Positions 1-64,000 of a stretch of DNA of 64,000 bases are shown one piece after another; positions within the stretch are counted from its first letter, which is position 1; each line of letters begins with the position of its first letter. Made by a program: the position numbers and the translations under genes. The notes under the pieces were generated by a model. The model was given only the letters and a program-made list of their open reading frames with translations. It did no database searches and was not told where the DNA came from. Location of the stretch: NCBI GenBank assembly GCA_012964825.1, contig DTTI01000042.1, positions 1 to 64,000 on the forward strand, read 5' to 3'. The DNA is from Candidatus Neomarinimicrobiota bacterium. Its GTDB lineage: Bacteria; Fidelibacterota; Marinisomatia; Marinisomatales; S15-B10.

Positions 1-1
1 C

Positions 2-1084
2 ATTCTATTTGAATGCCACCACCTTTATTACCTCCCCAATTTTCTGCCGATCATTGAGGAGTTCCAACGAAGGGGCGGTTATGCTCTGTCAGCGTCTATA
101 TCGCACACAATTAACGATCCTGAACGCCGTCATTTTAGTGAGGAGGTTGAAACACTTGGAATAGAATTTATCGATGGTAATAATGAAGCGACGCGACAAA
201 CAGAACTCAGAAGCAGAAAGTTTGATGTGGTTATTGTTGGTATCCCCGGTATGCTGGAGAAAGTGGTGAGTGACAATACAGTGGCGGTGATGGTTTATCA
301 TGGCATTGGATTGAAGGAGAGTTACTACAGGGACAATTCACCAAGGATCAATATCAGAGCCGTTGAGAGCCAGGAGAGGTACGATGAATTAACCAGAAGG
401 GGAGAGGCAAATCTTGTCCTCACTGGTTACACTAAGAATGATCCTCTGGCTGTGATGAACTCACAAAAAAAAACTGAACTCCTCGACACTCTTAACCTTT
501 CTCCACAACGCCCAACACTTCTTTATGCGCCAACATTCTACCCCTCATCGGTGGAACAGATGTTACCTAAGCTACCAGGGCTGGCTCAGGAGGTGAATGT
601 CATCATCAAGTTGCACGGTTTCAGTTGGAGCCAGCATCGTTACAGGCATCACAGTGAACAGGCCAAACAGATTACCGGGCAAGGGATTTATCTTGTTACC
701 CGGGAAGATTACAATATTGTCCCCTACTATTCGGTTTCGGACGTACTGCTGTCTGATATCTCTTCGACACTCTTTGAATACCTGGCCTTGAACCGGCCCA
801 TTATTCAGACGACCTTCTACAAACCACGACTGAAGCACCGAATTCTGAAATCCCGTTTGCGTAAGCGGCTCGATCTGGTGCGGTCCTCGGAAATCGATTT
901 TACCTACCGCCTTGATCACCCACAAGAGTTGGCGGCGATGGTAAGTGAAACACTGAAAAATCCAAACAGCATGTCTGTGGTGAGGCTAAAGGCTGCTGAG
1001 CGCTACCTGTACCGTACAGATGGTAAGGCGTCGGCTCGTCTTGTAGATGCAATAATAGAAAAATTGGATGTAGGAGAAAGATGA
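2..1084 (+). CDS. CDP-glycerol glycerophosphotransferase-like protein (5' partial)
   Basis: The reading frame is open from base 2 without a start, so the N-terminus lies outside the window. Visible landmarks are GIPGMLEK, VYHGIGLKE, LLYAPTFYPS, IIKLHGFSW and a late DVLLSDISSTLFEYLALN segment. This is the pattern of the TagB/TagF/SpsB family, which moves glycerol- or ribitol-phosphate from CDP-activated donors onto surface polymers. The D-S/D-ISS segment near residue 245 of the visible part is the family's donor-binding region. It overlaps the next gene by ATGA and lies in a surface-polysaccharide locus with a heptosyltransferase and a LicC-like cytidylyltransferase. The family call is fairly safe; the exact substrate is unknown. 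Confidence 0.8.
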   Translation: MLFECHHLYYLPNFLPIIEEFQRRGGYALSASISHTINDPERRHFSEEVETLGIEFIDGNNEATRQTELRSRKFDVVIVGIPGMLEKVVSDNTVAVMVYHGIGLKESYYRDNSPRINIRAVESQERYDELTRRGEANLVLTGYTKNDPLAVMNSQKKTELLDTLNLSPQRPTLLYAPTFYPSSVEQMLPKLPGLAQEVNVIIKLHGFSWSQHRYRHHSEQAKQITGQGIYLVTREDYNIVPYYSVSDVLLSDISSTLFEYLALNRPIIQTTFYKPRLKHRILKSRLRKRLDLVRSSEIDFTYRLDHPQELAAMVSETLKNPNSMSVVRLKAAERYLYRTDGKASARLVDAIIEKLDVGER

Positions 1085-2091
1085 ATATCGGTGTCTACAT
1101 ACCTAACTGGGTGGGAGATGCGGTCATGGCCCTTCCGTTCCTTGCACATTGTCGGGATGCTCACGAAAATGACCATATTGTTGCTATAGCGCGGGAATGG
1201 GTTGCCCCTGTAGTGATAAACAGTCCATTCATCAATGATTTGTTCAGAATTGGTTTTGATGAAGATAAAGGGATAGTAGGTGCTAGTAAAATCGGACGTC
1301 AGTTGAGACCAAAGGAATTTGATCGCCTCTATCTTCTTTCAAGATCTTGGAGATCTGCATACATAGGCTGGTTCTCCGCTGCTAAAGAAAGAATCGGCTA
1401 TACCGGTCAGGGGCGCTCACCGCTCTTAACAGAGGTTATTACTTCGCCATCCGAAAAAATGCATCGATCCAAACGATACCTCAACTTATTGAAAGGGTAT
1501 GATACAACTGCTGAATTGACCGCTTCAATCGTTGTTACTGATAATGAAGTGGCATCTGCAAAAGTCCTTTTTCAATCACTCAACATGGCTTCTCCATTGG
1601 CCGTTTTTCCGGGCAGTTTGGCTTCCTCAAGACAACCACCGTTCACGCTGTGGAAAGGAATCATTGAATTTGCCTTGAACGGTGGTGTAGCTGTCATACT
1701 CATTGGGGGAAAAAGGGACATTCCTATGGCAACTGAACTAACGGAACATTTTGCAAATGGAGCCTTGCAGTCTGTTTGCGGTAAAATCTCTCTTCGAGAG
1801 AGTATTGCACTCATTTCTCAGTGCTGCGGCGTGATAGCGTCCGATTCAGGGTTGGGCCATGTTTCAGTGAATCTTGGAGTGCCAACTGTTTCACTTTTTG
1901 GGGCTGGAGATCCTGAAATCACGGCACCATTGGGAAGATGTAATGAAATCATTTTTCAAGGTGTTCACTGCAGCCCTTGTAGAAAGAATCAGTGTCACAA
2001 TAGTGATGAGCCACTTCTTTGTCTTACTGCTGTGGATCCAGGGAAGGTGTGGGAGGCGTATTCAGTTGTGTCAGGATCAGAAAAAAGTTAA
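1081..2091 (+). CDS. waaF: Glycosyltransferase family 9, heptosyltransferase II-like
   Basis: This 336-residue protein begins MNIGVYIPNWVGDAVMALP, the N-terminal signature of ADP-heptose:LPS heptosyltransferases. Further landmarks are VFPGSLASSRQPPFTLWKG near residue 175 and ASDSGLGHVSVNLGVPTVSLF near residue 255, the GT9 nucleotide-sugar site, followed by a cysteine-bearing CSPCRKNQC segment as in WaaF. The family adds heptose to the inner core of lipopolysaccharide at the cytoplasmic face. The start overlaps the previous stop (ATGA) with GGAGAAAG just upstream, indicating translational coupling. The gene symbol is by family resemblance; sugar and acceptor could differ. Confidence 0.85.
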   Translation: MNIGVYIPNWVGDAVMALPFLAHCRDAHENDHIVAIAREWVAPVVINSPFINDLFRIGFDEDKGIVGASKIGRQLRPKEFDRLYLLSRSWRSAYIGWFSAAKERIGYTGQGRSPLLTEVITSPSEKMHRSKRYLNLLKGYDTTAELTASIVVTDNEVASAKVLFQSLNMASPLAVFPGSLASSRQPPFTLWKGIIEFALNGGVAVILIGGKRDIPMATELTEHFANGALQSVCGKISLRESIALISQCCGVIASDSGLGHVSVNLGVPTVSLFGAGDPEITAPLGRCNEIIFQGVHCSPCRKNQCHNSDEPLLCLTAVDPGKVWEAYSVVSGSEKS

Positions 2092-2125
2092 CTGTTTCTC
2101 AAAGCCCTCGTAGTTTCGTCCCCTT

Positions 2126-2863
2126 ATGAGAGCAATCATTCTTGCAGCCGGCGTTGCCCGACGACTTTATCCTCTCACCTTCGACAAGCCGAAGTGTCTT
2201 CTGGAAGTAGCCGGTCAACCGATCATTGATTACCAGATAAAAGCACTAGAGCAAGTTGGGATTTATGAAGCCACAGTTGTGGTCGGATATTACAAGGGTA
2301 TGATTATAGATTACTTGAAAACCAGTTTCAATGAATTCGAGTTCAACTTTGTCTATAATCCGCATTTTTTCGAAACAAACACCTCCTATTCTCTCCATTT
2401 GTGTGAAGATGTGCTCCGTCATGGCGAATGTTTGCTCATGAATGGGGATGTTCTTTATCCAGTTAAGCTGCTTCAGAGGGTCCTCAATGATGAGAGGAAT
2501 AATGTTCTGGCCGTAGAAGCAAAACAGTGCGGTAAGGAGGAAGTAAAGGTAATTGAAGGTGCCGATCAGCGCATAGTGGCCATTGGGAAGGAGCTGATTG
2601 AAGAAAATTCATTGGGTGAATTCATCGGTGTAGCAAAACTTTCCGAGGCATTTAACAGTCAGTTTTCGGATTCACTTTCACAGCTCATTGAGGCGGGAGG
2701 CAAGGCCGACTACTTTGAGGCTGCTGTTGATCCGCTTTTAGCTGAAACCGAAGTTCACTATGTTGATGTTTCTGATCTGCCTTGTATAGAAATTGACTTC
2801 TTGGAAGATCTTGATAAAGCCGCAGAACTTGCGACTTCAGACTTATTTAAAGATCAACGCTAG
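2126..2863 (+). CDS. LicC-like sugar/choline-phosphate nucleotidyltransferase
   Basis: A 245-residue nucleotidyltransferase opening with MRAIILAAGVARRLYPLT, then DKPKCLLEVAGQPIIDYQI. This is the G-x-G-x-R and lysine signature of NTP transferases such as LicC, the phosphocholine cytidylyltransferase. YNPHFFETNTSYSLHLC near residue 80 matches the LicC-like subgroup, and LLMNGDVLY carries the metal-binding Asp. It probably activates a small phosphorylated head group with CTP. That would suit the CDP-dependent transferase two genes upstream, though the substrate is inferred. The start has no obvious Shine-Dalgarno. The stop overlaps the end of the convergent porin-like gene by 4 bases. Confidence 0.8.
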   Translation: MRAIILAAGVARRLYPLTFDKPKCLLEVAGQPIIDYQIKALEQVGIYEATVVVGYYKGMIIDYLKTSFNEFEFNFVYNPHFFETNTSYSLHLCEDVLRHGECLLMNGDVLYPVKLLQRVLNDERNNVLAVEAKQCGKEEVKVIEGADQRIVAIGKELIEENSLGEFIGVAKLSEAFNSQFSDSLSQLIEAGGKADYFEAAVDPLLAETEVHYVDVSDLPCIEIDFLEDLDKAAELATSDLFKDQR

Positions 2864-3846
2864 AATCTGAAATAGAAACTGAGCCTGCCCTGCCAGTACG
2901 GTTCCAGCAAATCCGTTCCGAAAAAAGTGTACTTAATATTTGGTGCAATCTGGAAGTTAGCGGCCGGGCTGTAGGTCATTCCCATCAGGACAAAATGTTC
3001 CCGCATATCCGGATGATCTACTGAAGAATCGTAAATATCAATTCGGCCAAAAAGTGTGAGTTGTTCTGTTCTCTTCAGTGAGGCGTAAAGAGCCAGTATC
3101 CGTTCTTGATGATTGAGACCGGCGTCTTGCTCGATTTGCAGGTCAAAGCCAGCACGCAGCCGTGAATTGGCATAGCCTACAAATCCACCATACCTATATT
3201 TCAGATAGACATTATCTTTCCAGTCACCATAAGGCTCAACAGATCCCAATAATCCAAAGTTATGGCCGGTATTTCGGGAAAGATTCTGTTCCCCTTTACT
3301 CACAAGGAGAGACATTCTTTTATAAGCATCATTTTCAGGTTTCTTGAATCCCGAACCGTTGAAAACAGCGGCGTGAAACAGTAAATCAGATCCAACGACT
3401 CGCTGAAGTGAAATACCAAGATCAGCCGTGTCATCGAATCCGTGGAGGTTCCCCGGGAATTTTTCTATAAATCGTAGGCCCCATGTCTGCTTTAACGGGC
3501 CAAAATAGTTTGTAGGTTGGGAGCCCACCATGAACTCACCAAATCTTGTTTGCCACGACACAAAGGCATATTTCAAAAATACCTCTATTTTCCCATCAAT
3601 AGATGATTGTGCATCGGTGGTCAAGCGGAATGAAATATTGTCTGTCAACTTCTCTCTTAAATCAAGGTAAGCACGTCCTACCCTGAATGCGGGATTGATG
3701 GCTTTTTGGGTTGAACCGTTCAGATCAAAAAAAACTAGAGATGAAATATCAGCTGCCGAGACCGCAGCCGTGTGAAGCAAGAGAACCAGCGGAATGGCCT
3801 TATTAAGTTGCTTCATGCAGGTGAATTTAGGGAAAATTGTCAACAT
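2860..3846 (-). CDS. Outer-membrane beta-barrel (porin-like) protein
   Basis: About 328 residues with a signal peptide (KQLNKAIPLVLLLHTAAVSA) and then alternating polar/hydrophobic strands to a C-terminal phenylalanine (SFYFRF), the usual barrel signature. Segments such as FRVGRAYLDLREKL, VSWQTRFGEFMVGSQPT and NIKYTFFGTDLLEPYWQG resemble phosphate-selective porin (OprP/OprO-like) barrels, but no specific substrate can be assigned. ATG at 3846 has an AAGGTG ribosome site. An internal ATG at 3816 would give a more classical signal peptide, so the start is uncertain. Upstream is the divergent citrate synthase gene. Confidence 0.75.
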   Translation of the reverse strand: MLTIFPKFTCMKQLNKAIPLVLLLHTAAVSAADISSLVFFDLNGSTQKAINPAFRVGRAYLDLREKLTDNISFRLTTDAQSSIDGKIEVFLKYAFVSWQTRFGEFMVGSQPTNYFGPLKQTWGLRFIEKFPGNLHGFDDTADLGISLQRVVGSDLLFHAAVFNGSGFKKPENDAYKRMSLLVSKGEQNLSRNTGHNFGLLGSVEPYGDWKDNVYLKYRYGGFVGYANSRLRAGFDLQIEQDAGLNHQERILALYASLKRTEQLTLFGRIDIYDSSVDHPDMREHFVLMGMTYSPAANFQIAPNIKYTFFGTDLLEPYWQGRLSFYFRF

Positions 3847-3909
3847 CACACCTTTTCGATTAGGAGTGGAAACTCTAAATTATCATTGCCGTAACAATAG
3901 AACAATTGA

Positions 3910-3930
3910 GGTGATGAGGTCACCGTTTCT
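3910..3930 (+). promoter_or_regulatory. Short inverted repeat with T-rich tail before gltA
   Basis: GGTGA, a 5-base spacer, then TCACC followed by GTTTCTTTT, about 16 bases before the citrate synthase ATG. It resembles a small attenuator or an operator-like repeat. The stem is only 5 bp, so function is uncertain. Confidence 0.3.
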
Positions 3931-3946
3931 TTTAGGTTAGAGACAG

Positions 3947-5212
3947 ATGTCTTCAGTAAAAATACAATTAGATGGTAAAGCTGTTGAACTCCCGATCATT
4001 GAAGGATCTGAGGGAGAGAAGGCCGTAGATGTTACGCATCTCCGCAAGGAGACAGGCTACATCACTTATGATCCAGGTTATGTTAACACGGGATCTTGCT
4101 CCAGCGATATCACATTTATTGATGGTGAGAAGGGAATCCTTCGTTATCGCGGTTTTCCCATAGAACAGCTTGCGGAGAATTCTACCTTCCTTGAGGTCTG
4201 CTATCTGCTGATTTACGGAAAACTACCCTCTGAGAGTGAAGCTAATCAGTTTATTGATGCTATTACTCACCACACTATGATCCATGAAGACTTCAAACGA
4301 TTTTTTGATGGTTACCCCATGAATGCTCATCCCATGGGGGTTCTGGCATCGACAGTGTCGGCACTCTCAACTTTCTATCCACAGGGGGAGAATCACGATC
4401 TTAACCTCAATATTATTCGCCTACTGTCCAAGATGAAGACCTTGGCAGCTTTTTCCTACAAGAAATCGACCGGTCAACCGTTCATCTATCCCCGGAATGA
4501 TTTGACTTTTGAGGAAAACTTCCTCTACATAATGTTTGCAGTACCATCAGAGTCTTATCTGCCAGATCCAGTTCTTGTAGACGCTTTACGTCTATTGTTG
4601 ATTTTACACGCTGATCATGAACAAAACTGCTCAACTTCTACGGTTAGAATGGTCGGATCCAGTGGTGCCAACCTGTTTATTTCGATCGCTGCCGGAATTG
4701 CAGCACTGTCAGGCCGGTTGCATGGCGGGGCGAATCAGAAGGTCATCGAAATGTTACAAATGATACATGATGATGATGGCAATTACAAAAAATATGTTGA
4801 GATGGCAAAGGACCGGGATTCTGACTTTAGGCTGTTCGGATTCGGTCACCGGGTTTACAAAAATTTTGATCCGCGGGCAAAGATACTGAAAGCGTCAGCG
4901 GACAGAGTTTTGAAAAAACTGGGTGTTGATGATCCACTTTTAGAAATTGCCAAGGAATTGGAAGAGGTGGCGTTGAAAGATGAGTTCTTTCTTGAGAGAA
5001 AGTTGTATCCCAATGTGGACTTTTACTCAGGCATCATATACAGGGCCATTGGCGTTCCTACATCAATGTTTACGGTTATGTTTGCACTGGGGCGGCTTCC
5101 GGGGTGGATAGCCCAATGGAAAGAGTTAAGAGAAGATCCCAAGTGGAGGATCTACCGGCCCAGACAGATTTACACCGGCGTGACCCTGAGAGATTATAAG
5201 GGTGGGAGCTAG
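3947..5212 (+). CDS. gltA: Citrate synthase
   Basis: A 421-residue type II citrate synthase that condenses acetyl-CoA with oxaloacetate at the entry to the TCA cycle. Visible landmarks: TYDPGYVNTGSCSSDITFID near the N-terminus, LILHADHEQNCSTSTVR carrying the first catalytic His, GRLHGGANQ with the second His, and GFGHRVYKNFDPRA, the oxaloacetate-binding region. The length matches the Gram-negative hexameric type, whose N-terminal domain can bind NADH. It stands alone on its strand, with its end overlapping glutamate dehydrogenase by 4 bases. The ribosome site is weak. Confidence 0.97.
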   Translation: MSSVKIQLDGKAVELPIIEGSEGEKAVDVTHLRKETGYITYDPGYVNTGSCSSDITFIDGEKGILRYRGFPIEQLAENSTFLEVCYLLIYGKLPSESEANQFIDAITHHTMIHEDFKRFFDGYPMNAHPMGVLASTVSALSTFYPQGENHDLNLNIIRLLSKMKTLAAFSYKKSTGQPFIYPRNDLTFEENFLYIMFAVPSESYLPDPVLVDALRLLLILHADHEQNCSTSTVRMVGSSGANLFISIAAGIAALSGRLHGGANQKVIEMLQMIHDDDGNYKKYVEMAKDRDSDFRLFGFGHRVYKNFDPRAKILKASADRVLKKLGVDDPLLEIAKELEEVALKDEFFLERKLYPNVDFYSGIIYRAIGVPTSMFTVMFALGRLPGWIAQWKELREDPKWRIYRPRQIYTGVTLRDYKGGS

Positions 5213-6453
5213 AAGCCTCTAAGTTCTACCGATCTAGCCACCCGTTCAATCGCAACCATAAAAGCCGCCGTCCTGAAGGAGACCTCCTTATCTTTGCGGA
5301 GTGAGTTTACTTCACTGTAGGCCGACACCATCTTATTCTCCAGTTTGGAGTTCACTTCATCTTCTTCCCATCTGAATTGCTGCAGGTTCTGCACCCACTC
5401 GAAATATGACACGGTAACACCGCCGGCATTGGTTAGAATATCCGGGATAACTGGTATCTTTTTCTTAAATAGAATCTCATCACCGGGAGGTGTGGTGGGG
5501 CCGTTGGCCGCCTCAATGACAAAACCGCAGTTGAGGCTTTCAGCGTTCATTTTATGAATTACACCCCCTAGGGCCGCCGGGACTAGAAAATCACATTCAG
5601 TAGTGAGAAGGTCCTCATTGGAGAGTGTTTTGCCTTGATCGAATCCTTCAATGACTCGATTTTCCTTTACATAGTCTGCCAGCGCAGTGATGTCAAGTCC
5701 GCTGGGGTCGTGAAGTCCGCCAGTGACATCACTGACAGCAATCACTTTGCAGCCGGCTTCGTGGAGGAATTTGGCAGTAAAGGAACCGACATTGCCAAAT
5801 CCCTGGATCACAGCTGTCGCTTCTGAAAGATCCATATCAAACTCCACCGCAGTTTCACGAATGGTGAAAAAGACGCCGCGGCCTGTGGCGGATTCCCTGC
5901 CGAGAGAGCCTCCCAGATCGATGGGTTTTCCGGTAACAATCCCCGGGCTGTAGCCGTGATTTTGACTGTATTCATCCATGAACCACGCCATGATCTGGGC
6001 GTTGGTGTTAACGTCCGGAGCGGGAATATCCTTGTTTACTCCTATGATGGGGCTGATCCTGCGGAAAAACCGCCGAGACAGCTGTTCTAGTTCCCGTTTG
6101 GAAAACTCTCTAGGATCTATAGTAATGCCACCTTTTCCGCCGCCGTAAGGGATATCCACAACGGCGGTCTTGTAGGTCATGAGAGCGGCCAGGGCCCGAA
6201 CCTCGTCCAAATCAACTTCCTGATGATAGCGGATTCCCCCCTTGAAAGGACCACGGGCATTATTGTGTTGAATACGAAAACCTTTGAAAATTGCCAGCGA
6301 GCCGTCGTCTCTCTTGAGCGGGACCTCTACGGCAAGTTCCCGATCGGGCATCATGAGTGAATTTGCAAGGTTTTCTTCCAGTCCCAGTTTATCGGCCGCT
6401 CTATCAAACTGATCACAACACGCTTTGAAATTGTTCACCTTCACATCAGACAT
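5209..6453 (-). CDS. gdhA: Glutamate dehydrogenase
   Basis: A 414-residue Glu/Leu/Phe/Val dehydrogenase interconverting glutamate and 2-oxoglutarate plus ammonia. Landmarks: FKGFRIQHNNARGPFKGGIR with the substrate-binding Lys, AVVDIPYGGGKGGITIDP with the catalytic Lys, APDVNTNAQIMAWFMDEYS, and a dinucleotide fold at AVIQGFGNVGSFTAKFLHE. The length and the GFGNVG form fit the NAD-preferring short class, though cofactor choice is not certain. The start is ATG with GGGAGATTAGAGA upstream. It converges on citrate synthase, so both genes feed the 2-oxoglutarate branch. Confidence 0.96.
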   Translation of the reverse strand: MSDVKVNNFKACCDQFDRAADKLGLEENLANSLMMPDRELAVEVPLKRDDGSLAIFKGFRIQHNNARGPFKGGIRYHQEVDLDEVRALAALMTYKTAVVDIPYGGGKGGITIDPREFSKRELEQLSRRFFRRISPIIGVNKDIPAPDVNTNAQIMAWFMDEYSQNHGYSPGIVTGKPIDLGGSLGRESATGRGVFFTIRETAVEFDMDLSEATAVIQGFGNVGSFTAKFLHEAGCKVIAVSDVTGGLHDPSGLDITALADYVKENRVIEGFDQGKTLSNEDLLTTECDFLVPAALGGVIHKMNAESLNCGFVIEAANGPTTPPGDEILFKKKIPVIPDILTNAGGVTVSYFEWVQNLQQFRWEEDEVNSKLENKMVSAYSEVNSLRKDKEVSFRTAAFMVAIERVARSVELRGF

Positions 6454-6603
6454 TCTCTAATCTCCCTATCCTTTTGTTATTGAGTTAATTGAAAAGTAGG
6501 TATTTAAAAGGTTATTATCCAGTGAAGAAGTTTATCTAACTGAATTTTCTCTATTAATGCACCTTTTATCAGTGTGACAATCACGTTAATTTTTAGCTCT
6601 GGT

Positions 6604-7812
6604 ATGAGTCAAGAGAAAACACCGAAAATCGCTTTTCTTACAGCAGGTGGTATAGCGCCTTGTCTTTCTGCATCTATTGGTGCACTTATGATGGAATATA
6701 ACCACAAAGTGCAGGATTGTGACATGATAGGCTACCTCCACGGTTACAGAGGCCTGTTGGTTGGTAAGTCAATTGAGATCACTAAAGACGTCCAAGAGAA
6801 AGCTGATCTGCTATTGTCCTTCGGGGGTAGCCCGATAGGAAATAGCCGTGTGAAGCTCACGAATGTCGAAGATTGCATCAAACGCGGTTTTGTCAAAGAA
6901 GGAGAGGATCCTTTACAGGTCGCGGCTAAGCAGTTAATGGAAGACGGTGTTTCCATTCTTCACACTATTGGCGGCGACGACACCAACATCATGGCGGCGA
7001 GTCTTGTTGGTATTTTTCAAGAGATGGGTGCTGAGCTCACTGTGGTGGGTTTACCAAAGACGGTAGACAACGATGTTTATCCTATTGTGCAAACCTTGGG
7101 TGCTGCAACGGCTGCGGAACAGGGAGCTGTATTTTTTGAGAACATAGCCAACGAAAACACCACAAGCCGCAGACAGCTCATTATTCATGAAGTAATGGGC
7201 CGTCACTGCGGATGGCTAACCGCTGCAACGGCCCGCGCCTACCGTAAACGGTTGAAACAAAAAACATTCCTCCCTGAAATACTTATCTCCAAAAACCGGT
7301 GGGATGTGGATGCGGTTTACGTCCCTGAGATAGACATAGATTTTTCAGCCGAGTGTGAACGTTTGATTAATAGAATGGATGAAAAAGATGGGGTCAACAT
7401 TTTTCTCAGTGAAGGGGCTGGAGTAGAGACAATTGTCAGAGAAAAAGAGGCGAAGGGAGAGATGGTTGACATAGACGCTTTTGGTCATGTGAATCTTGAT
7501 CTCATCAATCCAGGAATATTGTTTGCAGAGATGTTTGGAGAACGTCTTAAAGCTGACAAGATTCTTGTTCAAAAAAGCGGTTATTTTGCCCGATCCGCCG
7601 CACCAAATGAGGAGGATTTAGCGCTGATCAAGAGAAGTGCTTCTATGGCCTCCGAATCAGCACTGAATGGTGACAACGGTGTGGTTGGACTTGACATGGA
7701 CAGGGACGGGGAATTGAGTCTCATTGACTTCGATCGAATCAAAGGTGGGAAATCTTTTGATGTGACGGCGGATTGGTTTAATGCAATGCTTGCTGACACA
7801 GGGCAGGCCTAA
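6604..7812 (+). CDS. pfp: 6-phosphofructokinase, probably pyrophosphate-dependent
   Basis: A 402-residue PfkA-superfamily enzyme that phosphorylates fructose 6-phosphate. Two diagnostic sites look PPi-type: GGDDT (residues 123-127), where ATP enzymes have GGDG, and PKTVDND (151-157), where E. coli PfkA has Gly in place of the Lys. MGRHCGWLTA and LSEGAG are the sugar-phosphate landmarks. ATG 6604 (MSQEKTPKIAFLTAGG) is preferred to an upstream GTG at 6574, as the fold begins here. It is followed 23 bases later by class I aldolase. Phosphoryl-donor assignment rests on the two motifs only. Confidence 0.9.
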   Translation: MSQEKTPKIAFLTAGGIAPCLSASIGALMMEYNHKVQDCDMIGYLHGYRGLLVGKSIEITKDVQEKADLLLSFGGSPIGNSRVKLTNVEDCIKRGFVKEGEDPLQVAAKQLMEDGVSILHTIGGDDTNIMAASLVGIFQEMGAELTVVGLPKTVDNDVYPIVQTLGAATAAEQGAVFFENIANENTTSRRQLIIHEVMGRHCGWLTAATARAYRKRLKQKTFLPEILISKNRWDVDAVYVPEIDIDFSAECERLINRMDEKDGVNIFLSEGAGVETIVREKEAKGEMVDIDAFGHVNLDLINPGILFAEMFGERLKADKILVQKSGYFARSAAPNEEDLALIKRSASMASESALNGDNGVVGLDMDRDGELSLIDFDRIKGGKSFDVTADWFNAMLADTGQA

Positions 7813-7835
7813 GGAAAGAAGGAGTATTAAGTACC

Positions 7836-8861
7836 ATGAATCTTGAACAGTTAGAATCCACGGCAAAAGCTATGGTAGCACCGGGGAGGGGCATTCTTGC
7901 GGCGGATGAGAGTACACCAACCATCGGCAAAAGGTTTGATCAGATTAATGCAGAATCAACGGAAGAAAATCGTCTTATTTACCGTGATATGCTCTTCACC
8001 ACTGAAGGAATGGAGGATTACATTAGCGGTGTCATCATGTTTGATGAGACTCTCCGCCAATCCACTGTTGACAGAGATGTCCCTTTTCCGAAACACCTTT
8101 CAGGTCTTGGTGTAATTCCCGGTATCAAGGTGGACAAAGGTGCCAAGGAACTGGCAGGCTTTGAGGGTGAGAAAGTGACTGAAGGATTGGACGGTTTACG
8201 GGACCGACTGAAGGAGTACTACGAACTAGGTGCAAGGTTTGCCAAGTGGCGCGCGGTCATTACCATCACTGAAGATGCACCCTCATTTGCCTGCATCGAT
8301 GCCAATGCTCACGCTCTAGCCCAATATGCGGCACTCTGCCAGGAAGCAGACATTGTTCCCATCGTAGAACCGGAAGTGCTCATGGATGGCGAGCACAACA
8401 TGGAGGCTAGTTTCGAGGTAACTTCAGAAGTACTTAGTTCTGTTTTTGAGGCGCTTTTTCGTATGGATGTCTATCTGGAGGGAATCATCCTGAAACCAAA
8501 TATGGTTCTCTCGGGCTATGAATGTTCAGAGCAGGCATCTGTTGACGAGGTGGTGGAGGCCACAGTTTCCTGCTTTCAGCGATTTGTTCCGGCGGCGGTA
8601 CCGGGAATCTGTTTTCTCTCAGGGGGACAGAGCGATATCCTTGCAACCGAACACCTTAGCGCCATGAATCGTCTCGATGCAGAGAAGCCGTGGAAGCTCA
8701 GTTTTTCCTACGGCCGTGCTCTGCAGCAGCCAGCCTTGAAGGCGTGGGGAGGAGACCCGGCCAATATTGAAGGTGCCAAAGCAGCATTTCTCCATCGCGC
8801 CAAGTGCAACGGCGCCGCCACCACTGGCGACTATAATCAGGAGATGGAGGCTTCAGCTTAA
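7836..8861 (+). CDS. Class I fructose-bisphosphate aldolase
   Basis: A 341-residue Schiff-base aldolase of the form typical of eukaryotes and some bacteria. It opens MNLEQLESTAKAMVAPGRG, with ILAADEST, KWRAVI (lysine near the active site), PIVEPEVLMDG and GIILKPNMVLSG, whose Lys forms the imine with dihydroxyacetone phosphate. CFLSGGQS and LSFSYGRALQ complete the phosphate site. It splits fructose 1,6-bisphosphate and needs no metal. AAGGAAAGAAGGAG precedes the start, and the gene is almost certainly cotranscribed with the phosphofructokinase upstream. Its 3' end overlaps the convergent symporter by 9 bases. Confidence 0.96.
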   Translation: MNLEQLESTAKAMVAPGRGILAADESTPTIGKRFDQINAESTEENRLIYRDMLFTTEGMEDYISGVIMFDETLRQSTVDRDVPFPKHLSGLGVIPGIKVDKGAKELAGFEGEKVTEGLDGLRDRLKEYYELGARFAKWRAVITITEDAPSFACIDANAHALAQYAALCQEADIVPIVEPEVLMDGEHNMEASFEVTSEVLSSVFEALFRMDVYLEGIILKPNMVLSGYECSEQASVDEVVEATVSCFQRFVPAAVPGICFLSGGQSDILATEHLSAMNRLDAEKPWKLSFSYGRALQQPALKAWGGDPANIEGAKAAFLHRAKCNGAATTGDYNQEMEASA

Positions 8862-10232
8862 CCTAGCTGATTTAGGAAACTTTCCGGCAGTTAGCAGCCA
8901 AAGAATAGATAAAATGAGCCCCGGATAAAATGGCTCAATATCCAAGGGGTATTTACTCTCCTTAAACCAAAAAAGAAACCACGCCAAATTTAGAGCGGTT
9001 GAGAATATCATCATTGCCGGAACGGCTGGGATCGGTTTCTTTTGCCAAAAGGTTGTAAGAAAAGGGATAAGAAGCCCTGGTATTACCACGCTCCCGAGAG
9101 AATACCACAACTCTATCACTGATGGTAAGAGCCAAGCTAACAGCAGAGAAAAAGCCGCAGTAAAGGGAAGTCCCAGTTTAACCCACGCTACTTCATTCCC
9201 TGACCTTTTCAGCCGCCAAAGGATATCCCTTCCAAAGGTTATAGCGCTGATGAAACCGAAAGAGTCGATAGTGGACATGATAGTGGCCAGCAGTCCCGCA
9301 AAAAAGAGGCCTTTTATAACGGGCGGAAGGACAGTCAAGCCCAGGGCGGGCAATGCCAAGGCGGCCTCTGATCCTTCAGGTAAAAGTAAGCGGCTGTAGA
9401 GCCCAGCTGAGACAGTAAGAAAATCGAATACCACCCAAAACCCAATAGAGACGAGAATTCCTTTTTTTGCAATGACCGGAGATTCAGCCGCCGCGCACCG
9501 CTGGTAGAAGCCGGGATCCACGAATGTCCAAAGTGCGATAAAAAACCAGACGAGAATGTACTGTTTCGATTTGCCTCCGTGCCATGTGAGGTGCAATTCA
9601 GGTAGACCTTCCCGTAGTGCCTGAAAGCCACCATAATTCTGAAAACAGATGAAGACAAGCAAAGCGAATCCGGTAAACATGAGCCCAAACTGGAGAACAT
9701 CCGTTCTTACCACCGATCGGAAGCCGCCATTGTAAACATAGATTAGACTAATTCCTGTAGCCAGGAGAAGAGCGGGGAACAGGGAGATATCAAAGAGATA
9801 GGTTAGGAGGAGCGCGCAACTTAGGATGTACGGCGCTGGTGTGGTCAATATCGTTATGAGCCCCGCACCAATAAGGCCGGCTGTTTCACCGTAGTATTGG
9901 CGGAGTCTGTCGGGTATGGTGGCAAAATGGTCTTCTCTGATTCTTTCCGCCAGAAAAAGGGCAAAGAGGAGTGCAAAGATATAATAGGGCAGTCCTAGAA
10001 CAACCCAGTTTGAAATACCGTGAAGATAGGTGAATTCCCCCACGCCCAGTATACCACCATACCATGTGGCCACCACTGATGCGGTGAAGGGGATGAGCGT
10101 TATCCGCCGGCCGGCCAGAAGGTAGTGTGAATTGCCTGCTTTCTTCCTATTCTTGAAAAGACCCAGCGCCAGCACTGCCGTCCCGTAGAGCAAAATGATA
10201 GCGATGTCGATGGGATGTAGGGAAGGATTCAA
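8853..10232 (-). CDS. Sodium:solute symporter family (SSS) permease
   Basis: 459 residues with about 12-13 hydrophobic helices. TVIT-type landmarks include HYLLAGRRITLIPFTAS, ASVVATWYGGILGVGEF, VYNGGFRSVVRTDVLQFG and LATIMSTIDSFGFISA, which fit the LeuT-fold SSS family. The start appears to be TTG, overlapping the stop of thiamine pyrophosphokinase (TTGA), so the two are translationally coupled. This pairing makes uptake of thiamine or a thiamine precursor a reasonable guess, but SSS substrates vary widely (sugars, amino acids, vitamins) and nothing in the sequence settles it. The 3' end overlaps the aldolase gene. Confidence 0.88.
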   Translation of the reverse strand: MNPSLHPIDIAIILLYGTAVLALGLFKNRKKAGNSHYLLAGRRITLIPFTASVVATWYGGILGVGEFTYLHGISNWVVLGLPYYIFALLFALFLAERIREDHFATIPDRLRQYYGETAGLIGAGLITILTTPAPYILSCALLLTYLFDISLFPALLLATGISLIYVYNGGFRSVVRTDVLQFGLMFTGFALLVFICFQNYGGFQALREGLPELHLTWHGGKSKQYILVWFFIALWTFVDPGFYQRCAAAESPVIAKKGILVSIGFWVVFDFLTVSAGLYSRLLLPEGSEAALALPALGLTVLPPVIKGLFFAGLLATIMSTIDSFGFISAITFGRDILWRLKRSGNEVAWVKLGLPFTAAFSLLLAWLLPSVIELWYSLGSVVIPGLLIPFLTTFWQKKPIPAVPAMMIFSTALNLAWFLFWFKESKYPLDIEPFYPGLILSILWLLTAGKFPKSARLS

Positions 10233-10885
10233 TCGATGTGGCCGATGAAGAGGAAAAGAGTGCCGCCTGACACCTCCAGGGACAACTGTCCGTTCTCCAC
10301 CTGATTGCTGATGCCGTGACCGCTGGTTTTCAGCTGTTCACTGATGAGAGGGTATATCAAACCATTAGTGGACACAACCGGCTTTTCCGATGCCGCAATG
10401 AGAGAGACAGTGGCTCCCGGCTCGCAATCAAAACTCTCATCTCCTGTTACATGATGGATGGTACCGTAATCGGTGACGGCTATCAGTTTCAACCTGTTGC
10501 TGTAGTCTGCCAAGGTAGCAAAGTTCGCCATCATGTGATCTTCCCTCATCCCGGAAAGACCAAGGAGTGTGGCAGAAGAGACGTTTTTCCCTACACACCA
10601 GTCCAGCACTTTCTCCAGGTCAGTGTTGAGTTGACTGGTCATGGCAATCATTTCACTTTCAGGTGGAATATGAGCTTCATCCATGGAATCCATATCCCCG
10701 ATGACAACATCTGGGGTTCGGCCCAGGTTCACTGCGGCCGTGGCGGCGCCATCGGCGCAAATCAGTGTGCCGGCGTTATTGAGTATGGATAAGGGATGGT
10801 GATGAGAGGGAGGTTCACCATTGGCGAGAACGACAACGGGTTCAAAGAGACTGTTCTCTATTCCTCCCACGGCGTGCCGAGCCAT
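10229..10885 (-). CDS. thiN: Thiamine pyrophosphokinase
   Basis: 218 residues of the thiamine pyrophosphokinase family, which converts thiamine and ATP to thiamine diphosphate. Landmarks: VVVLANGE, ICADGAATAA, PDVVIGDMDSM with the metal-binding Asp pair, QLNTDLEKVLDW and LLGLSGMREDHMMAN. The C-terminal beta domain is shortish but complete. Its start lies 28 bases inside the end of the M61 peptidase gene. The conserved fold begins near residue 16, so a later non-ATG start is possible. Thiamine diphosphate is the cofactor of the E1 enzyme encoded at the right end of this window. Confidence 0.9.
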   Translation of the reverse strand: MARHAVGGIENSLFEPVVVLANGEPPSHHHPLSILNNAGTLICADGAATAAVNLGRTPDVVIGDMDSMDEAHIPPESEMIAMTSQLNTDLEKVLDWCVGKNVSSATLLGLSGMREDHMMANFATLADYSNRLKLIAVTDYGTIHHVTGDESFDCEPGATVSLIAASEKPVVSTNGLIYPLISEQLKTSGHGISNQVENGQLSLEVSGGTLFLFIGHID

Positions 10886-12684
10886 CCCTCGAAAAGTTGT
10901 TTCTGATCATCACTGGGTGTTTCAATCTTTTTGATGACAAAGCTATCGTGAGGCGGTCCCGATGCAATCATTGTGATTGTTTGCATTAGCCCTTCCCGGG
11001 ATATAAGAAGCTCGGCCTTATTGCCTATTGATATGTCTTTGAGGCGATCAGTGAGTGTTTTCGCTGACACTCTTGTACCGTTTACAGCCACAATTTCATC
11101 ATTCACATTGAGACCGCCTGTATAAGATGGAGTGCCGGCGTAGACTTTGCTTACAATGGGGTTTCTTTCCCCACTCGTCTCAAATCCATAGAAAGAAGTT
11201 GAATCTGTCACTCCTTCTCCGTATTTGCGTTCAAGGATACATCCCACTGTTTCAAGTGTTGAATTATAGTCCACTTCTTTGGTTGTATCTACATATTGCC
11301 AAACATCATCCAATTTTCGGTCGGCCACATTTTCGCAAATAGTCCTGAATTCCTTTGAGGTAAAGCCTTTAGACGGATCATTTTCGTACCGCCTGTTGAG
11401 TTCTTGAAAAACCTGATCCAGAGAATTTTTCCCATTGGTATTGGTATTGATGGCAAGATCAAGTATTAGCCCGGTAACAGCCCCTTTGGAATAGTAAGAG
11501 ATCATCACATTGTGGGATTCTTCATTGCGTCGGTAATTTTTTATCCAGGTATCGAAACTGGATTCCACGGCGGATTGGACCAGTCTCCCAGGTGCTGTTT
11601 CTACACTCCTGATATCCCGACCAACAAACTTGAAATAGCCTTCAACGTCAACTATGCCTGATCTCAATAGCAAGAGATTGTCGTAATAGCTAGTTATCCC
11701 TTCTGCGATCCAAAGGTCTGCAGTGTAATTTTCATTGTCGTAATCGAATGGGCCAAGAGCTATGGGGCGAATGCGCTTCACGTTCCATGTGTGAAAATAT
11801 TCGTGGGCTACCGTGGAGAGAAAACGCTGGTAACGATTATTATTTGAGAAAATCCACCTATCTGCCTGAATGGTGGTGGAGTTGAGGTGTTCAAGACCGC
11901 CCCCCAGGCCGTCCAGCATGAGGATGAAGAAAACGTAGCCATCATATGGAAGTTTTCCGAAGATTTCTACAGTAGCATTAACAATTTTATTGAAATCATC
12001 TTTCAGCCGATCTTTATCCACATTACCTTGCCCGTAAAGAGCAATTTCGTGAGGTATCCCTTTCACTTTAAAAGTGAGCACATCATGATTACCAATGAGG
12101 AAAGGTGAATCAGCCAATACGTCGTAATCAGGAAACGCAAATGTATTTCGCTTACCCTTCACTTTGGGAAGCCCAGTGGAGATTTTCCGCCAACCCCGGA
12201 AGGGTGTCACCTTTACTTCTCCATGCTCCTTTTCACGACCGACCACATAAAGGAAAACAGATGTCCCGTTTAAATAACCTCTGGAGTCACTCAGATAACT
12301 TGTCCTTACTGACTGATCATAAGCATATATACGATACATGATGCTAAACTCTTTGTAGTAGCCTGTCTTCACCTCCCAGGTGTTTTTGTCTATCTTTTCC
12401 ACATTCAGTTGTTGTGTTCCAGCATATGCGCGTACCCTGGGGATGTGGCGGGCAAATTCCCGCACCAGGTAAGATCCAGGTGTCCAAACAGGCATTTTCA
12501 GCTGAACAGTTTTTTTAGTGTTGCCGGTTACTGTCATTTCCACTTCATAGTAATGAGTGTGAGGTTCAGGCATAGATAGATTGTATTGGATCATGGCATC
12601 ATTCTTACCCGTTTCGGCCCCTAAAATATTGACTACAGCCGAAAAATAAATTATCCAGGTTTTTGATTTTATTTTACCGCTCAC
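10858..12684 (-). CDS. M61-family metallopeptidase with PDZ domain
   Basis: 608 residues from a GTG start. The N-terminus (KIKSKTWIIYFSAVVNILGA) looks like a signal peptide, followed by an M61 N-terminal beta domain. The catalytic zinc site is AHEYFHTWNVKRIRP near residue 293 (HExxH), with AEGITSYYDNL about 40 residues later supplying the third ligand. A PDZ domain follows around residues 490-580 (GGLNVNDEIVAVNGTRVSAK). The glycyl aminopeptidase-like M61 family cleaves peptides in the periplasm or outside. An alternative ATG at 12594 would remove the signal. It heads a three-gene minus-strand unit with thiN and the symporter. Confidence 0.93.
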   Translation of the reverse strand: MSGKIKSKTWIIYFSAVVNILGAETGKNDAMIQYNLSMPEPHTHYYEVEMTVTGNTKKTVQLKMPVWTPGSYLVREFARHIPRVRAYAGTQQLNVEKIDKNTWEVKTGYYKEFSIMYRIYAYDQSVRTSYLSDSRGYLNGTSVFLYVVGREKEHGEVKVTPFRGWRKISTGLPKVKGKRNTFAFPDYDVLADSPFLIGNHDVLTFKVKGIPHEIALYGQGNVDKDRLKDDFNKIVNATVEIFGKLPYDGYVFFILMLDGLGGGLEHLNSTTIQADRWIFSNNNRYQRFLSTVAHEYFHTWNVKRIRPIALGPFDYDNENYTADLWIAEGITSYYDNLLLLRSGIVDVEGYFKFVGRDIRSVETAPGRLVQSAVESSFDTWIKNYRRNEESHNVMISYYSKGAVTGLILDLAINTNTNGKNSLDQVFQELNRRYENDPSKGFTSKEFRTICENVADRKLDDVWQYVDTTKEVDYNSTLETVGCILERKYGEGVTDSTSFYGFETSGERNPIVSKVYAGTPSYTGGLNVNDEIVAVNGTRVSAKTLTDRLKDISIGNKAELLISREGLMQTITMIASGPPHDSFVIKKIETPSDDQKQLFEGWLGTPWEE

Positions 12685-12873
12685 TTTTGATTAAAAGATG
12701 TTTGTGAAAATACAAACTGTCAGCCATTTTGATAACAGGTGAATAATTGATTGGCATTTATGATTTACCGACTGAAGGCTGATCAACATTTAGCTAAAGT
12801 GTGAAAAGACCTTAAATTGGAAATAGCTTCCGAGAATTTTTTCATCATTGGAAGGAAGCCTTAATGAAATATT

Positions 12874-15297
12874 ATGAACAACCCTAGAACAGAATCTTTC
12901 GATCACCCGTTTCGCAGTTGGTTTATCAGGCAGAGTATGAAGAATTCCAAACGGACCATCCGGGTAATGGTACTTTTATCTCTGGTTCTCATTACGGGCT
13001 TGAGTGGCAACCTCCTCTTGGTTTTTAAATGGGTGGGAGAATGGGTTTTACCTGATGAGACGGCAGCCTGGGTATTCCCCTCATCTTATGATCGTTTCGC
13101 GGAAAACCTGCCCCATTTTGTTTTTGATGAAGATGTGATGAAAATGCTTCCTCAAACCACCGAAGCCCGTGTTACCTGGGAAAAAGTGAGGGATGAGTTT
13201 GGTAGTACCGATATGGGTTTTATTGCGTTTGGGTTACCAGGGAAATCGATTTTTGATGAGAAACTGCTCGCGTCTCTGTGGGATGCAAGCCGCGCCCTGG
13301 AAGAACTTCCGGAGGTGGATGAAATTATGTCCATATCGACGGCAGATCGAATGGACAGTGACGATGGCTTTCTAGAAATCACCAGTCTTCAGCCATCCAG
13401 GAATCTGACTGCAGAGGAGATTCAGGATATTGAGCAATATCTTGACAAACTTTCCAGCATGAAGAAGCGTATGGTGGGGCGTCATGGTGATTATGTAAAT
13501 ATTATTATCAAGCCCAAAACAGATATAGAAAATAATATCTTGCGGGACAACATGGTGGAGATTGCAGAAAGGTATCTGGGCGATTACGAAATCCATTACG
13601 GTGGTACACCTTATCTTTTCGGAACTCTCCCGACACTCATTCTGGAAGATGTTTTGATACTGATGATTCTAGGCATCGGGGTTCTGATTACTGTCCTAGC
13701 TGTCAACTTTCGCAGCGCAAACGCCGTCAAACTGGTCTGGGGAGTGATTGTCATTTCCCTTGTTTCCATGATGGGTTTCATGGGTTGGATTGTGACTTTG
13801 ACCGGTTCGGAAAAATTTCATTTCACTATGGTGAACTCTTCTATGCCGATTATTTTGATGACAATCGCCGCAGCAGATGGAGTCCACATTCTGACAAAGT
13901 TTCTACGGGAATTGAGGAAGCAAAAGGATGTAGAGAAGGCTGTCTTCACAACCATGGACAATCTCCTGTTACCAGTCTTTCTGACGAGCCTGACCACAAT
14001 CGTTGCTTTCCTCTCTTTGATCTTTGCACCTATCGAACAGTTCATCGGTTACGGTATCACTATTTCGCTCGGTATTACCTGGGCATGGCTTTTGTCTTCC
14101 CTTTTTCTCCCAGCCATGATAATACGTCACGAATGGGACTTGCAGTCTAAGGCGATCACGCATCTGAGTCCCATTGAGAGAATAGTAAATGTGTATGGAA
14201 GGCTTGTTATCCGCTATCAGAAGGTAATTCTGGCGCTTGGAAGTGGGATAGTTTTAGTGGCGTCAATTGGGATATTGCTAGTGGAAGTGGAAGTGGATTT
14301 TACCAAGTTTTTCAAACCGGGTACTGAAATACGTGATAGTATCGATTTCATGAACCAGGAAATGGCTGGCGTGATGGATATCGATATCAGGTTCGAAGGA
14401 GATTTGAAGTCTCCTGATGTTTTAAATAAAGTACAGACCATTCAGGCGTTTGTTGATTCGCATCCGAGTGTACACTCAACATTCTCCATCGTGGATGTTA
14501 TCAAGCAGATGCACCGCACAGTTATGGATGATGACCGGGCATTTGAGACCATCCCGGAAACGAGGGGGAAGGTGAATAACCTTTTTACGCTTTATTCCAT
14601 GTCTGGTGATCCAGATGATTTCAGTTCCCTGGTTGATTATGACTATCATACTGGCCTTATGACAGCACTCTTGGGGAGTATTTCCACGACCATGGTTATC
14701 GAGTTTGTCAATGATACTGAAAAAGAGATTCAGTTAATCGCCGAGAATGATATCAAGACAACCATAACGGGACTTCTAATCATTCTTCGCGAACTGGTAG
14801 ACCTAGTTATAAGATCATCCATAATCAGTATATTAGTTTCGATTATTATGATCTTTCTAATTTCCTGGATCTTTTTCAAGAACGGGTTATGGGCGTTGCT
14901 ATCTGTCACACCCCTTGTGTCAGCGGTTATCTTGAATTTTGGTTTGATGGGTCTGTTCGGTGTAGAACTTTCCCATATCACGGCAATTCTCTCTGCCATC
15001 ATCATTGGTGTCGGTGTCGATTTTGCCCTCCACTATATTGCGCAGTACCGAAATATTTCAAGAAGCGGTATTTCCTCAGATGAACTCACGCGTGAAGTTG
15101 TGGAAGATGTAGGCTATCCTATCATCTTGGACGCTGCATCCAATATGGGGTTTGGCGCTCTGTTGTTTTCGTCTTTTATTCCTGTTCAGTATATAGGTGG
15201 GTTACTCATTTTTGCCATGATATCCACATCCATAGGGACATTGACTATATTGGCGGTCATTTCAGAAATGTTAAAATCAAGATTGATGAAAGTTTAG
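12874..15297 (+). CDS. RND-superfamily (MMPL-type) transporter
   Basis: 807 residues in two similar halves. Each has one N-terminal membrane helix, a large periplasmic loop and a five-helix bundle (first bundle near residues 250-430, second near 635-800). SMPIILMTIAAADGVHILTKF and AIIIGVGVDFALHYIAQY carry the acidic residues expected in the proton-relay helices. This hydrophobe-exporter (HpnN/MMPL-like) branch moves lipids or other apolar compounds. It starts a four-gene plus-strand cluster with two LolA-like proteins and a barrel, which suggests inner-to-outer membrane lipid traffic. The substrate is unknown. GGAAGGAAG lies about 15 bases upstream. Confidence 0.92.
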   Translation: MNNPRTESFDHPFRSWFIRQSMKNSKRTIRVMVLLSLVLITGLSGNLLLVFKWVGEWVLPDETAAWVFPSSYDRFAENLPHFVFDEDVMKMLPQTTEARVTWEKVRDEFGSTDMGFIAFGLPGKSIFDEKLLASLWDASRALEELPEVDEIMSISTADRMDSDDGFLEITSLQPSRNLTAEEIQDIEQYLDKLSSMKKRMVGRHGDYVNIIIKPKTDIENNILRDNMVEIAERYLGDYEIHYGGTPYLFGTLPTLILEDVLILMILGIGVLITVLAVNFRSANAVKLVWGVIVISLVSMMGFMGWIVTLTGSEKFHFTMVNSSMPIILMTIAAADGVHILTKFLRELRKQKDVEKAVFTTMDNLLLPVFLTSLTTIVAFLSLIFAPIEQFIGYGITISLGITWAWLLSSLFLPAMIIRHEWDLQSKAITHLSPIERIVNVYGRLVIRYQKVILALGSGIVLVASIGILLVEVEVDFTKFFKPGTEIRDSIDFMNQEMAGVMDIDIRFEGDLKSPDVLNKVQTIQAFVDSHPSVHSTFSIVDVIKQMHRTVMDDDRAFETIPETRGKVNNLFTLYSMSGDPDDFSSLVDYDYHTGLMTALLGSISTTMVIEFVNDTEKEIQLIAENDIKTTITGLLIILRELVDLVIRSSIISILVSIIMIFLISWIFFKNGLWALLSVTPLVSAVILNFGLMGLFGVELSHITAILSAIIIGVGVDFALHYIAQYRNISRSGISSDELTREVVEDVGYPIILDAASNMGFGALLFSSFIPVQYIGGLLIFAMISTSIGTLTILAVISEMLKSRLMKV

Positions 15298-15301
15298 TAG
15301 A

Positions 15302-16054
15302 ATGATCGTGAGGGAAATACTTTTGATTCTGCTATTGCTTTCAGTCCTCCAGGGACAATCCGGCTATGATATTGCCAAGATGATGAATGAACGTAAACAG
15401 CCCAAAGATATGACCTCCAAGATGACAATGGTTCTGACCAATTCCAAAGGTAAGACACGCACATCTACCATTTTCTCCCAATTGGTTGGCGGAGGAAAGA
15501 AGCAGATCCTTTGGTTTCTGGCTCCAGCGGATGATAAGGGAGTAGCTTTTTTGAAAATCGAGCATGATGATATGGATGATGAAATGCGCATGTGGCTTCC
15601 GGCTTTCAATAAGATTCGCCGAATCTCATCAAAAAAGAAGGGAGATTCCTTCATGGGCTCCGATCTCAGTTATGAAGATATGACCAGCAGGGAGCTTGAA
15701 GAGAATGAATTCGTTCGTCTTGATGATGACGTAGTGGACGGAAAAGAGTGCTATATGTTGGAAGTAATGCCGAAACCTGAAGCCAAGTCTACTTATTCCA
15801 AACATACGACCTGGGTTGAGAAAGCAACACTATTGTTGGTGAAAGAAGAATCGTACGACCGAAAAGGATATTTGAAGAAGACCAAGGTTTTTAACACCGG
15901 CAAGATGGGGAAGTACAATATTATGACCGGCATTTTTGTTAAGGATGTTCAGAAAGAGCACAGCACGAGAGTGACGTTTGATGAAATCCAGTTGGATACC
16001 GGCCTAAGGGAGGGTCTTTTCCATGAGAAGAATCTTAAGCGGATGCCGCGATAG
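15302..16054 (+). CDS. LolA-like outer-membrane lipoprotein-sorting protein
   Basis: 250 residues with a signal peptide (REILLILLLLSVLQGQ) and a LolA/LolB-like concave-sheet domain. Landmarks include SYEDMTSRELEENEF, DRKGYLKKTKVF and the FMGSDLSYEDM block typical of this uncharacterised LolA-like family. It starts four bases after the RND gene stop. In such clusters the protein is thought to carry a lipid across the periplasm for the RND pump; this is inference from association. It is a paralogue of the protein encoded at 17448-18224, sharing the FMGSD block, WVEK and DTGIEDSFF/DTGLREGLF endings. Confidence 0.85.
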   Translation: MIVREILLILLLLSVLQGQSGYDIAKMMNERKQPKDMTSKMTMVLTNSKGKTRTSTIFSQLVGGGKKQILWFLAPADDKGVAFLKIEHDDMDDEMRMWLPAFNKIRRISSKKKGDSFMGSDLSYEDMTSRELEENEFVRLDDDVVDGKECYMLEVMPKPEAKSTYSKHTTWVEKATLLLVKEESYDRKGYLKKTKVFNTGKMGKYNIMTGIFVKDVQKEHSTRVTFDEIQLDTGLREGLFHEKNLKRMPR

Positions 16055-16148
16055 GAACCAAAAGTAATACAAGAAGCACCACCAGTATCTAATAAAAACG
16101 ATCTTGTGTAATGCCAAGGCTCTATTGTCACCAAAACGCTTATTAAGG

Positions 16149-17417
16149 ATGAGATTTGCGCTGTTTCTGCTTCCTGTTGCCGTATCAGCGCAGCTGAATT
16201 ATAGTGGTTCCGTTCATCCAGCTGGTATGTTTCGCTCATCGGATGGCTCTCAGATTTCTCTCCCTTTCCGGATGTCGGAACTGAAGCTGGGTTACACGTT
16301 AGGTAACTTCGATTTCAAAACTAGCAGTTCCCTAGAATACCGTTGGTCTTCTGGAGAAACTGAATTTGATCTGCGAGAGGCTTATGCTGTCTGGTATCCA
16401 TCCTTTGGAGAGGTGAGTGTTGGGAAGCAGATCCATGCTTGGGGTGCCGCTGACGGAAATAATCCTACGGACAATCTCAATGCTTACGACTATTACTATT
16501 TGTTTCTTCCAGGTACTGACCGAAAGATAGGTTCTATTTCTGCAGCAGCGTCGGTTTATATTGGGGCCTGGCAGATTGAGGCCATCATTATCCCTGAGCA
16601 TGAGCCCAATCGTTATACATTTGGCGAGGAGGATTTTCCAATCAAACCCCCGTTCGAGCCGCAAGAATACATCAAAGTAGATGAGCCGCTGGAGTACGGT
16701 GTTCGTGTTCAGACGACGGTGGGAGAGAGCGATTTCTCTGTTTCTTATTTCGAAGGTCACGACAGGGGATTTAGCCTCATGGGGATGAACTATCTCCAAC
16801 TCCAATCCGTTAATATGGTATTGCCGTTACCTCAGTTTGGCTACAGGTCGACGTCTGTTCTTGGGGGTGACTTTGTCACTTTCTTCGGCGATTTGACTCT
16901 CCGGGGCGAGATGGGTTATTTCATGACTGAAAATGAGGATTACGACTGTTGTGCCGCACTGTTAGCGATGCAAGCGGAATATCAGCAATACGTTCTCCAA
17001 GGTGAAGTGACAGGACCTTTCGACATCCAGTTTTCAGGCCAGCTCATAGGCAGTACGGTGTTGAAGGTTGAAGGACTAACTTTTAATCAACCTGACACAT
17101 CCAGAACTGAACTGACGAAAGACAGTTTTGTACCGGGAATGGGAACCCCTTTCGCCATGTTCGCCGAACAGGGTATTATGCTCTCCGCAACGGGTAACCT
17201 GATGGATAACAGCCTTGAGCTTAGAGCTACCACCTTTGTGAACCTTGAGGAGGCGGGGCTGATGGGTGGGTTTGGAGTAGCCTATTCACCTCTTGAGAAC
17301 TGGGAAGTTGAGCTTGGCTTAACTCAGTTTTTTGGTGATGAGGCAGATCCGACCAACCCTTTTACGCAACTGGAAGATTTTTCTCATATCTCCGCAGGCT
17401 TTAAGTTCAGTTTCTAA
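16149..17417 (+). CDS. Outer-membrane beta-barrel protein of the RND/LolA cluster
   Basis: 422 residues with signal peptide MRFALFLLPVAVSA and many alternating strands ending HISAGFKFSF, a C-terminal Phe typical of barrels. REAYAVWYPSFGEVSVGKQ and HAWGAADGNNPTDNLNAYDY resemble DUF1302-like proteins that often accompany MMPL/RND exporters. It could form the outer-membrane end of a transport path for the RND and LolA-like proteins. ATG 16149 is chosen because it begins the signal peptide; a TTG at 16104 in frame has no such support. No enzyme motif is visible. Confidence 0.8.
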   Translation: MRFALFLLPVAVSAQLNYSGSVHPAGMFRSSDGSQISLPFRMSELKLGYTLGNFDFKTSSSLEYRWSSGETEFDLREAYAVWYPSFGEVSVGKQIHAWGAADGNNPTDNLNAYDYYYLFLPGTDRKIGSISAAASVYIGAWQIEAIIIPEHEPNRYTFGEEDFPIKPPFEPQEYIKVDEPLEYGVRVQTTVGESDFSVSYFEGHDRGFSLMGMNYLQLQSVNMVLPLPQFGYRSTSVLGGDFVTFFGDLTLRGEMGYFMTENEDYDCCAALLAMQAEYQQYVLQGEVTGPFDIQFSGQLIGSTVLKVEGLTFNQPDTSRTELTKDSFVPGMGTPFAMFAEQGIMLSATGNLMDNSLELRATTFVNLEEAGLMGGFGVAYSPLENWEVELGLTQFFGDEADPTNPFTQLEDFSHISAGFKFSF

Positions 17418-17447
17418 CTGAAACACTTTACCTTAGTTTTTATAATC

Positions 17448-18224
17448 ATGCTCAGATTGACCAGTTGCCTTTTCATTACTCTTTCCACACTGCAACCGCA
17501 AGTGACGGGGCTCGAGATCATGCAAAAGGTAGACGCACAGCCCGATCCACGAGATGTTGTTTCTAAAACAGTGTTGACACTGACCAAAATAATGGGGGTG
17601 AAGGAGCGCCACCGAAGCCGCGAGATCACAAGATATCAAAAGTACTTTTCAGAGGGAATCTTCCTATCCAAGTCCCTCATCCGCTTCACAAAGCCGGCCG
17701 ATGTGAAAGGTACAAGTCTCCTTATGTGGGAATATCGTGGAAACAACAAGGATAGTGATCAGTGGCTCTACCTGCCGGCACTGAAGAAAACAAAACGGAT
17801 TATTTCCAATCAGAGGAATCAGAGCTTCATGGGATCTGATTTTACTTACCAGGATATGGAGGGACGGGATATTGATGATGACACCTATACGATCCTCGAG
17901 GAGGATGAACTTTTCGGTTCAACATGTTTCAAGGTCGAGGCCATACCATTGAAAAAGAGAACATACTCACGGCGGATTATCTGGGTAGAAAAAGAACGGA
18001 GTATCTTTCGAAAAGTGGAATTCTTTGATAGAAAAGATCAACTCCTGAAAGTGATGACTATTCCTGAAGTCAGAAAAGATGGGGATTACTGGACGATTCT
18101 GAAGATGGTGATGGAGAATATCCAAAAGCCGCACAGAACCATACTGGAAGTTTCCGATGTTCAGTACGACACCGGTATTGAAGACAGCTTTTTCACTGAG
18201 CGGTTTCTTAAGCGCGACAGGTGA
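17448..18224 (+). CDS. Second LolA-like outer-membrane lipoprotein-sorting protein
   Basis: 258 residues with a signal peptide (LRLTSCLFITLSTLQPQVTG) and the same LolA-like fold as the gene at 15302. Shared landmarks are LYLPALKKTKRI (LPAFNKIRRI in the paralogue), NQSFMGSDFTYQDMEGRD and IIWVEKERSIFRKVEFFDRK. The two flank the barrel gene, so each may serve a different step or cargo. This copy keeps a stronger cationic character. It is followed directly by a decayed barrel gene on the same strand. Function in lipid transport is inferred from family and context. Confidence 0.85.
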   Translation: MLRLTSCLFITLSTLQPQVTGLEIMQKVDAQPDPRDVVSKTVLTLTKIMGVKERHRSREITRYQKYFSEGIFLSKSLIRFTKPADVKGTSLLMWEYRGNNKDSDQWLYLPALKKTKRIISNQRNQSFMGSDFTYQDMEGRDIDDDTYTILEEDELFGSTCFKVEAIPLKKRTYSRRIIWVEKERSIFRKVEFFDRKDQLLKVMTIPEVRKDGDYWTILKMVMENIQKPHRTILEVSDVQYDTGIEDSFFTERFLKRDR

Positions 18225-18250
18225 TCATCTATAAAAATATAAGTAGTTGA

Positions 18251-18508
18251 GCTCAGCCCTTCCTAAAGGACTGCTATCAAAATAGAGTACCGTTAGGCGG
18301 TGAGTATAACTTCACGCTGATCTTAAACATACCCAGGAGTGATTTCGGTTACGATCAGGATCAGTTCTAAGTAACCATCTCCCTAGATATGAAATGTGAC
18401 CTGGAGCGTGGTCTCAGTAAAAAGTAGGTGGTAAGGGAAAGGGTAGATTCTTTTGGTCAGTTCAGCGGCAACGATAACGTATTCTTTAAAATGAAATATA
18501 ACTTTTAG
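18251..18508 (+). pseudogene. Relic of an outer-membrane beta-barrel gene (C-terminal part)
   Basis: In one frame the segment reads NRVPLGGEYNFTLILNIP, then DFGYDQDQF, a TAA (18368-18370), VTISLDMKCDLERGLSKK, a TAG (18425-18427), and VDSFGQFSGNDNVFFKMKYNF before a TAG at 18506. Alternating strands and a terminal Phe are typical of a barrel C-terminus. The frame stays open across about 85 codons apart from the two stops, and no start or N-terminal part is visible. It follows the RND/LolA cluster, so it may be a lost second barrel. The call rests on periodicity only. Confidence 0.5.
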
Positions 18509-18510
18509 GT

Positions 18511-19185
18511 CTACATTTCTTCAGATCGGAACCCGATCTTCTCAAAAGGATTTGCGACACTCGTGACCATATTATTCAGGTGGGAGTTGATCCGTTTGAG
18601 GTATCGTGCATAAAGTGCCAGTGTGGCACATTCATCCGGTGTCACACCAGTTATCTTTCCCCCTGCAGCACGGTCCACAATTGTGTCACAGATCGAGGAC
18701 AGTTCCGTTTTAAATGTTGACATCTGATGCTTTGCACTATCTTCGTCCTGCTCTCGAAGAATACGGATAGATTCCTTAAAACGTTCTTTTGTAGTTGACT
18801 CTATTTGAAGAAGGTCTTTCTCAAGTTCAGGAATATCTAAACGATTAGAATGTACTTCGGCAAGATCGAGTATGTTCTTGGCGTAGTCCCCAATTCGCTC
18901 AATATCGATGACAATACTCACAAGAACCATTCCACCAGGAAGTTCGTTTGGGCCTTGCACTGTACAGTGTGTCATCACTTTTCTTCGAACTTCTTGTTCG
19001 TATTCGTTTACCTTTTTGTCCTTCTGGCGGATATCCTTGTTTATAATAGTGTCATCGCTCTCCCGAAGAATTCGCATAGCTTCAAGACACATATCCCGGG
19101 CGATTTCCAGCATTTCAAAGGATTGGTCCCATGCCTGTACAAGCAGATTGTCCGATTTCCACAGTTTTAAGAGTTGATTCCACAT
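18511..19185 (-). CDS. PhoU-like domain protein
   Basis: 224 residues, almost entirely helical and charged, with two PhoU-type three-helix repeats. EMLEIARDMCLEAMRIL and INKDIRQKDKKVNEYEQEVR mark the first, and VSIVIDIERIGDYAKNILDLA carries the E-R-I-G-D-Y metal-binding pattern of PhoU. PhoU proteins tie phosphate uptake to signalling. Here it lies downstream of a Na/Pi cotransporter on the same strand (133-base gap), so it probably regulates that carrier. Its start is ATG preceded by GAGGT. Confidence 0.88.
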   Translation of the reverse strand: MWNQLLKLWKSDNLLVQAWDQSFEMLEIARDMCLEAMRILRESDDTIINKDIRQKDKKVNEYEQEVRRKVMTHCTVQGPNELPGGMVLVSIVIDIERIGDYAKNILDLAEVHSNRLDIPELEKDLLQIESTTKERFKESIRILREQDEDSAKHQMSTFKTELSSICDTIVDRAAGGKITGVTPDECATLALYARYLKRINSHLNNMVTSVANPFEKIGFRSEEM

Positions 19186-19318
19186 GATTTTACCTCACAA
19201 ATAAAATTAGTCTTAAGAGATTCAGAAATGAAATGTTTATGATGCAGACAGTATAAGGCTTTTGCAGTGATAATCTCCAGTTCCGGTTATCGATCCTCGT
19301 ATTCATGTTATCCAGTAT

Positions 19319-20407
19319 TTACGTGAGGAAAATGAGTACCACCGGAACAAAGTGCAGAAGAATATAGATAGTGATGAATAGAATCAAGTTTCTGGTCGAC
19401 TTGCTCGCCATGAGTCCAACAAATTCAGCCATCCGAATTGGAATGAACTTAAATGGGTAAAATAGAACAATACCGAAGACATTGAAACAGAGGTGAGAAA
19501 AGGCAACAGTTACGGCCACACTGTTCTGCGTCGCCATGGCAGCCAACATTGCGGTGAATGTTGTTCCGATATTTGCACCTAGGGTATACGGGAAAATCTG
19601 TCTAACAGAAATAAGACCGGCACCGGCCAGTGGTATGATAAGGGAAGTTGTGACCGAACTGCTCTGGACTAAAGCTGTCATCAGAATTCCGAAGATGAAA
19701 CCGAGTACATCATTTCGAAAAAGGTACTTATCAATGATCACTTCTATCCTCGTTAGCATTATAGATCGAATTGTTTTGATTAGAAATGCCAGTGCAGAAA
19801 ACATGATGATTAGGGAAAAAATGATCATGACTAGGTTTTCGTAAGGGACAAATGAGAATAGGAAATCGAGTAGTTTAATCGCAGGATCAATGATGAATTT
19901 TAATGGATTGAACATTTTCAATCCGCCCGCTCCTGAGAATCCTCTTTCTAAGATAGAAGCTGTTTTGGATATGATATGAAATTTCAGCTCGATGGGGAAC
20001 AAGACGATAACAACGCAGATATTAAAGAAATCGTGCACGACGCTTGCGGAAAACGCCCTTCGAAATTCCACCTTGTTATTAATATAACCGAGCGACACAA
20101 GTGTGTTGGTGATGGTTGTACCGATGTTCGCCCCCATTATGATTGGAATGGCGTTACTCAGGTTGAGAGCGTTTCCGGCAACCAGACCGACAACGAGTGA
20201 AGTGGTAGTCGAAGAACTCTGAATGAGACTCGTAGCAACGATGCCGATAATGAGACCAGCGAATGGGTTAGATGTCATCATGATCATGATTTCGGCCAGG
20301 TTCTTAAACTGCTTGAAGGAGTGCCCTAGCAGATTGATACTTAGCAAAAATAGATAAGTAGCCACTATGATCGTAAGTGCTTTAACTAGCTTGGATTTTG
20401 TATTCAT
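19319..20407 (-). CDS. Na+/phosphate cotransporter (NptA/PNaS family)
   Basis: 362 residues with about 8-9 membrane helices and the duplicated signature of Na/Pi-II carriers: ATSLIQSSSTTTSLVVGLVA in the first half and MTALVQSSSVTTSLIIPL in the second. Each QSSS motif is followed by a GANIGTT motif (IMGANIGTTITNT and TLGANIGTTFTAM). It imports phosphate with sodium at the inner membrane. Unlike many bacterial YjbB/NptA proteins it has no fused PhoU tail; the PhoU-like domain is a separate gene downstream. The start is ATG with GGTGAT upstream. Confidence 0.93.
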   Translation of the reverse strand: MNTKSKLVKALTIIVATYLFLLSINLLGHSFKQFKNLAEIMIMMTSNPFAGLIIGIVATSLIQSSSTTTSLVVGLVAGNALNLSNAIPIIMGANIGTTITNTLVSLGYINNKVEFRRAFSASVVHDFFNICVVIVLFPIELKFHIISKTASILERGFSGAGGLKMFNPLKFIIDPAIKLLDFLFSFVPYENLVMIIFSLIIMFSALAFLIKTIRSIMLTRIEVIIDKYLFRNDVLGFIFGILMTALVQSSSVTTSLIIPLAGAGLISVRQIFPYTLGANIGTTFTAMLAAMATQNSVAVTVAFSHLCFNVFGIVLFYPFKFIPIRMAEFVGLMASKSTRNLILFITIYILLHFVPVVLIFLT

Positions 20408-20793
20408 GTTTTTCTGATCACCAACCTAATCGTATGTCATTCATAGTAAGCGAACGATTTAATGAAAAAGAATTAAATCTGAGAAAAATGCAAATAGGCC
20501 ATTTTTCATAAGTGACAAATTCTAACAGAGGTATGTCCAGGCGAATCAACTAGAGAAAACCTGGATGGTTCCTAAGTAAGTATTTTGAACTCCCAAGTTC
20601 TTTGAATCAATTGAAGTTTATATAGCTTCGAAACTTAGAAACTGTTGTGATCCAACCCAAGAGTTTGATAGGATTATTTTAGCTAAGCGGTCTGCTTCGA
20701 TCTAATATTATTCGAACTTAAAAGAGTTAACCTGTATCTTTACTTAAAGCCAAGCCAGCTGGATAGAATAATGAGGCAGGGAAATTATAGTTA
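20408..20793. other. 386-base gene-free stretch
   Basis: AT-rich sequence between the CPBP gene and the phosphate transporter, both on the minus strand. It should hold the terminator of the first and promoter of the second. A CCAGG/CCTGG inverted repeat with a long loop lies near 20539-20566. No PhoB-box, RNA gene or decayed reading frame was recognised. Confidence 0.6.
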
Positions 20794-23700
20794 TTATTTT
20801 GCTACTAACTTAGACCAATAAATGTTGGCACCAATTATTGTTAATATTGCCAGCACGTAACCCACGCTTGCGCCGGGCAAAGGTTCATGGATTATCCCGA
20901 CACCGAGTTCTGTTACAACAAGGGCACTGACGGCGTATACTGTGATCGCAGTATTATAACGTATTACTGTACTGTATAGCCAACAAAATACAACACCAGT
21001 TAATAGACCGCTAAAAATCCAGGAACCTATCCCAGATACATCATTGCTACCAGCAGTCATTAGACCCAATAGGATGAATATAAAAGTGAACAATCCTTTT
21101 CTGGTGGTCCAGGATGCTGTTTTATCTGTAACAAAAAGAATGACAAAGGTCATGAACGCTGCCGATGTGATAAAACTACCTAAAGCGTCGATATAAATCC
21201 CCAGAAGAGGAATGGTTGCCGCTCCTTGCGATATAGCTGGCCAGTGAGGACTCAGGCTTGGCTGCATTGAATTTGTAAAAGCAAAAAAACCTGCCAGACC
21301 GATTCCAATAGCAATTCCTTCGATTAAATCAGGGCCATGTGATTTTTGTGCACTATTATTTATTTGATAATGGGCAACCGCGGCCAAGACCGCTGGAATC
21401 ATTGAGATTAATAGGGCGCCAACCACCGTGCCAGCAATCAGTACCCCTAACTGATTATTATATGGTTGTGCTGTGGAAAAGCCAGCAACAATGGATGGTA
21501 ACTGATTAATGAAAGTCACCAACCGTAAAATGAAGAGGGGAATCAATATATATACCACCAACTTGGTAGTGATCTTTTTTCTGGTCCAGTGAATTATTCC
21601 TAAAACAACTGCTGCCAAAACTACAATAATCAGTAAAAAGGACATGGCATTGGAAGCAACACCTAATACGGCTTGTTGATCCTTTTCTTTGCGTTCCCAT
21701 TCTTCTGGAACAAAAACAAATGTACTATGGCTACTTATTTCATCACCACTTATCGTAACGCGGATTCGTTTATCACCCTCGGGTAATTTTGCGTTGACAA
21801 TATCCTTGAAAACAAACTCCCAGTCCATTCGTGCTGGTTTTTTAGACGGTTCAGCTGAAATGAATTCAATGTCGTCTGGTGTAAGATCATAATGTTTATT
21901 AATCGTTGCGTATACAAGATCTTTTGCCGCATCTTCCGTTAGTTCGTTTCCAGCTTGATTCTCAGGCAGTCTATGGGTGATACTCAATGGCTTACCCTTA
22001 TTATCCAACGCAACCCGGTATTCTTCAGCGCGCTCATTTAAATCGCCTTCGAATTTTGCATAACGTATATCCATGCCGGGTGTACCGATGTAGTTACCCA
22101 TTAAGTCACCATACGTATCTTCCCCTGCGGTTTGCCAGATGAATCTGTTTTGCTGCCCCGGCCCACTAGGGCTGACTGATGTGAGCCTGTTCCATTCATC
22201 CCCTAACTGAATGCCATTTTCAACCAGATGATTTTCCGCAATTGCAATTGCTTCTTTTCGATTAACTTCCAGCCCTGGGGCATCGGGTGTGCGATTGAAC
22301 CCAATGACTGCAATAATGCCCAGGGCACCAAAAAGAAGTAAAATCTTTTTACTATTTGGACCATATTCGGGTAGATCAACAGCAGGGACTTTTTCTTTGG
22401 TTTTCTTTTCTGGTGCAGGAGTGAAGGCACTGTTATAAAAGTTGTTGCCCAGTTCAGTCCATTTTTTGTCTTTCCAGCGACCCATGAGAATTATCCACAC
22501 TGGTACAAGACAGAGGACAAAAACCATCAGCTGATCAAACCACATGCCGCTCGCAGAAGAAGTAAAAATAGGTAAAGACATGAGTACGGCATCGTACATG
22601 AAATGGGAAATGATTGCGGGCAGCAAACCGAATTGTAAGTACAACAAACCGAAAATGATAGATGGTATGATCAATTCAACCAGTCGTGCATAAGCTGGTT
22701 GAGATGGATAATTGGCATGTGCAGCGGCAAAGATCAGCGACTGGACAACGAAACCAATTATGATCCATGGTTTGCGCCGACCGAGTCTGTCCCCGATCAG
22801 CGCTGCCCCGGCGATGGGCACGGCGCGGAAAAGACACTCTTCCCAGAACCCTGCGCCCAATGCTCTACTGACCGATGATATCCAGGGGAAGGGAGTGGCG
22901 ATGACATCAGGATCAAACAGTGTAGAAGCAGGATCCCACCAGCCAAACAATTTTTTAGTTACCAGGTAAAAACTGATTACGAAAGCAAGATCAAAGCCGA
23001 TCATGAGGTAGCCGCCTACAGTGCGGCCCAGAACTTGGATGGAATTAGTCGCACCTTTTGACCATATCTTCCAGAGATTAATCTGTTGGGGGAATGCCCT
23101 TCTACTCAAGCTTTCTGCTGCCATAAAAGAGAGAGAATAAACAATAGTCATAAAAATTGTGTTAGCGACCATGGCAAATATATTTTGTAGGAAAAAACTT
23201 TGCTCTGATAGGGCTGTTGGGTAGGACATCCACATCAGTGGCCAGAAATTGATCTCACCTAAGGTACCGAATGCGGCAACGAAAGATCCCCAGTATACCG
23301 CTTGTTTCCAGATTACCCAGCGTTTGCGCATCATGAAAAACAGACCCAGAATAATGCCACCAAAACCATAGAGCAAAAACATGGCCATGCTGGCGGATGT
23401 TGCCAGCGTATTGTTTGCTGAACGCATCTCCTCGAAGCGTCTGCTAAATGTTTCCGGTACTTTTATAAAGTGTTTCAGTTCGGTTACTTTGTCTCCGCTT
23501 ACAACCAGTCTTAACCGAAAAAACCCATCCCCAATCTGTTCTTCTTTACGTTCATAAACAAAAGTGTGATCAATCCGTTCGCTGGGCATTAACTCTTCCG
23601 AAGTTTCTATGGCCTCGTATTCGGAAAGCTGAATGTCGATTCCATTATGAAGGAAATTTTCGGCGATTTTCCTTGCTTCCCCAGTGCCCAGGGCGGCGCC

Positions 23701-24114
23701 TTTTTCTGTTTCTCCCAGTGTCTCATTGAAACCGTAAAAATCACCAGCGGGAGTGAAGGTAATTCTTGTTTCATTTGGTTCATGTTCCCTGTAGTGCCTT
23801 ACTGTCCAAGTATAAAAATGGTATAGACCATCTTGCATTAAGGAAGAAACTTTTTCGACACCTCCCGCATCCAGTTCAACAAAGTTTTGTGTTCTTGTGT
23901 CATGGGTAAATGATGCTACCTGGTTATAATTATCCGGGCCCCAATTATTTTTCTCAGCCAGCATTTTGGATTGACTAAAAGCACTTTCTCGATCCATTTT
24001 CAAATCCAAATTCAGTATGGTAAAGGCCTTAGGGAAAACCTGTACGCTGTAAAATAATCCGCCGATAAACAGTAGCACGGCCGAAATCCAGAAAACGGGT
24101 TTACGAAATATCAC
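20794..24114 (-). CDS. Large CPBP-family intramembrane protease with duplicated sensor modules
   Basis: 1106 residues from a GTG start with GGGGGA upstream. The CPBP (CAAX-protease, bacteriocin-processing) core lies at about residues 400-510: FWEECLFRAVP (EExxxR), FAAAHANYP and SHFMYDAVLM provide the expected glutamates and histidines. A membrane helix and extracytoplasmic domain precede the core, and a similar domain follows near 585-820. Both contain an acidic 'EA...AE' helix and an (I/L)R(V/L)...SGD...F(I/V)(K/F)VPE strand, each followed by a membrane helix, as in PepSY-like domains. The C-terminal third has about eight further helices. The substrate is unknown. Confidence 0.85.
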   Translation of the reverse strand: MIFRKPVFWISAVLLFIGGLFYSVQVFPKAFTILNLDLKMDRESAFSQSKMLAEKNNWGPDNYNQVASFTHDTRTQNFVELDAGGVEKVSSLMQDGLYHFYTWTVRHYREHEPNETRITFTPAGDFYGFNETLGETEKGAALGTGEARKIAENFLHNGIDIQLSEYEAIETSEELMPSERIDHTFVYERKEEQIGDGFFRLRLVVSGDKVTELKHFIKVPETFSRRFEEMRSANNTLATSASMAMFLLYGFGGIILGLFFMMRKRWVIWKQAVYWGSFVAAFGTLGEINFWPLMWMSYPTALSEQSFFLQNIFAMVANTIFMTIVYSLSFMAAESLSRRAFPQQINLWKIWSKGATNSIQVLGRTVGGYLMIGFDLAFVISFYLVTKKLFGWWDPASTLFDPDVIATPFPWISSVSRALGAGFWEECLFRAVPIAGAALIGDRLGRRKPWIIIGFVVQSLIFAAAHANYPSQPAYARLVELIIPSIIFGLLYLQFGLLPAIISHFMYDAVLMSLPIFTSSASGMWFDQLMVFVLCLVPVWIILMGRWKDKKWTELGNNFYNSAFTPAPEKKTKEKVPAVDLPEYGPNSKKILLLFGALGIIAVIGFNRTPDAPGLEVNRKEAIAIAENHLVENGIQLGDEWNRLTSVSPSGPGQQNRFIWQTAGEDTYGDLMGNYIGTPGMDIRYAKFEGDLNERAEEYRVALDNKGKPLSITHRLPENQAGNELTEDAAKDLVYATINKHYDLTPDDIEFISAEPSKKPARMDWEFVFKDIVNAKLPEGDKRIRVTISGDEISSHSTFVFVPEEWERKEKDQQAVLGVASNAMSFLLIIVVLAAVVLGIIHWTRKKITTKLVVYILIPLFILRLVTFINQLPSIVAGFSTAQPYNNQLGVLIAGTVVGALLISMIPAVLAAVAHYQINNSAQKSHGPDLIEGIAIGIGLAGFFAFTNSMQPSLSPHWPAISQGAATIPLLGIYIDALGSFITSAAFMTFVILFVTDKTASWTTRKGLFTFIFILLGLMTAGSNDVSGIGSWIFSGLLTGVVFCWLYSTVIRYNTAITVYAVSALVVTELGVGIIHEPLPGASVGYVLAILTIIGANIYWSKLVAK

Positions 24115-24193
24115 ATTTCCCCCAAATAATTATTCTAAATACAGTCAGTAAATAAAAACTCTATTATATTAATCCCGACACACCGGTGCTTGG

Positions 24194-24595
24194 TTAATGA
24201 TCCGAACTTTCCTCCGATTCAGCCTTAGCCGAGCCAGCTGAGGTGCCTCGCTGTTCAACATAATCTTTAACTGTTTCCGCGACTTTTGGGGCAAGATCGA
24301 AGAGCTTACCCATAACCGTCTCTTCCTGCTTTAATGAATAGAGTCGTGCGCCTTCAGTACCCACCACAAAAAAAGCCAAGGGTTCAATGCTCCAGCCGCC
24401 TCCTACCCCTTCACCAGTTGTGCCTTTCTTGTTCTTTTCTGACCCGCCACCACCGGCACCAAAACCAAAGCTCACTTTTGATACGGGGATGACCGTGTAG
24501 TCCCCAGCGGTGATGGGGTCACCCACCACCGTTTTGGTCTGCATGACACTTTCCAGTTCATCCATTACATTTTTTATCAAATCTGAAACAGCCAT
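24194..24595 (-). CDS. GerW/YtfJ family protein
   Basis: 133 residues with the GerW signature GDPITAGDYTVIPVSKVSFGFGAGGGG... followed by a Gly-rich, Glu/Ser-rich middle and AFFVVGTEGARLYSL. The name comes from spore germination in Bacillus, but the family is broad and its biochemical role is unknown. Start ATG is preceded by AGGAGGAAAG. It lies 11 bases after a DUF2953 (YtfI-like) gene, the same pairing as ytfI-ytfJ of Bacillus. The rest of the window looks Gram-negative, so a role in spores is unlikely. Confidence 0.85.
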   Translation of the reverse strand: MAVSDLIKNVMDELESVMQTKTVVGDPITAGDYTVIPVSKVSFGFGAGGGGSEKNKKGTTGEGVGGGWSIEPLAFFVVGTEGARLYSLKQEETVMGKLFDLAPKVAETVKDYVEQRGTSAGSAKAESEESSDH

Positions 24596-24606
24596 ATTCT
24601 TTCCTC

Positions 24607-25179
24607 CTATCGGTTGATGTTGAAATAAGCTTGCCCAACGCGCCAGGCTAGCGCCGTAGGGCGAAATTGAAACGCGGTATCACAGTTAACATCGGCCATT
24701 TGACGGTCGAAATTTGGCTGAATGTTCAGCTGAAACCTGTGAGGGAAAAGACCGTTCCCAACAGCCATGAGTCCGCCGAAAAGCTTACCTGTCTGGCTTG
24801 GGTCCTTAAGGCCGAACTCACCTCTAAGTTCAAGGTTGCCCCACTGGATTGAGCGCTTTGTTGCGGAGATAATTCCCAAAAGATTTGTTGATCGCTTCTT
24901 CTTTTGTTTGGGTTTTTGTTTTGCTTTGGTCTTCTTTTTATCTCCCAGCGAAAAAGTGAAAAACGGGGAGTGGGCTCGCCCGAGAAAAACGGTAAAACGT
25001 TTTGAATCTCTATTCACTCCAACCCCTCGATTTCTGCCACCCAGCAGTGCGCGAACAGAGTAGTCAAACACATTTTTGTCATAGTAGAGTTTTCCAGAGA
25101 GAGAGACTTTCCATCGCAAGGAGAGTACTAGAAGGACAGAGCTAAAAAGTATGAGTAGAGTCCAGAGTAAGAGTGTCAT
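24607..25179 (-). CDS. DUF2953 (YtfI-like) membrane-anchored protein
   Basis: 190 residues with one N-terminal membrane helix (TLLLWTLLILFSSVLLVLSL), a Lys-rich linker near residues 80-95 (KTKAKQKPKQKKKR) and a domain containing WGNLELRGEFGLKDPSQTG and a C-terminal FRPTALAWRVGQAYF. The GxxDPxxTG pattern and placement next to a YtfJ-like gene fit DUF2953, as in ytfI of Bacillus. The function is unknown. The start lies close to or within the leader of the divergent phoH gene. Confidence 0.7.
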   Translation of the reverse strand: MTLLLWTLLILFSSVLLVLSLRWKVSLSGKLYYDKNVFDYSVRALLGGRNRGVGVNRDSKRFTVFLGRAHSPFFTFSLGDKKKTKAKQKPKQKKKRSTNLLGIISATKRSIQWGNLELRGEFGLKDPSQTGKLFGGLMAVGNGLFPHRFQLNIQPNFDRQMADVNCDTAFQFRPTALAWRVGQAYFNINR

Positions 25180-25350
25180 GATTCAATGGAAAATAAAGGC
25201 AAAAAGCCGGCAAAGGAAAGACAAAAGAGCTCCAATCACCTTGTCTGAGATAAGGTCGGTTTGTACTTTTATCCGTGCTTTTCAAGATAATTTTAGATGG
25301 GTTCGAGTTAGGAATTATTCGACTTCTCATTTAACTAAATTAGTTTGCCT

Positions 25351-25383
25351 GAGGGGCCTCTTCGGAGGCTCCTTTCATTTTTT
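25351..25383 (+). terminator. Strong terminator-like hairpin in the phoH leader
   Basis: A 10-bp stem closed by a cUUCGg tetraloop (bases 25360-25365), followed by TTTCATTTTTT. It is oriented on the plus strand, whereas the nearest genes upstream lie on the minus strand, so it ends or attenuates a short leader transcript. Its 3' arm contains GGAGG (25364-25368), the likely ribosome site of phoH, and the T-run merges into the presumed TTG start at 25382. Confidence 0.6.
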
Positions 25384-26326
25384 GAAAAAGAAAATTGACC
25401 TGAAAGATATAGACCCCATTGGTATCGCCGGTGTGGCTGACGAGAATATTAAAATTCTCGAAGAATCTTACCCTTGTCAGATTATTTTACGAGGTTCTAC
25501 CATCATTCTTGAAGGGGAGAAATCTGTGATTGCACAGGCGTCTGAAACCCTCTCAGAAATGATGAAAACGTACAGCAGTAAAAATCAGCTCACGGCCAAT
25601 GATGTGAAGTCACTTGTGGCTGTTATTTCCAACGGCAAACACGTTGAACAAAAATCGGAAGAACCTGTCATTCTGCACACCCGGCAAGGACCTGTAACGC
25701 CTCGGTCTGAAGGCCAAAGGCTGTTCTATGACGCGGTACAAAAAGATGATATGGTTTTCACTATAGGCCCAGCCGGTACGGGAAAAACCTTTCTTGCAGT
25801 GGCGTTTGCAGTGGCTGCCTTCAAAAGTCGCCGAGTGAAGCGGATTATCCTTTCAAGGCCTGCAGTGGAAGCGGGAGAGAGGCTCGGTTTTTTACCCGGT
25901 GATTTAAAGGAAAAGATCGATCCTTATCTGACGCCACTTTATGACGCTCTTAACGAACTCTTGCCAACAGTCAATCTGAAATCGCTTCTTTCCAAGAGAG
26001 CAGTGGAGGTGATCCCGCTGGCCTACATGCGGGGCCGGACGTTGAACAACGCTTTCGTTATCCTGGATGAAGCGCAAAATTGCTCCGCCATGCAGATGAA
26101 AATGTTTCTCACTCGGCTAGGGCCAAACTCCAGAACCATCATTACGGGCGACAAGACGCAGATGGACATTCCTGACAAAAACGATTCCGGGTTGCTTCAG
26201 GCGGAACAAATTCTGAAAAAGATTGACGGCATCGGCTTTGTTTATCTGGATGAGTCGGACGTGGTGCGGCACAGATTGGTAAAGGATATCATCAAAGCTT
26301 ACAATAATAATGACAATGGGGAGTAG
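25382..26326 (+). CDS. phoH: PhoH family ATPase
   Basis: 314 residues. It opens KKKIDLKDIDPIGIAGVADE, the usual N-terminal beginning of PhoH-like proteins, with a small KH-like domain before the ATPase. Walker A is GPAGTGKTFLAV near residue 130 and Walker B is AFVILDEAQNCS, followed by TRLGPNSRTIITGDKTQ. PhoH proteins are RNA-associated ATPases linked to ribosome and RNA metabolism. TTG 25382 is the favoured start because upstream in-frame sequence is low-complexity and interrupted by a hairpin, although the frame stays open back to 25151. Its 3' end overlaps the thiolase start by 17 bases. Confidence 0.9.
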   Translation: MKKKIDLKDIDPIGIAGVADENIKILEESYPCQIILRGSTIILEGEKSVIAQASETLSEMMKTYSSKNQLTANDVKSLVAVISNGKHVEQKSEEPVILHTRQGPVTPRSEGQRLFYDAVQKDDMVFTIGPAGTGKTFLAVAFAVAAFKSRRVKRIILSRPAVEAGERLGFLPGDLKEKIDPYLTPLYDALNELLPTVNLKSLLSKRAVEVIPLAYMRGRTLNNAFVILDEAQNCSAMQMKMFLTRLGPNSRTIITGDKTQMDIPDKNDSGLLQAEQILKKIDGIGFVYLDESDVVRHRLVKDIIKAYNNNDNGE

Positions 26327-27503
26327 TGAGTCGGTTGTGCTTGCCGGGCCTAAGCGGACACCCGTCGGCGCCTTTCAAGGGAGTCTCTCAACTGTTTCCG
26401 CTCAGCATCTGGGCGCCATCGCCATCCGAAGTACTCTTAAAGCAGCCGATGTTGTGCCAAACAGTGTGGATGAAGTGATTATGGGGAATGTCCTCCAGGC
26501 AGGCCTTGGCCAGGCGCCCGCCCGCCAGGCAGCCATCTACGCCGGACTTCCTGATTCAGTCGAGTGTCTCACCATTAATAAGATGTGTGGTTCGGGCTTG
26601 AAGGCTGTAATGCTGGCGTCACAGGCCATACAGACGGGAGATGCCAGTATCATCGTGGCCGGCGGTATGGAATCCATGACGCAAGCACCCTATCTTTTGC
26701 CGAAAGCGCGGGACGGCTATCGTCTCGGGCACGGTGATATTGTGGACTCCATGATTAAAGACGGACTGTGGGACGTCTACAACGACAGGCACATGGGTAA
26801 ATGTGCCGATATGTGTGCTGAAAAATACAGCTTTTCCCGAGAGGACCAGGATGCCTTCGCAAAAGAATCTTACACCCGGGCACAAAGCGCTCAAGCTGAA
26901 GGCCATTTTGCTGATGAGATTGTTCCGGTGGAGGTGAAAGACCGGCAGGGGAATGTTTCCGAAGTTTCGTTAGATGATGAGCCTGGCCGAGCCGACTTTG
27001 GGAAAATAACAAAGCTCAAACCGGCATTCGGAAAAGAGGGAACCGTCACAGCTGCCAACGCTTCAAAGATAAACGACGGTGCTGCTGCCATGATAGTGAT
27101 GAATGAGGAAAAAGCTTCTGAACTGAAAGTAAGTCCGGTTGCGCGAATTGTAGCTCAAGCCTCGGTGGCCCAGGAGCCGGAGTGGTTCACCACTGCACCC
27201 GTAGGTGCTATTCAAAAGGTGCTGAAAAAGGCCGGTCTTGAGATGGGTGATATCGATCTTTTTGAGATCAATGAAGCGTTTGCAAATGTCGCCATGGCAG
27301 CCTTGAAGGAACTTGACTTGAACCATGACATAGTCAATGTAAACGGCGGGGCAGTGGCGCTGGGCCACCCCATTGGTGCCAGTGGTGCTCGCATTCTGGT
27401 GACGCTTTTGCACGCCATGAATTTAAAAAAGGCAAAGCGCGGTCTGGCGGCCATCTGTATTGGTGGCGGTGAAGCGTCGGCCTTAATTGTTGAGGTTATC
27501 TGA
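26310..27503 (+). CDS. Acetyl-CoA acetyltransferase (thiolase)
   Basis: 397 residues of the thiolase family, condensing or cleaving acetoacetyl-CoA type substrates. The acyl-enzyme Cys lies in NKMCGSGLKAVMLASQ near residue 92, INEAFANVAMAA carries the NEAF motif, GGAVALGHPIGASGARI carries the His, and ICIGGGEASALIVE the final catalytic Cys. It overlaps phoH and is followed one base later by an acyl-CoA dehydrogenase, then a branched-chain aminotransferase. This suggests a role in fatty-acid or amino-acid breakdown. ATG 26316 is an alternative start two codons downstream. Confidence 0.95.
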   Translation: MTMGSSESVVLAGPKRTPVGAFQGSLSTVSAQHLGAIAIRSTLKAADVVPNSVDEVIMGNVLQAGLGQAPARQAAIYAGLPDSVECLTINKMCGSGLKAVMLASQAIQTGDASIIVAGGMESMTQAPYLLPKARDGYRLGHGDIVDSMIKDGLWDVYNDRHMGKCADMCAEKYSFSREDQDAFAKESYTRAQSAQAEGHFADEIVPVEVKDRQGNVSEVSLDDEPGRADFGKITKLKPAFGKEGTVTAANASKINDGAAAMIVMNEEKASELKVSPVARIVAQASVAQEPEWFTTAPVGAIQKVLKKAGLEMGDIDLFEINEAFANVAMAALKELDLNHDIVNVNGGAVALGHPIGASGARILVTLLHAMNLKKAKRGLAAICIGGGEASALIVEVI

Positions 27504-27504
27504 A

Positions 27505-28650
27505 ATGGATTTCAACTACTCTGAAGAACAACTCCTTATTCAGAAAACAGCTAGGGAATTCGCCGAGGAACACTTGGCTCCGGGCGTTATCGATCGGGAT
27601 GAGAAAATGGAGTTCCCATCCAAGCAGATTAAGATGCTGGGTGAAATGGGGTTTATGGGAATGATAGTGCCGGAAGAGTGGGGCGGAGCAGGCTTAGATA
27701 CTTTAAGCTACTCCCTGGCTCTGGAAGAGATTGCAAAAGTGGACGCATCTGCTGCTGTCCCTGTTTCTGTGAACAATTCACTTGTTTGTGCGCTTCTGTA
27801 CAAATACGGTACTGATGACCTGAAAGATAAATACCTCCGGACTCTTGCCACAGGTGAATGGCTCGGCGCCTTTTCACTCAGCGAACCCCAAGCGGGATCT
27901 GACGCATCTAATCTGCTCACCTACGCAGAAAAAAGTGGAGACAAATACATCATCAATGGCACCAAGAACTGGGTCAGTAATGGTATCAACTCTAATATTG
28001 TGTTTGTTTTTACTGTTACGAAAAAAGGTTTAGGCCATAAGGGGATCACCGTGTTTGCTGTTGAAAAGGGCATTGACGGTTTTTCCACGGGGAAGAAAGA
28101 GAATAAACTCGGTATTCGGGGCTCAGACACCTGTGAACTCTATTTTGACGATTGCCATGTGCCGGAGGAAAACAGGATTGCCGAAGAGGGGGACGGATTC
28201 AGAATTGCCATGTCCGTTCTGGACAGCGGAAGGATCGGTATAGCCTCTCAGGCCCTTGGGATCGCACAAGCGGCTCTAGACAGTTCCATCGATTACGCCA
28301 GTGAGAGAAAACAGTTCGGATCAAAGATCAGCACCTTTGGTGCCATAAAAGAGAAAATTGCCAAAATGGCCACTGAAATAACTAGCGCAAGGCTCCTAAC
28401 CCATTACGCTGCCACCCTTAAAGATGAAGAGAAGCCCTTTTCCAAAGAGGCGGCCATGGCGAAATATTATGCGTCGGATGTGGCAATGTCGGCCGCTACT
28501 GAATGTGTTCAGATATTTGGAGGTTACGGATATATGCAGGAGTACGGTGTGGAAAGACTTATGCGGGATGCCAAGATTACACAGATTTACGAGGGAACTT
28601 CAGAAATACTGAAACTGGTTATAGCAAGATCAATGTTGGAGGCAGAATGA
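27505..28650 (+). CDS. Acyl-CoA dehydrogenase, short-chain type
   Basis: 381 residues of FAD-dependent acyl-CoA dehydrogenase, introducing the 2,3 double bond in acyl-CoA. It opens MDFNYSEEQLLIQKTAREFA, with FSLSEPQAGSDAS at the FAD site and a catalytic base in QIYEGTSEILKLVIARSML (Glu of the YEGTSE motif). QIFGGYGYMQEY is the usual C-terminal flavin-contact block. The position of the Glu near the C-terminus fits short- or branched-chain members; the exact chain length is not determined. It follows the thiolase by one base and overlaps the aminotransferase by ATGA, so all three are cotranslated. Confidence 0.95.
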   Translation: MDFNYSEEQLLIQKTAREFAEEHLAPGVIDRDEKMEFPSKQIKMLGEMGFMGMIVPEEWGGAGLDTLSYSLALEEIAKVDASAAVPVSVNNSLVCALLYKYGTDDLKDKYLRTLATGEWLGAFSLSEPQAGSDASNLLTYAEKSGDKYIINGTKNWVSNGINSNIVFVFTVTKKGLGHKGITVFAVEKGIDGFSTGKKENKLGIRGSDTCELYFDDCHVPEENRIAEEGDGFRIAMSVLDSGRIGIASQALGIAQAALDSSIDYASERKQFGSKISTFGAIKEKIAKMATEITSARLLTHYAATLKDEEKPFSKEAAMAKYYASDVAMSAATECVQIFGGYGYMQEYGVERLMRDAKITQIYEGTSEILKLVIARSMLEAE

Positions 28651-29687
28651 AGGATATTGATGTCTTAGAACCTCAGATTAATTGGGACCAACTCACCTTC
28701 AGCCACACACCAACCAGAAGCATGTATATGGCTACCTGCGATGAAGGGCATAAATGGCAGGAAGGGGCTCTTGTCCCGTTTGGCAACATAGAACTTTCCC
28801 CGGCTGCCGGAGTATTGAATTACGGTCAGGGTGTGTTCGAAGGGACGAAGGTGTTCAGGACGGCCAAGAAACGTGTTGTTCTGTTTCGCCCGGAAATGAA
28901 CGCAAGAAGAATGGAAGGATCAGCTGAAAGACTGTGTATCCCCCCAATTCCTGAAAAAATGTTTCTGGAGGCTTTAGAACAGACTGTAAGGGATAATGCT
29001 GACTACATACCACCATTTAAAAAAGGAAGTTTGTATGTTCGTCCCATCGTTTGGGGGACCGGTCCTGTACTTGGGGTACATGCGGCGCCTTCTTATACTT
29101 TTATTATATTTGTTTCTCCAGTGGGGCCTTACTTCCAGGGCGGGATTCCATGCCTGAATGTTAAGGTAACTAAGTTCTACCATAGAGCTGCCCCAAAAGG
29201 CACCGGTTCTGCCAAAGCTATTGGGAACTATGCCGCATCCCTCTACCCACTCGAACTGGCAAAGAAGCTTGGCTTCAGCGAAGTAATGTATCTCAATTCT
29301 AAGGATGAAAGCTTTGTGGACGAACTGGGTTCGGCAAATGTATTTGCTCTAAAGGGGGATACCCTTCTGACACCGAAGCTTAGTGGCTCACTCTTACCTG
29401 GTGTTACTCGTGACTCAACAATTCAGATTGCACGGCAGATCTTGGGCCTCGATGTTCAGGAGATTGACGTTACCGTGAACGATTTCCTTACCGCTGACGA
29501 AGTATTCTGTGCTGGAACGGCGGTCGTTATTTGTCCCATTGGCCGTATTACCACTGATGATGATTCAGTTGAAATAGGTACTGAAATGGGTGCGGTAACA
29601 GCGGAATTGCGGAAAATATTGAAGGACATCCAGCTGGAACGTCGTGAAGATGTTTTTGATTGGTTACGTCCCTTAGATCTTTATTAA
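28647..29687 (+). CDS. ilvE: Branched-chain amino acid aminotransferase
   Basis: 346 residues, class IV PLP enzyme, transaminating Leu, Ile and Val with 2-oxoglutarate. Landmarks: LNYGQGVFEGTKVFRTAK, FRPEMNARRMEGSAERL, and KGTGSAKAIGNYAASLYPLE with the cofactor lysine region. VMYLNSKDESFVDELGSAN and FCAGTAVVICPIG follow. ATG 28647 overlaps the dehydrogenase stop (ATGA); an in-frame upstream extension has no support. With the dehydrogenase and thiolase here and the fused E1 near 59 kb, it points to a branched-chain amino-acid pathway, although it could also act in biosynthesis. Confidence 0.93.
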   Translation: MKDIDVLEPQINWDQLTFSHTPTRSMYMATCDEGHKWQEGALVPFGNIELSPAAGVLNYGQGVFEGTKVFRTAKKRVVLFRPEMNARRMEGSAERLCIPPIPEKMFLEALEQTVRDNADYIPPFKKGSLYVRPIVWGTGPVLGVHAAPSYTFIIFVSPVGPYFQGGIPCLNVKVTKFYHRAAPKGTGSAKAIGNYAASLYPLELAKKLGFSEVMYLNSKDESFVDELGSANVFALKGDTLLTPKLSGSLLPGVTRDSTIQIARQILGLDVQEIDVTVNDFLTADEVFCAGTAVVICPIGRITTDDDSVEIGTEMGAVTAELRKILKDIQLERREDVFDWLRPLDLY

Positions 29688-30121
29688 TGATTCTTGTCAA
29701 GATGCGGCGTTTTGCCCGTGAATTGGTTCTTCAAGGGCTCTATGCCGCCGAAATGACCGAAGATTCTCCCAATAAAATAATTGAGGATTTGGTGCGTCGT
29801 CACAACGTCGATGCTGAAACGAGAGAGTTTATTGAGAGGCTTTTCAATACCACTTTGAAACATAAAGATTGGACTAGAAAGCAAATCGAAGAACGATTAG
29901 AGAACTGGGAAATCAGTCGTGTGGCCATTATTGACCTTCACGTGCTCCAGATGATGATGACCGAAATGGTCTTTTTTGAGGATATTCCGCCGAAAGTTTC
30001 CATCACGGAAGGTGTTGAAATAGCCAGAAAGTACAGTACCGATGAGAGCAGTTCTTTCGTGAATGGTATTCTCGATTCAGTTTATCACTCACTGGAAGAT
30101 TTGTCTGTTCCCGGTGAGTAA
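29687..30121 (+). CDS. nusB: Transcription antitermination factor NusB
   Basis: 144 residues, all helical, with MRRFARELVLQGLYAAEM near the N-terminus and VSITEGVEIARKYSTDESSSFVNGIL near the C-terminus, the two hallmark regions of NusB. It binds boxA RNA with S10 and assists antitermination of rRNA operons. ATG 29687 overlaps the ilvE stop (TAATG); the family's usual start would correspond to the internal ATG at 29702. It is followed by secA 43 bases later. Confidence 0.93.
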   Translation: MILVKMRRFARELVLQGLYAAEMTEDSPNKIIEDLVRRHNVDAETREFIERLFNTTLKHKDWTRKQIEERLENWEISRVAIIDLHVLQMMMTEMVFFEDIPPKVSITEGVEIARKYSTDESSSFVNGILDSVYHSLEDLSVPGE

Positions 30122-30164
30122 TATCAAGGTAATTTTTAAACTTATTGGAGTTTCCTGAAGATTT

Positions 30165-33100
30165 ATGGCAACTGGACTGTTAAAAAAGGTATTCGGCACC
30201 AAGTCTGAGCGAGAGGTGAAAAGTCTCTACTCGATTGTAGAAAAAATTAACGCCATCTTCAAAACCCTTGATGGAAAGTCTGATGAGGAACTGGTTACCC
30301 GTACCAGAGAATTCCAGGAGATGGTCCGTGCCGCTGGCAGTCAGGCTGCCGATGAATCGAGGAAGCAAGACCTCTCAAGGGAAGAGGTGGATAAAATGGC
30401 TTACGAAGTGGAGGTTGCTGTTCTGGAAGAAATTCTCCCGGAAGCCTTTGCCATGGTAAAGGAGACATGTCGCCGGCTCACAGGTGAGCAGTGGAAAGTG
30501 GTTGGCCAGTCCATCACATGGGATATGGTACCGTATGATGTTCAGCTCATCGGTGCTGTAGTCCTTCACACCGGGAAGGTGGCTGAAATGAAAACGGGAG
30601 AAGGAAAAACACTCGTTGCCACCATGCCAATATACTTAAACGCCCTCACGGGCCGGGGCGTTCATATCGTTACAGTGAACGACTACCTTGCTCAACGGGA
30701 TGCTGAATGGATGGGCAAGATTTATGAAAGGTTAGGACTTACTGTAGGTTCTATGCTTAACCAGATGAATAATGATGAACGCCGTGAGATTTACCGGCGG
30801 GATATAACCTATGGTACTAATAATGAATACGGTTTTGACTATCTCCGGGACAACATGGCTCTTTCTCAGGAAGAACAGGTTCAGCGGGGTCACGCATATG
30901 CCATCATAGATGAGGTCGATTCAATTCTCATAGATGAGGCAAGAACACCTCTAATTATTTCTGGTGCTGTAGATCATCCTACTGACTCAAAATACAAAGA
31001 GCTTAAGCCCCTTATTCAAAGATTGATCAGGAAACAGACTTCCCTTGCTAATTCGCTGGTTGGTGAAGCGGAGCAACTGTTGGAGGAAGGGAAAGAGAGT
31101 GATGCCGGTTACAAACTGTTGCAATCATCGAGGGGCGCGCCTAAGAATCGGCGGCTTCAAAAGGTTTTTCAAGAACAAGGTACACGCAAGCTGGCACTAG
31201 ATGTAGAGTCAGAATACATGCGTGATAAGCGACTCCATGAAGTGGATGAAGACCTTTATTTTTCTATCGATGAGAAAAGTAACGTTATCGATCTTACTGA
31301 AAAAGGCAGGACAGCTTTGGCTCCGGAGAATCCGGAGATGTTTGTTATTCCTGATCTTGGTGAAATACTGCACGATATTGATACAAATTCTGCATTGGAC
31401 GTACAACAGCGCGGTGAGGCGGCTGAGGAGGCGCGCCTTTTACACAGCTCCCGGAGCGAACAGATACATAATTTAACACAGCTCCTTCGGGCCCATTCCT
31501 TATATGAGAAGGATGTGGACTACGTAGTACAGGATGGCAAAGTGCTCATCGTGGATGAGTTCACCGGACGTATCCTTGCGGGGCGACGCTACAGTGAAGG
31601 CCTTCACCAGGCATTAGAGGCCAAGGAAAATGTGACCATCGAGCGGGAGACGCAGACACTCGCTACCATCACCATCCAGAACTATTTCAGGCTATATAAT
31701 AAACTGGCTGGTATGACGGGAACAGCTGAGACAGAATCGGAAGAGCTTCACTCCATTTACGGTCTGGATGTAACAGTTATTCCAACTGACCAAAAGGTTG
31801 TGAGGGATGACCGAGATGATCTCGTTTACAAGACGAGGCGAGAAAAATTTAACGCTGTTCTGGATGAGATCGGTGACTGCCATCAGCGGGGCCAGCCTGT
31901 GCTTGTGGGTACCATTACTGTGGAGGTATCAGAGACTCTTTCCAGGATGCTAAAGAGGAAGGCAATTCCTCACAATGTTCTGAATGCTAAACAGCATCAG
32001 CGCGAGGCAGAGATTGTGACGTTGGCCGGGAATAGGGGAGCGGTGACAATTGCCACAAACATGGCGGGACGTGGCACCGATATCAAACTTGGTGAAGGCG
32101 TTGTAGAATTAGGCGGTCTCCATATCGTTGGAACAGAACGTCACGAATCACGCAGAATTGATCTGCAGCTTAGGGGACGGTCAGGGCGTCAGGGAGATCC
32201 CGGTTCTTCAGTCTTTTACCTCAGTCTTGAAGATGATCTTATGCGTCTTTTCAACAGCGAGCGGATTGCCTCAATCATGGACAAACTTGGTGTCGAAGAG
32301 GGTGAGGTTATCACTGCCGGTATGGTGACACGATCCATTGAGCGTGCTCAAAAAAAGGTGGAAGCCCGAAACTTCTCTATCCGGAAGCGGCTTCTTGAGT
32401 ATGATGATGTGATGAATCAGCAGCGCGAGGTGGTGTATGCCCGAAGGAATGAGGCCCTTCACGGTGATGATATTCGCGATGAGATCACCGCCATACAAGG
32501 CGAGTTTGCAGATGAGTTGGTGGACCATTTAACTGAATTTGGAGATGAAAGTCACGATTGGAATTGGGATTTATTTGAAAGCGATATCTCTTCCGTATTT
32601 ACCATCGAAGTGGATGATGAATTCAAGTCTCTGGAATCAGCGGATCAGTTGAAGGGAAAAATCCTTGAGAAAGCAGAAAATATCTATGCTGTTCGGGAAA
32701 GTTTTGTTCCGGTGGAGGTCATGCGTGGGTTTGAGAGGTATGTTGTCCTCCGAACGATTGATGAAATGTGGAAAGACCACCTTTACAGCATGGATCAGCT
32801 TCGGGAAGGAATCAACCTTCGCGCCTACGGTCAGAAAGATCCTCTTTTGGAGTACAAGTCAGAGGGTTTTGACATGTTCATGGAGTTCTTACGAGATGTA
32901 AACAAGAATACTGTCCAGCGTCTTTACAGAACCCGACTTCACGGAATGGATGAGGCACCTACACTTGCTCAAAGAAAGCCCAGTGGGCCCGTAAAAGTCC
33001 AGCATGATGAGGCAGTGGGCATGGGTTTTGCTGCCCAGCCCACAAATGGGCAGGATGGTCAACCAAATGCTGCACCTACACCTGGTAAGGCAGAACCTGT

Positions 33101-33182
33101 CCACGTGGGTAAGAAGGTTGGGAGGAATGAGCCTTGTCCCTGCGGCAGCGGAAAAAAATATAAGAAGTGTCATGGTAAATAA
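30165..33182 (+). CDS. secA: Preprotein translocase ATPase SecA
   Basis: 1005 residues, the motor that drives preproteins through SecYEG. GEMKTGEGKTLVATMPIYLN is Walker A and VDSILIDEARTPLIISG carries the DEAD-like box; AVTIATNMAGRGTDIKLGEG and LQLRGRSGRQGDPGSSVF form the second helicase domain. The C-terminus is a SEC-C zinc hook (NEPCPCGSGKKYKKCHGK). An insert near residues 270-350 (Lys/Arg-rich) separates NBD1 from the usual pattern, as in other members of this superphylum. The tRNA-Leu gene follows 14 bases after the stop. Confidence 0.98.
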   Translation: MATGLLKKVFGTKSEREVKSLYSIVEKINAIFKTLDGKSDEELVTRTREFQEMVRAAGSQAADESRKQDLSREEVDKMAYEVEVAVLEEILPEAFAMVKETCRRLTGEQWKVVGQSITWDMVPYDVQLIGAVVLHTGKVAEMKTGEGKTLVATMPIYLNALTGRGVHIVTVNDYLAQRDAEWMGKIYERLGLTVGSMLNQMNNDERREIYRRDITYGTNNEYGFDYLRDNMALSQEEQVQRGHAYAIIDEVDSILIDEARTPLIISGAVDHPTDSKYKELKPLIQRLIRKQTSLANSLVGEAEQLLEEGKESDAGYKLLQSSRGAPKNRRLQKVFQEQGTRKLALDVESEYMRDKRLHEVDEDLYFSIDEKSNVIDLTEKGRTALAPENPEMFVIPDLGEILHDIDTNSALDVQQRGEAAEEARLLHSSRSEQIHNLTQLLRAHSLYEKDVDYVVQDGKVLIVDEFTGRILAGRRYSEGLHQALEAKENVTIERETQTLATITIQNYFRLYNKLAGMTGTAETESEELHSIYGLDVTVIPTDQKVVRDDRDDLVYKTRREKFNAVLDEIGDCHQRGQPVLVGTITVEVSETLSRMLKRKAIPHNVLNAKQHQREAEIVTLAGNRGAVTIATNMAGRGTDIKLGEGVVELGGLHIVGTERHESRRIDLQLRGRSGRQGDPGSSVFYLSLEDDLMRLFNSERIASIMDKLGVEEGEVITAGMVTRSIERAQKKVEARNFSIRKRLLEYDDVMNQQREVVYARRNEALHGDDIRDEITAIQGEFADELVDHLTEFGDESHDWNWDLFESDISSVFTIEVDDEFKSLESADQLKGKILEKAENIYAVRESFVPVEVMRGFERYVVLRTIDEMWKDHLYSMDQLREGINLRAYGQKDPLLEYKSEGFDMFMEFLRDVNKNTVQRLYRTRLHGMDEAPTLAQRKPSGPVKVQHDEAVGMGFAAQPTNGQDGQPNAAPTPGKAEPVHVGKKVGRNEPCPCGSGKKYKKCHGK

Positions 33183-33196
33183 TGGAGACTATTTAA

Positions 33197-33280
33197 GCCG
33201 CGGTGGTGGAATTGGTAGACACGCTAGCCTTAGGAGCTAGTCTCCTCTTGGAGGTGCGAGTTCGAGTCTCGCCCGCGGCA
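33197..33280 (+). tRNA. tRNA-Leu (anticodon UAG)
   Basis: 84 bases fold into a class II tRNA. The acceptor GCCGCGG pairs with CCGCGGC, with discriminator A. The anticodon stem CTAGC/GCTAG encloses a loop with TAG at 33231-33233, and there is a long variable arm (TCTCC/GGAG type). The T-arm contains GTTCGAGTC. The 3' CCA is not encoded. Confidence 0.96.
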
Positions 33281-33459
33281 CTTTCTCTATCATTAGACTT
33301 GGTTCCAATTCTGATTAGAACATTTAATGCCTACAATTAGCTGGTGAGCCAAGTTTTTGTCACAAAATCATTGAATTCCCTTTGGCGGAAACTTGGGCAG
33401 GATTGTAAATTGGTCTCCTTGGATTCTTAGGAATTCTCAGCAATTTCATAGTTAGAATA

Positions 33460-34302
33460 ATGGAAGCGGAACAGAAAAATTCAACAGTGCGAGTCATCGT
33501 ACACTCGTTTTTTGTTGTACCATTTCTAATTGCTGCTTTTGGAGTTCTCATATTTTTCATGTGGCGGCTTCTTACATATGAGCCGAAGGGTGCTGAAGAA
33601 TACCTGGCTGATGTGAAGATCGGCAGTGCTACCAAAAGATGGCAATCTGCTTTTGAGTTATCAAGATTGTTGGCTAATCCCGACATGCCGCAAATCTCAG
33701 ATAGATTTGTATCTGAAATGCACTCAGCTTATGAATATGCATTGCGAGATCCGGATACACGTGTCCGGCAGTATCTCATTCGAGCGATGGGTCAGACAGC
33801 CAACCCTTCTTTTGTAGTAACAATTCAAAATGCATTGAATGAATACAATGAAGATGTTGTGGCTGATGCAATATATTCCCTCAGTTATTACAACGAAATT
33901 GAAAATGTCAAACTTATTGTTCAACAAACTGATCACCCATCCGCCTTGGTGAGGAATCGGGCGGCTATTGCACTTGGTGCGATGAGTGCGGATGATTCCT
34001 TCACGGGTCTCCGGTCTCTCCTATCTGATCCTGAGCCCAACGTACGGTGGAATGCCGCTGTGTCCCTGGCAAAACATGGTGATCCATCTGGCCGCACTGT
34101 ATTGTTAAACCTTCTTGACAGGTCTTACCTGGCAAGATTTGAAGGGGTTGATCGATACGAAAGTGAGCAAGCTATGATGGTTGCAATTCAGGCTGCCGCT
34201 ATGCTGGATGATTCCGAAATTGATGAAGTTTTGAGAGTTCTCAGCGATACTGATGAAAACTTGAAGCTTCGAGATTTGGCAAAAAAGGCACTGAAATTGT
34301 AG
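33460..34302 (+). CDS. Membrane-anchored HEAT-repeat protein
   Basis: 280 residues. One N-terminal membrane helix (VVPFLIAAFGVLIFFMW, residues about 19-38) is followed by helical HEAT-type repeats, for example DPDTRVRQYLIRAMGQ, HPSALVRNRAAIALGAM and DPEPNVRWNAAVSLAKHG, spaced at about 30-40 residues. The repeats presumably lie outside the membrane as a protein-binding scaffold. It begins the respiratory locus, ten bases before the Rieske gene, so it is likely an accessory or assembly subunit of the bc-type complex. That role is inferred from position. Confidence 0.85.
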   Translation: MEAEQKNSTVRVIVHSFFVVPFLIAAFGVLIFFMWRLLTYEPKGAEEYLADVKIGSATKRWQSAFELSRLLANPDMPQISDRFVSEMHSAYEYALRDPDTRVRQYLIRAMGQTANPSFVVTIQNALNEYNEDVVADAIYSLSYYNEIENVKLIVQQTDHPSALVRNRAAIALGAMSADDSFTGLRSLLSDPEPNVRWNAAVSLAKHGDPSGRTVLLNLLDRSYLARFEGVDRYESEQAMMVAIQAAAMLDDSEIDEVLRVLSDTDENLKLRDLAKKALKL

Positions 34303-34311
34303 GAGAGACTT

Positions 34312-34875
34312 GTGACGGAAGAAGTACTAAAGGAAAAAATTAAAGAAAAACAACCCGTAGCATCTGTTGGCGAAGGATCTATTAAGGAAAAAGTACAGCG
34401 GCGTTCATTTATTTCTTGGCTTGCTATAGCTTGGGTAGCTTTTGCTGCTGCAACAGGCGGATTCTTTACTATGGTGTTGAGAATTTTCTTTCCCAATGTA
34501 CTTTTTGAACCTCCACAGACATTCAAAATAGGCTTTCCTGAGGATTATGAAATTGGCTTAGTAGATATACGATGGCAGGAAAAATTCGCAACATGGATTA
34601 TTAGGAGTACAGAATATATTTATGCTCTCTCCACCACCTGCACTCATCTTGGCTGTACACCCAATTGGTTGGAAAATGAAAACAAATTCAAATGCCCATG
34701 CCATGGTAGCGGCTTCCGAAAGTCGGGAATAAATTTTGAAGGGCCTGCTCCCCGGCCTCTCGAGCGTTATAGGATTGTTCTAGCGGATGATGGACAGATC
34801 CTTATTGATAAAAATAGAAAATTTCAGTATGAAAAAGGACAATGGTCGGACTCTGAGTCATTCTTGGTTGTATAA
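34312..34875 (+). CDS. Rieske iron-sulfur protein
   Basis: 187 residues with one N-terminal helix (ISWLAIAWVAFAAATGGFF) and a Rieske domain. The 2Fe-2S ligands are Cys110, His112, Cys128 and His131, with Cys115 and Cys130 able to form the disulfide (CTHLGC and CPCHGSG). It receives an electron from quinol in the bc/b6f-type complex and passes it to cytochrome c. GTG start preceded by GGAGAGACTT. It is followed by the two parts of cytochrome b, an arrangement like menaquinol-bc and b6f complexes. Confidence 0.95.
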   Translation: MTEEVLKEKIKEKQPVASVGEGSIKEKVQRRSFISWLAIAWVAFAAATGGFFTMVLRIFFPNVLFEPPQTFKIGFPEDYEIGLVDIRWQEKFATWIIRSTEYIYALSTTCTHLGCTPNWLENENKFKCPCHGSGFRKSGINFEGPAPRPLERYRIVLADDGQILIDKNRKFQYEKGQWSDSESFLVV

Positions 34876-34913
34876 AATAGTTAACATGAAAAGGAGTGAC
34901 TAAAAACTGTCTC

Positions 34914-35699
34914 ATGAGCGATAAAAAGAACATATTTGAACGGTTCGGAGATTCCCAGGTATGGAAATCTATTATCCGATCTGGTGTCCCCAGAACTCGC
35001 AGGCAAAGGATGATGTCTGTCCTTAATAGTGTTTTTTTGCATCTTCATCCGGTCAGATTACCCAGACATGCGGTTAAACTGAAATTCACATGGTGCATGG
35101 GAGGTCTTACATTTTTCTTGTTTCTGGTTTTGACCATATCTGGCATACTTCTTATGTTTTATTATCGGCCTACTGTAGAGTATGCATATACGGATATGAT
35201 CGATCTTGGGGAGCAGGTGCCTCTCGGCATCATGCGGGAGATTCACCGTTGGGGGGCTCATGCTATGGTTATTACTGTATGGCTGCACATGTTCCGTGTT
35301 TTTATGACGGGATCCTATAAACCTCCCAGAGAATTCAATTGGTCTATTGGGGTAATTCTTCTTGTTCTTACACTCCTTTTAAGTTTTACTGGTTATCTTT
35401 TGCCTTGGGATCAGTTAGCCATGTGGGCAATTACTGTTGGTTCCAATATGGCAAGAGCTGCTCCTTTCCTTGGACATGAAGGTCCAGGTGCATCATTATT
35501 GTCCATTGGTGACATCAATTTTGTAAACATGGGCGCTGATGCAAAGTTTGCTTTGCTCGGCGGACGGTTCGTGGGAGAAGCAGCTTTATTGAGGTTTTAT
35601 GTTCTGCACTGTATAGGTCTTCCTTTCATAGTGATGATTCTTATGGCCGTTCACTTCTGGAGAGTTAGAAAGGATGGCGGAATCTCGGGGCCCACTTAG
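34914..35699 (+). CDS. Cytochrome b N-terminal (b6-type) subunit
   Basis: 261 residues with four core helices. The two b-heme ligand pairs are His residues 14 apart in [18 protein letters not shown] and 15 apart in [20 protein letters not shown], the b6 spacing rather than the 13/14 of mitochondrial cytochrome b. It ends [10 protein letters not shown] as in cytochrome b6. It forms the quinol-oxidising membrane core together with the next gene. ATG 34914 is preferred to a GTG at 34896 that sits on a GGAG sequence. Confidence 0.94.
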
Positions 35700-35722
35700 T
35701 CCCGATAATAAGAGCAACTCAA

Positions 35723-36838
35723 ATGGATAGTTTTAAGGATTTAATCAATTTTATTACTCGACCTACGCTGATGCTCACATTTGCTATGTTCAGCTTTCCA
35801 TTCTTCTTTCCTGTAAATGATTGGTTTGACAAATGGAACAAGCGGTTGAAATTTAATTTGCTCTGGTCAAATGGGGGGCTGGTCGTAGTAATGACGGGCC
35901 TGGTTTTGTTTTTCTTGGTGGGCCTGGAAGACAGTGATTTTCGTCTTATTGTTTTCAAACCAGACAATGTTCCCATTGTAGGCCTTATTTTTCTGGTTTA
36001 TTTCTTTCTTTGGGTGAGTATGAAACAGGCTGTGGATAATGATGCTCAACTTCAGTCTGGAAATAAACCAAATGAATACAATGATCCTGAAGACAAAGTT
36101 TTGGTTTGGCCTGACCTTGTCTATGTTGAATTCATTTGCCTCATCTTATGTACCTGTCTATTGCTGGTTTGGTCCATTGGATTAGATGCTCCCCTTGAAG
36201 AACCGGCCAATCCGGCTTCTACACCGAATCCTTCCAAAGCACCTTGGTACTTCCTTGGGCTTCAGGAGATGTTAGTCTATTTTGATCCCTGGCTTGCTGG
36301 TGTTGTTTACCCAACCATAATTGTTGTTGGCTTAATGGCAATTCCTTATCTGGATAGGAATCCGGAAGGTTCTGGTTTTTTCCAGTTCAAGAATAGAAGA
36401 TTCGCCATTTCGATATATATATTTGGCTGGATCATTCTCTGGGTAATGTTGATTGTTATCGGAACTTTCTTAAGAGGCCCAAATTGGAATTTCTTCGGGC
36501 CATTTGAATATTGGGATTTGCATAAACTTGAGCCTTTGACTAATATCAATCTTTCAGAGATCATTTATATCAAATACCTTAATACTGGATTACCTCAAAA
36601 TATTCTACTTAGAGAAATTTTTGGTATTCTACTGGTTGTTGGATATTTACTGATTCTCCCTCCTTTATTTGCAAAAACTATCTTCAAGCGAATCTATGAG
36701 AAACTGGGAAGTTTTAGCTTTGGTGTATTTGTTTTTCTTGTTTTGAGCATGTTGTCTCTACCTATAAAAATGTACTTGCGATGGATTTTTAATCTTAAGT
36801 ACATAATAGCTATTCCTGAGTTTTTCTTCAATATCTGA
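35723..36838 (+). CDS. Cytochrome b C-terminal (subunit IV-like) protein, extended
   Basis: 371 residues. A subunit IV-like core at about 150-215 contains PANPASTPNPSKAPWYFLG and QEMLVYFDPWLAG, corresponding to the quinol-site region where cytochrome b usually has PEWY; here it reads APWY. Two hydrophobic segments precede this core and about three follow, so it is longer than b6f subunit IV (about 160 residues). It completes the cytochrome b core with the preceding gene. The motif difference is noted as a possible functional feature, not an error, since flanking residues are conserved. Confidence 0.88.
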   Translation: MDSFKDLINFITRPTLMLTFAMFSFPFFFPVNDWFDKWNKRLKFNLLWSNGGLVVVMTGLVLFFLVGLEDSDFRLIVFKPDNVPIVGLIFLVYFFLWVSMKQAVDNDAQLQSGNKPNEYNDPEDKVLVWPDLVYVEFICLILCTCLLLVWSIGLDAPLEEPANPASTPNPSKAPWYFLGLQEMLVYFDPWLAGVVYPTIIVVGLMAIPYLDRNPEGSGFFQFKNRRFAISIYIFGWIILWVMLIVIGTFLRGPNWNFFGPFEYWDLHKLEPLTNINLSEIIYIKYLNTGLPQNILLREIFGILLVVGYLLILPPLFAKTIFKRIYEKLGSFSFGVFVFLVLSMLSLPIKMYLRWIFNLKYIIAIPEFFFNI

Positions 36839-36847
36839 TATACCGGA

Positions 36848-39832
36848 ATGGATAAGCAAGAGAGACATTATAACATTTTCAGTCTGAACCGGCTTTTTGC
36901 CATTTCCAGTATATTTTTCTTTGTCCTCATTGTTTGGACCTTTATAGATGATTATGATAGAAACTGGAAATATTATCAGCGTGAATTCAGAAAACTGGAA
37001 TCTGATCAAACACAAAACTTACTTTCAGCGGAAAGAGAGCGAATTCAAGAGTTAGAAGAATATCAAAATGCGGAAGCCGAATTGGAGCTTGCTAAGAGTA
37101 GCCTTGATTCAAGGAAAGAAGACTTGTCTGTATTGGGGAAACAAGAAAGAAAATTGCAGGCGGTCAATTATAAAGCAGAGCAAGAATTATCGTTTATAAA
37201 GTCAGACTATGATGCCACACGTTACCGTTATGAAGATGCTGTAACCAGAGGCAATGGAAAAGTAGACAATTTGAAACGCCAGCTAGATGAACTTGAGGCT
37301 GATGTTTCCCAAAAGAATTTGATAGTTCAAGAGGCTTCAGCATCCCTTTCTTCTAAGTCTGCTGAGATTGATGAATTGAGGAAACAGGCTGATGATGCCA
37401 TGGATGAGATCGGGAAGTTCTCACGGCAGGCCGATCTTTTTGAAAGAAAGCTGCGAAATATTGATCCGAGTGCCATGACGATTTCAAATCGTGTTGCCGC
37501 AGCTGTGCGCGACCTGCCCGTAATCGATTTTTTAAATCCGTACATAAAGATAAAACAGATAATTCTTCCTGAGCTCAGGGATGAATTGAATTTTATGAGA
37601 ATGCCAAAAGTTGACAGATGTACCACATGTCACTTGGGCATTGACCAAGCAGGTTTTGAAGATGTACCTCAGCCATACACAACTCATCCCAATCTGGACC
37701 TATTCCTAACAAGTTCTTCTCCGCATCCTATTGAAGAATACGGGTGTACCAGTTGCCATGCAGGACGGGGAAGAGGAACTGATTTTACCACAGCATCTCA
37801 TTCTCCCAGCTCTCACGAGCAAGAAGAAGAATGGGTTGAAAAATATGACTGGCATGAAATGCATCACTGGGACACTCCAATGTATCCGGCCCAATACACT
37901 GAAGCAGGATGCTTAAAGTGCCATGTAGACCAACCTTTCATTCGTGGAGCTGATGATTTGAATATGGGCTTAGCACTGTTTGAAAAGACGTCTTGCAACA
38001 GCTGTCATTATATTGAAAGGTACGATGAGACCTATGCACAAAGAGTGGGTCCCAATCTGACTTATATTTCTTCCAAAACAACAAAAGATTGGACTTACCG
38101 CTGGGTCCAAAATCCGCGTAGTTTCAGGCACAATACCTGGATGCCACACTTTTTTGACATAAAAGATGAAAACGATGATGAGGAAAAATTAAGATCAAGC
38201 CAGGAAGTACATGCTATAGTAAGCTATTTATTTAGTCGCAGTGAAAATTTCTCGCTTACATCTTTGCCAAGAATGGGTAATACGGACCGTGGTGAATACT
38301 TATTTAATAATCTCGGATGTGAAGGTTGTCATAAAATTCAGGATGAACCTGATAATAATCCTTATACCCTGGCTTCACTTCGGCAGGAACATGGGCCGAA
38401 TCTTATTGGCCTTGGTTCAAAGACCACACAAAAATGGCTATATAGTTGGTTAAAAAATCCTAAAGACTATCATCCTGAGAGCCGGATGCCAAACCTTAGA
38501 CTTTCGGATGTTGAAGCAACAGATTTGGCAAGTTATTTATTTAGTCTTTCGGAAGATGAGTTTATGTCTTCATCAATCCCTTCTTTTGATGAGAAGATGC
38601 AATCAGATATAGCTTTCCAGTTTTTGTCTAAAATGAATTCTGACAAAGTTGCTCGGTCTGAATTGGCTTCCATGGACATGGTTGAAAAGCTTGAATACAA
38701 TGGTTCGAAGCTTATTCAGCACTATGGATGTACTGGATGTCATCTTATTCCTGGTTTTGAAGATGCTAAACGTATTGGGGTAGCTCTTGATGGCGAAGGT
38801 AGCAAACCGTTAAATAAGCTGGATTTTGGTTATTTGGACATTCCGCATTCTAAGATCAACTGGTTTACTCAAAAAGTAAAGGATCCCAAAAGCTTCGATA
38901 AAAATAAGGTGGTAGGACCTTATAACGGATTAAGGATGCCAGACTATGGATTAAGTGATGAAGAAATCGAAAGAATCGTAACTGTTATTTTGGCATTGAA
39001 TAAAGATGATACCAAGAAAAAACCTAATTCAGCCCACAAAACATTTGTTGAAGCTGGGCAGTGGGTGGTTAGGAACAACAATTGTCAAGGATGTCATATC
39101 ATTGAAGAACGGGGTGGAGATATTCTATCCAATTTTGTTGCCATGGAATACGGACCGCCGAACTTAAATACGGAAGGCGAAAAAGTTCAGCCTGGTTGGC
39201 TTCTTTCCTTTTTTGATAACCCTACAACAATAAGGCCGAATCTTCTGGTTCGCATGCCTTCATTCGAGCTTGGGGATGAAAAATGGAACAACCTAATCAA
39301 GTATTTTCAATATTGGGATGGGCAGACCACACCATATGAAGGTGATTATACACCTCAAAAAAACAATGTTGGCTACCGCGCTGGTATAAAGCTCCACGAA
39401 ATGGGTGCTTGTAACAATTGCCATTATTATGGCACTACCCAACCTCTTCAGACTCCTCAAACATGGGCTCCAAATATGGCGCTAACCAAAGAACGTTTAA
39501 GACCTGACTGGGTTATGGAATGGTTACGTGATCCTCAAAAAATTATGCCAGGCACAAAAATGCCGAAGCCATATATCCCGGCGCCTGAGGAATTAACTTC
39601 ATCCGATGCTTCAGAAATATTTGGGACAGAGATAATGAAACTTTCTGGCGATGATGAGGCCATGCTTAGAGGACTTACAGATTATGTTTATGCTATTCCT
39701 GGAAAGGTTGATATTTCGTCTGAAATAGCAACTTTCTTCAGCAAAAATGGTTACGATTTCCTTGAGGACTTAGAGGAAATTGATGATTGGGATGATGAGG
39801 AGTGGGAAGACGAAGAAGAGTGGCAAAATTAA
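36848..39832 (+). CDS. Membrane-anchored octaheme c-type cytochrome with long coiled coil
   Basis: 994 residues. One N-terminal membrane helix (about 18-36) precedes a coiled-coil stretch (about residues 45-205, Glu/Lys/Leu-rich with heptad-like spacing). Eight CXXCH heme motifs then occur at Cys258, 300, 355, 383, 491, 628, 746 and 855. The spacing suggests several mono- or diheme cytochrome c modules. The C-terminus is very acidic (EEIDDWDDEEWEDEEEWQ). Lying between the bc core and cytochrome oxidase, it probably carries electrons between them in the periplasm. I do not recognise a named family for the whole protein. Confidence 0.9.
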   Translation: MDKQERHYNIFSLNRLFAISSIFFFVLIVWTFIDDYDRNWKYYQREFRKLESDQTQNLLSAERERIQELEEYQNAEAELELAKSSLDSRKEDLSVLGKQERKLQAVNYKAEQELSFIKSDYDATRYRYEDAVTRGNGKVDNLKRQLDELEADVSQKNLIVQEASASLSSKSAEIDELRKQADDAMDEIGKFSRQADLFERKLRNIDPSAMTISNRVAAAVRDLPVIDFLNPYIKIKQIILPELRDELNFMRMPKVDRCTTCHLGIDQAGFEDVPQPYTTHPNLDLFLTSSSPHPIEEYGCTSCHAGRGRGTDFTTASHSPSSHEQEEEWVEKYDWHEMHHWDTPMYPAQYTEAGCLKCHVDQPFIRGADDLNMGLALFEKTSCNSCHYIERYDETYAQRVGPNLTYISSKTTKDWTYRWVQNPRSFRHNTWMPHFFDIKDENDDEEKLRSSQEVHAIVSYLFSRSENFSLTSLPRMGNTDRGEYLFNNLGCEGCHKIQDEPDNNPYTLASLRQEHGPNLIGLGSKTTQKWLYSWLKNPKDYHPESRMPNLRLSDVEATDLASYLFSLSEDEFMSSSIPSFDEKMQSDIAFQFLSKMNSDKVARSELASMDMVEKLEYNGSKLIQHYGCTGCHLIPGFEDAKRIGVALDGEGSKPLNKLDFGYLDIPHSKINWFTQKVKDPKSFDKNKVVGPYNGLRMPDYGLSDEEIERIVTVILALNKDDTKKKPNSAHKTFVEAGQWVVRNNNCQGCHIIEERGGDILSNFVAMEYGPPNLNTEGEKVQPGWLLSFFDNPTTIRPNLLVRMPSFELGDEKWNNLIKYFQYWDGQTTPYEGDYTPQKNNVGYRAGIKLHEMGACNNCHYYGTTQPLQTPQTWAPNMALTKERLRPDWVMEWLRDPQKIMPGTKMPKPYIPAPEELTSSDASEIFGTEIMKLSGDDEAMLRGLTDYVYAIPGKVDISSEIATFFSKNGYDFLEDLEEIDDWDDEEWEDEEEWQN

Positions 39833-39871
39833 AGCCACTTAATTGTTCTAATTAAGAAGGAGGATACTCTC

Positions 39872-40597
39872 ATGAGTTATCGGTCAAGAGCAACATTTAT
39901 TTTGACAACAGGGCTTATATTTTCCAGCATTCTCACTGCTGGTGGCATAAAGGGTACAGTAAAGTATGAAGGTAAAGTACCAAGGATGAAGCCAATCAAG
40001 ATGGCCGCTGATCCAATTTGTGACGGTAAACACGCTGAAGGCCCAGCTCGTTTAGAATGGCTTCTGGCTGGCAGTGAAGGAGAGTTAAAGAACGTTTTTG
40101 TCTACGTGAAAGAAGGGCTTGGCGACAAAAAATTCGCCGCTCCTGAAAAGGTAGCAACCATCGATCAGAACGGTTGTGTTTACAAACCACACATTCTCGG
40201 TGTTCAAGTTGGACAGAAAATAGAGATATTGAATAGTGACGGTACCCTCCACAATGTTCATGCGATGCCCAAGAAAAAAAATAATGTTGCTTTTAATGAG
40301 GCTATGCCAGGCGCTCGTAAGAAAGTCACGAAGAAATTTGATGAAGCCGAAATCATGGTAAGAGTGAAGTGTGATGTTCATCCATGGATGGGAGCCTTTA
40401 TTGGTGTCCTCGATCATCCTTTCTTTTCAGTAACTGATGAAAATGGCAATTTTGAAATAGAAAATTTGCCTCCCGGCACGTATACTGTCGAAGCTTGGCA
40501 TGAGCGATTACCAGCGAAGACCGTTACGGTTACAGTTCAGGCTGATGGAGATGCTACAGCTGACTTTGTTCTTAAGCGTCCACCAAAAAAAGAATAA
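39872..40597 (+). CDS. Cupredoxin-like periplasmic protein with C-terminal CarboxypepD_reg-like domain
   Basis: 241 residues with a signal peptide (FILTTGLIFSSILTAG). NDGxLHNVHA (DGTLHNVHAMPK) and later VKCDVHPWMGAF supply a His-Cys-His-Met set like type 1 copper sites (plastocyanin-like). The final 70 residues (FSVTDENGNFEIENLPPGTY) form a carboxypeptidase regulatory-like beta domain. It could shuttle electrons or deliver copper between the cytochrome and the oxidase. AAGGAGGATAC precedes the start. Both roles are inference; the ligand set has not been confirmed by structure. Confidence 0.8.
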   Translation: MSYRSRATFILTTGLIFSSILTAGGIKGTVKYEGKVPRMKPIKMAADPICDGKHAEGPARLEWLLAGSEGELKNVFVYVKEGLGDKKFAAPEKVATIDQNGCVYKPHILGVQVGQKIEILNSDGTLHNVHAMPKKKNNVAFNEAMPGARKKVTKKFDEAEIMVRVKCDVHPWMGAFIGVLDHPFFSVTDENGNFEIENLPPGTYTVEAWHERLPAKTVTVTVQADGDATADFVLKRPPKKE

Positions 40598-40650
40598 TCT
40601 GAAATAATTTGTGTTTAAAATATATTTGATCTAATGATTAGGAGAGTGTA

Positions 40651-42381
40651 GTGGCAGAGCATCATCACCACGAGCCTTTCTGGCGGAAATATATATTTTC
40701 TGTTGATCATAAAGTAATCGGTCTACAGTACGCTATCACGGCTATGTTTTTCCTTTTGTTTGGATTCTGCTTGATGTTGATAATGAGATGGAATCTGGCT
40801 TACCCCAGCGAAGTTGTTCCTATTGTTGGCAAACTTCTTTCTGAAGAGGGAATGCTGACCCCCGATGGGTATAACTCATTTGGTGCTATGCACGGAACGA
40901 TCATGGTGTTTCTTGGTGTGGTGCCTTTGGCTGTGGGTGGATTCGGTAACTATGTTCTACCTCTTCAGATTGGTGCTCCTGACATGGCTTTTCCGAAAAT
41001 TAATATGGCCAGCTATTGGTCATTTTTTGTGGGTGGTGTACTCATGCTGGCCAGTTTTTTCATGCCTCAGGGCACTGCGAGCTCCGGCTGGACTATGTAT
41101 GCACCCCTTTCGATCATTGCTGAAACTGGAGAAACCATCTGGCTCTTTGGCATGATATTTCTGATCACATCATCCCTTTTAGGTTCGGTTAATTTTATTG
41201 CAACTGTCATCCAGTTGCGTACAAAAGGTCTTACTTGGATGAGACTGCCCTTTTTTGTCTGGACTCAGTTTGTTACAGCATTTTTACTCCTGCTTGCATT
41301 CCCTCCTTTGGAGGTAGCGGCAGTTTTTCAATTGATGGATAGATTGGCTGGTACAAGTTTTTTCCTTCCATCGGGGCTCTACGTGGGGACTGAAGTGCTG
41401 AATGTAGCAGGAGGTGGAAGCCCTCTTTTATGGCAACATCTTTTCTGGTTTCTTGCTCATCCCGAGGTTTATGTTCTGGTTCTCCCAGCCATGGGGATAG
41501 TGGCAGAGGTGCTCGCAAATAACACCAGGAAGCCTCTTTGGGGTTATCGTTCCATGGTCTATTCGTTGATTTTCCTCGGCTTTATGTCATTTGTTGTCTG
41601 GGCCCATCACATGTTTCTCACAGGAATGGGAACTACCATGGCTGCATTCTTTCAGACGACTACCATGATTATCTCCATCCCCTCTATCATTATTCTGTCG
41701 GCATTTTTCATTTCACTCTGGGGCGGTTCCATCAGGTTTAACACACCCATGTTGTTTGCCCTGGGGTTTCTGCCCATGTTTGGGATAGGCGGACTGACGG
41801 GTCTCCCTTTGGGATTAGCTTCAGCCGATATTCATCTTCATGATACATATTATGTTATTGGCCATTTCCATTATGTTGTAGCACCGGGAACCATCTTTGC
41901 TCTCTTTGCCGGAATTTATTACTGGTTCCCAAAGGTAACTGGAAAACGGATGAACGAAGGACTCGGCAAGATCCACTTCTATGGTTCTTTCATCTGTATG
42001 AATGGAGTTTTCAGTCCCATGTTCATCCAAGGTCTGGCTGGTGTCTCAAGACGATTGTATGATGGTGGAACCACTTATCTACATGCTCAACCTGTTCTCC
42101 AATGGAATGAATTCATGACCATGGCAGCATTGGGGCTAGGGTTATTCCAGTTTTTCTTTATTGCGAATCTGTTTATCAGTCTTGCTAAGGGTGAGAAAGT
42201 CTCCAGCAATGCATGGGACGCTACCACATTGGAATGGGCTGCTGCGCCATCTCCACCGCTGCCTCATGTCAACTTTGAGAAAGTACCGGATGTCTACCGT
42301 GGACCTTATGAGTACAACACGGATGGAGCTAACGGTCAAAATCGTGACTTTACTCCACAACATGAAGCTGTAAAGGGTTAG
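40651..42381 (+). CDS. ctaD: Cytochrome c oxidase subunit I
   Basis: 576 residues of the heme-copper oxidase catalytic subunit. It reduces O2 to water while pumping protons. Landmarks: [11 protein letters not shown] (low-spin heme His), [15 protein letters not shown] (CuB His and proton-path Glu, Tyr), [11 protein letters not shown] (two CuB His) and [14 protein letters not shown] (heme a3 and a ligands). The HPEVY motif indicates the A-type with a Glu in the D-channel. GTG start, GGAG upstream. The N-terminus has a run of His (AEHHHHEPF). The order I-III-IV-small-small-II here differs from the usual II-I-III. Confidence 0.97.
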
Positions 42382-42385
42382 ACTG

Positions 42386-42979
42386 ATGCAGATTCCGTAC
42401 ACTGTCAAGGCTCGACCAGATACAGGACTTTACAACGCCAAGATCGGTATATGGCTTTTCCTGGCATCAGAAGTGATGCTATTTGGTGCATTGTTCTCAT
42501 CATACATTCTTTTGCGGACTGGAGCCACTACTTGGTTTGTGGGATCGGAGGAACTCAGTGTTCCTATAGGTACTTTCAATACAATGGTACTTATTGTTTC
42601 AAGTGTAACTGTGGTGATGGCGTGGGCTTCCCTTAGAATGGACGACTTCAAGAAATATAGACTTTACATGGGTCTCACCATACTTCTTGGACTGACTTTT
42701 CTGGTTGTAAAGATTATGTTTGAGTATATGCCAAAAATTGAACATCATCATATACCAAGTACCCATAATTTTTATGCTACCTACTTTGTGTTGACGGGTC
42801 TTCATGCTCTCCACGTGGTTGGAGGCCTCATTGTTAACGCTTATTTCTGGGGCCCAGGTGCCAAAATGTGGGAGACAGCCCCGGAGCAGTTTACTAACCG
42901 CATTGAGATTGCTGGTCTTTACTGGCATTTTGTTGACATTGTATGGATTTTTCTTTTTCCTACAATCTATCTCTTATAA
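42386..42979 (+). CDS. ctaE: Cytochrome c oxidase subunit III
   Basis: 197 residues, five to six helices. Landmarks: [41 protein letters not shown] and [20 protein letters not shown], all typical of subunit III, which stabilises the proton-entry side of subunit I. It follows subunit I by four bases and is followed by subunit IV after eight, so it is in one transcript. The protein is at the short end of the family, lacking the N-terminal helices found in the mitochondrial form. Confidence 0.94.
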
Positions 42980-42987
42980 GGTGAGGT

Positions 42988-43320
42988 ATGAACGCGACAC
43001 AAGATATCAAGAACGAGATTAATAGTTACATAAAAGTGTTCGGTGCCTTGGCCGTTTTGACGGTAGTAACTGTAGCTGTGGCTTCGCTTAAGTTCAGTAT
43101 TGGTTTGGCTGTACTTGTTGCCATGGTGATCGCCACGGTAAAAGGCTCGCTTGTAGCAAGTTTTTTTATGCATTTGGCTCACGAAAAAAAATTGATTTAT
43201 CTATTGCTCTTTATCACGCTTGTTTTTTTGATGTCGCTATTGTTCATAACATTTGGAACAATAGGCGATCAAGTTGGAGTGAAAATTGTCCCTGAAAGCA
43301 TTTCATCTGGCGTTCATTAG
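42988..43320 (+). CDS. ctaF: Cytochrome c oxidase subunit IV (CtaF/CyoD-like)
   Basis: 110 residues with three predicted helices. IKVFGALAVLTVVTVAVASL and VLVAMVIATVKGSLVASFFMHLAHEKKLIY match the prokaryotic COX IV family, whose single small subunit aids assembly of the oxidase. It overlaps the start of a further small membrane protein by 35 bases. Confidence 0.88.
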   Translation: MNATQDIKNEINSYIKVFGALAVLTVVTVAVASLKFSIGLAVLVAMVIATVKGSLVASFFMHLAHEKKLIYLLLFITLVFLMSLLFITFGTIGDQVGVKIVPESISSGVH

Positions 43321-43480
43321 TCTTTCCACAGCACTGACTTTTGGGTTTGGAGTTTGGACCTTCATTGAAGGTAGTGGAAACTTTACTGTGTACGGGTTGC
43401 TCTCTTTCCTTTTCGGAGTGGCTTTAATAGTTTATGGAGTCAAATTTCTGAAAAAGTTTCGTGACGTAAGTTATTTATGA
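43286..43480 (+). CDS. Small two-helix membrane protein of the oxidase locus
   Basis: 64 residues with two hydrophobic helices (FHLAFISLSTALTFGFGVW and YGLLSFLFGVALIVYGVKFL) and a short basic tail. It begins at TTG with GGAG seven bases upstream, inside the end of the subunit IV gene, and its stop overlaps the next start (ATGA). I recognise no family. Position suggests a small oxidase-associated or assembly subunit. Confidence 0.72.
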   Translation: MSLKAFHLAFISLSTALTFGFGVWTFIEGSGNFTVYGLLSFLFGVALIVYGVKFLKKFRDVSYL

Positions 43481-43749
43481 AAAAAATCTCTAGACTTGCA
43501 TTTGTCTTTGCTTCAATTTTTTGTCTGATTCCTGGAATTGCATCAGCATGTTCGGTCTGTTTTGGTGCACCTGCAGACCACCCCATGACTGAAAGTCTTA
43601 ATTTGGCAATCATTGCTCTCATAGGTGTTACGGGAACCGTTCTCGGTGGAATTTCCACCTTTTTTATCTTCTTGGCACGTCGTGGGAAAAAGTTTAGCGA
43701 GATCATGGAAATATATGATTCACATAATGGAAATGGGAGAGCACATTAA
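43477..43749 (+). CDS. Small membrane protein with CSVCFG motif
   Basis: 90 residues: a signal peptide (AFVFASIFCLIPGIASA), then CSVCFGAPADHPMTES with a Cys-x-x-Cys pair at the new N-terminus, then one membrane helix (LAIIALIGVTGTVLGGISTFFIFL) and a charged tail. Similar small proteins occur beside cytochrome oxidase genes in other phyla, but no function is established. The CxxC could bind a metal or thiol partner, for instance in CuA assembly; this is inference. It overlaps genes on both sides. Confidence 0.75.
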   Translation: MKKISRLAFVFASIFCLIPGIASACSVCFGAPADHPMTESLNLAIIALIGVTGTVLGGISTFFIFLARRGKKFSEIMEIYDSHNGNGRAH

Positions 43750-44693
43750 TGCTTGATTTGCTCCGCAATCTTGGGTTGGCTGAAGGTTATTCAGCGCAGT
43801 CGCCAGCCGTGGATAGTGTCATTTCATGGAGTCACATTCTGATGTTAATTTTATTTGTCGGATGGGGATCTTTTTTCATCTATACATTAATCCGATTTCG
43901 ACAGAAAAAGAATCCTGAAGCTGATCCAGTAGGTGTTACAAATCATTATTCCACGTATGCAGAAGTCGGTGTAGCAGTGTTTGAAATTGTCCTTCTCATT
44001 ATTTTTTCTTTTCCGGTTTGGGCAAGCCGTGTAGAGGAAGTGCCTGACAGAGCTGAGGCAGAAGTCATTAGGGTTGTGGGACAGCAGTTCAAATGGAATA
44101 TTCACTACCCAGGTGATGATGGTGTTTTTGGCCGAACGTCGGCTCATCTTATTGATGATCAGGCACTGAACTTTATCGGTTTTGATAAAAAAGATGAGGC
44201 AGGTCAGGATGACATTATCCCAACGCAGGGGCATCTTCACTTGCCTGTGAATAAAGATATCCTGATAGAGATTTCTACAAGAGATGTTATCCACAGCTTT
44301 TCTATCCCTGTCATGCGTGTGAAGCAGGATGCCATTCCAGGGATTCGAATCCCAACATGGTTTACCCCTATAAGAACAGGTTCATGGGAGATTGCCTGTG
44401 CCCAACTTTGCGGAAACAGCCATTATGAAATGAAAGGGTATGTTCACGTCCACACCCAGCAGGGATATGATGCATATATGAAAACATTGGCCGTCGTAAG
44501 GGATGTGGATGACTACGACTATACTTTTGAAGCGGAAAGCACACTAAGTAAAGCCATCAATGCTCTAAAGGAAGGTAACGCAGGGCAGGCTGAAGATCTG
44601 GCATTACAAGCATTGTCGCAGGCTGAAGAAGCCAAAGTAGAGAAGGAGGCAGCTGGGGACGACGAAGATGATGATTGGGGAGAAGAGTGGTAA
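43749..44693 (+). CDS. ctaC: Cytochrome c oxidase subunit II
   Basis: 314 residues with two helices at residues about 25-50 and 70-90 and a periplasmic CuA domain. STRDVIHSFSIPVMRVKQDA and CAQLCGNSHYEMKG carry the CuA ligands (C-x3-C, with His and Met). It takes electrons from cytochrome c and passes them to subunit I. No heme c domain is fused, unlike caa3 enzymes; instead a 60-residue charged, Ala/Glu-rich tail ends in EDDDWGEEW. The start overlaps the previous stop (TAATG). Confidence 0.95.
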   Translation: MLDLLRNLGLAEGYSAQSPAVDSVISWSHILMLILFVGWGSFFIYTLIRFRQKKNPEADPVGVTNHYSTYAEVGVAVFEIVLLIIFSFPVWASRVEEVPDRAEAEVIRVVGQQFKWNIHYPGDDGVFGRTSAHLIDDQALNFIGFDKKDEAGQDDIIPTQGHLHLPVNKDILIEISTRDVIHSFSIPVMRVKQDAIPGIRIPTWFTPIRTGSWEIACAQLCGNSHYEMKGYVHVHTQQGYDAYMKTLAVVRDVDDYDYTFEAESTLSKAINALKEGNAGQAEDLALQALSQAEEAKVEKEAAGDDEDDDWGEEW

Positions 44694-44709
44694 CTTTTAC
44701 CTGACACAC

Positions 44710-44729
44710 CCACCTCAATTTCAAGGTGG
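44710..44729 (+). promoter_or_regulatory. Hairpin covering the CtaA-CtaB start codon
   Basis: CCACCT and AGGTGG form a 6-bp stem around an 8-base loop. The 3' arm contains the GTG start of the next gene and is followed by CTTCTACTTTTTC. It may act as a weak terminator or limit translation of the heme A synthesis gene relative to the structural genes. Evidence is sequence complementarity only. Confidence 0.4.
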
Positions 44730-46663
44730 CTTCTACTTTTTCTTACATTAAAAACTCACAGACTTGGTTAAGGCGGTACTCTAAGTTCACCGCCTTTTCC
44801 ACTTTAGGGCTCATCTTTGCAGGTGGTTTGGTTACAAGTACAGGTTCGGGACTCGCCGTACCAGATTGGCCCAATACTTATGGTGAATTCATTTTCACCT
44901 TTCCTTATTCAAAATGGGTGGGTGGAATATTCTACGAACACCTCCATAGACTACTCGCGTCTTTTGTCGGTTTTTTAACGCTTGTTCTTTCAATTTGGCT
45001 TTGGAGAACTGAGCCGCGGCCGTGGATGAAAAAGCTCGGTTTGTTTGCTCTTGGGGCGGTCATTGCACAGGGAATTCTGGGTGGACTTACAGTGTTATTT
45101 CTACTCCCCACGGCCATATCCATGACACACGGTATCCTAGCACAGACATTTTTCTGTATCACCATCTTTATCGCCTATTCTCTTTCAAAAGAGTGGAACT
45201 CCTCTCGTTCATCCTTGGCCAGAGTTGAAAATGAATCGTTTGTTTGGTGGAGCATAACTCTGACAGGGTTGATTTATGCTCAGCTGATTTTAGGTGCTCT
45301 CATGCGCCATACAGGTTCGGGGCTGGCAGTGCTTGATTTTCCTTTTGCAAACGGGAAAGTAATCCCAATACTTAGCGACCTACTGCTCTTAAACATAAAC
45401 TATGCTCGTTTTGATCTGGGGCTGGAGCCCGTCACAATGGGTCAAATTATAGTTCATATGCTTCATCGGTTAGGGGCGGTTTTGGTATTGGTTACAGCTG
45501 CGGGACTGACAGTTCAGACAATAAGACATCAGCGCGGGGAAGATAAAATCTTTTTGCCTGTACTGTTCTTCGATCTTCTACTGCTGACTCAAATAGCGCT
45601 GGCTGCTTTTGTTATTTGGAGCATCAAGGCGCCCATCATTACCACCTTCCACGTCTGGACAGGTGCTCTGCTTCTTGGAACATCATTTTTCCTTACCCTC
45701 CGTTCTTTGCGGGTACTCATCCCCGAAGGAAGATTGCAATTGATTTTTCAACGTCAACCTTTAACAGTAGAAAAATCCAACGGGTTAAAGGGTTATCTCT
45801 TAAGTCTTTGGGAAATGATGAAACCGAGAATTGTTTCATTGGTTTTGGTGTCAACTGTAATTGGGTATTACCTCGGTGCCGTGGAATCGGGAAAGTCGAT
45901 CTTGACTGAGCCGTGGATGTTAATTCATACTCTAATAGGGACAGCTTTTGTGGCGGGAGGCGCTGGTGTTCTCAATCATTATCTTGAGCGAGACCTGGAC
46001 AGGCAGATGAAAAGGACAATGAAACGGCCCATACCTTCCGGCAGAGTTAAGCCCAATGCAGCAAGGAGGTTCGGGATTTACATATCTGTTATGGGAATTA
46101 TCTATCTGTTTTCAGTCGTCAATATCCCTACGGCAGCTGTGGCCTTTCTCACACTTTTTCTCTATTTAATCATTTATACGCCACTGAAAATGAAGACCAC
46201 TTGGAACACGTTAATAGGTGCCATTCCCGGCGCATTGCCAACTCTGGGTGGTTGGCTTGCTGCCAGTGGGAGTCTTGAAACTGGCGGATGGATTCTTTTC
46301 GGGATTCTTTTCCTTTGGCAGATACCCCATTTTTTTGCCATTGCCTGGTTATACAGACATGACTACGGGCGGGTCGGTTTTAAAATGCTTCCTTCGGTAG
46401 ATCCTTCAATGAGAAAAACGTCCGCTTTTTCTGTTTTATTCTGCGTACTATTGATTCTTTGTACAACATTATTGCATTTGAATGGTAGTGCCGGCAAGGT
46501 TTTTATGTGGGGATCGCTATTGCTTGGCTTCACCTTTCTTGCGCTAGCCATAGATGCTTCCAGAGGGTGGACAGAGGTGAGAGCACGCCGCCTTCTGGCG
46601 GGATCCATCATCTATCTCCCGCTTTTACTCGTAATCATGGTAATTGACCAAAGTTTATTGTAA
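44726..46663 (+). CDS. Fused heme A synthase-heme O synthase (CtaA-CtaB)
   Basis: 645 residues. The N-terminal part (about 1-345) is CtaA: GLVTSTGSGLAVPDWPNT, FYEHLHRLLASFVGF and later HMLHRLGAVLVL with paired heme-ligating His. The C-terminal part (about 365-645) is CtaB: MMKPRIVSLVLVST, NHYLERDLDRQMKRTMKRP (the N-x3-D-x3-D prenyltransferase motif) and PHFFAIAWLYRHDYGRVGF. Together they convert heme B to heme O (farnesylation) and then to heme A for the oxidase. Both halves look complete. The start is GTG, in a hairpin. Confidence 0.93.
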   Translation: MASTFSYIKNSQTWLRRYSKFTAFSTLGLIFAGGLVTSTGSGLAVPDWPNTYGEFIFTFPYSKWVGGIFYEHLHRLLASFVGFLTLVLSIWLWRTEPRPWMKKLGLFALGAVIAQGILGGLTVLFLLPTAISMTHGILAQTFFCITIFIAYSLSKEWNSSRSSLARVENESFVWWSITLTGLIYAQLILGALMRHTGSGLAVLDFPFANGKVIPILSDLLLLNINYARFDLGLEPVTMGQIIVHMLHRLGAVLVLVTAAGLTVQTIRHQRGEDKIFLPVLFFDLLLLTQIALAAFVIWSIKAPIITTFHVWTGALLLGTSFFLTLRSLRVLIPEGRLQLIFQRQPLTVEKSNGLKGYLLSLWEMMKPRIVSLVLVSTVIGYYLGAVESGKSILTEPWMLIHTLIGTAFVAGGAGVLNHYLERDLDRQMKRTMKRPIPSGRVKPNAARRFGIYISVMGIIYLFSVVNIPTAAVAFLTLFLYLIIYTPLKMKTTWNTLIGAIPGALPTLGGWLAASGSLETGGWILFGILFLWQIPHFFAIAWLYRHDYGRVGFKMLPSVDPSMRKTSAFSVLFCVLLILCTTLLHLNGSAGKVFMWGSLLLGFTFLALAIDASRGWTEVRARRLLAGSIIYLPLLLVIMVIDQSLL

Positions 46664-46705
46664 TGGAAGATCCAATGTGCTTCTTTGGAGTTTAGGAGGA
46701 ATGAC

Positions 46706-47296
46706 ATGTCTTTATTGAAAGATAAACGTTTCTGGCTTTTCGTCACTTTTGGTGTCATTATCCTTGTGGTGAGTCTGAGACGCCAAGACAGCAAAAAGAG
46801 TGAGTTGCCCATTCTTGGAAAGCTCATTGATTTCCAATTGACGGATCAAAATGGAGAGATTTTCAGTAAGGAAGATTTATTAGGGAAAGTTTGGGTGGCT
46901 GACTTCATCTTCACCACCTGTGCTGGGCCGTGCCCCGTTATGTCAGGCCAGTTCGCCGAGCTTCAGTCACGGTTTTCAAATGCACCAGATTTAAATCTTC
47001 TATCGATTTCTGTGAATCCAGATTATGATTCACCGGAGATCCTCCGTGAATACGGCGGCCGGTACGGAGCAAACTACAACAAGTGGCGTTTCCTCACAGG
47101 GGACAGAGAAGCAATACACGAACTTGCTGTTGACGGATTCAAAGTTGGTTCGGTTGAGGATCCCATCTTTCACAGCACCCGATTCATCCTTCTCGATGAC
47201 AAAGCGAGGATCAGAGGTTATTACATCAGTTCAGAGCTTGAGGAGATGCAACAGTTATGGCGCGATGTTGAACTTCTGGCGGTAGTAACACCTTGA
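46706..47296 (+). CDS. SCO1/SenC copper chaperone
   Basis: 196 residues with one N-terminal membrane helix (FWLFVTFGVIILVVSL) and a thioredoxin-fold domain. TCAGPCPVMSGQ (CxxxCP) and the His in FHSTRFILLDD are the copper ligands expected for SCO1. It loads CuA into subunit II. ATG 46706 follows AGGAGG at ideal spacing. The stop overlaps the start of the next gene by TTGA. Confidence 0.93.
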   Translation: MSLLKDKRFWLFVTFGVIILVVSLRRQDSKKSELPILGKLIDFQLTDQNGEIFSKEDLLGKVWVADFIFTTCAGPCPVMSGQFAELQSRFSNAPDLNLLSISVNPDYDSPEILREYGGRYGANYNKWRFLTGDREAIHELAVDGFKVGSVEDPIFHSTRFILLDDKARIRGYYISSELEEMQQLWRDVELLAVVTP

Positions 47297-47826
47297 CAAC
47301 ACTTCCCGTTCTCGGCGAGAAGTTTTGGCTCAGGATTATCTACATCTTTTCAGCCGTTCTCGCTTTTGCAGTCGCTTTCCTCATTCTCGGGCCGCGGCCG
47401 GATGGTATGGAAGCGGCCGTTGATGTTTCCGGGCTTCCTACAATCAATGCTATTTTGAATCTGACAACGACAGTTCTCCTGGTGGTAGCCTACGTTTTTA
47501 TCCGGCAGAAAAAGATTTCTCTTCACAAAAATACGATGTTGACCGCTTTTGGCACTTCAGCTCTTTTCCTAGTGACTTATGTGATCTACCACTGGTTCAA
47601 GAGTGGCCCAGCCCATTATGCCGGAGAGTGGCATACGGTATATTTCTTTATCCTTTTTACGCACATCATTCTTGCGGCGGTTATCTTGCCTCTGGCCATG
47701 GTTACTCTGTATCGCGGCTGGACAATGAATGTCCGGAAGCACCGTAAGATTGCCAAAATAACCCTACCGATCTGGCTCTACGTTAGTGTTACAGGCGTTA
47801 TAATCTATTCGATGCTCTACCTTTAG
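47293..47826 (+). CDS. DUF420 (CtaM-like) membrane protein
   Basis: 177 residues with five to six helices. Landmarks: LPTINAILNLTTTVLLVVAY, LHKNTMLTAFGTSALFLVTY, YHWFKSGPAHYAG and HIILAAVILPLAMVTLYRG, with several His as in DUF420. This family accompanies aa3 oxidases and is implicated in their maturation (for example CtaM in Staphylococcus). TTG start overlapping the SCO stop. It ends the respiratory locus. Confidence 0.88.
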   Translation: MTTLPVLGEKFWLRIIYIFSAVLAFAVAFLILGPRPDGMEAAVDVSGLPTINAILNLTTTVLLVVAYVFIRQKKISLHKNTMLTAFGTSALFLVTYVIYHWFKSGPAHYAGEWHTVYFFILFTHIILAAVILPLAMVTLYRGWTMNVRKHRKIAKITLPIWLYVSVTGVIIYSMLYL

Positions 47827-47936
47827 GTTGAGCTCTGGCTCACACGTTAAGAAATCTATTTCTTTCGCTATTTTGTGACAATTCTACTAGGTGGCTCGAT
47901 TTGATTTCAGTAGGGAGTTGACTAATTTCCCTCTGC

Positions 47937-50210
47937 ATGAAGACTCTTATCTTTACCACCGCACTTCTATTTTTCCCGCAGATTGCTCTTGCTGAAGATG
48001 TTTATCAACTGGTGCGAGTTTATTATACTGGACCTCAACAGTTGAGGACAATTGCTGAAACGGGCATTCCCATGGATCATATCCGACACAAGAGGGGTGT
48101 TTACGTAGAATTGACAGCCAGTGAGGTGGAAGTGGCCAGGCTGGAATCGCAAGGTTTTGAGGTAGAGGTGATGGAGCCAAATCTTCTTGAATTCTATCAG
48201 TCCCGTTTTGACCGAAGATTTCGGGCTTATGACGATTTCAAACTGGGATCCATGGGTGGGAATTACACCTTTGCGGAAATGGAGGCCGAACTCGACACAC
48301 TTCATTTTCTCTATCCCAATCTTGTCTCCGAGAAGATGAGTATCGGAAAATCAGTAGAGGGCAGGGACATCTGGACCGTGAAAGTTTCTGATAACGTTGA
48401 TCTTGATGAAAACAGCAACGAGGAGTTGGAATCGCGCATTCTTTACACGGGACTTACCCATGCCCGTGAACCATTAGGTATGATGAATCTTATCTATTTT
48501 ATTCATCACCTTTGCAAAAACTACGGTATAGAAAAATTACCTACTGATATTCTCAATAACCGCGAGTTATGGTTCGTACCTTGCGTTAATCCTGATGGTT
48601 ACGTCTATAACCAGACTATAGCACCAGAAGGGGGTGGAATGCACAGAAAAAACAGAAAGGATACTAACTGTGGAGAAGGGACAACCCGCGGAGTTGACCT
48701 GAATCGGAACTTCAGCTATAGGTGGGGCACCGACAACGAAGGATCGAGTCCCGATCCGTGCTCTCCATCATATCGGGGCAGTGAAGCCTTCTCTGAACCG
48801 GAATCGTCTGTTCTAAGAGATTTCATGGCATCCATGAGATTCAGGAATGTACTTCATTATCACTCGTACAGTAATCTGTTGATTCATCCGTACGGCGACG
48901 GCTCTTATCCTCCTGAACCGGACCTGTCAATGTTCAGGGCGTTTGGCAGAGAGATGACAATGTTCAATCAATACCATGTGGGTACAGGTATTGAGACAGT
49001 CGGCTATACTGTTAATGGCGACGCTGTGGACTACTCCTACGTGAAAGAACAGATGGTCGCTTTTACACCTGAGGTAGGTGACTGGGAAGATGGTTTTTGG
49101 CCGTCCAGCAATAGAATTGGCCCATTGTGCCAAGAAAATCTCTGGCCAAACAGCTATTTTGCAAAGATGGCAGGAACGGTTATGCAGGCCAACCTTATTG
49201 GAATAGATGGTGTCTATTTTCAGTCTGGTGAGACGACGTCAAGGAAAGTGTCCTTCCGAAATGCAGGTCTCAGAAAAAGTCTGGGCAATGTCACTGCTAC
49301 TGTCAATCCTCTTGACAGCGCTGTGAGAATCGATGCCATATCCATTAATCTAGGTCTTGTTGAAAGGCGTCAATTTTTAGCTGATACGTCGACTGTGCCA
49401 ATAAGTGTGACCGCCGACGTTCCACGCGGCTGTTCAAGTGGACTGGTTTTTCATTTTATTGATGACAACAGAGAAGTGCAGATTGATACTATAGGTTTTG
49501 TCATCGGAGCGCCTGACATCAGTTTTAATGAAGATGGTGAGTCGGATATGAATCAATGGCGTCAGTCGTCGTGGGGTTCCTCGAATGAGGCATACAGTGG
49601 CTCAGCATCCATCACGGACAGCCCCGATGGTAACTACAGTGCCAACAGTGTCAAGAGTCTGGTGATCGATTCACCCATCGATCTGACTAACGTCTCCAAC
49701 AGCCGACTGGTTTTCTGGGCAAAATGGGACATTGAAGATGATTACGATGGTGTCTCCATTGAAGTGCAGGCAAATGGCGGTCCTTGGATTTCCTTACCGG
49801 GTAAATACACCAAGAAATCCTCAGGTTCAGGTAGTGGGCAGCCCAAAGGTAGTTTTGTTTATGACGGAAAGCAGATAGATTGGGTCAAAGAATCCATTGA
49901 TCTTGATGCCATCGAAGGATTCGGTGAAGTTCTCATCCGTTTTGTCTTCAGATCTGACGAATACACGGAAGAGGACGGTTTCTATTTTGATGATCTTCAA
50001 CTTTTGACCTATCCTGCTCTTGATGTGGCTTCAGGTGATCTAACGGGTGATTGCCTCATCGATGTTGCTGATTTGTTGAAATTGGTGGATCTGGTGATGT
50101 GGCCTAGTTCCGCATCAGATAATGAAAGGTCCAGAGCTGATATGAATCACGATTCACTCTTGAATGTTCTCGACATCGTCAAGCTAGTAGACAAAGTTCT
50201 GGGGTCATGA
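47937..50210 (+). CDS. Excreted M14 zinc carboxypeptidase with dockerin
   Basis: 757 residues with signal peptide MKTLIFTTALLFFPQIALA. The M14 domain (about 110-430) has GLTHAREPLGM (HxxE zinc ligands), DLNRNFSYRWG, the third ligand in HYHSYSNLLIHPYG and catalytic Glu in VAFTPEVGD. A beta region with immune-inhibitor-like FYFDDLQLL (about 510-690) follows. The C-terminus is a dockerin-type pair of Ca-binding loops (GDLTGDCLIDVADLLKLVD and DMNHDSLLNVLDIVKLVD). It removes C-terminal amino acids from proteins outside the cell. The dockerin probably mediates anchoring rather than a cellulosome. Confidence 0.92.
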   Translation: MKTLIFTTALLFFPQIALAEDVYQLVRVYYTGPQQLRTIAETGIPMDHIRHKRGVYVELTASEVEVARLESQGFEVEVMEPNLLEFYQSRFDRRFRAYDDFKLGSMGGNYTFAEMEAELDTLHFLYPNLVSEKMSIGKSVEGRDIWTVKVSDNVDLDENSNEELESRILYTGLTHAREPLGMMNLIYFIHHLCKNYGIEKLPTDILNNRELWFVPCVNPDGYVYNQTIAPEGGGMHRKNRKDTNCGEGTTRGVDLNRNFSYRWGTDNEGSSPDPCSPSYRGSEAFSEPESSVLRDFMASMRFRNVLHYHSYSNLLIHPYGDGSYPPEPDLSMFRAFGREMTMFNQYHVGTGIETVGYTVNGDAVDYSYVKEQMVAFTPEVGDWEDGFWPSSNRIGPLCQENLWPNSYFAKMAGTVMQANLIGIDGVYFQSGETTSRKVSFRNAGLRKSLGNVTATVNPLDSAVRIDAISINLGLVERRQFLADTSTVPISVTADVPRGCSSGLVFHFIDDNREVQIDTIGFVIGAPDISFNEDGESDMNQWRQSSWGSSNEAYSGSASITDSPDGNYSANSVKSLVIDSPIDLTNVSNSRLVFWAKWDIEDDYDGVSIEVQANGGPWISLPGKYTKKSSGSGSGQPKGSFVYDGKQIDWVKESIDLDAIEGFGEVLIRFVFRSDEYTEEDGFYFDDLQLLTYPALDVASGDLTGDCLIDVADLLKLVDLVMWPSSASDNERSRADMNHDSLLNVLDIVKLVDKVLGS

Positions 50211-50288
50211 CCGCTCCTGTTTGGGAATCATATTGTCTGGATGTAGATTTGAAAACAATGGATTACTATTATTGAGGAGTAGGTAATA

Positions 50289-50819
50289 ATGAGTGAATTT
50301 CTTGATGAAGAATCTCAGCAAATGGATGAACAAGAGTTTAAAGTAGAAAAAGAATTGGGAGAAGGCATCTCAATCCATGATTCGATTAATACTCTTAGTC
50401 TCCGAAAAATGGTTTTGGCCAAGAGTGGAACTACGATTCAGTCTGTCATTGAACTATTTCAGTCAAAGAGGGTAACCTGCGTTCTGGTTGGTGACGAAAA
50501 ACTCCAGGGTATTTTTACTGAGAGAGATGTCATTATGAAGCTGGCGGGTAAAGGGTTTGACTACAATAAGGAGATTGTTGACGATTATATGACACATTCT
50601 CCGGAAAGTTTGCGCGGACGTGACTCTATAGCCTTTGCCTTAAACAGGATGACAGAGGGTGGTTTCCGACATGTTCCAGTAATAGATGATGAAGGAAAAC
50701 CTGTTGCTATTGTTAGTGTTTTAGATATTGTGCGCCATCTTGCTGAATTTTTCTCAGCGGATGTACTTAACCTTCCCCCAACACCACTGAGAGAGCAGAA
50801 AAGCGCGGAGGGCGGATAA
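50289..50819 (+). CDS. Paired CBS-domain protein
   Basis: 176 residues with two CBS motifs, ends GIFTERDVIMKLAGKG (near residue 80) and VPVIDDEGKPVAIVSVLDIVRHLAEFF (near 140). CBS pairs bind adenine nucleotides and act as energy-sensing modules. No catalytic domain is attached, so it probably regulates a partner. Start ATG after GGAGTAGG. Neighbours do not indicate the partner. Confidence 0.88.
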   Translation: MSEFLDEESQQMDEQEFKVEKELGEGISIHDSINTLSLRKMVLAKSGTTIQSVIELFQSKRVTCVLVGDEKLQGIFTERDVIMKLAGKGFDYNKEIVDDYMTHSPESLRGRDSIAFALNRMTEGGFRHVPVIDDEGKPVAIVSVLDIVRHLAEFFSADVLNLPPTPLREQKSAEGG

Positions 50820-50836
50820 ACTTCCGTTAACTAAAA

Positions 50837-51544
50837 TTGCGCCGTCTCGCGCCTATTCTTTCACTCACTCTTGTTTCACTTTATTTAGGATGCGCTGCTC
50901 ATCCTACCATCGCAGACCATACATTGAAAAAAGGTGAGAAGTATTATGGTTATACGCTGTCGACGGAAAATATTTTCCCTGTAATGTTTTATCGTTTCGG
51001 CCTTTCAGATGTGAGTGATCTTGGTCTTCGCGTTGGTGTGCCCATCTATGGTTCAGGTATTGATTATTCGAGGACGCTGTTTGAAAAAGGTAAGAAACGA
51101 GATGTTCTTAATGTGGGTTGGAGTTTATCACCAAATTCGAGCTATGACTTCACCTATTTTAAATTCCGGGACGGAAAGAAAGAAGGAGACACAATCTACT
51201 GGGCTTTTCGGAGTATGATCATACCAGATGGTTCCTATGCTGAAAGTGGTCAGAGTACGCGTATAGGTTTTCTCATGGGCCTCTATCGGAAGAGTAGATT
51301 TGGAATAGAGGCTGGCTATTTTCACGATTTTGCTAGTATGCCTCTTTCAAAAATTTATGTGTCTTCGTGGGATGAATATATCAATAAGGATAAGAATAAG
51401 GCCAAGTATGGTAGATTTGATGTTCCCCACGTATCTCCTGGCGGTTGGCCGACGCAACATTCGCGTCTGGTAGGGTTCTCTTTGAGGGTCACTTTCCCTC
51501 TGGGTTATAAGGCACAGAAAGAAGCGGAAGAAAAAGAGCAATAG
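50837..51544 (+). CDS. Predicted lipoprotein of unknown function
   Basis: 235 residues from a TTG start. RRLAPILSLTLVSLYLGCAAH is a signal peptide with a lipobox (LYLGC), so the mature protein is probably lipid-anchored. The rest is beta-rich with aromatic clusters (ISYDFTYFKFRDGKK type) and ends in a charged tail. No family was recognised. It lies between a CBS protein and a helical protein of unknown function. Confidence 0.7.
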   Translation: MRRLAPILSLTLVSLYLGCAAHPTIADHTLKKGEKYYGYTLSTENIFPVMFYRFGLSDVSDLGLRVGVPIYGSGIDYSRTLFEKGKKRDVLNVGWSLSPNSSYDFTYFKFRDGKKEGDTIYWAFRSMIIPDGSYAESGQSTRIGFLMGLYRKSRFGIEAGYFHDFASMPLSKIYVSSWDEYINKDKNKAKYGRFDVPHVSPGGWPTQHSRLVGFSLRVTFPLGYKAQKEAEEKEQ

Positions 51545-51589
51545 CAGACTTATCCCCGTCCGTCCCGGTTTTAGATTATAACTGGCTCA

Positions 51590-52687
51590 ATGAACACTAC
51601 ATCTGAAAAACCGGCCCTCAGTCCACTCTTCCAAGACAACGACCTAAACGGGCTGAAAAATGAGATAGATAAAACTGTATCCAGCAAAACCGCTCTTAAA
51701 CACTTTTTTTTGGATCTTTTTCAATTTTCCGCATCCAATCACCGCACTTATACGGCGCCGGATGATAATAGTGCACACCCCCTCAGAACATTCAATTCTC
51801 TCAAGAACTTGGCGGCTCTTAGACTGGAATCTCCTTCCAGACCCATCGTAGAGAAGTCAATAGAGATCTGCCACCAATTTGAGAGAAGTGGTGACAGGCC
51901 GGTGAAGCCTGAGTTGAAAGAAGAAGAGCTGCAACAGCCGCTCTTCACCCAGGATTTTCTATGGGCGTTGACTGAAGGTGAGACTGAAAAAGCGAGGCAT
52001 GAGGCTGCCAAGATAGTGGTTGTTTCGGACAATCCTTCTGCTGTCATGGAAATGGTTATGGAAGTGACAGCCCATCATATGGACGAACTAGGCGCCTTTG
52101 TATATGGTGTCTACCGTTCGGCGGTTTTTTGCGGAGGGAAAAAACTGGAACCTTTTTTGGATTTAGTTCTGACAGAAGTGACGAAGCGGACTCGACCCAT
52201 GGAAGTATCGGATTCACTTCAATACGACAGTTTGCACCCATTTTTGGATGATGTTTTGAGAAATGGCGATGACAGGATTGTCTCTCTTTTCTCCACGGCT
52301 TTACGGCTGTGGGACATGGACAGCGTCCGGCAAAGCGGCTACCGGAAAGGGCTAAAGGTGTGGGCTGACAGGAAGTTCAAGCCTAAATCTTTCACAGAAG
52401 ATAATGGAGTCTCATGGAAAGGTTCACCCGCCGATTCTGTGGTCACAGCTATCGAAGGCAATAATCTATCTCAGTTGGCTCACACTCTTCTCCGGGTCCG
52501 TTCCACAGATGATTGGTCTTGGGCCACAGATCTGGCTGAAAAGTGGATCGAATCATTCGAGACCGAAGAATCAGATTTTCTGATGCTTGATTCACTTCAA
52601 TCTTTTACCAGAGTTGTTCCTGAACAATTTATGCCTTTACTGGCGGTGAGACTTCTCAAAGTGAATGAAACAATCAGTGATAGATGA
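51590..52687 (+). CDS. Helical protein of unknown function
   Basis: 365 residues, mostly helical and soluble, with no signal peptide or membrane segment. Blocks such as GETEKARHEAAKIVVVSDNPSA and MEVTAHHMDELGAFVYGVYR hint at helical repeats. The latter contains a His-His-x3-Glu motif, but no metal-enzyme family was identified. The stop overlaps the next start (ATGA), so it is coupled to the MBL hydrolase. Confidence 0.75.
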   Translation: MNTTSEKPALSPLFQDNDLNGLKNEIDKTVSSKTALKHFFLDLFQFSASNHRTYTAPDDNSAHPLRTFNSLKNLAALRLESPSRPIVEKSIEICHQFERSGDRPVKPELKEEELQQPLFTQDFLWALTEGETEKARHEAAKIVVVSDNPSAVMEMVMEVTAHHMDELGAFVYGVYRSAVFCGGKKLEPFLDLVLTEVTKRTRPMEVSDSLQYDSLHPFLDDVLRNGDDRIVSLFSTALRLWDMDSVRQSGYRKGLKVWADRKFKPKSFTEDNGVSWKGSPADSVVTAIEGNNLSQLAHTLLRVRSTDDWSWATDLAEKWIESFETEESDFLMLDSLQSFTRVVPEQFMPLLAVRLLKVNETISDR

Positions 52688-53538
52688 AACTAGGAAACTA
52701 TAAAGTTACTTCTCTCGTAACTAGCCGTTTCGGCCTAGACGGCGGCTCAATGTTCGGAGTAATTCCTAAAAGCATGTGGGAAAAGGAGATCACCCCGGAT
52801 GAAAAAAATAGGGTTCCGATGGTGACGCGATCTCTTTTTCTACAAGGAGAAGGGAAGACCATTCTGGTGGATACAGGCAATGGCGATAAGTGGGATTCAA
52901 AAATGAAGGACATCCTAGCCACGGATCCTTTCGCAGTGAACCTTCAAGCAGCTTTGAGCGAATTATCTGTAAAACCCGATGACATTACTGACATCATCTG
53001 TACTCATCTCCATTTTGATCACGCCGGCGGGAACACGCGGTTGGATGGCCAGGAGATTGTGCCCGCTTTCCCTAACGCCACCTACTGGCTCCAACGCTCG
53101 AACTGGGAGTGGGCCAACGCACCGACAGAAAAAGACCAGGGTAGCTACCGTTCAGAAAACTGGGAAGTGTTAGCCGCAAATGATATGTTCACTTTTCTGG
53201 ACGGTGAAGAGGAATTTATCGCCGGCATTCAGATTAGAATGTCCCACGGTCACACTCCCGGGCAGATGCATCCTCTCATTTCGGACGGAAATACTACCAT
53301 TTTCTTTGGCGGCGATCTTTTTCCAACACGACTCCATTTTCGAATCCCTTGTATCATGGCATTTGATAACGAACCTCTCAGGACGCTGGAAGAAAAAAAA
53401 TTGTTTCTGAATCAGGCCGCAGATGAAGATTGGGGGATCATTTTAGCACATGATCAGAGTACTGAAAGTATTCGGGTGAATCGTGACGGGGAAAAGCATA
53501 ACATTGAACAAATGACATTAGGCGGTAGAGAAAAGTGA
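52684..53538 (+). CDS. MBL-fold metallohydrolase
   Basis: 284 residues of the metallo-beta-lactamase fold. ICTHLHFDHAGGNTR is the HxHxDH zinc motif, SHGHTPGQMHP the third His, GGDLFPTR the bridging Asp region, and ILAHDQST the last His. The family includes N-acyl homoserine lactonases and many other hydrolases; the insert TYWLQRSNWEWANAPT is lactonase-like, but the substrate cannot be fixed. It is translationally coupled to neighbours on both sides. Confidence 0.9.
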   Translation: MKLGNYKVTSLVTSRFGLDGGSMFGVIPKSMWEKEITPDEKNRVPMVTRSLFLQGEGKTILVDTGNGDKWDSKMKDILATDPFAVNLQAALSELSVKPDDITDIICTHLHFDHAGGNTRLDGQEIVPAFPNATYWLQRSNWEWANAPTEKDQGSYRSENWEVLAANDMFTFLDGEEEFIAGIQIRMSHGHTPGQMHPLISDGNTTIFFGGDLFPTRLHFRIPCIMAFDNEPLRTLEEKKLFLNQAADEDWGIILAHDQSTESIRVNRDGEKHNIEQMTLGGREK

Positions 53539-53873
53539 GCAAAGTAGCTGTATTTGTCCGGGACTTTGAACTGGGGACACGAATTGCCGACACCCTTACG
53601 TTATTAGGTGAGGCATGCGTTTTCCCCGATGCAGAATCTGACGACACACAAGACGCCAGGGTGGTGATTATCGATCTTGATGATGTTGATCTGAAACCGC
53701 TGAATCTGGTTTACAAACTGACAGGTGAATCGCCTGAATTGTCGGTGGTAGGGTGCGCCATCCGAGTATCGAAAAGGTTAATGTATGAAGCGAAAGAGGC
53801 CGGGTGCCGATGGGTGTTTCCAAAATCTTCCCTGGTGAGGAACCTACCTGCAGTGCTGGAAAGCGGAGCCTGA
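53535..53873 (+). CDS. Receiver-like (CheY-fold) small protein
   Basis: 112 residues. The pattern VAVFVRDFELGTRIADTL, RVVIIDLDDVDL (Asp after the third strand) and WVFPKSSLVRNLP (Lys near the last strand) resembles a response-regulator receiver, but the N-terminal acidic pair is missing, as in degenerate receivers. GTG start overlaps the MBL stop (GTGA). It may be a non-phosphorylated adaptor. Family assignment is tentative. Confidence 0.65.
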   Translation: MSKVAVFVRDFELGTRIADTLTLLGEACVFPDAESDDTQDARVVIIDLDDVDLKPLNLVYKLTGESPELSVVGCAIRVSKRLMYEAKEAGCRWVFPKSSLVRNLPAVLESGA

Positions 53874-54520
53874 TGCTGAAAGAATCACAACAGTCAAAGC
53901 GGGAGCGCATGGTTCAAGTCATTGACCGATTGAAAAAAGAGTATCCTTCAGCCAAGTGCAGCCTCGATTACAGGGATGCCCACCAGTTATTGGTGTCGAC
54001 CATCCTTTCGGCACAGTGCACAGACAAGCGAGTAAATATGGTGACACCCGGTCTGTTCAAAAAATATAAGACAGTGGCGGCCTTTGCTTACTGCGACGTC
54101 AATGAACTGTCTGAAGATATCCGCTCTACAGGCTATCACAATCAAAAGGCGAAATCTATTCAAGGTACCAGCCTCATGATCCAGGAGGAGTATGAAGGTG
54201 AGGTGCCCAGTACCATGGAAGATTTGCTTCAGTTGCCCGGCGTGGGGCGCAAAACAGCCAACTGTGTCCTTGGGACAGTGTTTAATGTCCCTTCCATGGT
54301 CATTGATACACATATGGTCAGAATCATGAATCTGCTGGGGTTCACCCAAAAGAAAAATCCTGTCAATATTGAGTTTGAAATTGTTGATATCGCAGAGGAA
54401 AAAAATTGGGTTATTCTGACTCATCTTATCATTGAACACGGCCGCAATGTCTGTATAGCCAGACGGCCTCAGTGCTCCGATTGTTGTTTAAGTGATATTT
54501 GCCCGTCGTCACTGGTATAG
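53873..54520 (+). CDS. nth: Endonuclease III
   Basis: 215 residues, a DNA glycosylase/AP lyase for oxidised pyrimidines. LLQLPGVGRKTANCVLG is the helix-hairpin-helix with catalytic Lys, VIDTHMVRI the catalytic Asp, and CIARRPQCSDCCLSDIC the 4Fe-4S loop (C-x6-C-x2-C-x5-C). ATG 53873 overlaps the preceding stop (TGATG), so a longer start at 53804 is not used. It is the last gene of the MBL/receiver operon. Confidence 0.96.
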   Translation: MLKESQQSKRERMVQVIDRLKKEYPSAKCSLDYRDAHQLLVSTILSAQCTDKRVNMVTPGLFKKYKTVAAFAYCDVNELSEDIRSTGYHNQKAKSIQGTSLMIQEEYEGEVPSTMEDLLQLPGVGRKTANCVLGTVFNVPSMVIDTHMVRIMNLLGFTQKKNPVNIEFEIVDIAEEKNWVILTHLIIEHGRNVCIARRPQCSDCCLSDICPSSLV

Positions 54521-54623
54521 ATTAGCGTTTATTTAACGTGGAATTCTTTCCCCCATACTGGCCGCTGACTGTAAATTCACGGAAGCATATTTCAAGGATT
54601 AAATTATAGAAATCGGGTTATCA

Positions 54624-55034
54624 ATGCCCTACCTGACAAAAAAATTCAAATATTGCGCTGCTCACCAATATGGCCATTCTGATTGGAGTAACGAAAAAAA
54701 CAGAGAAGTTTTCGGGGAAGATGCGCGATTGCATGGTCACAATTACGAACTTGAAGTGACCGTTACAGGTAAGATCAATGAAGATACAGGCTTTCTAGCT
54801 GACCTTGTTGCACTAAAGAAAATTGTTAACAAAAAAGTGATCGATGTTATTGATCACTCAACCATCGAAAAAGATATTCCCTGGTTTCGGAATAAACAAC
54901 CTTCCACAGAACATATGGTCATTTGGATGTGGGAGCAGATAGAGCCGGAACTTGAGGATACGAAACTTCATCGGATACGGGTTCGGGAAACACCTACCAT
55001 ATACACTGATTACTACGGCCCCGCCTCTGAATGA
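54624..55034 (+). CDS. PTPS/QueD-family protein with Cys-to-Asp change
   Basis: 136 residues of the 6-pyruvoyl tetrahydropterin synthase/QueD fold. Zinc His are in CAAHQYG and RLHGHNY (His37, His39). VIDHSTIEKDI and RVRETPT supply the other active-site residues. In E. coli QueD the catalytic Cys lies in KCGRLHGH; here the aligned position is Asp33 (EDARLHGH). It is coupled to a YhhQ-like transporter and lies near folE, whose product is its likely substrate. It may be a non-QueD variant, such as a PTPS-III-like folate enzyme. Confidence 0.85.
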   Translation: MPYLTKKFKYCAAHQYGHSDWSNEKNREVFGEDARLHGHNYELEVTVTGKINEDTGFLADLVALKKIVNKKVIDVIDHSTIEKDIPWFRNKQPSTEHMVIWMWEQIEPELEDTKLHRIRVRETPTIYTDYYGPASE

Positions 55035-55702
55035 GTTTTAAAGAGAGACTTTTTTTATTCCTCAGTGGAGTATTTCTCACTGCGCTGATTTTAGGTAATG
55101 TTATCGGTACAACCAAATTTGTAAACGTTTTTGGGCTCACTGTTCCCGCTGGGGTACTGGCCTATCCATTTACCTTCCTCGCCACTGATCTCATCTGTGA
55201 GCTTTACGGCAAGAAGCGTGCCCAGACACTTGTCTGGACAGGATTTGCCATGAACTTTTTCATGCTGGGCCTCATGACCTTAGGACATTTTTTTCCAGAT
55301 GCCGGGGGCGTCTCCGGTGCTACGTCCACTTTTGAATCGGTTTATCAGTTTATGGTGGGGAATGTGATTGCTTCCATGATCGCTTATCTTGTGGCGCAGA
55401 CAGTGGATGTGCATATGTTTCATTTTTGGAAAAAATTGACCAAAGGGAAGCATCTCTGGCTGAGAAACAATCTTTCCACGACGGCCAGTCAGCTGGTTGA
55501 TACTACCGCAATACTAACAATCTTGTATTATGCAAATAATTTGGGAAACAATGTAAATACCCTTGGCGATCTCCTGCCACTCATCTATTATTCCTACTTG
55601 TTCAAGTTCTTTTTTGCTCTTTTTGATACACCACTGTTTTACCTTGGGGTCTGGGCCTTGAAGCCGAAAGTCCATGAAGATCCGGAAGAGGTATGGAGTT
55701 AA
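55031..55702 (+). CDS. yhhQ: Queuosine precursor transporter (YhhQ/QPTR, DUF165)
   Basis: 223 residues with six helices. Landmarks: YPFTFLATDLICELYGKKRA, VGNVIASMIAYLVAQTVDVHMF and LRNNLSTTASQLVDTTAIL match the vitamin-uptake family for preQ0/preQ1. The start overlaps the preceding stop (ATGA). Its position between a PTPS-like gene and folE supports a role in deazapurine or pterin supply. Function is by family homology. Confidence 0.9.
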   Translation: MSFKERLFLFLSGVFLTALILGNVIGTTKFVNVFGLTVPAGVLAYPFTFLATDLICELYGKKRAQTLVWTGFAMNFFMLGLMTLGHFFPDAGGVSGATSTFESVYQFMVGNVIASMIAYLVAQTVDVHMFHFWKKLTKGKHLWLRNNLSTTASQLVDTTAILTILYYANNLGNNVNTLGDLLPLIYYSYLFKFFFALFDTPLFYLGVWALKPKVHEDPEEVWS

Positions 55703-55725
55703 AAACGTTTTGGTGAGGAAGCCAT

Positions 55726-56301
55726 ATGAAAGGTGATAATCTGGAAAAAATTGAATCGATCATTTCGGATTTGCTGAAAGAGATAGGTGAAAATACCGAA
55801 CGTGAAGGGCTTATAAAGACGCCGCACAGGGTAGCAAAATCGTGGGTCACATTTGCAAAAGGTTATAATCAGACAGCTGAAGAAATTGTGGGTGATGCTG
55901 TGTTCAATGAGAAATGTGATGAGATTATCATAGTCAAAGACATCGATTTTTTCTCACTTTGCGAACACCATTTACTTCCATTCAAAGGGGTCGCCCATGT
56001 GGGCTATCTGCCCAAAGATAAGATTATAGGTTTGTCAAAAATTCCCCGGATCGTGGACGTCTATGCCCGAAGGCTTCAGGTTCAGGAAAGATTGACTCAG
56101 CAAGTGGCTGACGCACTGCAGAATGTATTGAGCCCCAAAGGTGTGGCAGTAGTTATTGAGGCTGAACATCTTTGCATGCAAATGAGAGGTGTGGAAAAGA
56201 AGGCTTCATTTATGATTACATCTGCTGTTCGCGGTGCCTTTCGCAAAAACAATAAGACTCGAGAAGAATTTCTTTCAATCATTGGAAAAGGAAGTACCTG
56301 A
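55726..56301 (+). CDS. folE: GTP cyclohydrolase I
   Basis: 191 residues. [20 protein letters not shown] (zinc Cys and His), [19 protein letters not shown] and [14 protein letters not shown] (second zinc Cys) are the family signature. It makes dihydroneopterin triphosphate from GTP, the first step of folate and of queuosine. The following gene overlaps by TGATG. It supplies the presumed substrate of the PTPS-like enzyme upstream. Confidence 0.97.
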
Positions 56302-57164
56302 TGGGCCTACTGGGTGCACATGTGAGTGCGGCGGGAGGCGTTGAAAACGCACCAGCAAGAGGTACAGCCATTAATGCTGACGCTATTCAGATCTTTACCG
56401 CCAATCAGAACCAGTGGTTCCCCAAAGAACCTGATGAAGAGAACTCAAAAAGGTACCAGCAGGCGATGGAGAAGGAGCGCCCGCAGATGACTGTTAGTCA
56501 CGCGTCTTATCTATTAAACATGGGTTCTCCTGAAGAAAAAAAATTGAATATGTCACGGCAGGCGTTCCTCAGTGAGCTGAATCGATGCGATGCCTGCGGT
56601 GTTGAATATGTAGTCTTTCATCCCGGTTCTCACATGAAGACTGATGAAATGGAATGCCTTTCACGAATTGCAGAGAGCCTCAATTACTGTATGGGTAAAA
56701 GACCCGATGGAAAAGTGATTGTTCTAATCGAGAATACTGCTGGTCAAGGGACGAATGTTGGTTATAGGTTTGAACACCTCATCGAAATCATAGAAAATGT
56801 AGACCTGAAAGACCGTGTTGGCGTTTGCTTCGATACTCAGCACGGTTTTGCCTCTGGTTATGATATCAGGACTGAAGAAAGATGGAAAGAGACCTTTAAG
56901 GAATTCGATAAAACGGTGGGTTTGGAGTGGCTCAAAGTGTTCCATATTAATGATTCTAAGAAAGAGTTTGGTTCTCGAGTGGACCGGCACGAGAATATCG
57001 GGAAAGGGCTTCTTACCATGGAAACGTTTTGGTGTCTTGTTAACGATGAAAGGTTTTCAGCGTTACCCATGCTTTTGGAAACACCCGTTGAAGATCCTTC
57101 TGGCTATGCGGTGGAACTGGAACTTTTGCGAAAACTGGAAGGATCGAAGAAGCCGGCAAGGTAG
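56301..57164 (+). CDS. nfo: Endonuclease IV
   Basis: 287 residues, a three-zinc AP endonuclease. Metal-binding segments: LGAHVSAAGGVENAPARG, VFHPGSH, LIENTAGQG, CFDTQHGFASGYD, FHINDSKKEFGSRVDRHENI and LLETP. It cuts DNA at abasic sites and 3' damaged ends. Together with nth 1.8 kb upstream the window carries two base-excision steps. Start overlaps the folE stop by one base. Confidence 0.97.
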   Translation: MGLLGAHVSAAGGVENAPARGTAINADAIQIFTANQNQWFPKEPDEENSKRYQQAMEKERPQMTVSHASYLLNMGSPEEKKLNMSRQAFLSELNRCDACGVEYVVFHPGSHMKTDEMECLSRIAESLNYCMGKRPDGKVIVLIENTAGQGTNVGYRFEHLIEIIENVDLKDRVGVCFDTQHGFASGYDIRTEERWKETFKEFDKTVGLEWLKVFHINDSKKEFGSRVDRHENIGKGLLTMETFWCLVNDERFSALPMLLETPVEDPSGYAVELELLRKLEGSKKPAR

Positions 57165-57166
57165 TT

Positions 57167-58564
57167 ATGAGCAACAAGTTTGACATCGTGGTTGTGGGTG
57201 GCGGTCCCGGCGGCTATGTGGCCGCCATCCGGGCGGCGCAACTGGGTAAATCGGTGGCAGTGGTGGAAAAGGATGCCCTTGGTGGCATCTGTCTGAACTG
57301 GGGATGTATTCCAACAAAGTCCCTGCTTAAAGATTCAGAAGTGCTTTATTTAATAAAGAATGCCGACAAATACGGCATTAATGTTAACGGTTATTCTGTC
57401 AATTTCGGCACTTCCGTGAAACGAAGCCGGAGAGCTGCCAAGCGCCTTTCCAAAGGGGTCGAATATCTGCTCAAGAAAAACAAGGTTGAATTAATGATCG
57501 GGACAGCATCATTAAAGTCGGCCGCAGAAGTGGAAGTCGCAGGCGCCAAAGGCAAGAAGAAGACAGTTATTCGGAGCGATAATGTGATCATCGCTTCAGG
57601 GGCTCGCGATCTGGAGCTTCCGGGGCTTGAACCAGACGGGAAACGTGTGATTTCATCCAAAAAGGCCATGGTTTTGGATGATATACCGAAAAGTATTATT
57701 ATAATCGGTGGCGGTGCTATAGGTGTGGAATTCGCCAGTTTTTTCAGAGAATACGGTACGGAGGTGCATCTGGTTGAAATGCTGCCTGACTTACTTCCGG
57801 TGGAAGATGCGGAAGTCTCCATCCTTTTAAAGAAGTCATTTGAGGAGCGTGGAATGTATGTTCATACCTCAACAAAAGTGGAGAAAATTAACCGCCTAAA
57901 GACGAAAGTGAAGGTACAGGTCACAAAAGAGAGTGGTAAGGAGGGGTTAGAGGCACAGCTGGCCCTGGTTGCCATTGGTGTTCAAGGAAATGTTGAAGGA
58001 CTCGGGCTTGAAAAAGTTGGCGTTAATGTGGACGAGAGTTACATCCAAGTGAATGAAGTTTGCCAAACATCGGTACCTAACATCTATGCTGTCGGCGATG
58101 TAATCGGCCCACCGTGGCTTGCCCATGTGGCCTCGGCGGAGGGCCGCGTGGCGGCGGAGCATATTTGTGGCAAGCAACCTAAGCCTTTAGATTATGGAAA
58201 CATCCCTGGTTGTACCTACTGCCGTCCCCAGGTAGCATCAGTGGGGATGACTGAAAAAGCAGCCACGGATACTGGGTACAGTTTAAGGATTGGCCGGTTT
58301 CCCATGAAGGCCAGCGGGAAAGCCTTGGCGGTGGGAGAGTCGGAAGGAATGGTTAAGGTTATATTTGATGAACAATACGGCGAGTTGCTGGGATGCCATA
58401 TCATTGGTCCTGAAGCGACGGAACTTATTGCTGAAGCGGGAGCTGTGAGGACGTTAGAGACGACCTATGAAGAAATTCTCAATACAGTACATGCCCACCC
58501 CACGATCTCTGAATGTTTCATGGAAGCGGTGGCGGATGCCTATGATGAGGCCATTCATATCTGA
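57167..58564 (+). CDS. lpdA: Dihydrolipoyl dehydrogenase (E3)
   Basis: 465 residues. GGGPGGYVAAIRAAQLG binds FAD, GGICLNWGCIPTKSLL is the redox disulfide, IIIIGGGAIGVEFASFF binds NAD, and HAHPTISE holds the His-Glu pair. It reoxidises lipoamide on E2. It is the first gene of the lpd-lipB-E1-E2-lipA operon, two bases after nfo. Confidence 0.97.
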   Translation: MSNKFDIVVVGGGPGGYVAAIRAAQLGKSVAVVEKDALGGICLNWGCIPTKSLLKDSEVLYLIKNADKYGINVNGYSVNFGTSVKRSRRAAKRLSKGVEYLLKKNKVELMIGTASLKSAAEVEVAGAKGKKKTVIRSDNVIIASGARDLELPGLEPDGKRVISSKKAMVLDDIPKSIIIIGGGAIGVEFASFFREYGTEVHLVEMLPDLLPVEDAEVSILLKKSFEERGMYVHTSTKVEKINRLKTKVKVQVTKESGKEGLEAQLALVAIGVQGNVEGLGLEKVGVNVDESYIQVNEVCQTSVPNIYAVGDVIGPPWLAHVASAEGRVAAEHICGKQPKPLDYGNIPGCTYCRPQVASVGMTEKAATDTGYSLRIGRFPMKASGKALAVGESEGMVKVIFDEQYGELLGCHIIGPEATELIAEAGAVRTLETTYEEILNTVHAHPTISECFMEAVADAYDEAIHI

Positions 58565-58566
58565 GC

Positions 58567-59229
58567 ATGATAGACTTGAATGAAAAGACACTTGATGTAG
58601 TTCGCCTTGGTAGGCGGAAATATGATGAAGTGTGGGAGAAGCAAAAAGAACTGGTTAATCAGCGGCGTTTTGGTACAGTTTCTGACACTCTGATCCTGGT
58701 GGAGCACGATCCCGTTTACACTCTGGGGAAAAATTCTAATGAAAATCATCTGTTGCAAACAAGGGACAGGCATGTTCCCGTTTACCAAATTGAGCGGGGA
58801 GGAGACGTCACTTTTCACGGGCCGGGGCAGTTGGTGGGGTATCCCATCCTGGACCTCCACCACCACCACCTCAGCGTCAGCTGGTATATGCGAACGCTGG
58901 AAGAAATACTGATTCAGACTCTGGGACAGTTTGGTATTGAGGCCCGGTGCAGAGAGGGACTCACCGGTGTCTGGGTGAGAGAAGAGAAGATCGCAGCCTT
59001 GGGCGTTCGGCTTTCCAGATGGATTTCCATGCACGGATTTGCACTGAACGTGAATACAGACCTCAAATTCTTCGACGGCATCATCCCTTGCGGGATTTTT
59101 GAATATGATGTCACATCCATGTCACAAATCCTTGGGGAAGAGGTGAGCTTAGTGGAAGTAGAAGAGACCCTCATTACAATTTTTCGTTTATTGTTCAGTT
59201 TTCAAGAATGTGAGGCGGCCCTTGCCTAG
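58567..59229 (+). CDS. lipB: Lipoyl(octanoyl) transferase
   Basis: 220 residues. RGGDVTFHGPGQLVGYPI, KIAALGVRLSRWISMHGF (catalytic Lys) and IIPCGIFEYDVTSM (catalytic Cys) are the LipB signature. It moves octanoate from acyl carrier protein to lipoyl domains, such as that of E2 two genes downstream. Its 3' end overlaps the E1 start by 20 bases. Confidence 0.96.
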   Translation: MIDLNEKTLDVVRLGRRKYDEVWEKQKELVNQRRFGTVSDTLILVEHDPVYTLGKNSNENHLLQTRDRHVPVYQIERGGDVTFHGPGQLVGYPILDLHHHHLSVSWYMRTLEEILIQTLGQFGIEARCREGLTGVWVREEKIAALGVRLSRWISMHGFALNVNTDLKFFDGIIPCGIFEYDVTSMSQILGEEVSLVEVEETLITIFRLLFSFQECEAALA

Positions 59230-61228
59230 GCTACACGGATTTACCAAAAAGCGCCTCCTTGATGTTTACCATCTCATGGCTCAGTCTAGAAAATTAGATG
59301 AGAAGATGCTCATCCTTTTGAGGCAGGGCAAAAGCTTTTTCCACATCGGTGGATCCGGACATGAAGCGGCCCAGTTGGCAGCAGCTGAAGTGATGCGGCC
59401 TGCGGAAGACTGGGCCTATCCCTACTATCGTGATTTAGCACTCTGCCTCGGACTTGGAATGACCGGCAGGGAACAGTTCCTCAGCTCTCTGGCTCGGGAT
59501 GAGGATCCCAATTCGGGTGGAAGGCAGATGCCTGCTCACTATTGCAAAAAAGACTTGAGGATTGTCAGTCAATCCAGCGCAACCGCCAGTCAGTTTCTCC
59601 AGGCTGTAGGTTGTGCCATGGCCGTTGTGCGAGAAGGGACCAAAGAGGTTGTTTATGTTTCGTCGGGGGAGGGATCCACCAGCGAGGGAGATTATCACGA
59701 AGCTCTGAACTGGGCGAGCCGGGAAAGGCTGCCTGTCATATTTCACATTGAGGATAACAAATATGCCATTTCTGTTCACGTCAGTGAGCAGACCGCCGGG
59801 TCGGTACACGACTTGGCTGCCGGTTATGAACATCTGGCACGATTCCAGGTTGACGGTACAGATTTCTTCGAGTCTCACCTTGCTTTCCAAAAGGCGGCTG
59901 ACCGGGCCAGAAAAGGGAAGGGTCCCAGCGTTGTTGTGAGTGATGTGGTGCGACTACTTTCCCACTCATCCTCAGATGACCAGCGGAAATACAGAAGCAA
60001 AAAGGAGCTGGAAGCTGATAGGAAGCGCGACCCCATTCTCCGTCTCCGCAAAGAGTGCATTGAAGTTGGTATTGCTACAGAAAAAGATTTCGACAAGATT
60101 GATGCAGAGATAGCGGCACAGGTGGACGCTGATGCCGAGTGGGCTGAAAGCCGTCCGCACCCGGCTCCGGAGACCGCCACGGATCACGTTTACAGCAACA
60201 ATACGCTGCCTGAGTCAGGTGAGAAAAAGAGTATTTCGGAAAAGATTGTAATGGTGGATGCCATCAACCACGCCCTCCACGAAGAGATGGCCAACAATGA
60301 TAAAATGGTCATCTACGGGGAAGATATTGCTGATGACAAGGGGGGCGTCTTTACTGCCACGAAAGGGCTTACGAAAAAGTTTGGTAAGCAACGTGTCTTC
60401 AATTCACCGCTAGCTGAATCCTCCATTGTGGGTACCGCCATTGGTATGGCTTGTGCCGGATGGAAGCCGGTGGTGGAGATTCAGTTCTGTGATTACATCT
60501 GGTACGCCATGATGCAGATCCGGAACGAACTGGCCTCCATCCGTTATCGTTCCAACAATACGTGGAGCTGCCCGGCGGTCATTCGTGTTCCCGTGGGTGG
60601 CTACATCCATGGCGGTCTCTGTCACAGCCAGTCTATTGATGGGTTTTTTCTTCACATGCCGGGTGTTCGCCTGGCGTACCCCTCTAACGCGGAAGATGCG
60701 AAAGGTCTCTTGAAGATGGCGTGCCGGATGGACGATCCGGTCATTTTTATGGAGCATAAGGGGCTGTACCGCTACGCCCCGGCCACAACGCCTGAACCTG
60801 ATAAGAATTATCTGCTCCCGTTCGGCCAGGCTCGTGTTGTGCAGGAGGGAAATGATTTAACCATCGTCACCTTAGGGATGATGGTTTATAAGAGTCTTGA
60901 GGCGGCGAAAACAGTGGCTTCCACCGTTGGTGCTTCGGTAGAAATCATTGATCTTCGTACTCTGAATCCCATGGACATGGAGACAGTCCGGGCGTCCATC
61001 GAAAAGACCAACAAAGTGATGGTTGTTCATGAAGATAACCTAACAAACGGCCCTGGCGCCGAGATTTCGGCCATTATTGCCGACGAATTTTTTGAACTAT
61101 TGGATGGTCCGGTCCGCCGGGTGGCATCGAAGGACAGTCATATTGGGTTCAGCCCAATGTTGGAGGATGCCATTTTACCGCAAACCGAAGAGATTGTGCA
61201 GGTCGCGGAGGAGTTACTGGAATACTAA
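59210..61228 (+). CDS. Fused alpha-beta E1 component of a 2-oxoacid dehydrogenase
   Basis: 672 residues. Alpha part (about 1-320): FFHIGGSGHEAAQLAAAE, SGEGSTSEGDYHEALNWA and IEDNKYAISV form the thiamine diphosphate and Mg site. Beta part (about 345-672): VIYGEDIADDKGGVF, FNSPLAESSIVGTAIG and GYIHGGLCHSQSIDGFF. It decarboxylates a 2-oxoacid and acylates E2. Similar fusions are often annotated as branched-chain oxoacid dehydrogenase; pyruvate is not excluded. GTG start. TPP is supplied by thiN (10.2 kb) in the same window. Confidence 0.94.
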   Translation: MRRPLPRLHGFTKKRLLDVYHLMAQSRKLDEKMLILLRQGKSFFHIGGSGHEAAQLAAAEVMRPAEDWAYPYYRDLALCLGLGMTGREQFLSSLARDEDPNSGGRQMPAHYCKKDLRIVSQSSATASQFLQAVGCAMAVVREGTKEVVYVSSGEGSTSEGDYHEALNWASRERLPVIFHIEDNKYAISVHVSEQTAGSVHDLAAGYEHLARFQVDGTDFFESHLAFQKAADRARKGKGPSVVVSDVVRLLSHSSSDDQRKYRSKKELEADRKRDPILRLRKECIEVGIATEKDFDKIDAEIAAQVDADAEWAESRPHPAPETATDHVYSNNTLPESGEKKSISEKIVMVDAINHALHEEMANNDKMVIYGEDIADDKGGVFTATKGLTKKFGKQRVFNSPLAESSIVGTAIGMACAGWKPVVEIQFCDYIWYAMMQIRNELASIRYRSNNTWSCPAVIRVPVGGYIHGGLCHSQSIDGFFLHMPGVRLAYPSNAEDAKGLLKMACRMDDPVIFMEHKGLYRYAPATTPEPDKNYLLPFGQARVVQEGNDLTIVTLGMMVYKSLEAAKTVASTVGASVEIIDLRTLNPMDMETVRASIEKTNKVMVVHEDNLTNGPGAEISAIIADEFFELLDGPVRRVASKDSHIGFSPMLEDAILPQTEEIVQVAEELLEY

Positions 61229-61243
61229 ACATAAGAGCGAGTT

Positions 61244-62524
61244 ATGCTAGTTGATGTCATAATGCCAAAGCTCGGTGAGTCCATCACCGAAGGGACCATT
61301 ATTCAGTGGCGAAAAAATGTGGGTGATACCATCGAAAAGGATGAGATACTTCTTGAAATCGGTACCGACAAGGTCGATTCAGAAATTCCCTCACCTGCGG
61401 TTGGAATTATTAAAGAGATACTTGCCCAGCCCAATGATATTCTCCCCGTTAATGAAGTAATAGCACGGATCGAAACGGACGGCAACGGATCGGCAGAATC
61501 TGCCATGGCTGAAGAAGTACCAAAAGTTGAAGAGGTGCCTACTATTGAGACGCCGTCTGTTTCTTCCGATCCACCTGCCCCTCCACCGCCCGTTGCAGTT
61601 AACGGTAGTAAGAGGACTTTCTACACACCTCTTGTGCGGGCTATCGCCCGCCGGGAGGGCGTTTCCGATTCAGAGCTTACCTCAATCTCTGGTACAGGCA
61701 GGGGCGGTCGGGTAACGAAGGGAGATATAATGGTCTATCTGCAGGCGCGGACTGCATCGCCACCTGTCCCGGGGCCACTTCCTCCGGCCGCTCCCACCCC
61801 ACCCCCTGCTGTGATTATGGATGACCGGGTGGAGGAGATGGATCGCATGCGCCAGATAATCGCAGAACATATGCGGCACAGCATTGACACTTCCGCTCAT
61901 GCCTACATTGTTTCTGACTGTGATGTGACAAACATTGTTGAGTACGTCAAAAGTAGACAGGATGCTTTTCTCGCCAGAGAGGGCTTTAAGCTCACCTATA
62001 CACCCTTTATTGTATTAGCGGTGGTGAAGGCCATTCAAACTCTTCCCAAAGTCAACGCTTCTTTGGACGGGACGAATGTTGTCTTTAAGAAAAACATCAA
62101 CATCGGTATGGCGGTGGCCATGGAAAAGGGACTCATAGTTCCGGTGATCCCGAATTGCGAGGAGCTGAATTTCCTCGGCCTTTGCCGAAAGGTGAACGAT
62201 CTTGCTATCCGGGGACGGGCCAACAAAATTACGCCTGACGAACTTCAGGGGTCCACATTCACCGTTTCCAATTTTGGAGTTTTCGGCAATGTCTTTGGCA
62301 TGCCCATTATTAATCAGCCGAACTCTGCCATTTTGGGTGTAGGTGCTATAAAGAAACAACCTGTGGTGAGGGAAACTGCAGTCGGAGACGCCATTGTGAT
62401 CCGCTCAATCTGCTACCTTTCTCTCGGGATCGATCACCGGCTCCTGGACGGCGCTGACGGCGGCCGGTTTCTCCAAACTTTAGTGGACGGATTGGAATTT
62501 ATGGACACTTCCGTACTTTTATAG
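61244..62524 (+). CDS. Dihydrolipoamide acyltransferase (E2)
   Basis: 426 residues. One lipoyl domain (Lys43 in EIGTDKVDSEI), a Pro/Ala linker, an E3/E1-binding domain (about 125-168, TPLVRAIARREGVSD), a second linker and the catalytic domain with IDHRLLDGADGG (His398, Asp402). It passes the acyl group from lipoamide to CoA. The last 409 bases are the first copy of an exact tandem duplication, but the gene is intact. Confidence 0.95.
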   Translation: MLVDVIMPKLGESITEGTIIQWRKNVGDTIEKDEILLEIGTDKVDSEIPSPAVGIIKEILAQPNDILPVNEVIARIETDGNGSAESAMAEEVPKVEEVPTIETPSVSSDPPAPPPPVAVNGSKRTFYTPLVRAIARREGVSDSELTSISGTGRGGRVTKGDIMVYLQARTASPPVPGPLPPAAPTPPPAVIMDDRVEEMDRMRQIIAEHMRHSIDTSAHAYIVSDCDVTNIVEYVKSRQDAFLAREGFKLTYTPFIVLAVVKAIQTLPKVNASLDGTNVVFKKNINIGMAVAMEKGLIVPVIPNCEELNFLGLCRKVNDLAIRGRANKITPDELQGSTFTVSNFGVFGNVFGMPIINQPNSAILGVGAIKKQPVVRETAVGDAIVIRSICYLSLGIDHRLLDGADGGRFLQTLVDGLEFMDTSVLL

Positions 62525-62530
62525 GGACTG

Positions 62531-62707
62531 ATGTCAAATTTTATCACCCAACCAAAGTCCATTGCCAACAGCCGAAAACCGTACGGCCATGGAAAAGGGA
62601 CTCATAGTTCCGGTGATCCCGAATTGCGAGGAGCTGAATTTCCTCGGCCTTTGCCGAAAGGTGAACGATCTTGCTATCCGGGGACGGGCCAACAAAATTA
62701 CGCCTGA
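62531..62707 (+). pseudogene. Truncated lipA start fused to E2-derived sequence
   Basis: ATG 62531 repeats the first 18 codons of lipA (MSNFITQPKSIANSRKPY). At 62585 it then runs into out-of-frame E2 sequence and stops at a TGA about 40 codons on. It is a by-product of the duplication and contains no lipoyl synthase motif. Confidence 0.85.
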
Positions 62708-62993
62708 CGAACTTCAGGGGTCCACATTCACCGTTTCCAATTTTGGAGTTTTCGGCAATGTCTTTGGCATGCCCATTATTAATCAGCCGAACTCTGCCAT
62801 TTTGGGTGTAGGTGCTATAAAGAAACAACCTGTGGTGAGGGAAACTGCAGTCGGAGACGCCATTGTGATCCGCTCAATCTGCTACCTTTCTCTCGGGATC
62901 GATCACCGGCTCCTGGACGGCGCTGACGGCGGCCGGTTTCTCCAAACTTTAGTGGACGGATTGGAATTTATGGACACTTCCGTACTTTTATAG
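62585..62993 (+). pseudogene. Duplicated C-terminal fragment of E2
   Basis: A 136-codon copy of the E2 catalytic-domain end, from AMEKGLIVPVIP to the stop. It retains the catalytic IDHRLLDG but lacks the lipoyl and binding domains and the first part of the catalytic domain. No independent start with a ribosome site is seen, so it is unlikely to be functional. Confidence 0.88.
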
Positions 62994-62999
62994 GGACTG

Positions 63000-63899
63000 A
63001 TGTCAAATTTTATCACCCAACCAAAGTCCATTGCCAACAGCCGAAAACCGTACTGGTTGAAGACGCAGGTCAGAACGGGTGAGAATTTCAAGGAGTTGAA
63101 GCAGATGGTGAAACAGGGCAACCTCAACACCGTTTGTGAAGAGGCGCTCTGTCCCAATATTTACGAATGCTGGGAGCGTCGTTCAGCCACACTAATGATC
63201 TTGGGTGACGTCTGTACTCGTTCCTGCGGTTTTTGCAGCGTCATCACCGGTAAGCCGATCTGGGATGATCCGGATGAACCACGCCGCACCGCCTTGGCTG
63301 TTAAACAGATGGGGTTGAAACACTGTGTCGTCACATCCGTCAATCGGGACGAACTACCGGATAGCGGTGCCGCTATCTGGGCCGAGACCATCAGATTGAT
63401 CCGCCGCGTCAATCCCCATTGCAGTGTGGAAGTGCTGATTCCTGATATGCGCAATGAGGACTGGCCACTCCAGACTGTTTTTGAGGCGAGGCCTACAATC
63501 CTTGGGCACAATATGGAGACGGTACCGCGGATGTACAGTATCGTAAGACCGCAGGCAAAATATGAATGGTCACTGTCCGTCTTGAAGAAATCAAAAGGGT
63601 TTGGTCTCAGAACCAAGACGGCGATCATGCTGGGCCTCGGTGAACAAGCTGAGGAAATCTTTGCCCTTATGGAAGATATTGCTCAGACGGGTTGTGATAT
63701 TCTGGCGATTGGGCAATACCTTCAGCCCACAAAAGAGCATCATCCTGTGGAACGCTACGTTCATCCTGATGAATTTGATGTTTACAGAAAAACGGGTCTG
63801 GAGATGGGCTTCAGCTGGGTGGAGGCGGGTCCCCTCGTTAGAAGCTCATATCATGCCGATGAACAGGCTACCATGAGTACCATAACCACCCGTGTCTGA
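63000..63899 (+). CDS. lipA: Lipoyl synthase
   Basis: 299 residues, a radical SAM enzyme adding two sulfurs to octanoyl groups on lipoyl domains. The auxiliary cluster Cys are in CEEALCPNIYEC, the SAM cluster in CTRSCGFC, and the terminal Ser motif in VRSSYHADEQ. Its first 18 codons and upstream spacer are the second copy of the tandem duplication. With lipB it completes lipoate assembly on the E2 encoded beside it. Confidence 0.97.
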   Translation: MSNFITQPKSIANSRKPYWLKTQVRTGENFKELKQMVKQGNLNTVCEEALCPNIYECWERRSATLMILGDVCTRSCGFCSVITGKPIWDDPDEPRRTALAVKQMGLKHCVVTSVNRDELPDSGAAIWAETIRLIRRVNPHCSVEVLIPDMRNEDWPLQTVFEARPTILGHNMETVPRMYSIVRPQAKYEWSLSVLKKSKGFGLRTKTAIMLGLGEQAEEIFALMEDIAQTGCDILAIGQYLQPTKEHHPVERYVHPDEFDVYRKTGLEMGFSWVEAGPLVRSSYHADEQATMSTITTRV

Positions 63900-64000
63900 A
63901 CAGAAGCTTTTTACATACGGTATCATTCTTGCCGGGGGGATCGCCATGGCCTGGTTGATCAATTCCCTCTCGGCACCTTCCCCATCTTTGGCACCACAAC
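63892..64000 (+). CDS. Start of an unidentified membrane-anchored protein (3' partial)
   Basis: A GTG at 63892 overlaps the lipA end and opens a frame to the window end: a short polar start (SEQKLFTYG), then a hydrophobic helix (IILAGGIAMAWLINSL), then Ser/Pro/Ala-rich sequence. Only 36 codons are visible, so the protein cannot be identified. Confidence 0.5.
   Translation, partial: MSEQKLFTYGIILAGGIAMAWLINSLSAPSPSLAPQ

Follow-up and report, generated by a model that had tools for sequence, protein, structure and literature searches.

From its sequence and gene context we identify the octaheme cytochrome c (OCC) encoded in the window, by which we mean the whole 64,000-nucleotide stretch analysed here, as the c-type subunit of a respiratory bc complex, and the complex itself is best explained as a b6f-like menaquinol or quinol oxidase made up of a Rieske protein, a b6-type cytochrome b, an enlarged subunit IV and the octaheme c. 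Acidic, tryptophan-containing C-termini are shared by OCC and by subunit II of the cytochrome oxidase (CoxB), and a cupredoxin encoded between the two ends in a Lys-rich C-terminus. These termini are new as far as we searched the literature, where nothing under cupredoxin, plastocyanin, Rieske or octaheme described them for Neomarinimicrobiota. The host genome, a member of the Neomarinimicrobiota, is 2.2 Mb in size and 98% complete, and OCC is the last gene of an operon laid out in it as follows:

33460..34302, + strand: HEAT-repeat protein bearing a single hydrophobic segment at the N-terminus, the gene that opens the operon (Pfam HEAT_2, 5e-21)
34312..34875, + strand: Rieske [2Fe-2S] protein (CTHLGC...CPCHGSGF; Pfam Rieske, best PDB match 9rk3)
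34896..35699, + strand: b6-type cytochrome b, retaining the Cys to which heme c_i/c_n is bound in b6f (FTWCMGG; PDB cytochrome b6, E 7e-41)
35723..36838, + strand: enlarged subunit IV-like protein (371 aa) with the quinol-site motif APWY (Pfam Cytochrom_B_C)
36848..39832, + strand: OCC, 994 aa

This gene order, HEAT-Rieske-b6-subunit IV-OCC, was unbroken and ended in OCC in 23 of 23 loci, while the heme c_i Cys was present in 27 of 27 b6 sequences read and APWYFLGLQE in 27 of 27 subunit IV sequences read. At the scale of genomes, OCC and CoxB were encoded together in 47 of 149 and were both missing from 100, and the two genomes that held one without the other (OCC alone in one, CoxB alone in one) are each about two-thirds complete; in the host genome, the operon cytochrome b is the sole PF00033 protein. 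It is on the constant operon, the co-occurrence with CoxB and the single PF00033 cytochrome b that we base the assignment of OCC to the respiratory bc complex. The initial annotation had proposed that OCC takes the place of a cytochrome c1 and acts in respiration, and both proposals were borne out: OCC occupies the c1/f position of the operon at every one of these loci and is accompanied by CoxB in 47 of the 48 OCC genomes, and the opposite prospect, that homologues would prove unrelated to respiration, was examined and did not hold. Its position between cytochrome b and the oxidase genes stands for this genome, where, as in many relatives, the cox genes lie downstream of OCC, but does not extend to every relative, as the oxidase genes are not always adjacent. 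The HEAT-repeat protein, which is membrane-anchored and came first in the bc operon at all 23 loci, is possibly an extra subunit or an assembly factor.

Other identities for OCC and its complex were considered and rejected. OCC matched no cytochrome c1 or cytochrome f family and has eight hemes in place of a single one, and it had no Pfam or NCBIfam match to octahemes of the HAO/OTR/ONR type, with five of its eight hemes lying in class-I cytochrome c domains. Nor is there a sign of ACIII as the main complex, because the single NrfD match of the genome sits in a molybdopterin oxidoreductase cluster.

The following parts were recognised within OCC:

36890..36946, + strand: single transmembrane helix, residues 15-33 (hydropathy)
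36947..37456, + strand: predicted helical hairpin, residues 34-203, turn at 135-138 (AF2; length and turn conserved in homologues)
37619..38008, + strand: hemes 1-4, CTTCH 258, CTSCH 300, CLKCH 355 and CNSCH 383 (conservation, 33 sequences)
37994..39706, + strand: hemes 4-8, five putative class-I cytochrome c domains with one invariant MP apiece (PF00034, conservation)
39752..39829, + strand: acidic-tryptophan C-terminal tail (DDWDDEEWEDEEEWQN)

The heme motifs, eight CxxCH at residues 258, 300, 355, 383, 491, 628, 746 and 855, cover a stretch from residue 258 to 859, and the count of eight, given already in the initial annotation, recurred in every full OCC copy read, deep families included. 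Among the phylum members read, the motifs were spaced by 42, 55, 28, about 107, about 138, 118-132 and 109-129 residues, and this constant count with near-fixed spacing indicates that they are not chance occurrences. Across 33 sequences (96% threshold), the Cys and His of all heme motifs were invariant or nearly so, and likewise conserved were His 280, 293 and 318, situated among hemes 1 to 3, and Met 432, 547, 697, 803 and 905, which follow hemes 4 to 8 on the C-terminal side, every one of them within an MP motif; PF00034 matched four stretches of the protein. The three His are likely the distal ligands of hemes 1-3, and from the pattern of conserved residues we infer that OCC has bis-His ligation at its first three hemes and, behind them, five class-I cytochrome domains with His/Met ligation. 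OCC is encoded in 48 of 149 Neomarinimicrobiota genomes, across which its features are conserved, except that two deep families have no acidic tail. A contig search with a single OCC protein returned relatives that were all Candidatus Marinimicrobia/Neomarinimicrobiota, which says nothing on the hairpin form in other phyla, and the same architecture sought in plasmids yielded single cytochrome c domains only.

Hydropathy gave one hydrophobic segment only, near residues 15-33, in keeping with the one N-terminal helix first proposed, and the region behind it had been annotated as a coiled coil of 160 residues. That region is helical and its length is conserved in homologues (169-173 residues, with 138 in L036 as the exception), but AF2 models of four sequences broke it into two helices, 4-134 and 139-203, at pLDDT of about 75-87 over residues 70-190, and the Gly/His-rich turn is kept in homologues. 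The hydrophobic period of the whole helical region peaks near 3.5 in OCC homologues; helix 2 of OCC has a period of 3.50 residues, a value reached by 0 of 1000 shuffles, and helix 1 taken alone was unremarkable (328 of 1000 shuffles), with no distinct period of its own. Given the AF2 helices, the periodicity and the conserved length and turn, a helical hairpin of about 98 + 65 residues suits this region better than a single coiled coil of 160 residues, and the concern that a coil would be absent from models and homologues was not borne out. The hairpin presumably lies on the periplasmic side, because the heme domains of OCC are exported. These heme domains, modelled without hemes in the same four sequences, had pLDDT mostly below 50 and gave no usable fold.

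The initial annotation could name no family for this architecture, a statement that had to be given up, since the octaheme c of b6f-like Rieske/cytochrome b complexes has already been described (PMC12954380, PMC3578206). In PMC3578206, an atypical octaheme cytochrome c is reported beside a b6f-like operon in Nitrospina gracilis, and likewise in Kuenenia and Methylomirabilis, while PMC12954380 presents an AlphaFold3 model of Kuenenia Kustd1480-1485 in which the large multiheme Kustd1485 wraps the complex with long helices and also possesses a TM helix. When compared with all Rieske chains in the PDB, the window Rieske was nearest to 9rk3, Kuenenia Kustd1480 (58 of 116 residues identical, 151.6 bits), and Kuste4569 came second with 84.7 bits. 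On the strength of the published octaheme c, the Kustd1485 model and this nearest Rieske, and judging by operon, Rieske and published descriptions, OCC is the octaheme c subunit of the Nitrospina/Kuenenia/Methylomirabilis kind: it has Rieske, b6 and subunit IV neighbours, eight hemes, a Kuenenia-like Rieske, and a TM helix with long helices. Homology of OCC to Kustd1485 and to the other octaheme subunits, all compared by description only, is probable.

The Kuenenia complex resembles that of the window in its b6f-like cytochrome b, enlarged subunit IV and 50% identical Rieske, in having a large multiheme c that combines long alpha-helices with a TM helix (Kustd1485, compared by description), and in a c-type heme near the negative side, for which the c_i Cys is present in the window b6; it differs in its NAD(P) oxidoreductase subunits, whereas genes for a HEAT protein, a cupredoxin and an aa3 oxidase are found here. 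The operon of Nitrospina gracilis and Methylomirabilis oxyfera likewise brings together a Rieske, a split b6/subunit IV and an octaheme c (PMC3578206). Matches were also found to the families of selenite/tellurite reduction operons (NCBIfam NF040969-71), with the window b6 scoring 266.8 bits for ExtP against a cut-off of 290 and the window subunit IV matching ExtQ below the curated cut-off, and these operons differ from the window in genomic context; ExtS (NF040971) was rejected as an identity for OCC, whose match was weak at 51.2 bits against a cut-off of 100.

Downstream of OCC, the window encodes the cupredoxin and the oxidase:

39872..40597, + strand: secreted cupredoxin; its copper loop is of the amicyanin type (TLHNVH..., CDVHPWM), and a beta domain lies at the C-terminal end
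40574..40594, + strand: basic C-terminal tail of the cupredoxin, KRPPKKE here and RPKKK in most relatives
40651..43320, + strand: cytochrome oxidase subunits I, III and IV (CoxA, CoxC, CoxD; COX1 by Pfam and NCBIfam, the names CoxC and CoxD resting on position and sequence, conserved in relatives)
43749..44693, + strand: CoxB (subunit II); its Cu_A motif reads CAQLCGNSHYEM (Pfam COX2, motif)
44655..44690, + strand: acidic-tryptophan C-terminal tail of CoxB (GDDEDDDWGEEW)

Beyond CoxB, positions 44726-46663 encode a heme A synthase (CtaA/Cox15) fused to a UbiA prenyltransferase (heme O synthase-like), 645 aa in all, with homologues in relatives.

The strongly acidic tail reported at the outset for OCC is there, with 13 D/E among the final 20 residues, and what that report missed is that CoxB carries such a tail as well and that the basic tail of the cupredoxin is its complement. 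In many relatives the Trp-containing acidic repeats that close OCC read DDWGDDDW, and CoxB terminates in the same manner. Among 422 ORFs in 37 sampled stretches, which surround OCC and CoxB clusters and are not a random sample, an acidic-Trp C-terminus was found in 35, namely 23 OCC and 12 CoxB and no others. An exact DNA pattern for DDWGD[DE] matched 23 of 149 genomes, all of them OCC-bearing (the reversed control gave one match), and the matches, where read, fell in OCC, in two CoxB types, in one cytochrome c of family f12 and in a lipoprotein of family f17. In the second CoxB type (L103, L116, L125, L126, L129) the acidic-Trp stretch is internal, with a conserved end such as VPTKWGWPWKEVK behind it. 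The f12 protein (L119 1060-2307, - strand) is a cytochrome c with three hemes and, in its interior, a DDWGDDDDDWGDE stretch; it adjoins a NarG/NxrA-like molybdopterin subunit. A reading of the acidic-Trp tail as a general signal of secreted proteins was rejected, as among 11 GA-GA-TGG-stop sites in the genome only that of CoxB ends a long ORF.

The cupredoxin, the sole PF00127 match in the genome, was encoded in 45 of the 48 genomes with OCC and in 4 of the 101 without it. Its AF2 model (pLDDT 80) had pseudoazurin, amicyanin and plastocyanin as best PDB fold matches, and its predicted His, Cys, His and Met copper ligands lie in an invariant motif, TLHN[VI]H + CDVHPWM. As a predicted type-1 copper protein, it shares the fold of these proteins and, with amicyanin, the C-x2-H-x2-M copper loop, and differs from them in extra N- and C-terminal beta segments and in its Lys-rich tail, the C-terminus being RPKKK or similar in most families.

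Comparing families, we found that the three tails tend to be kept or lost together. All three were present wherever the genes were read in f1, f3, f4, f8, f9, f12 and f15, with the partial exception of G032, whose CoxB as read is of the second type with an internal acidic-Trp stretch. In f18, OCC, CoxB and the cupredoxin are all without tails, and in f17 OCC has no tail, CoxB has a short acidic-Trp tail and the basic cupredoxin tail is variable and often weaker. A small lipoprotein of no known family with a DDWGDDW-type tail was encoded in 4 of 149 genomes, all f17 (L181-L184 in G137, G072, G099 and G107), and these four are the ones whose OCC lacks the tail, which fits a move of the tag from OCC to a separate lipoprotein subunit. 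Because f17 and f18 are deep branches, phylogeny confounds this co-variation, which may amount to one or two evolutionary events rather than many. Overall basicity of the cupredoxin was rejected as a co-varying trait, as the f18 cupredoxins are basic without a tail and charge alone is therefore not specific.

We propose, and consider rather probable, that OCC acts in a b6f-like menaquinol/quinol oxidase from which the cupredoxin, guided by the tails, carries electrons to CoxB of the aa3 oxidase. The TM helix would anchor OCC beside b6/subunit IV, and the hairpin may pack along the periplasmic face and around the Rieske, as modelled for Kustd1485, and so position the hemes. Electrons would pass from quinol through the Rieske to the bis-His hemes 1-3 of OCC, first steps that follow established bc-complex chemistry, and from there along the His/Met hemes 4-8, until the acidic-Trp tail at the far end of OCC would capture the basic cupredoxin through contacts with the copper domain and the Lys-rich tail of the latter. 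The cupredoxin would then deliver the electron to Cu_A in the aa3-type oxidase, an equivalent tail being present on subunit II of that oxidase. Taken by itself, the carrier step between OCC and Cu_A with the tails steering is an evenly balanced proposition. More tentatively still, and with our doubts somewhat the stronger, the alike acidic-Trp tags on complex III, where OCC or in one family a separate lipoprotein bears them, and on CoxB, read by a Lys-tailed blue copper carrier, could constitute a charge-coded, short-range respiratory wiring in Neomarinimicrobiota whose docking tag can move between proteins.

Several observations count against the cupredoxin path. A mono-heme cytochrome c beside a PQQ-type dehydrogenase could be the carrier instead (the sole small mono-heme cytochrome c found in the host genome, L162 1351-1830, + strand, adjoins such a dehydrogenase), tail-less f18 cupredoxins are basic as well, and in one genome (G018) the best-scoring cupredoxin copy is acidic (pI 5.1), a second copy having RPKKK. 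Also, OCC could be wired directly to Cu_A in a supercomplex with no carrier. This last is the main rival, unlikely in our estimate, and would have OCC connected straight into CoxB in a III-IV supercomplex, with the tails attached to one shared scaffold, or each to the complex of the other, and a different task for the cupredoxin. The adjacency of the oxidase genes here and in many relatives would fit it, as would the likeness of the OCC and CoxB tails and the number of hemes, which could bridge a long distance, but tails of like charge would be expected to repel each other, not to pair, the oxidase genes are not always adjacent, and alongside lies the gene of a conserved, co-occurring cupredoxin whose tail is complementary. 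Actinobacterial QcrC, a diheme, membrane-anchored c that stands in place of the mono-heme c1 and is linked to the aa3 oxidase, offers a precedent for direct wiring; OCC resembles it as a membrane-anchored multiheme c replacing mono-heme c1 and differs in having eight hemes against two and a hairpin that QcrC does not have, and its match to NCBIfam bc1_QcrC_actin was weak and at motif level.

A less probable reading takes the acidic-Trp tails as docking sites for factors that assemble the cofactors (heme or Cu_A insertion) of periplasmic metalloproteins or export these proteins, with no part in electron transfer, which would suit their presence on a heme protein, a copper protein and a lipoprotein without obvious redox motif, but the cupredoxin, also a metalloprotein, bears the opposite tail, and another multiheme protein of the host genome (557 aa, five hemes) has no acidic tail. 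Least credible of all, and in our view very improbable, is an anammox-like function in which OCC would act not in aerobic respiration but in a reaction that is bifurcating or linked to NAD(P)H: NAD(P)H formation has been proposed for the complex of Kustd1480, the nearest match of the Rieske, but the window operon has no NAD(P) oxidoreductase subunit and OCC co-occurs almost perfectly with CoxB.

For the Neomarinimicrobiota (SAR406), a marine phylum that is almost wholly uncultured, the OCC complex appears in this genome to be the sole bc-type route from quinol to oxygen. The part most worth following is the pairing of shared acidic-Trp tails with a basic partner, as the shared tails predict specifically how electrons leave the complex and the acidic-Trp tag could, through pattern searches, reveal further electron-transfer partners. 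The OCC complex forms an aerobic branch, present phylum-wide, of a complex type already known; it extends to aerobic marine bacteria a complex so far discussed for anammox bacteria and nitrite oxidisers, and this extension bears on the purpose of so many c-hemes on a bc complex.
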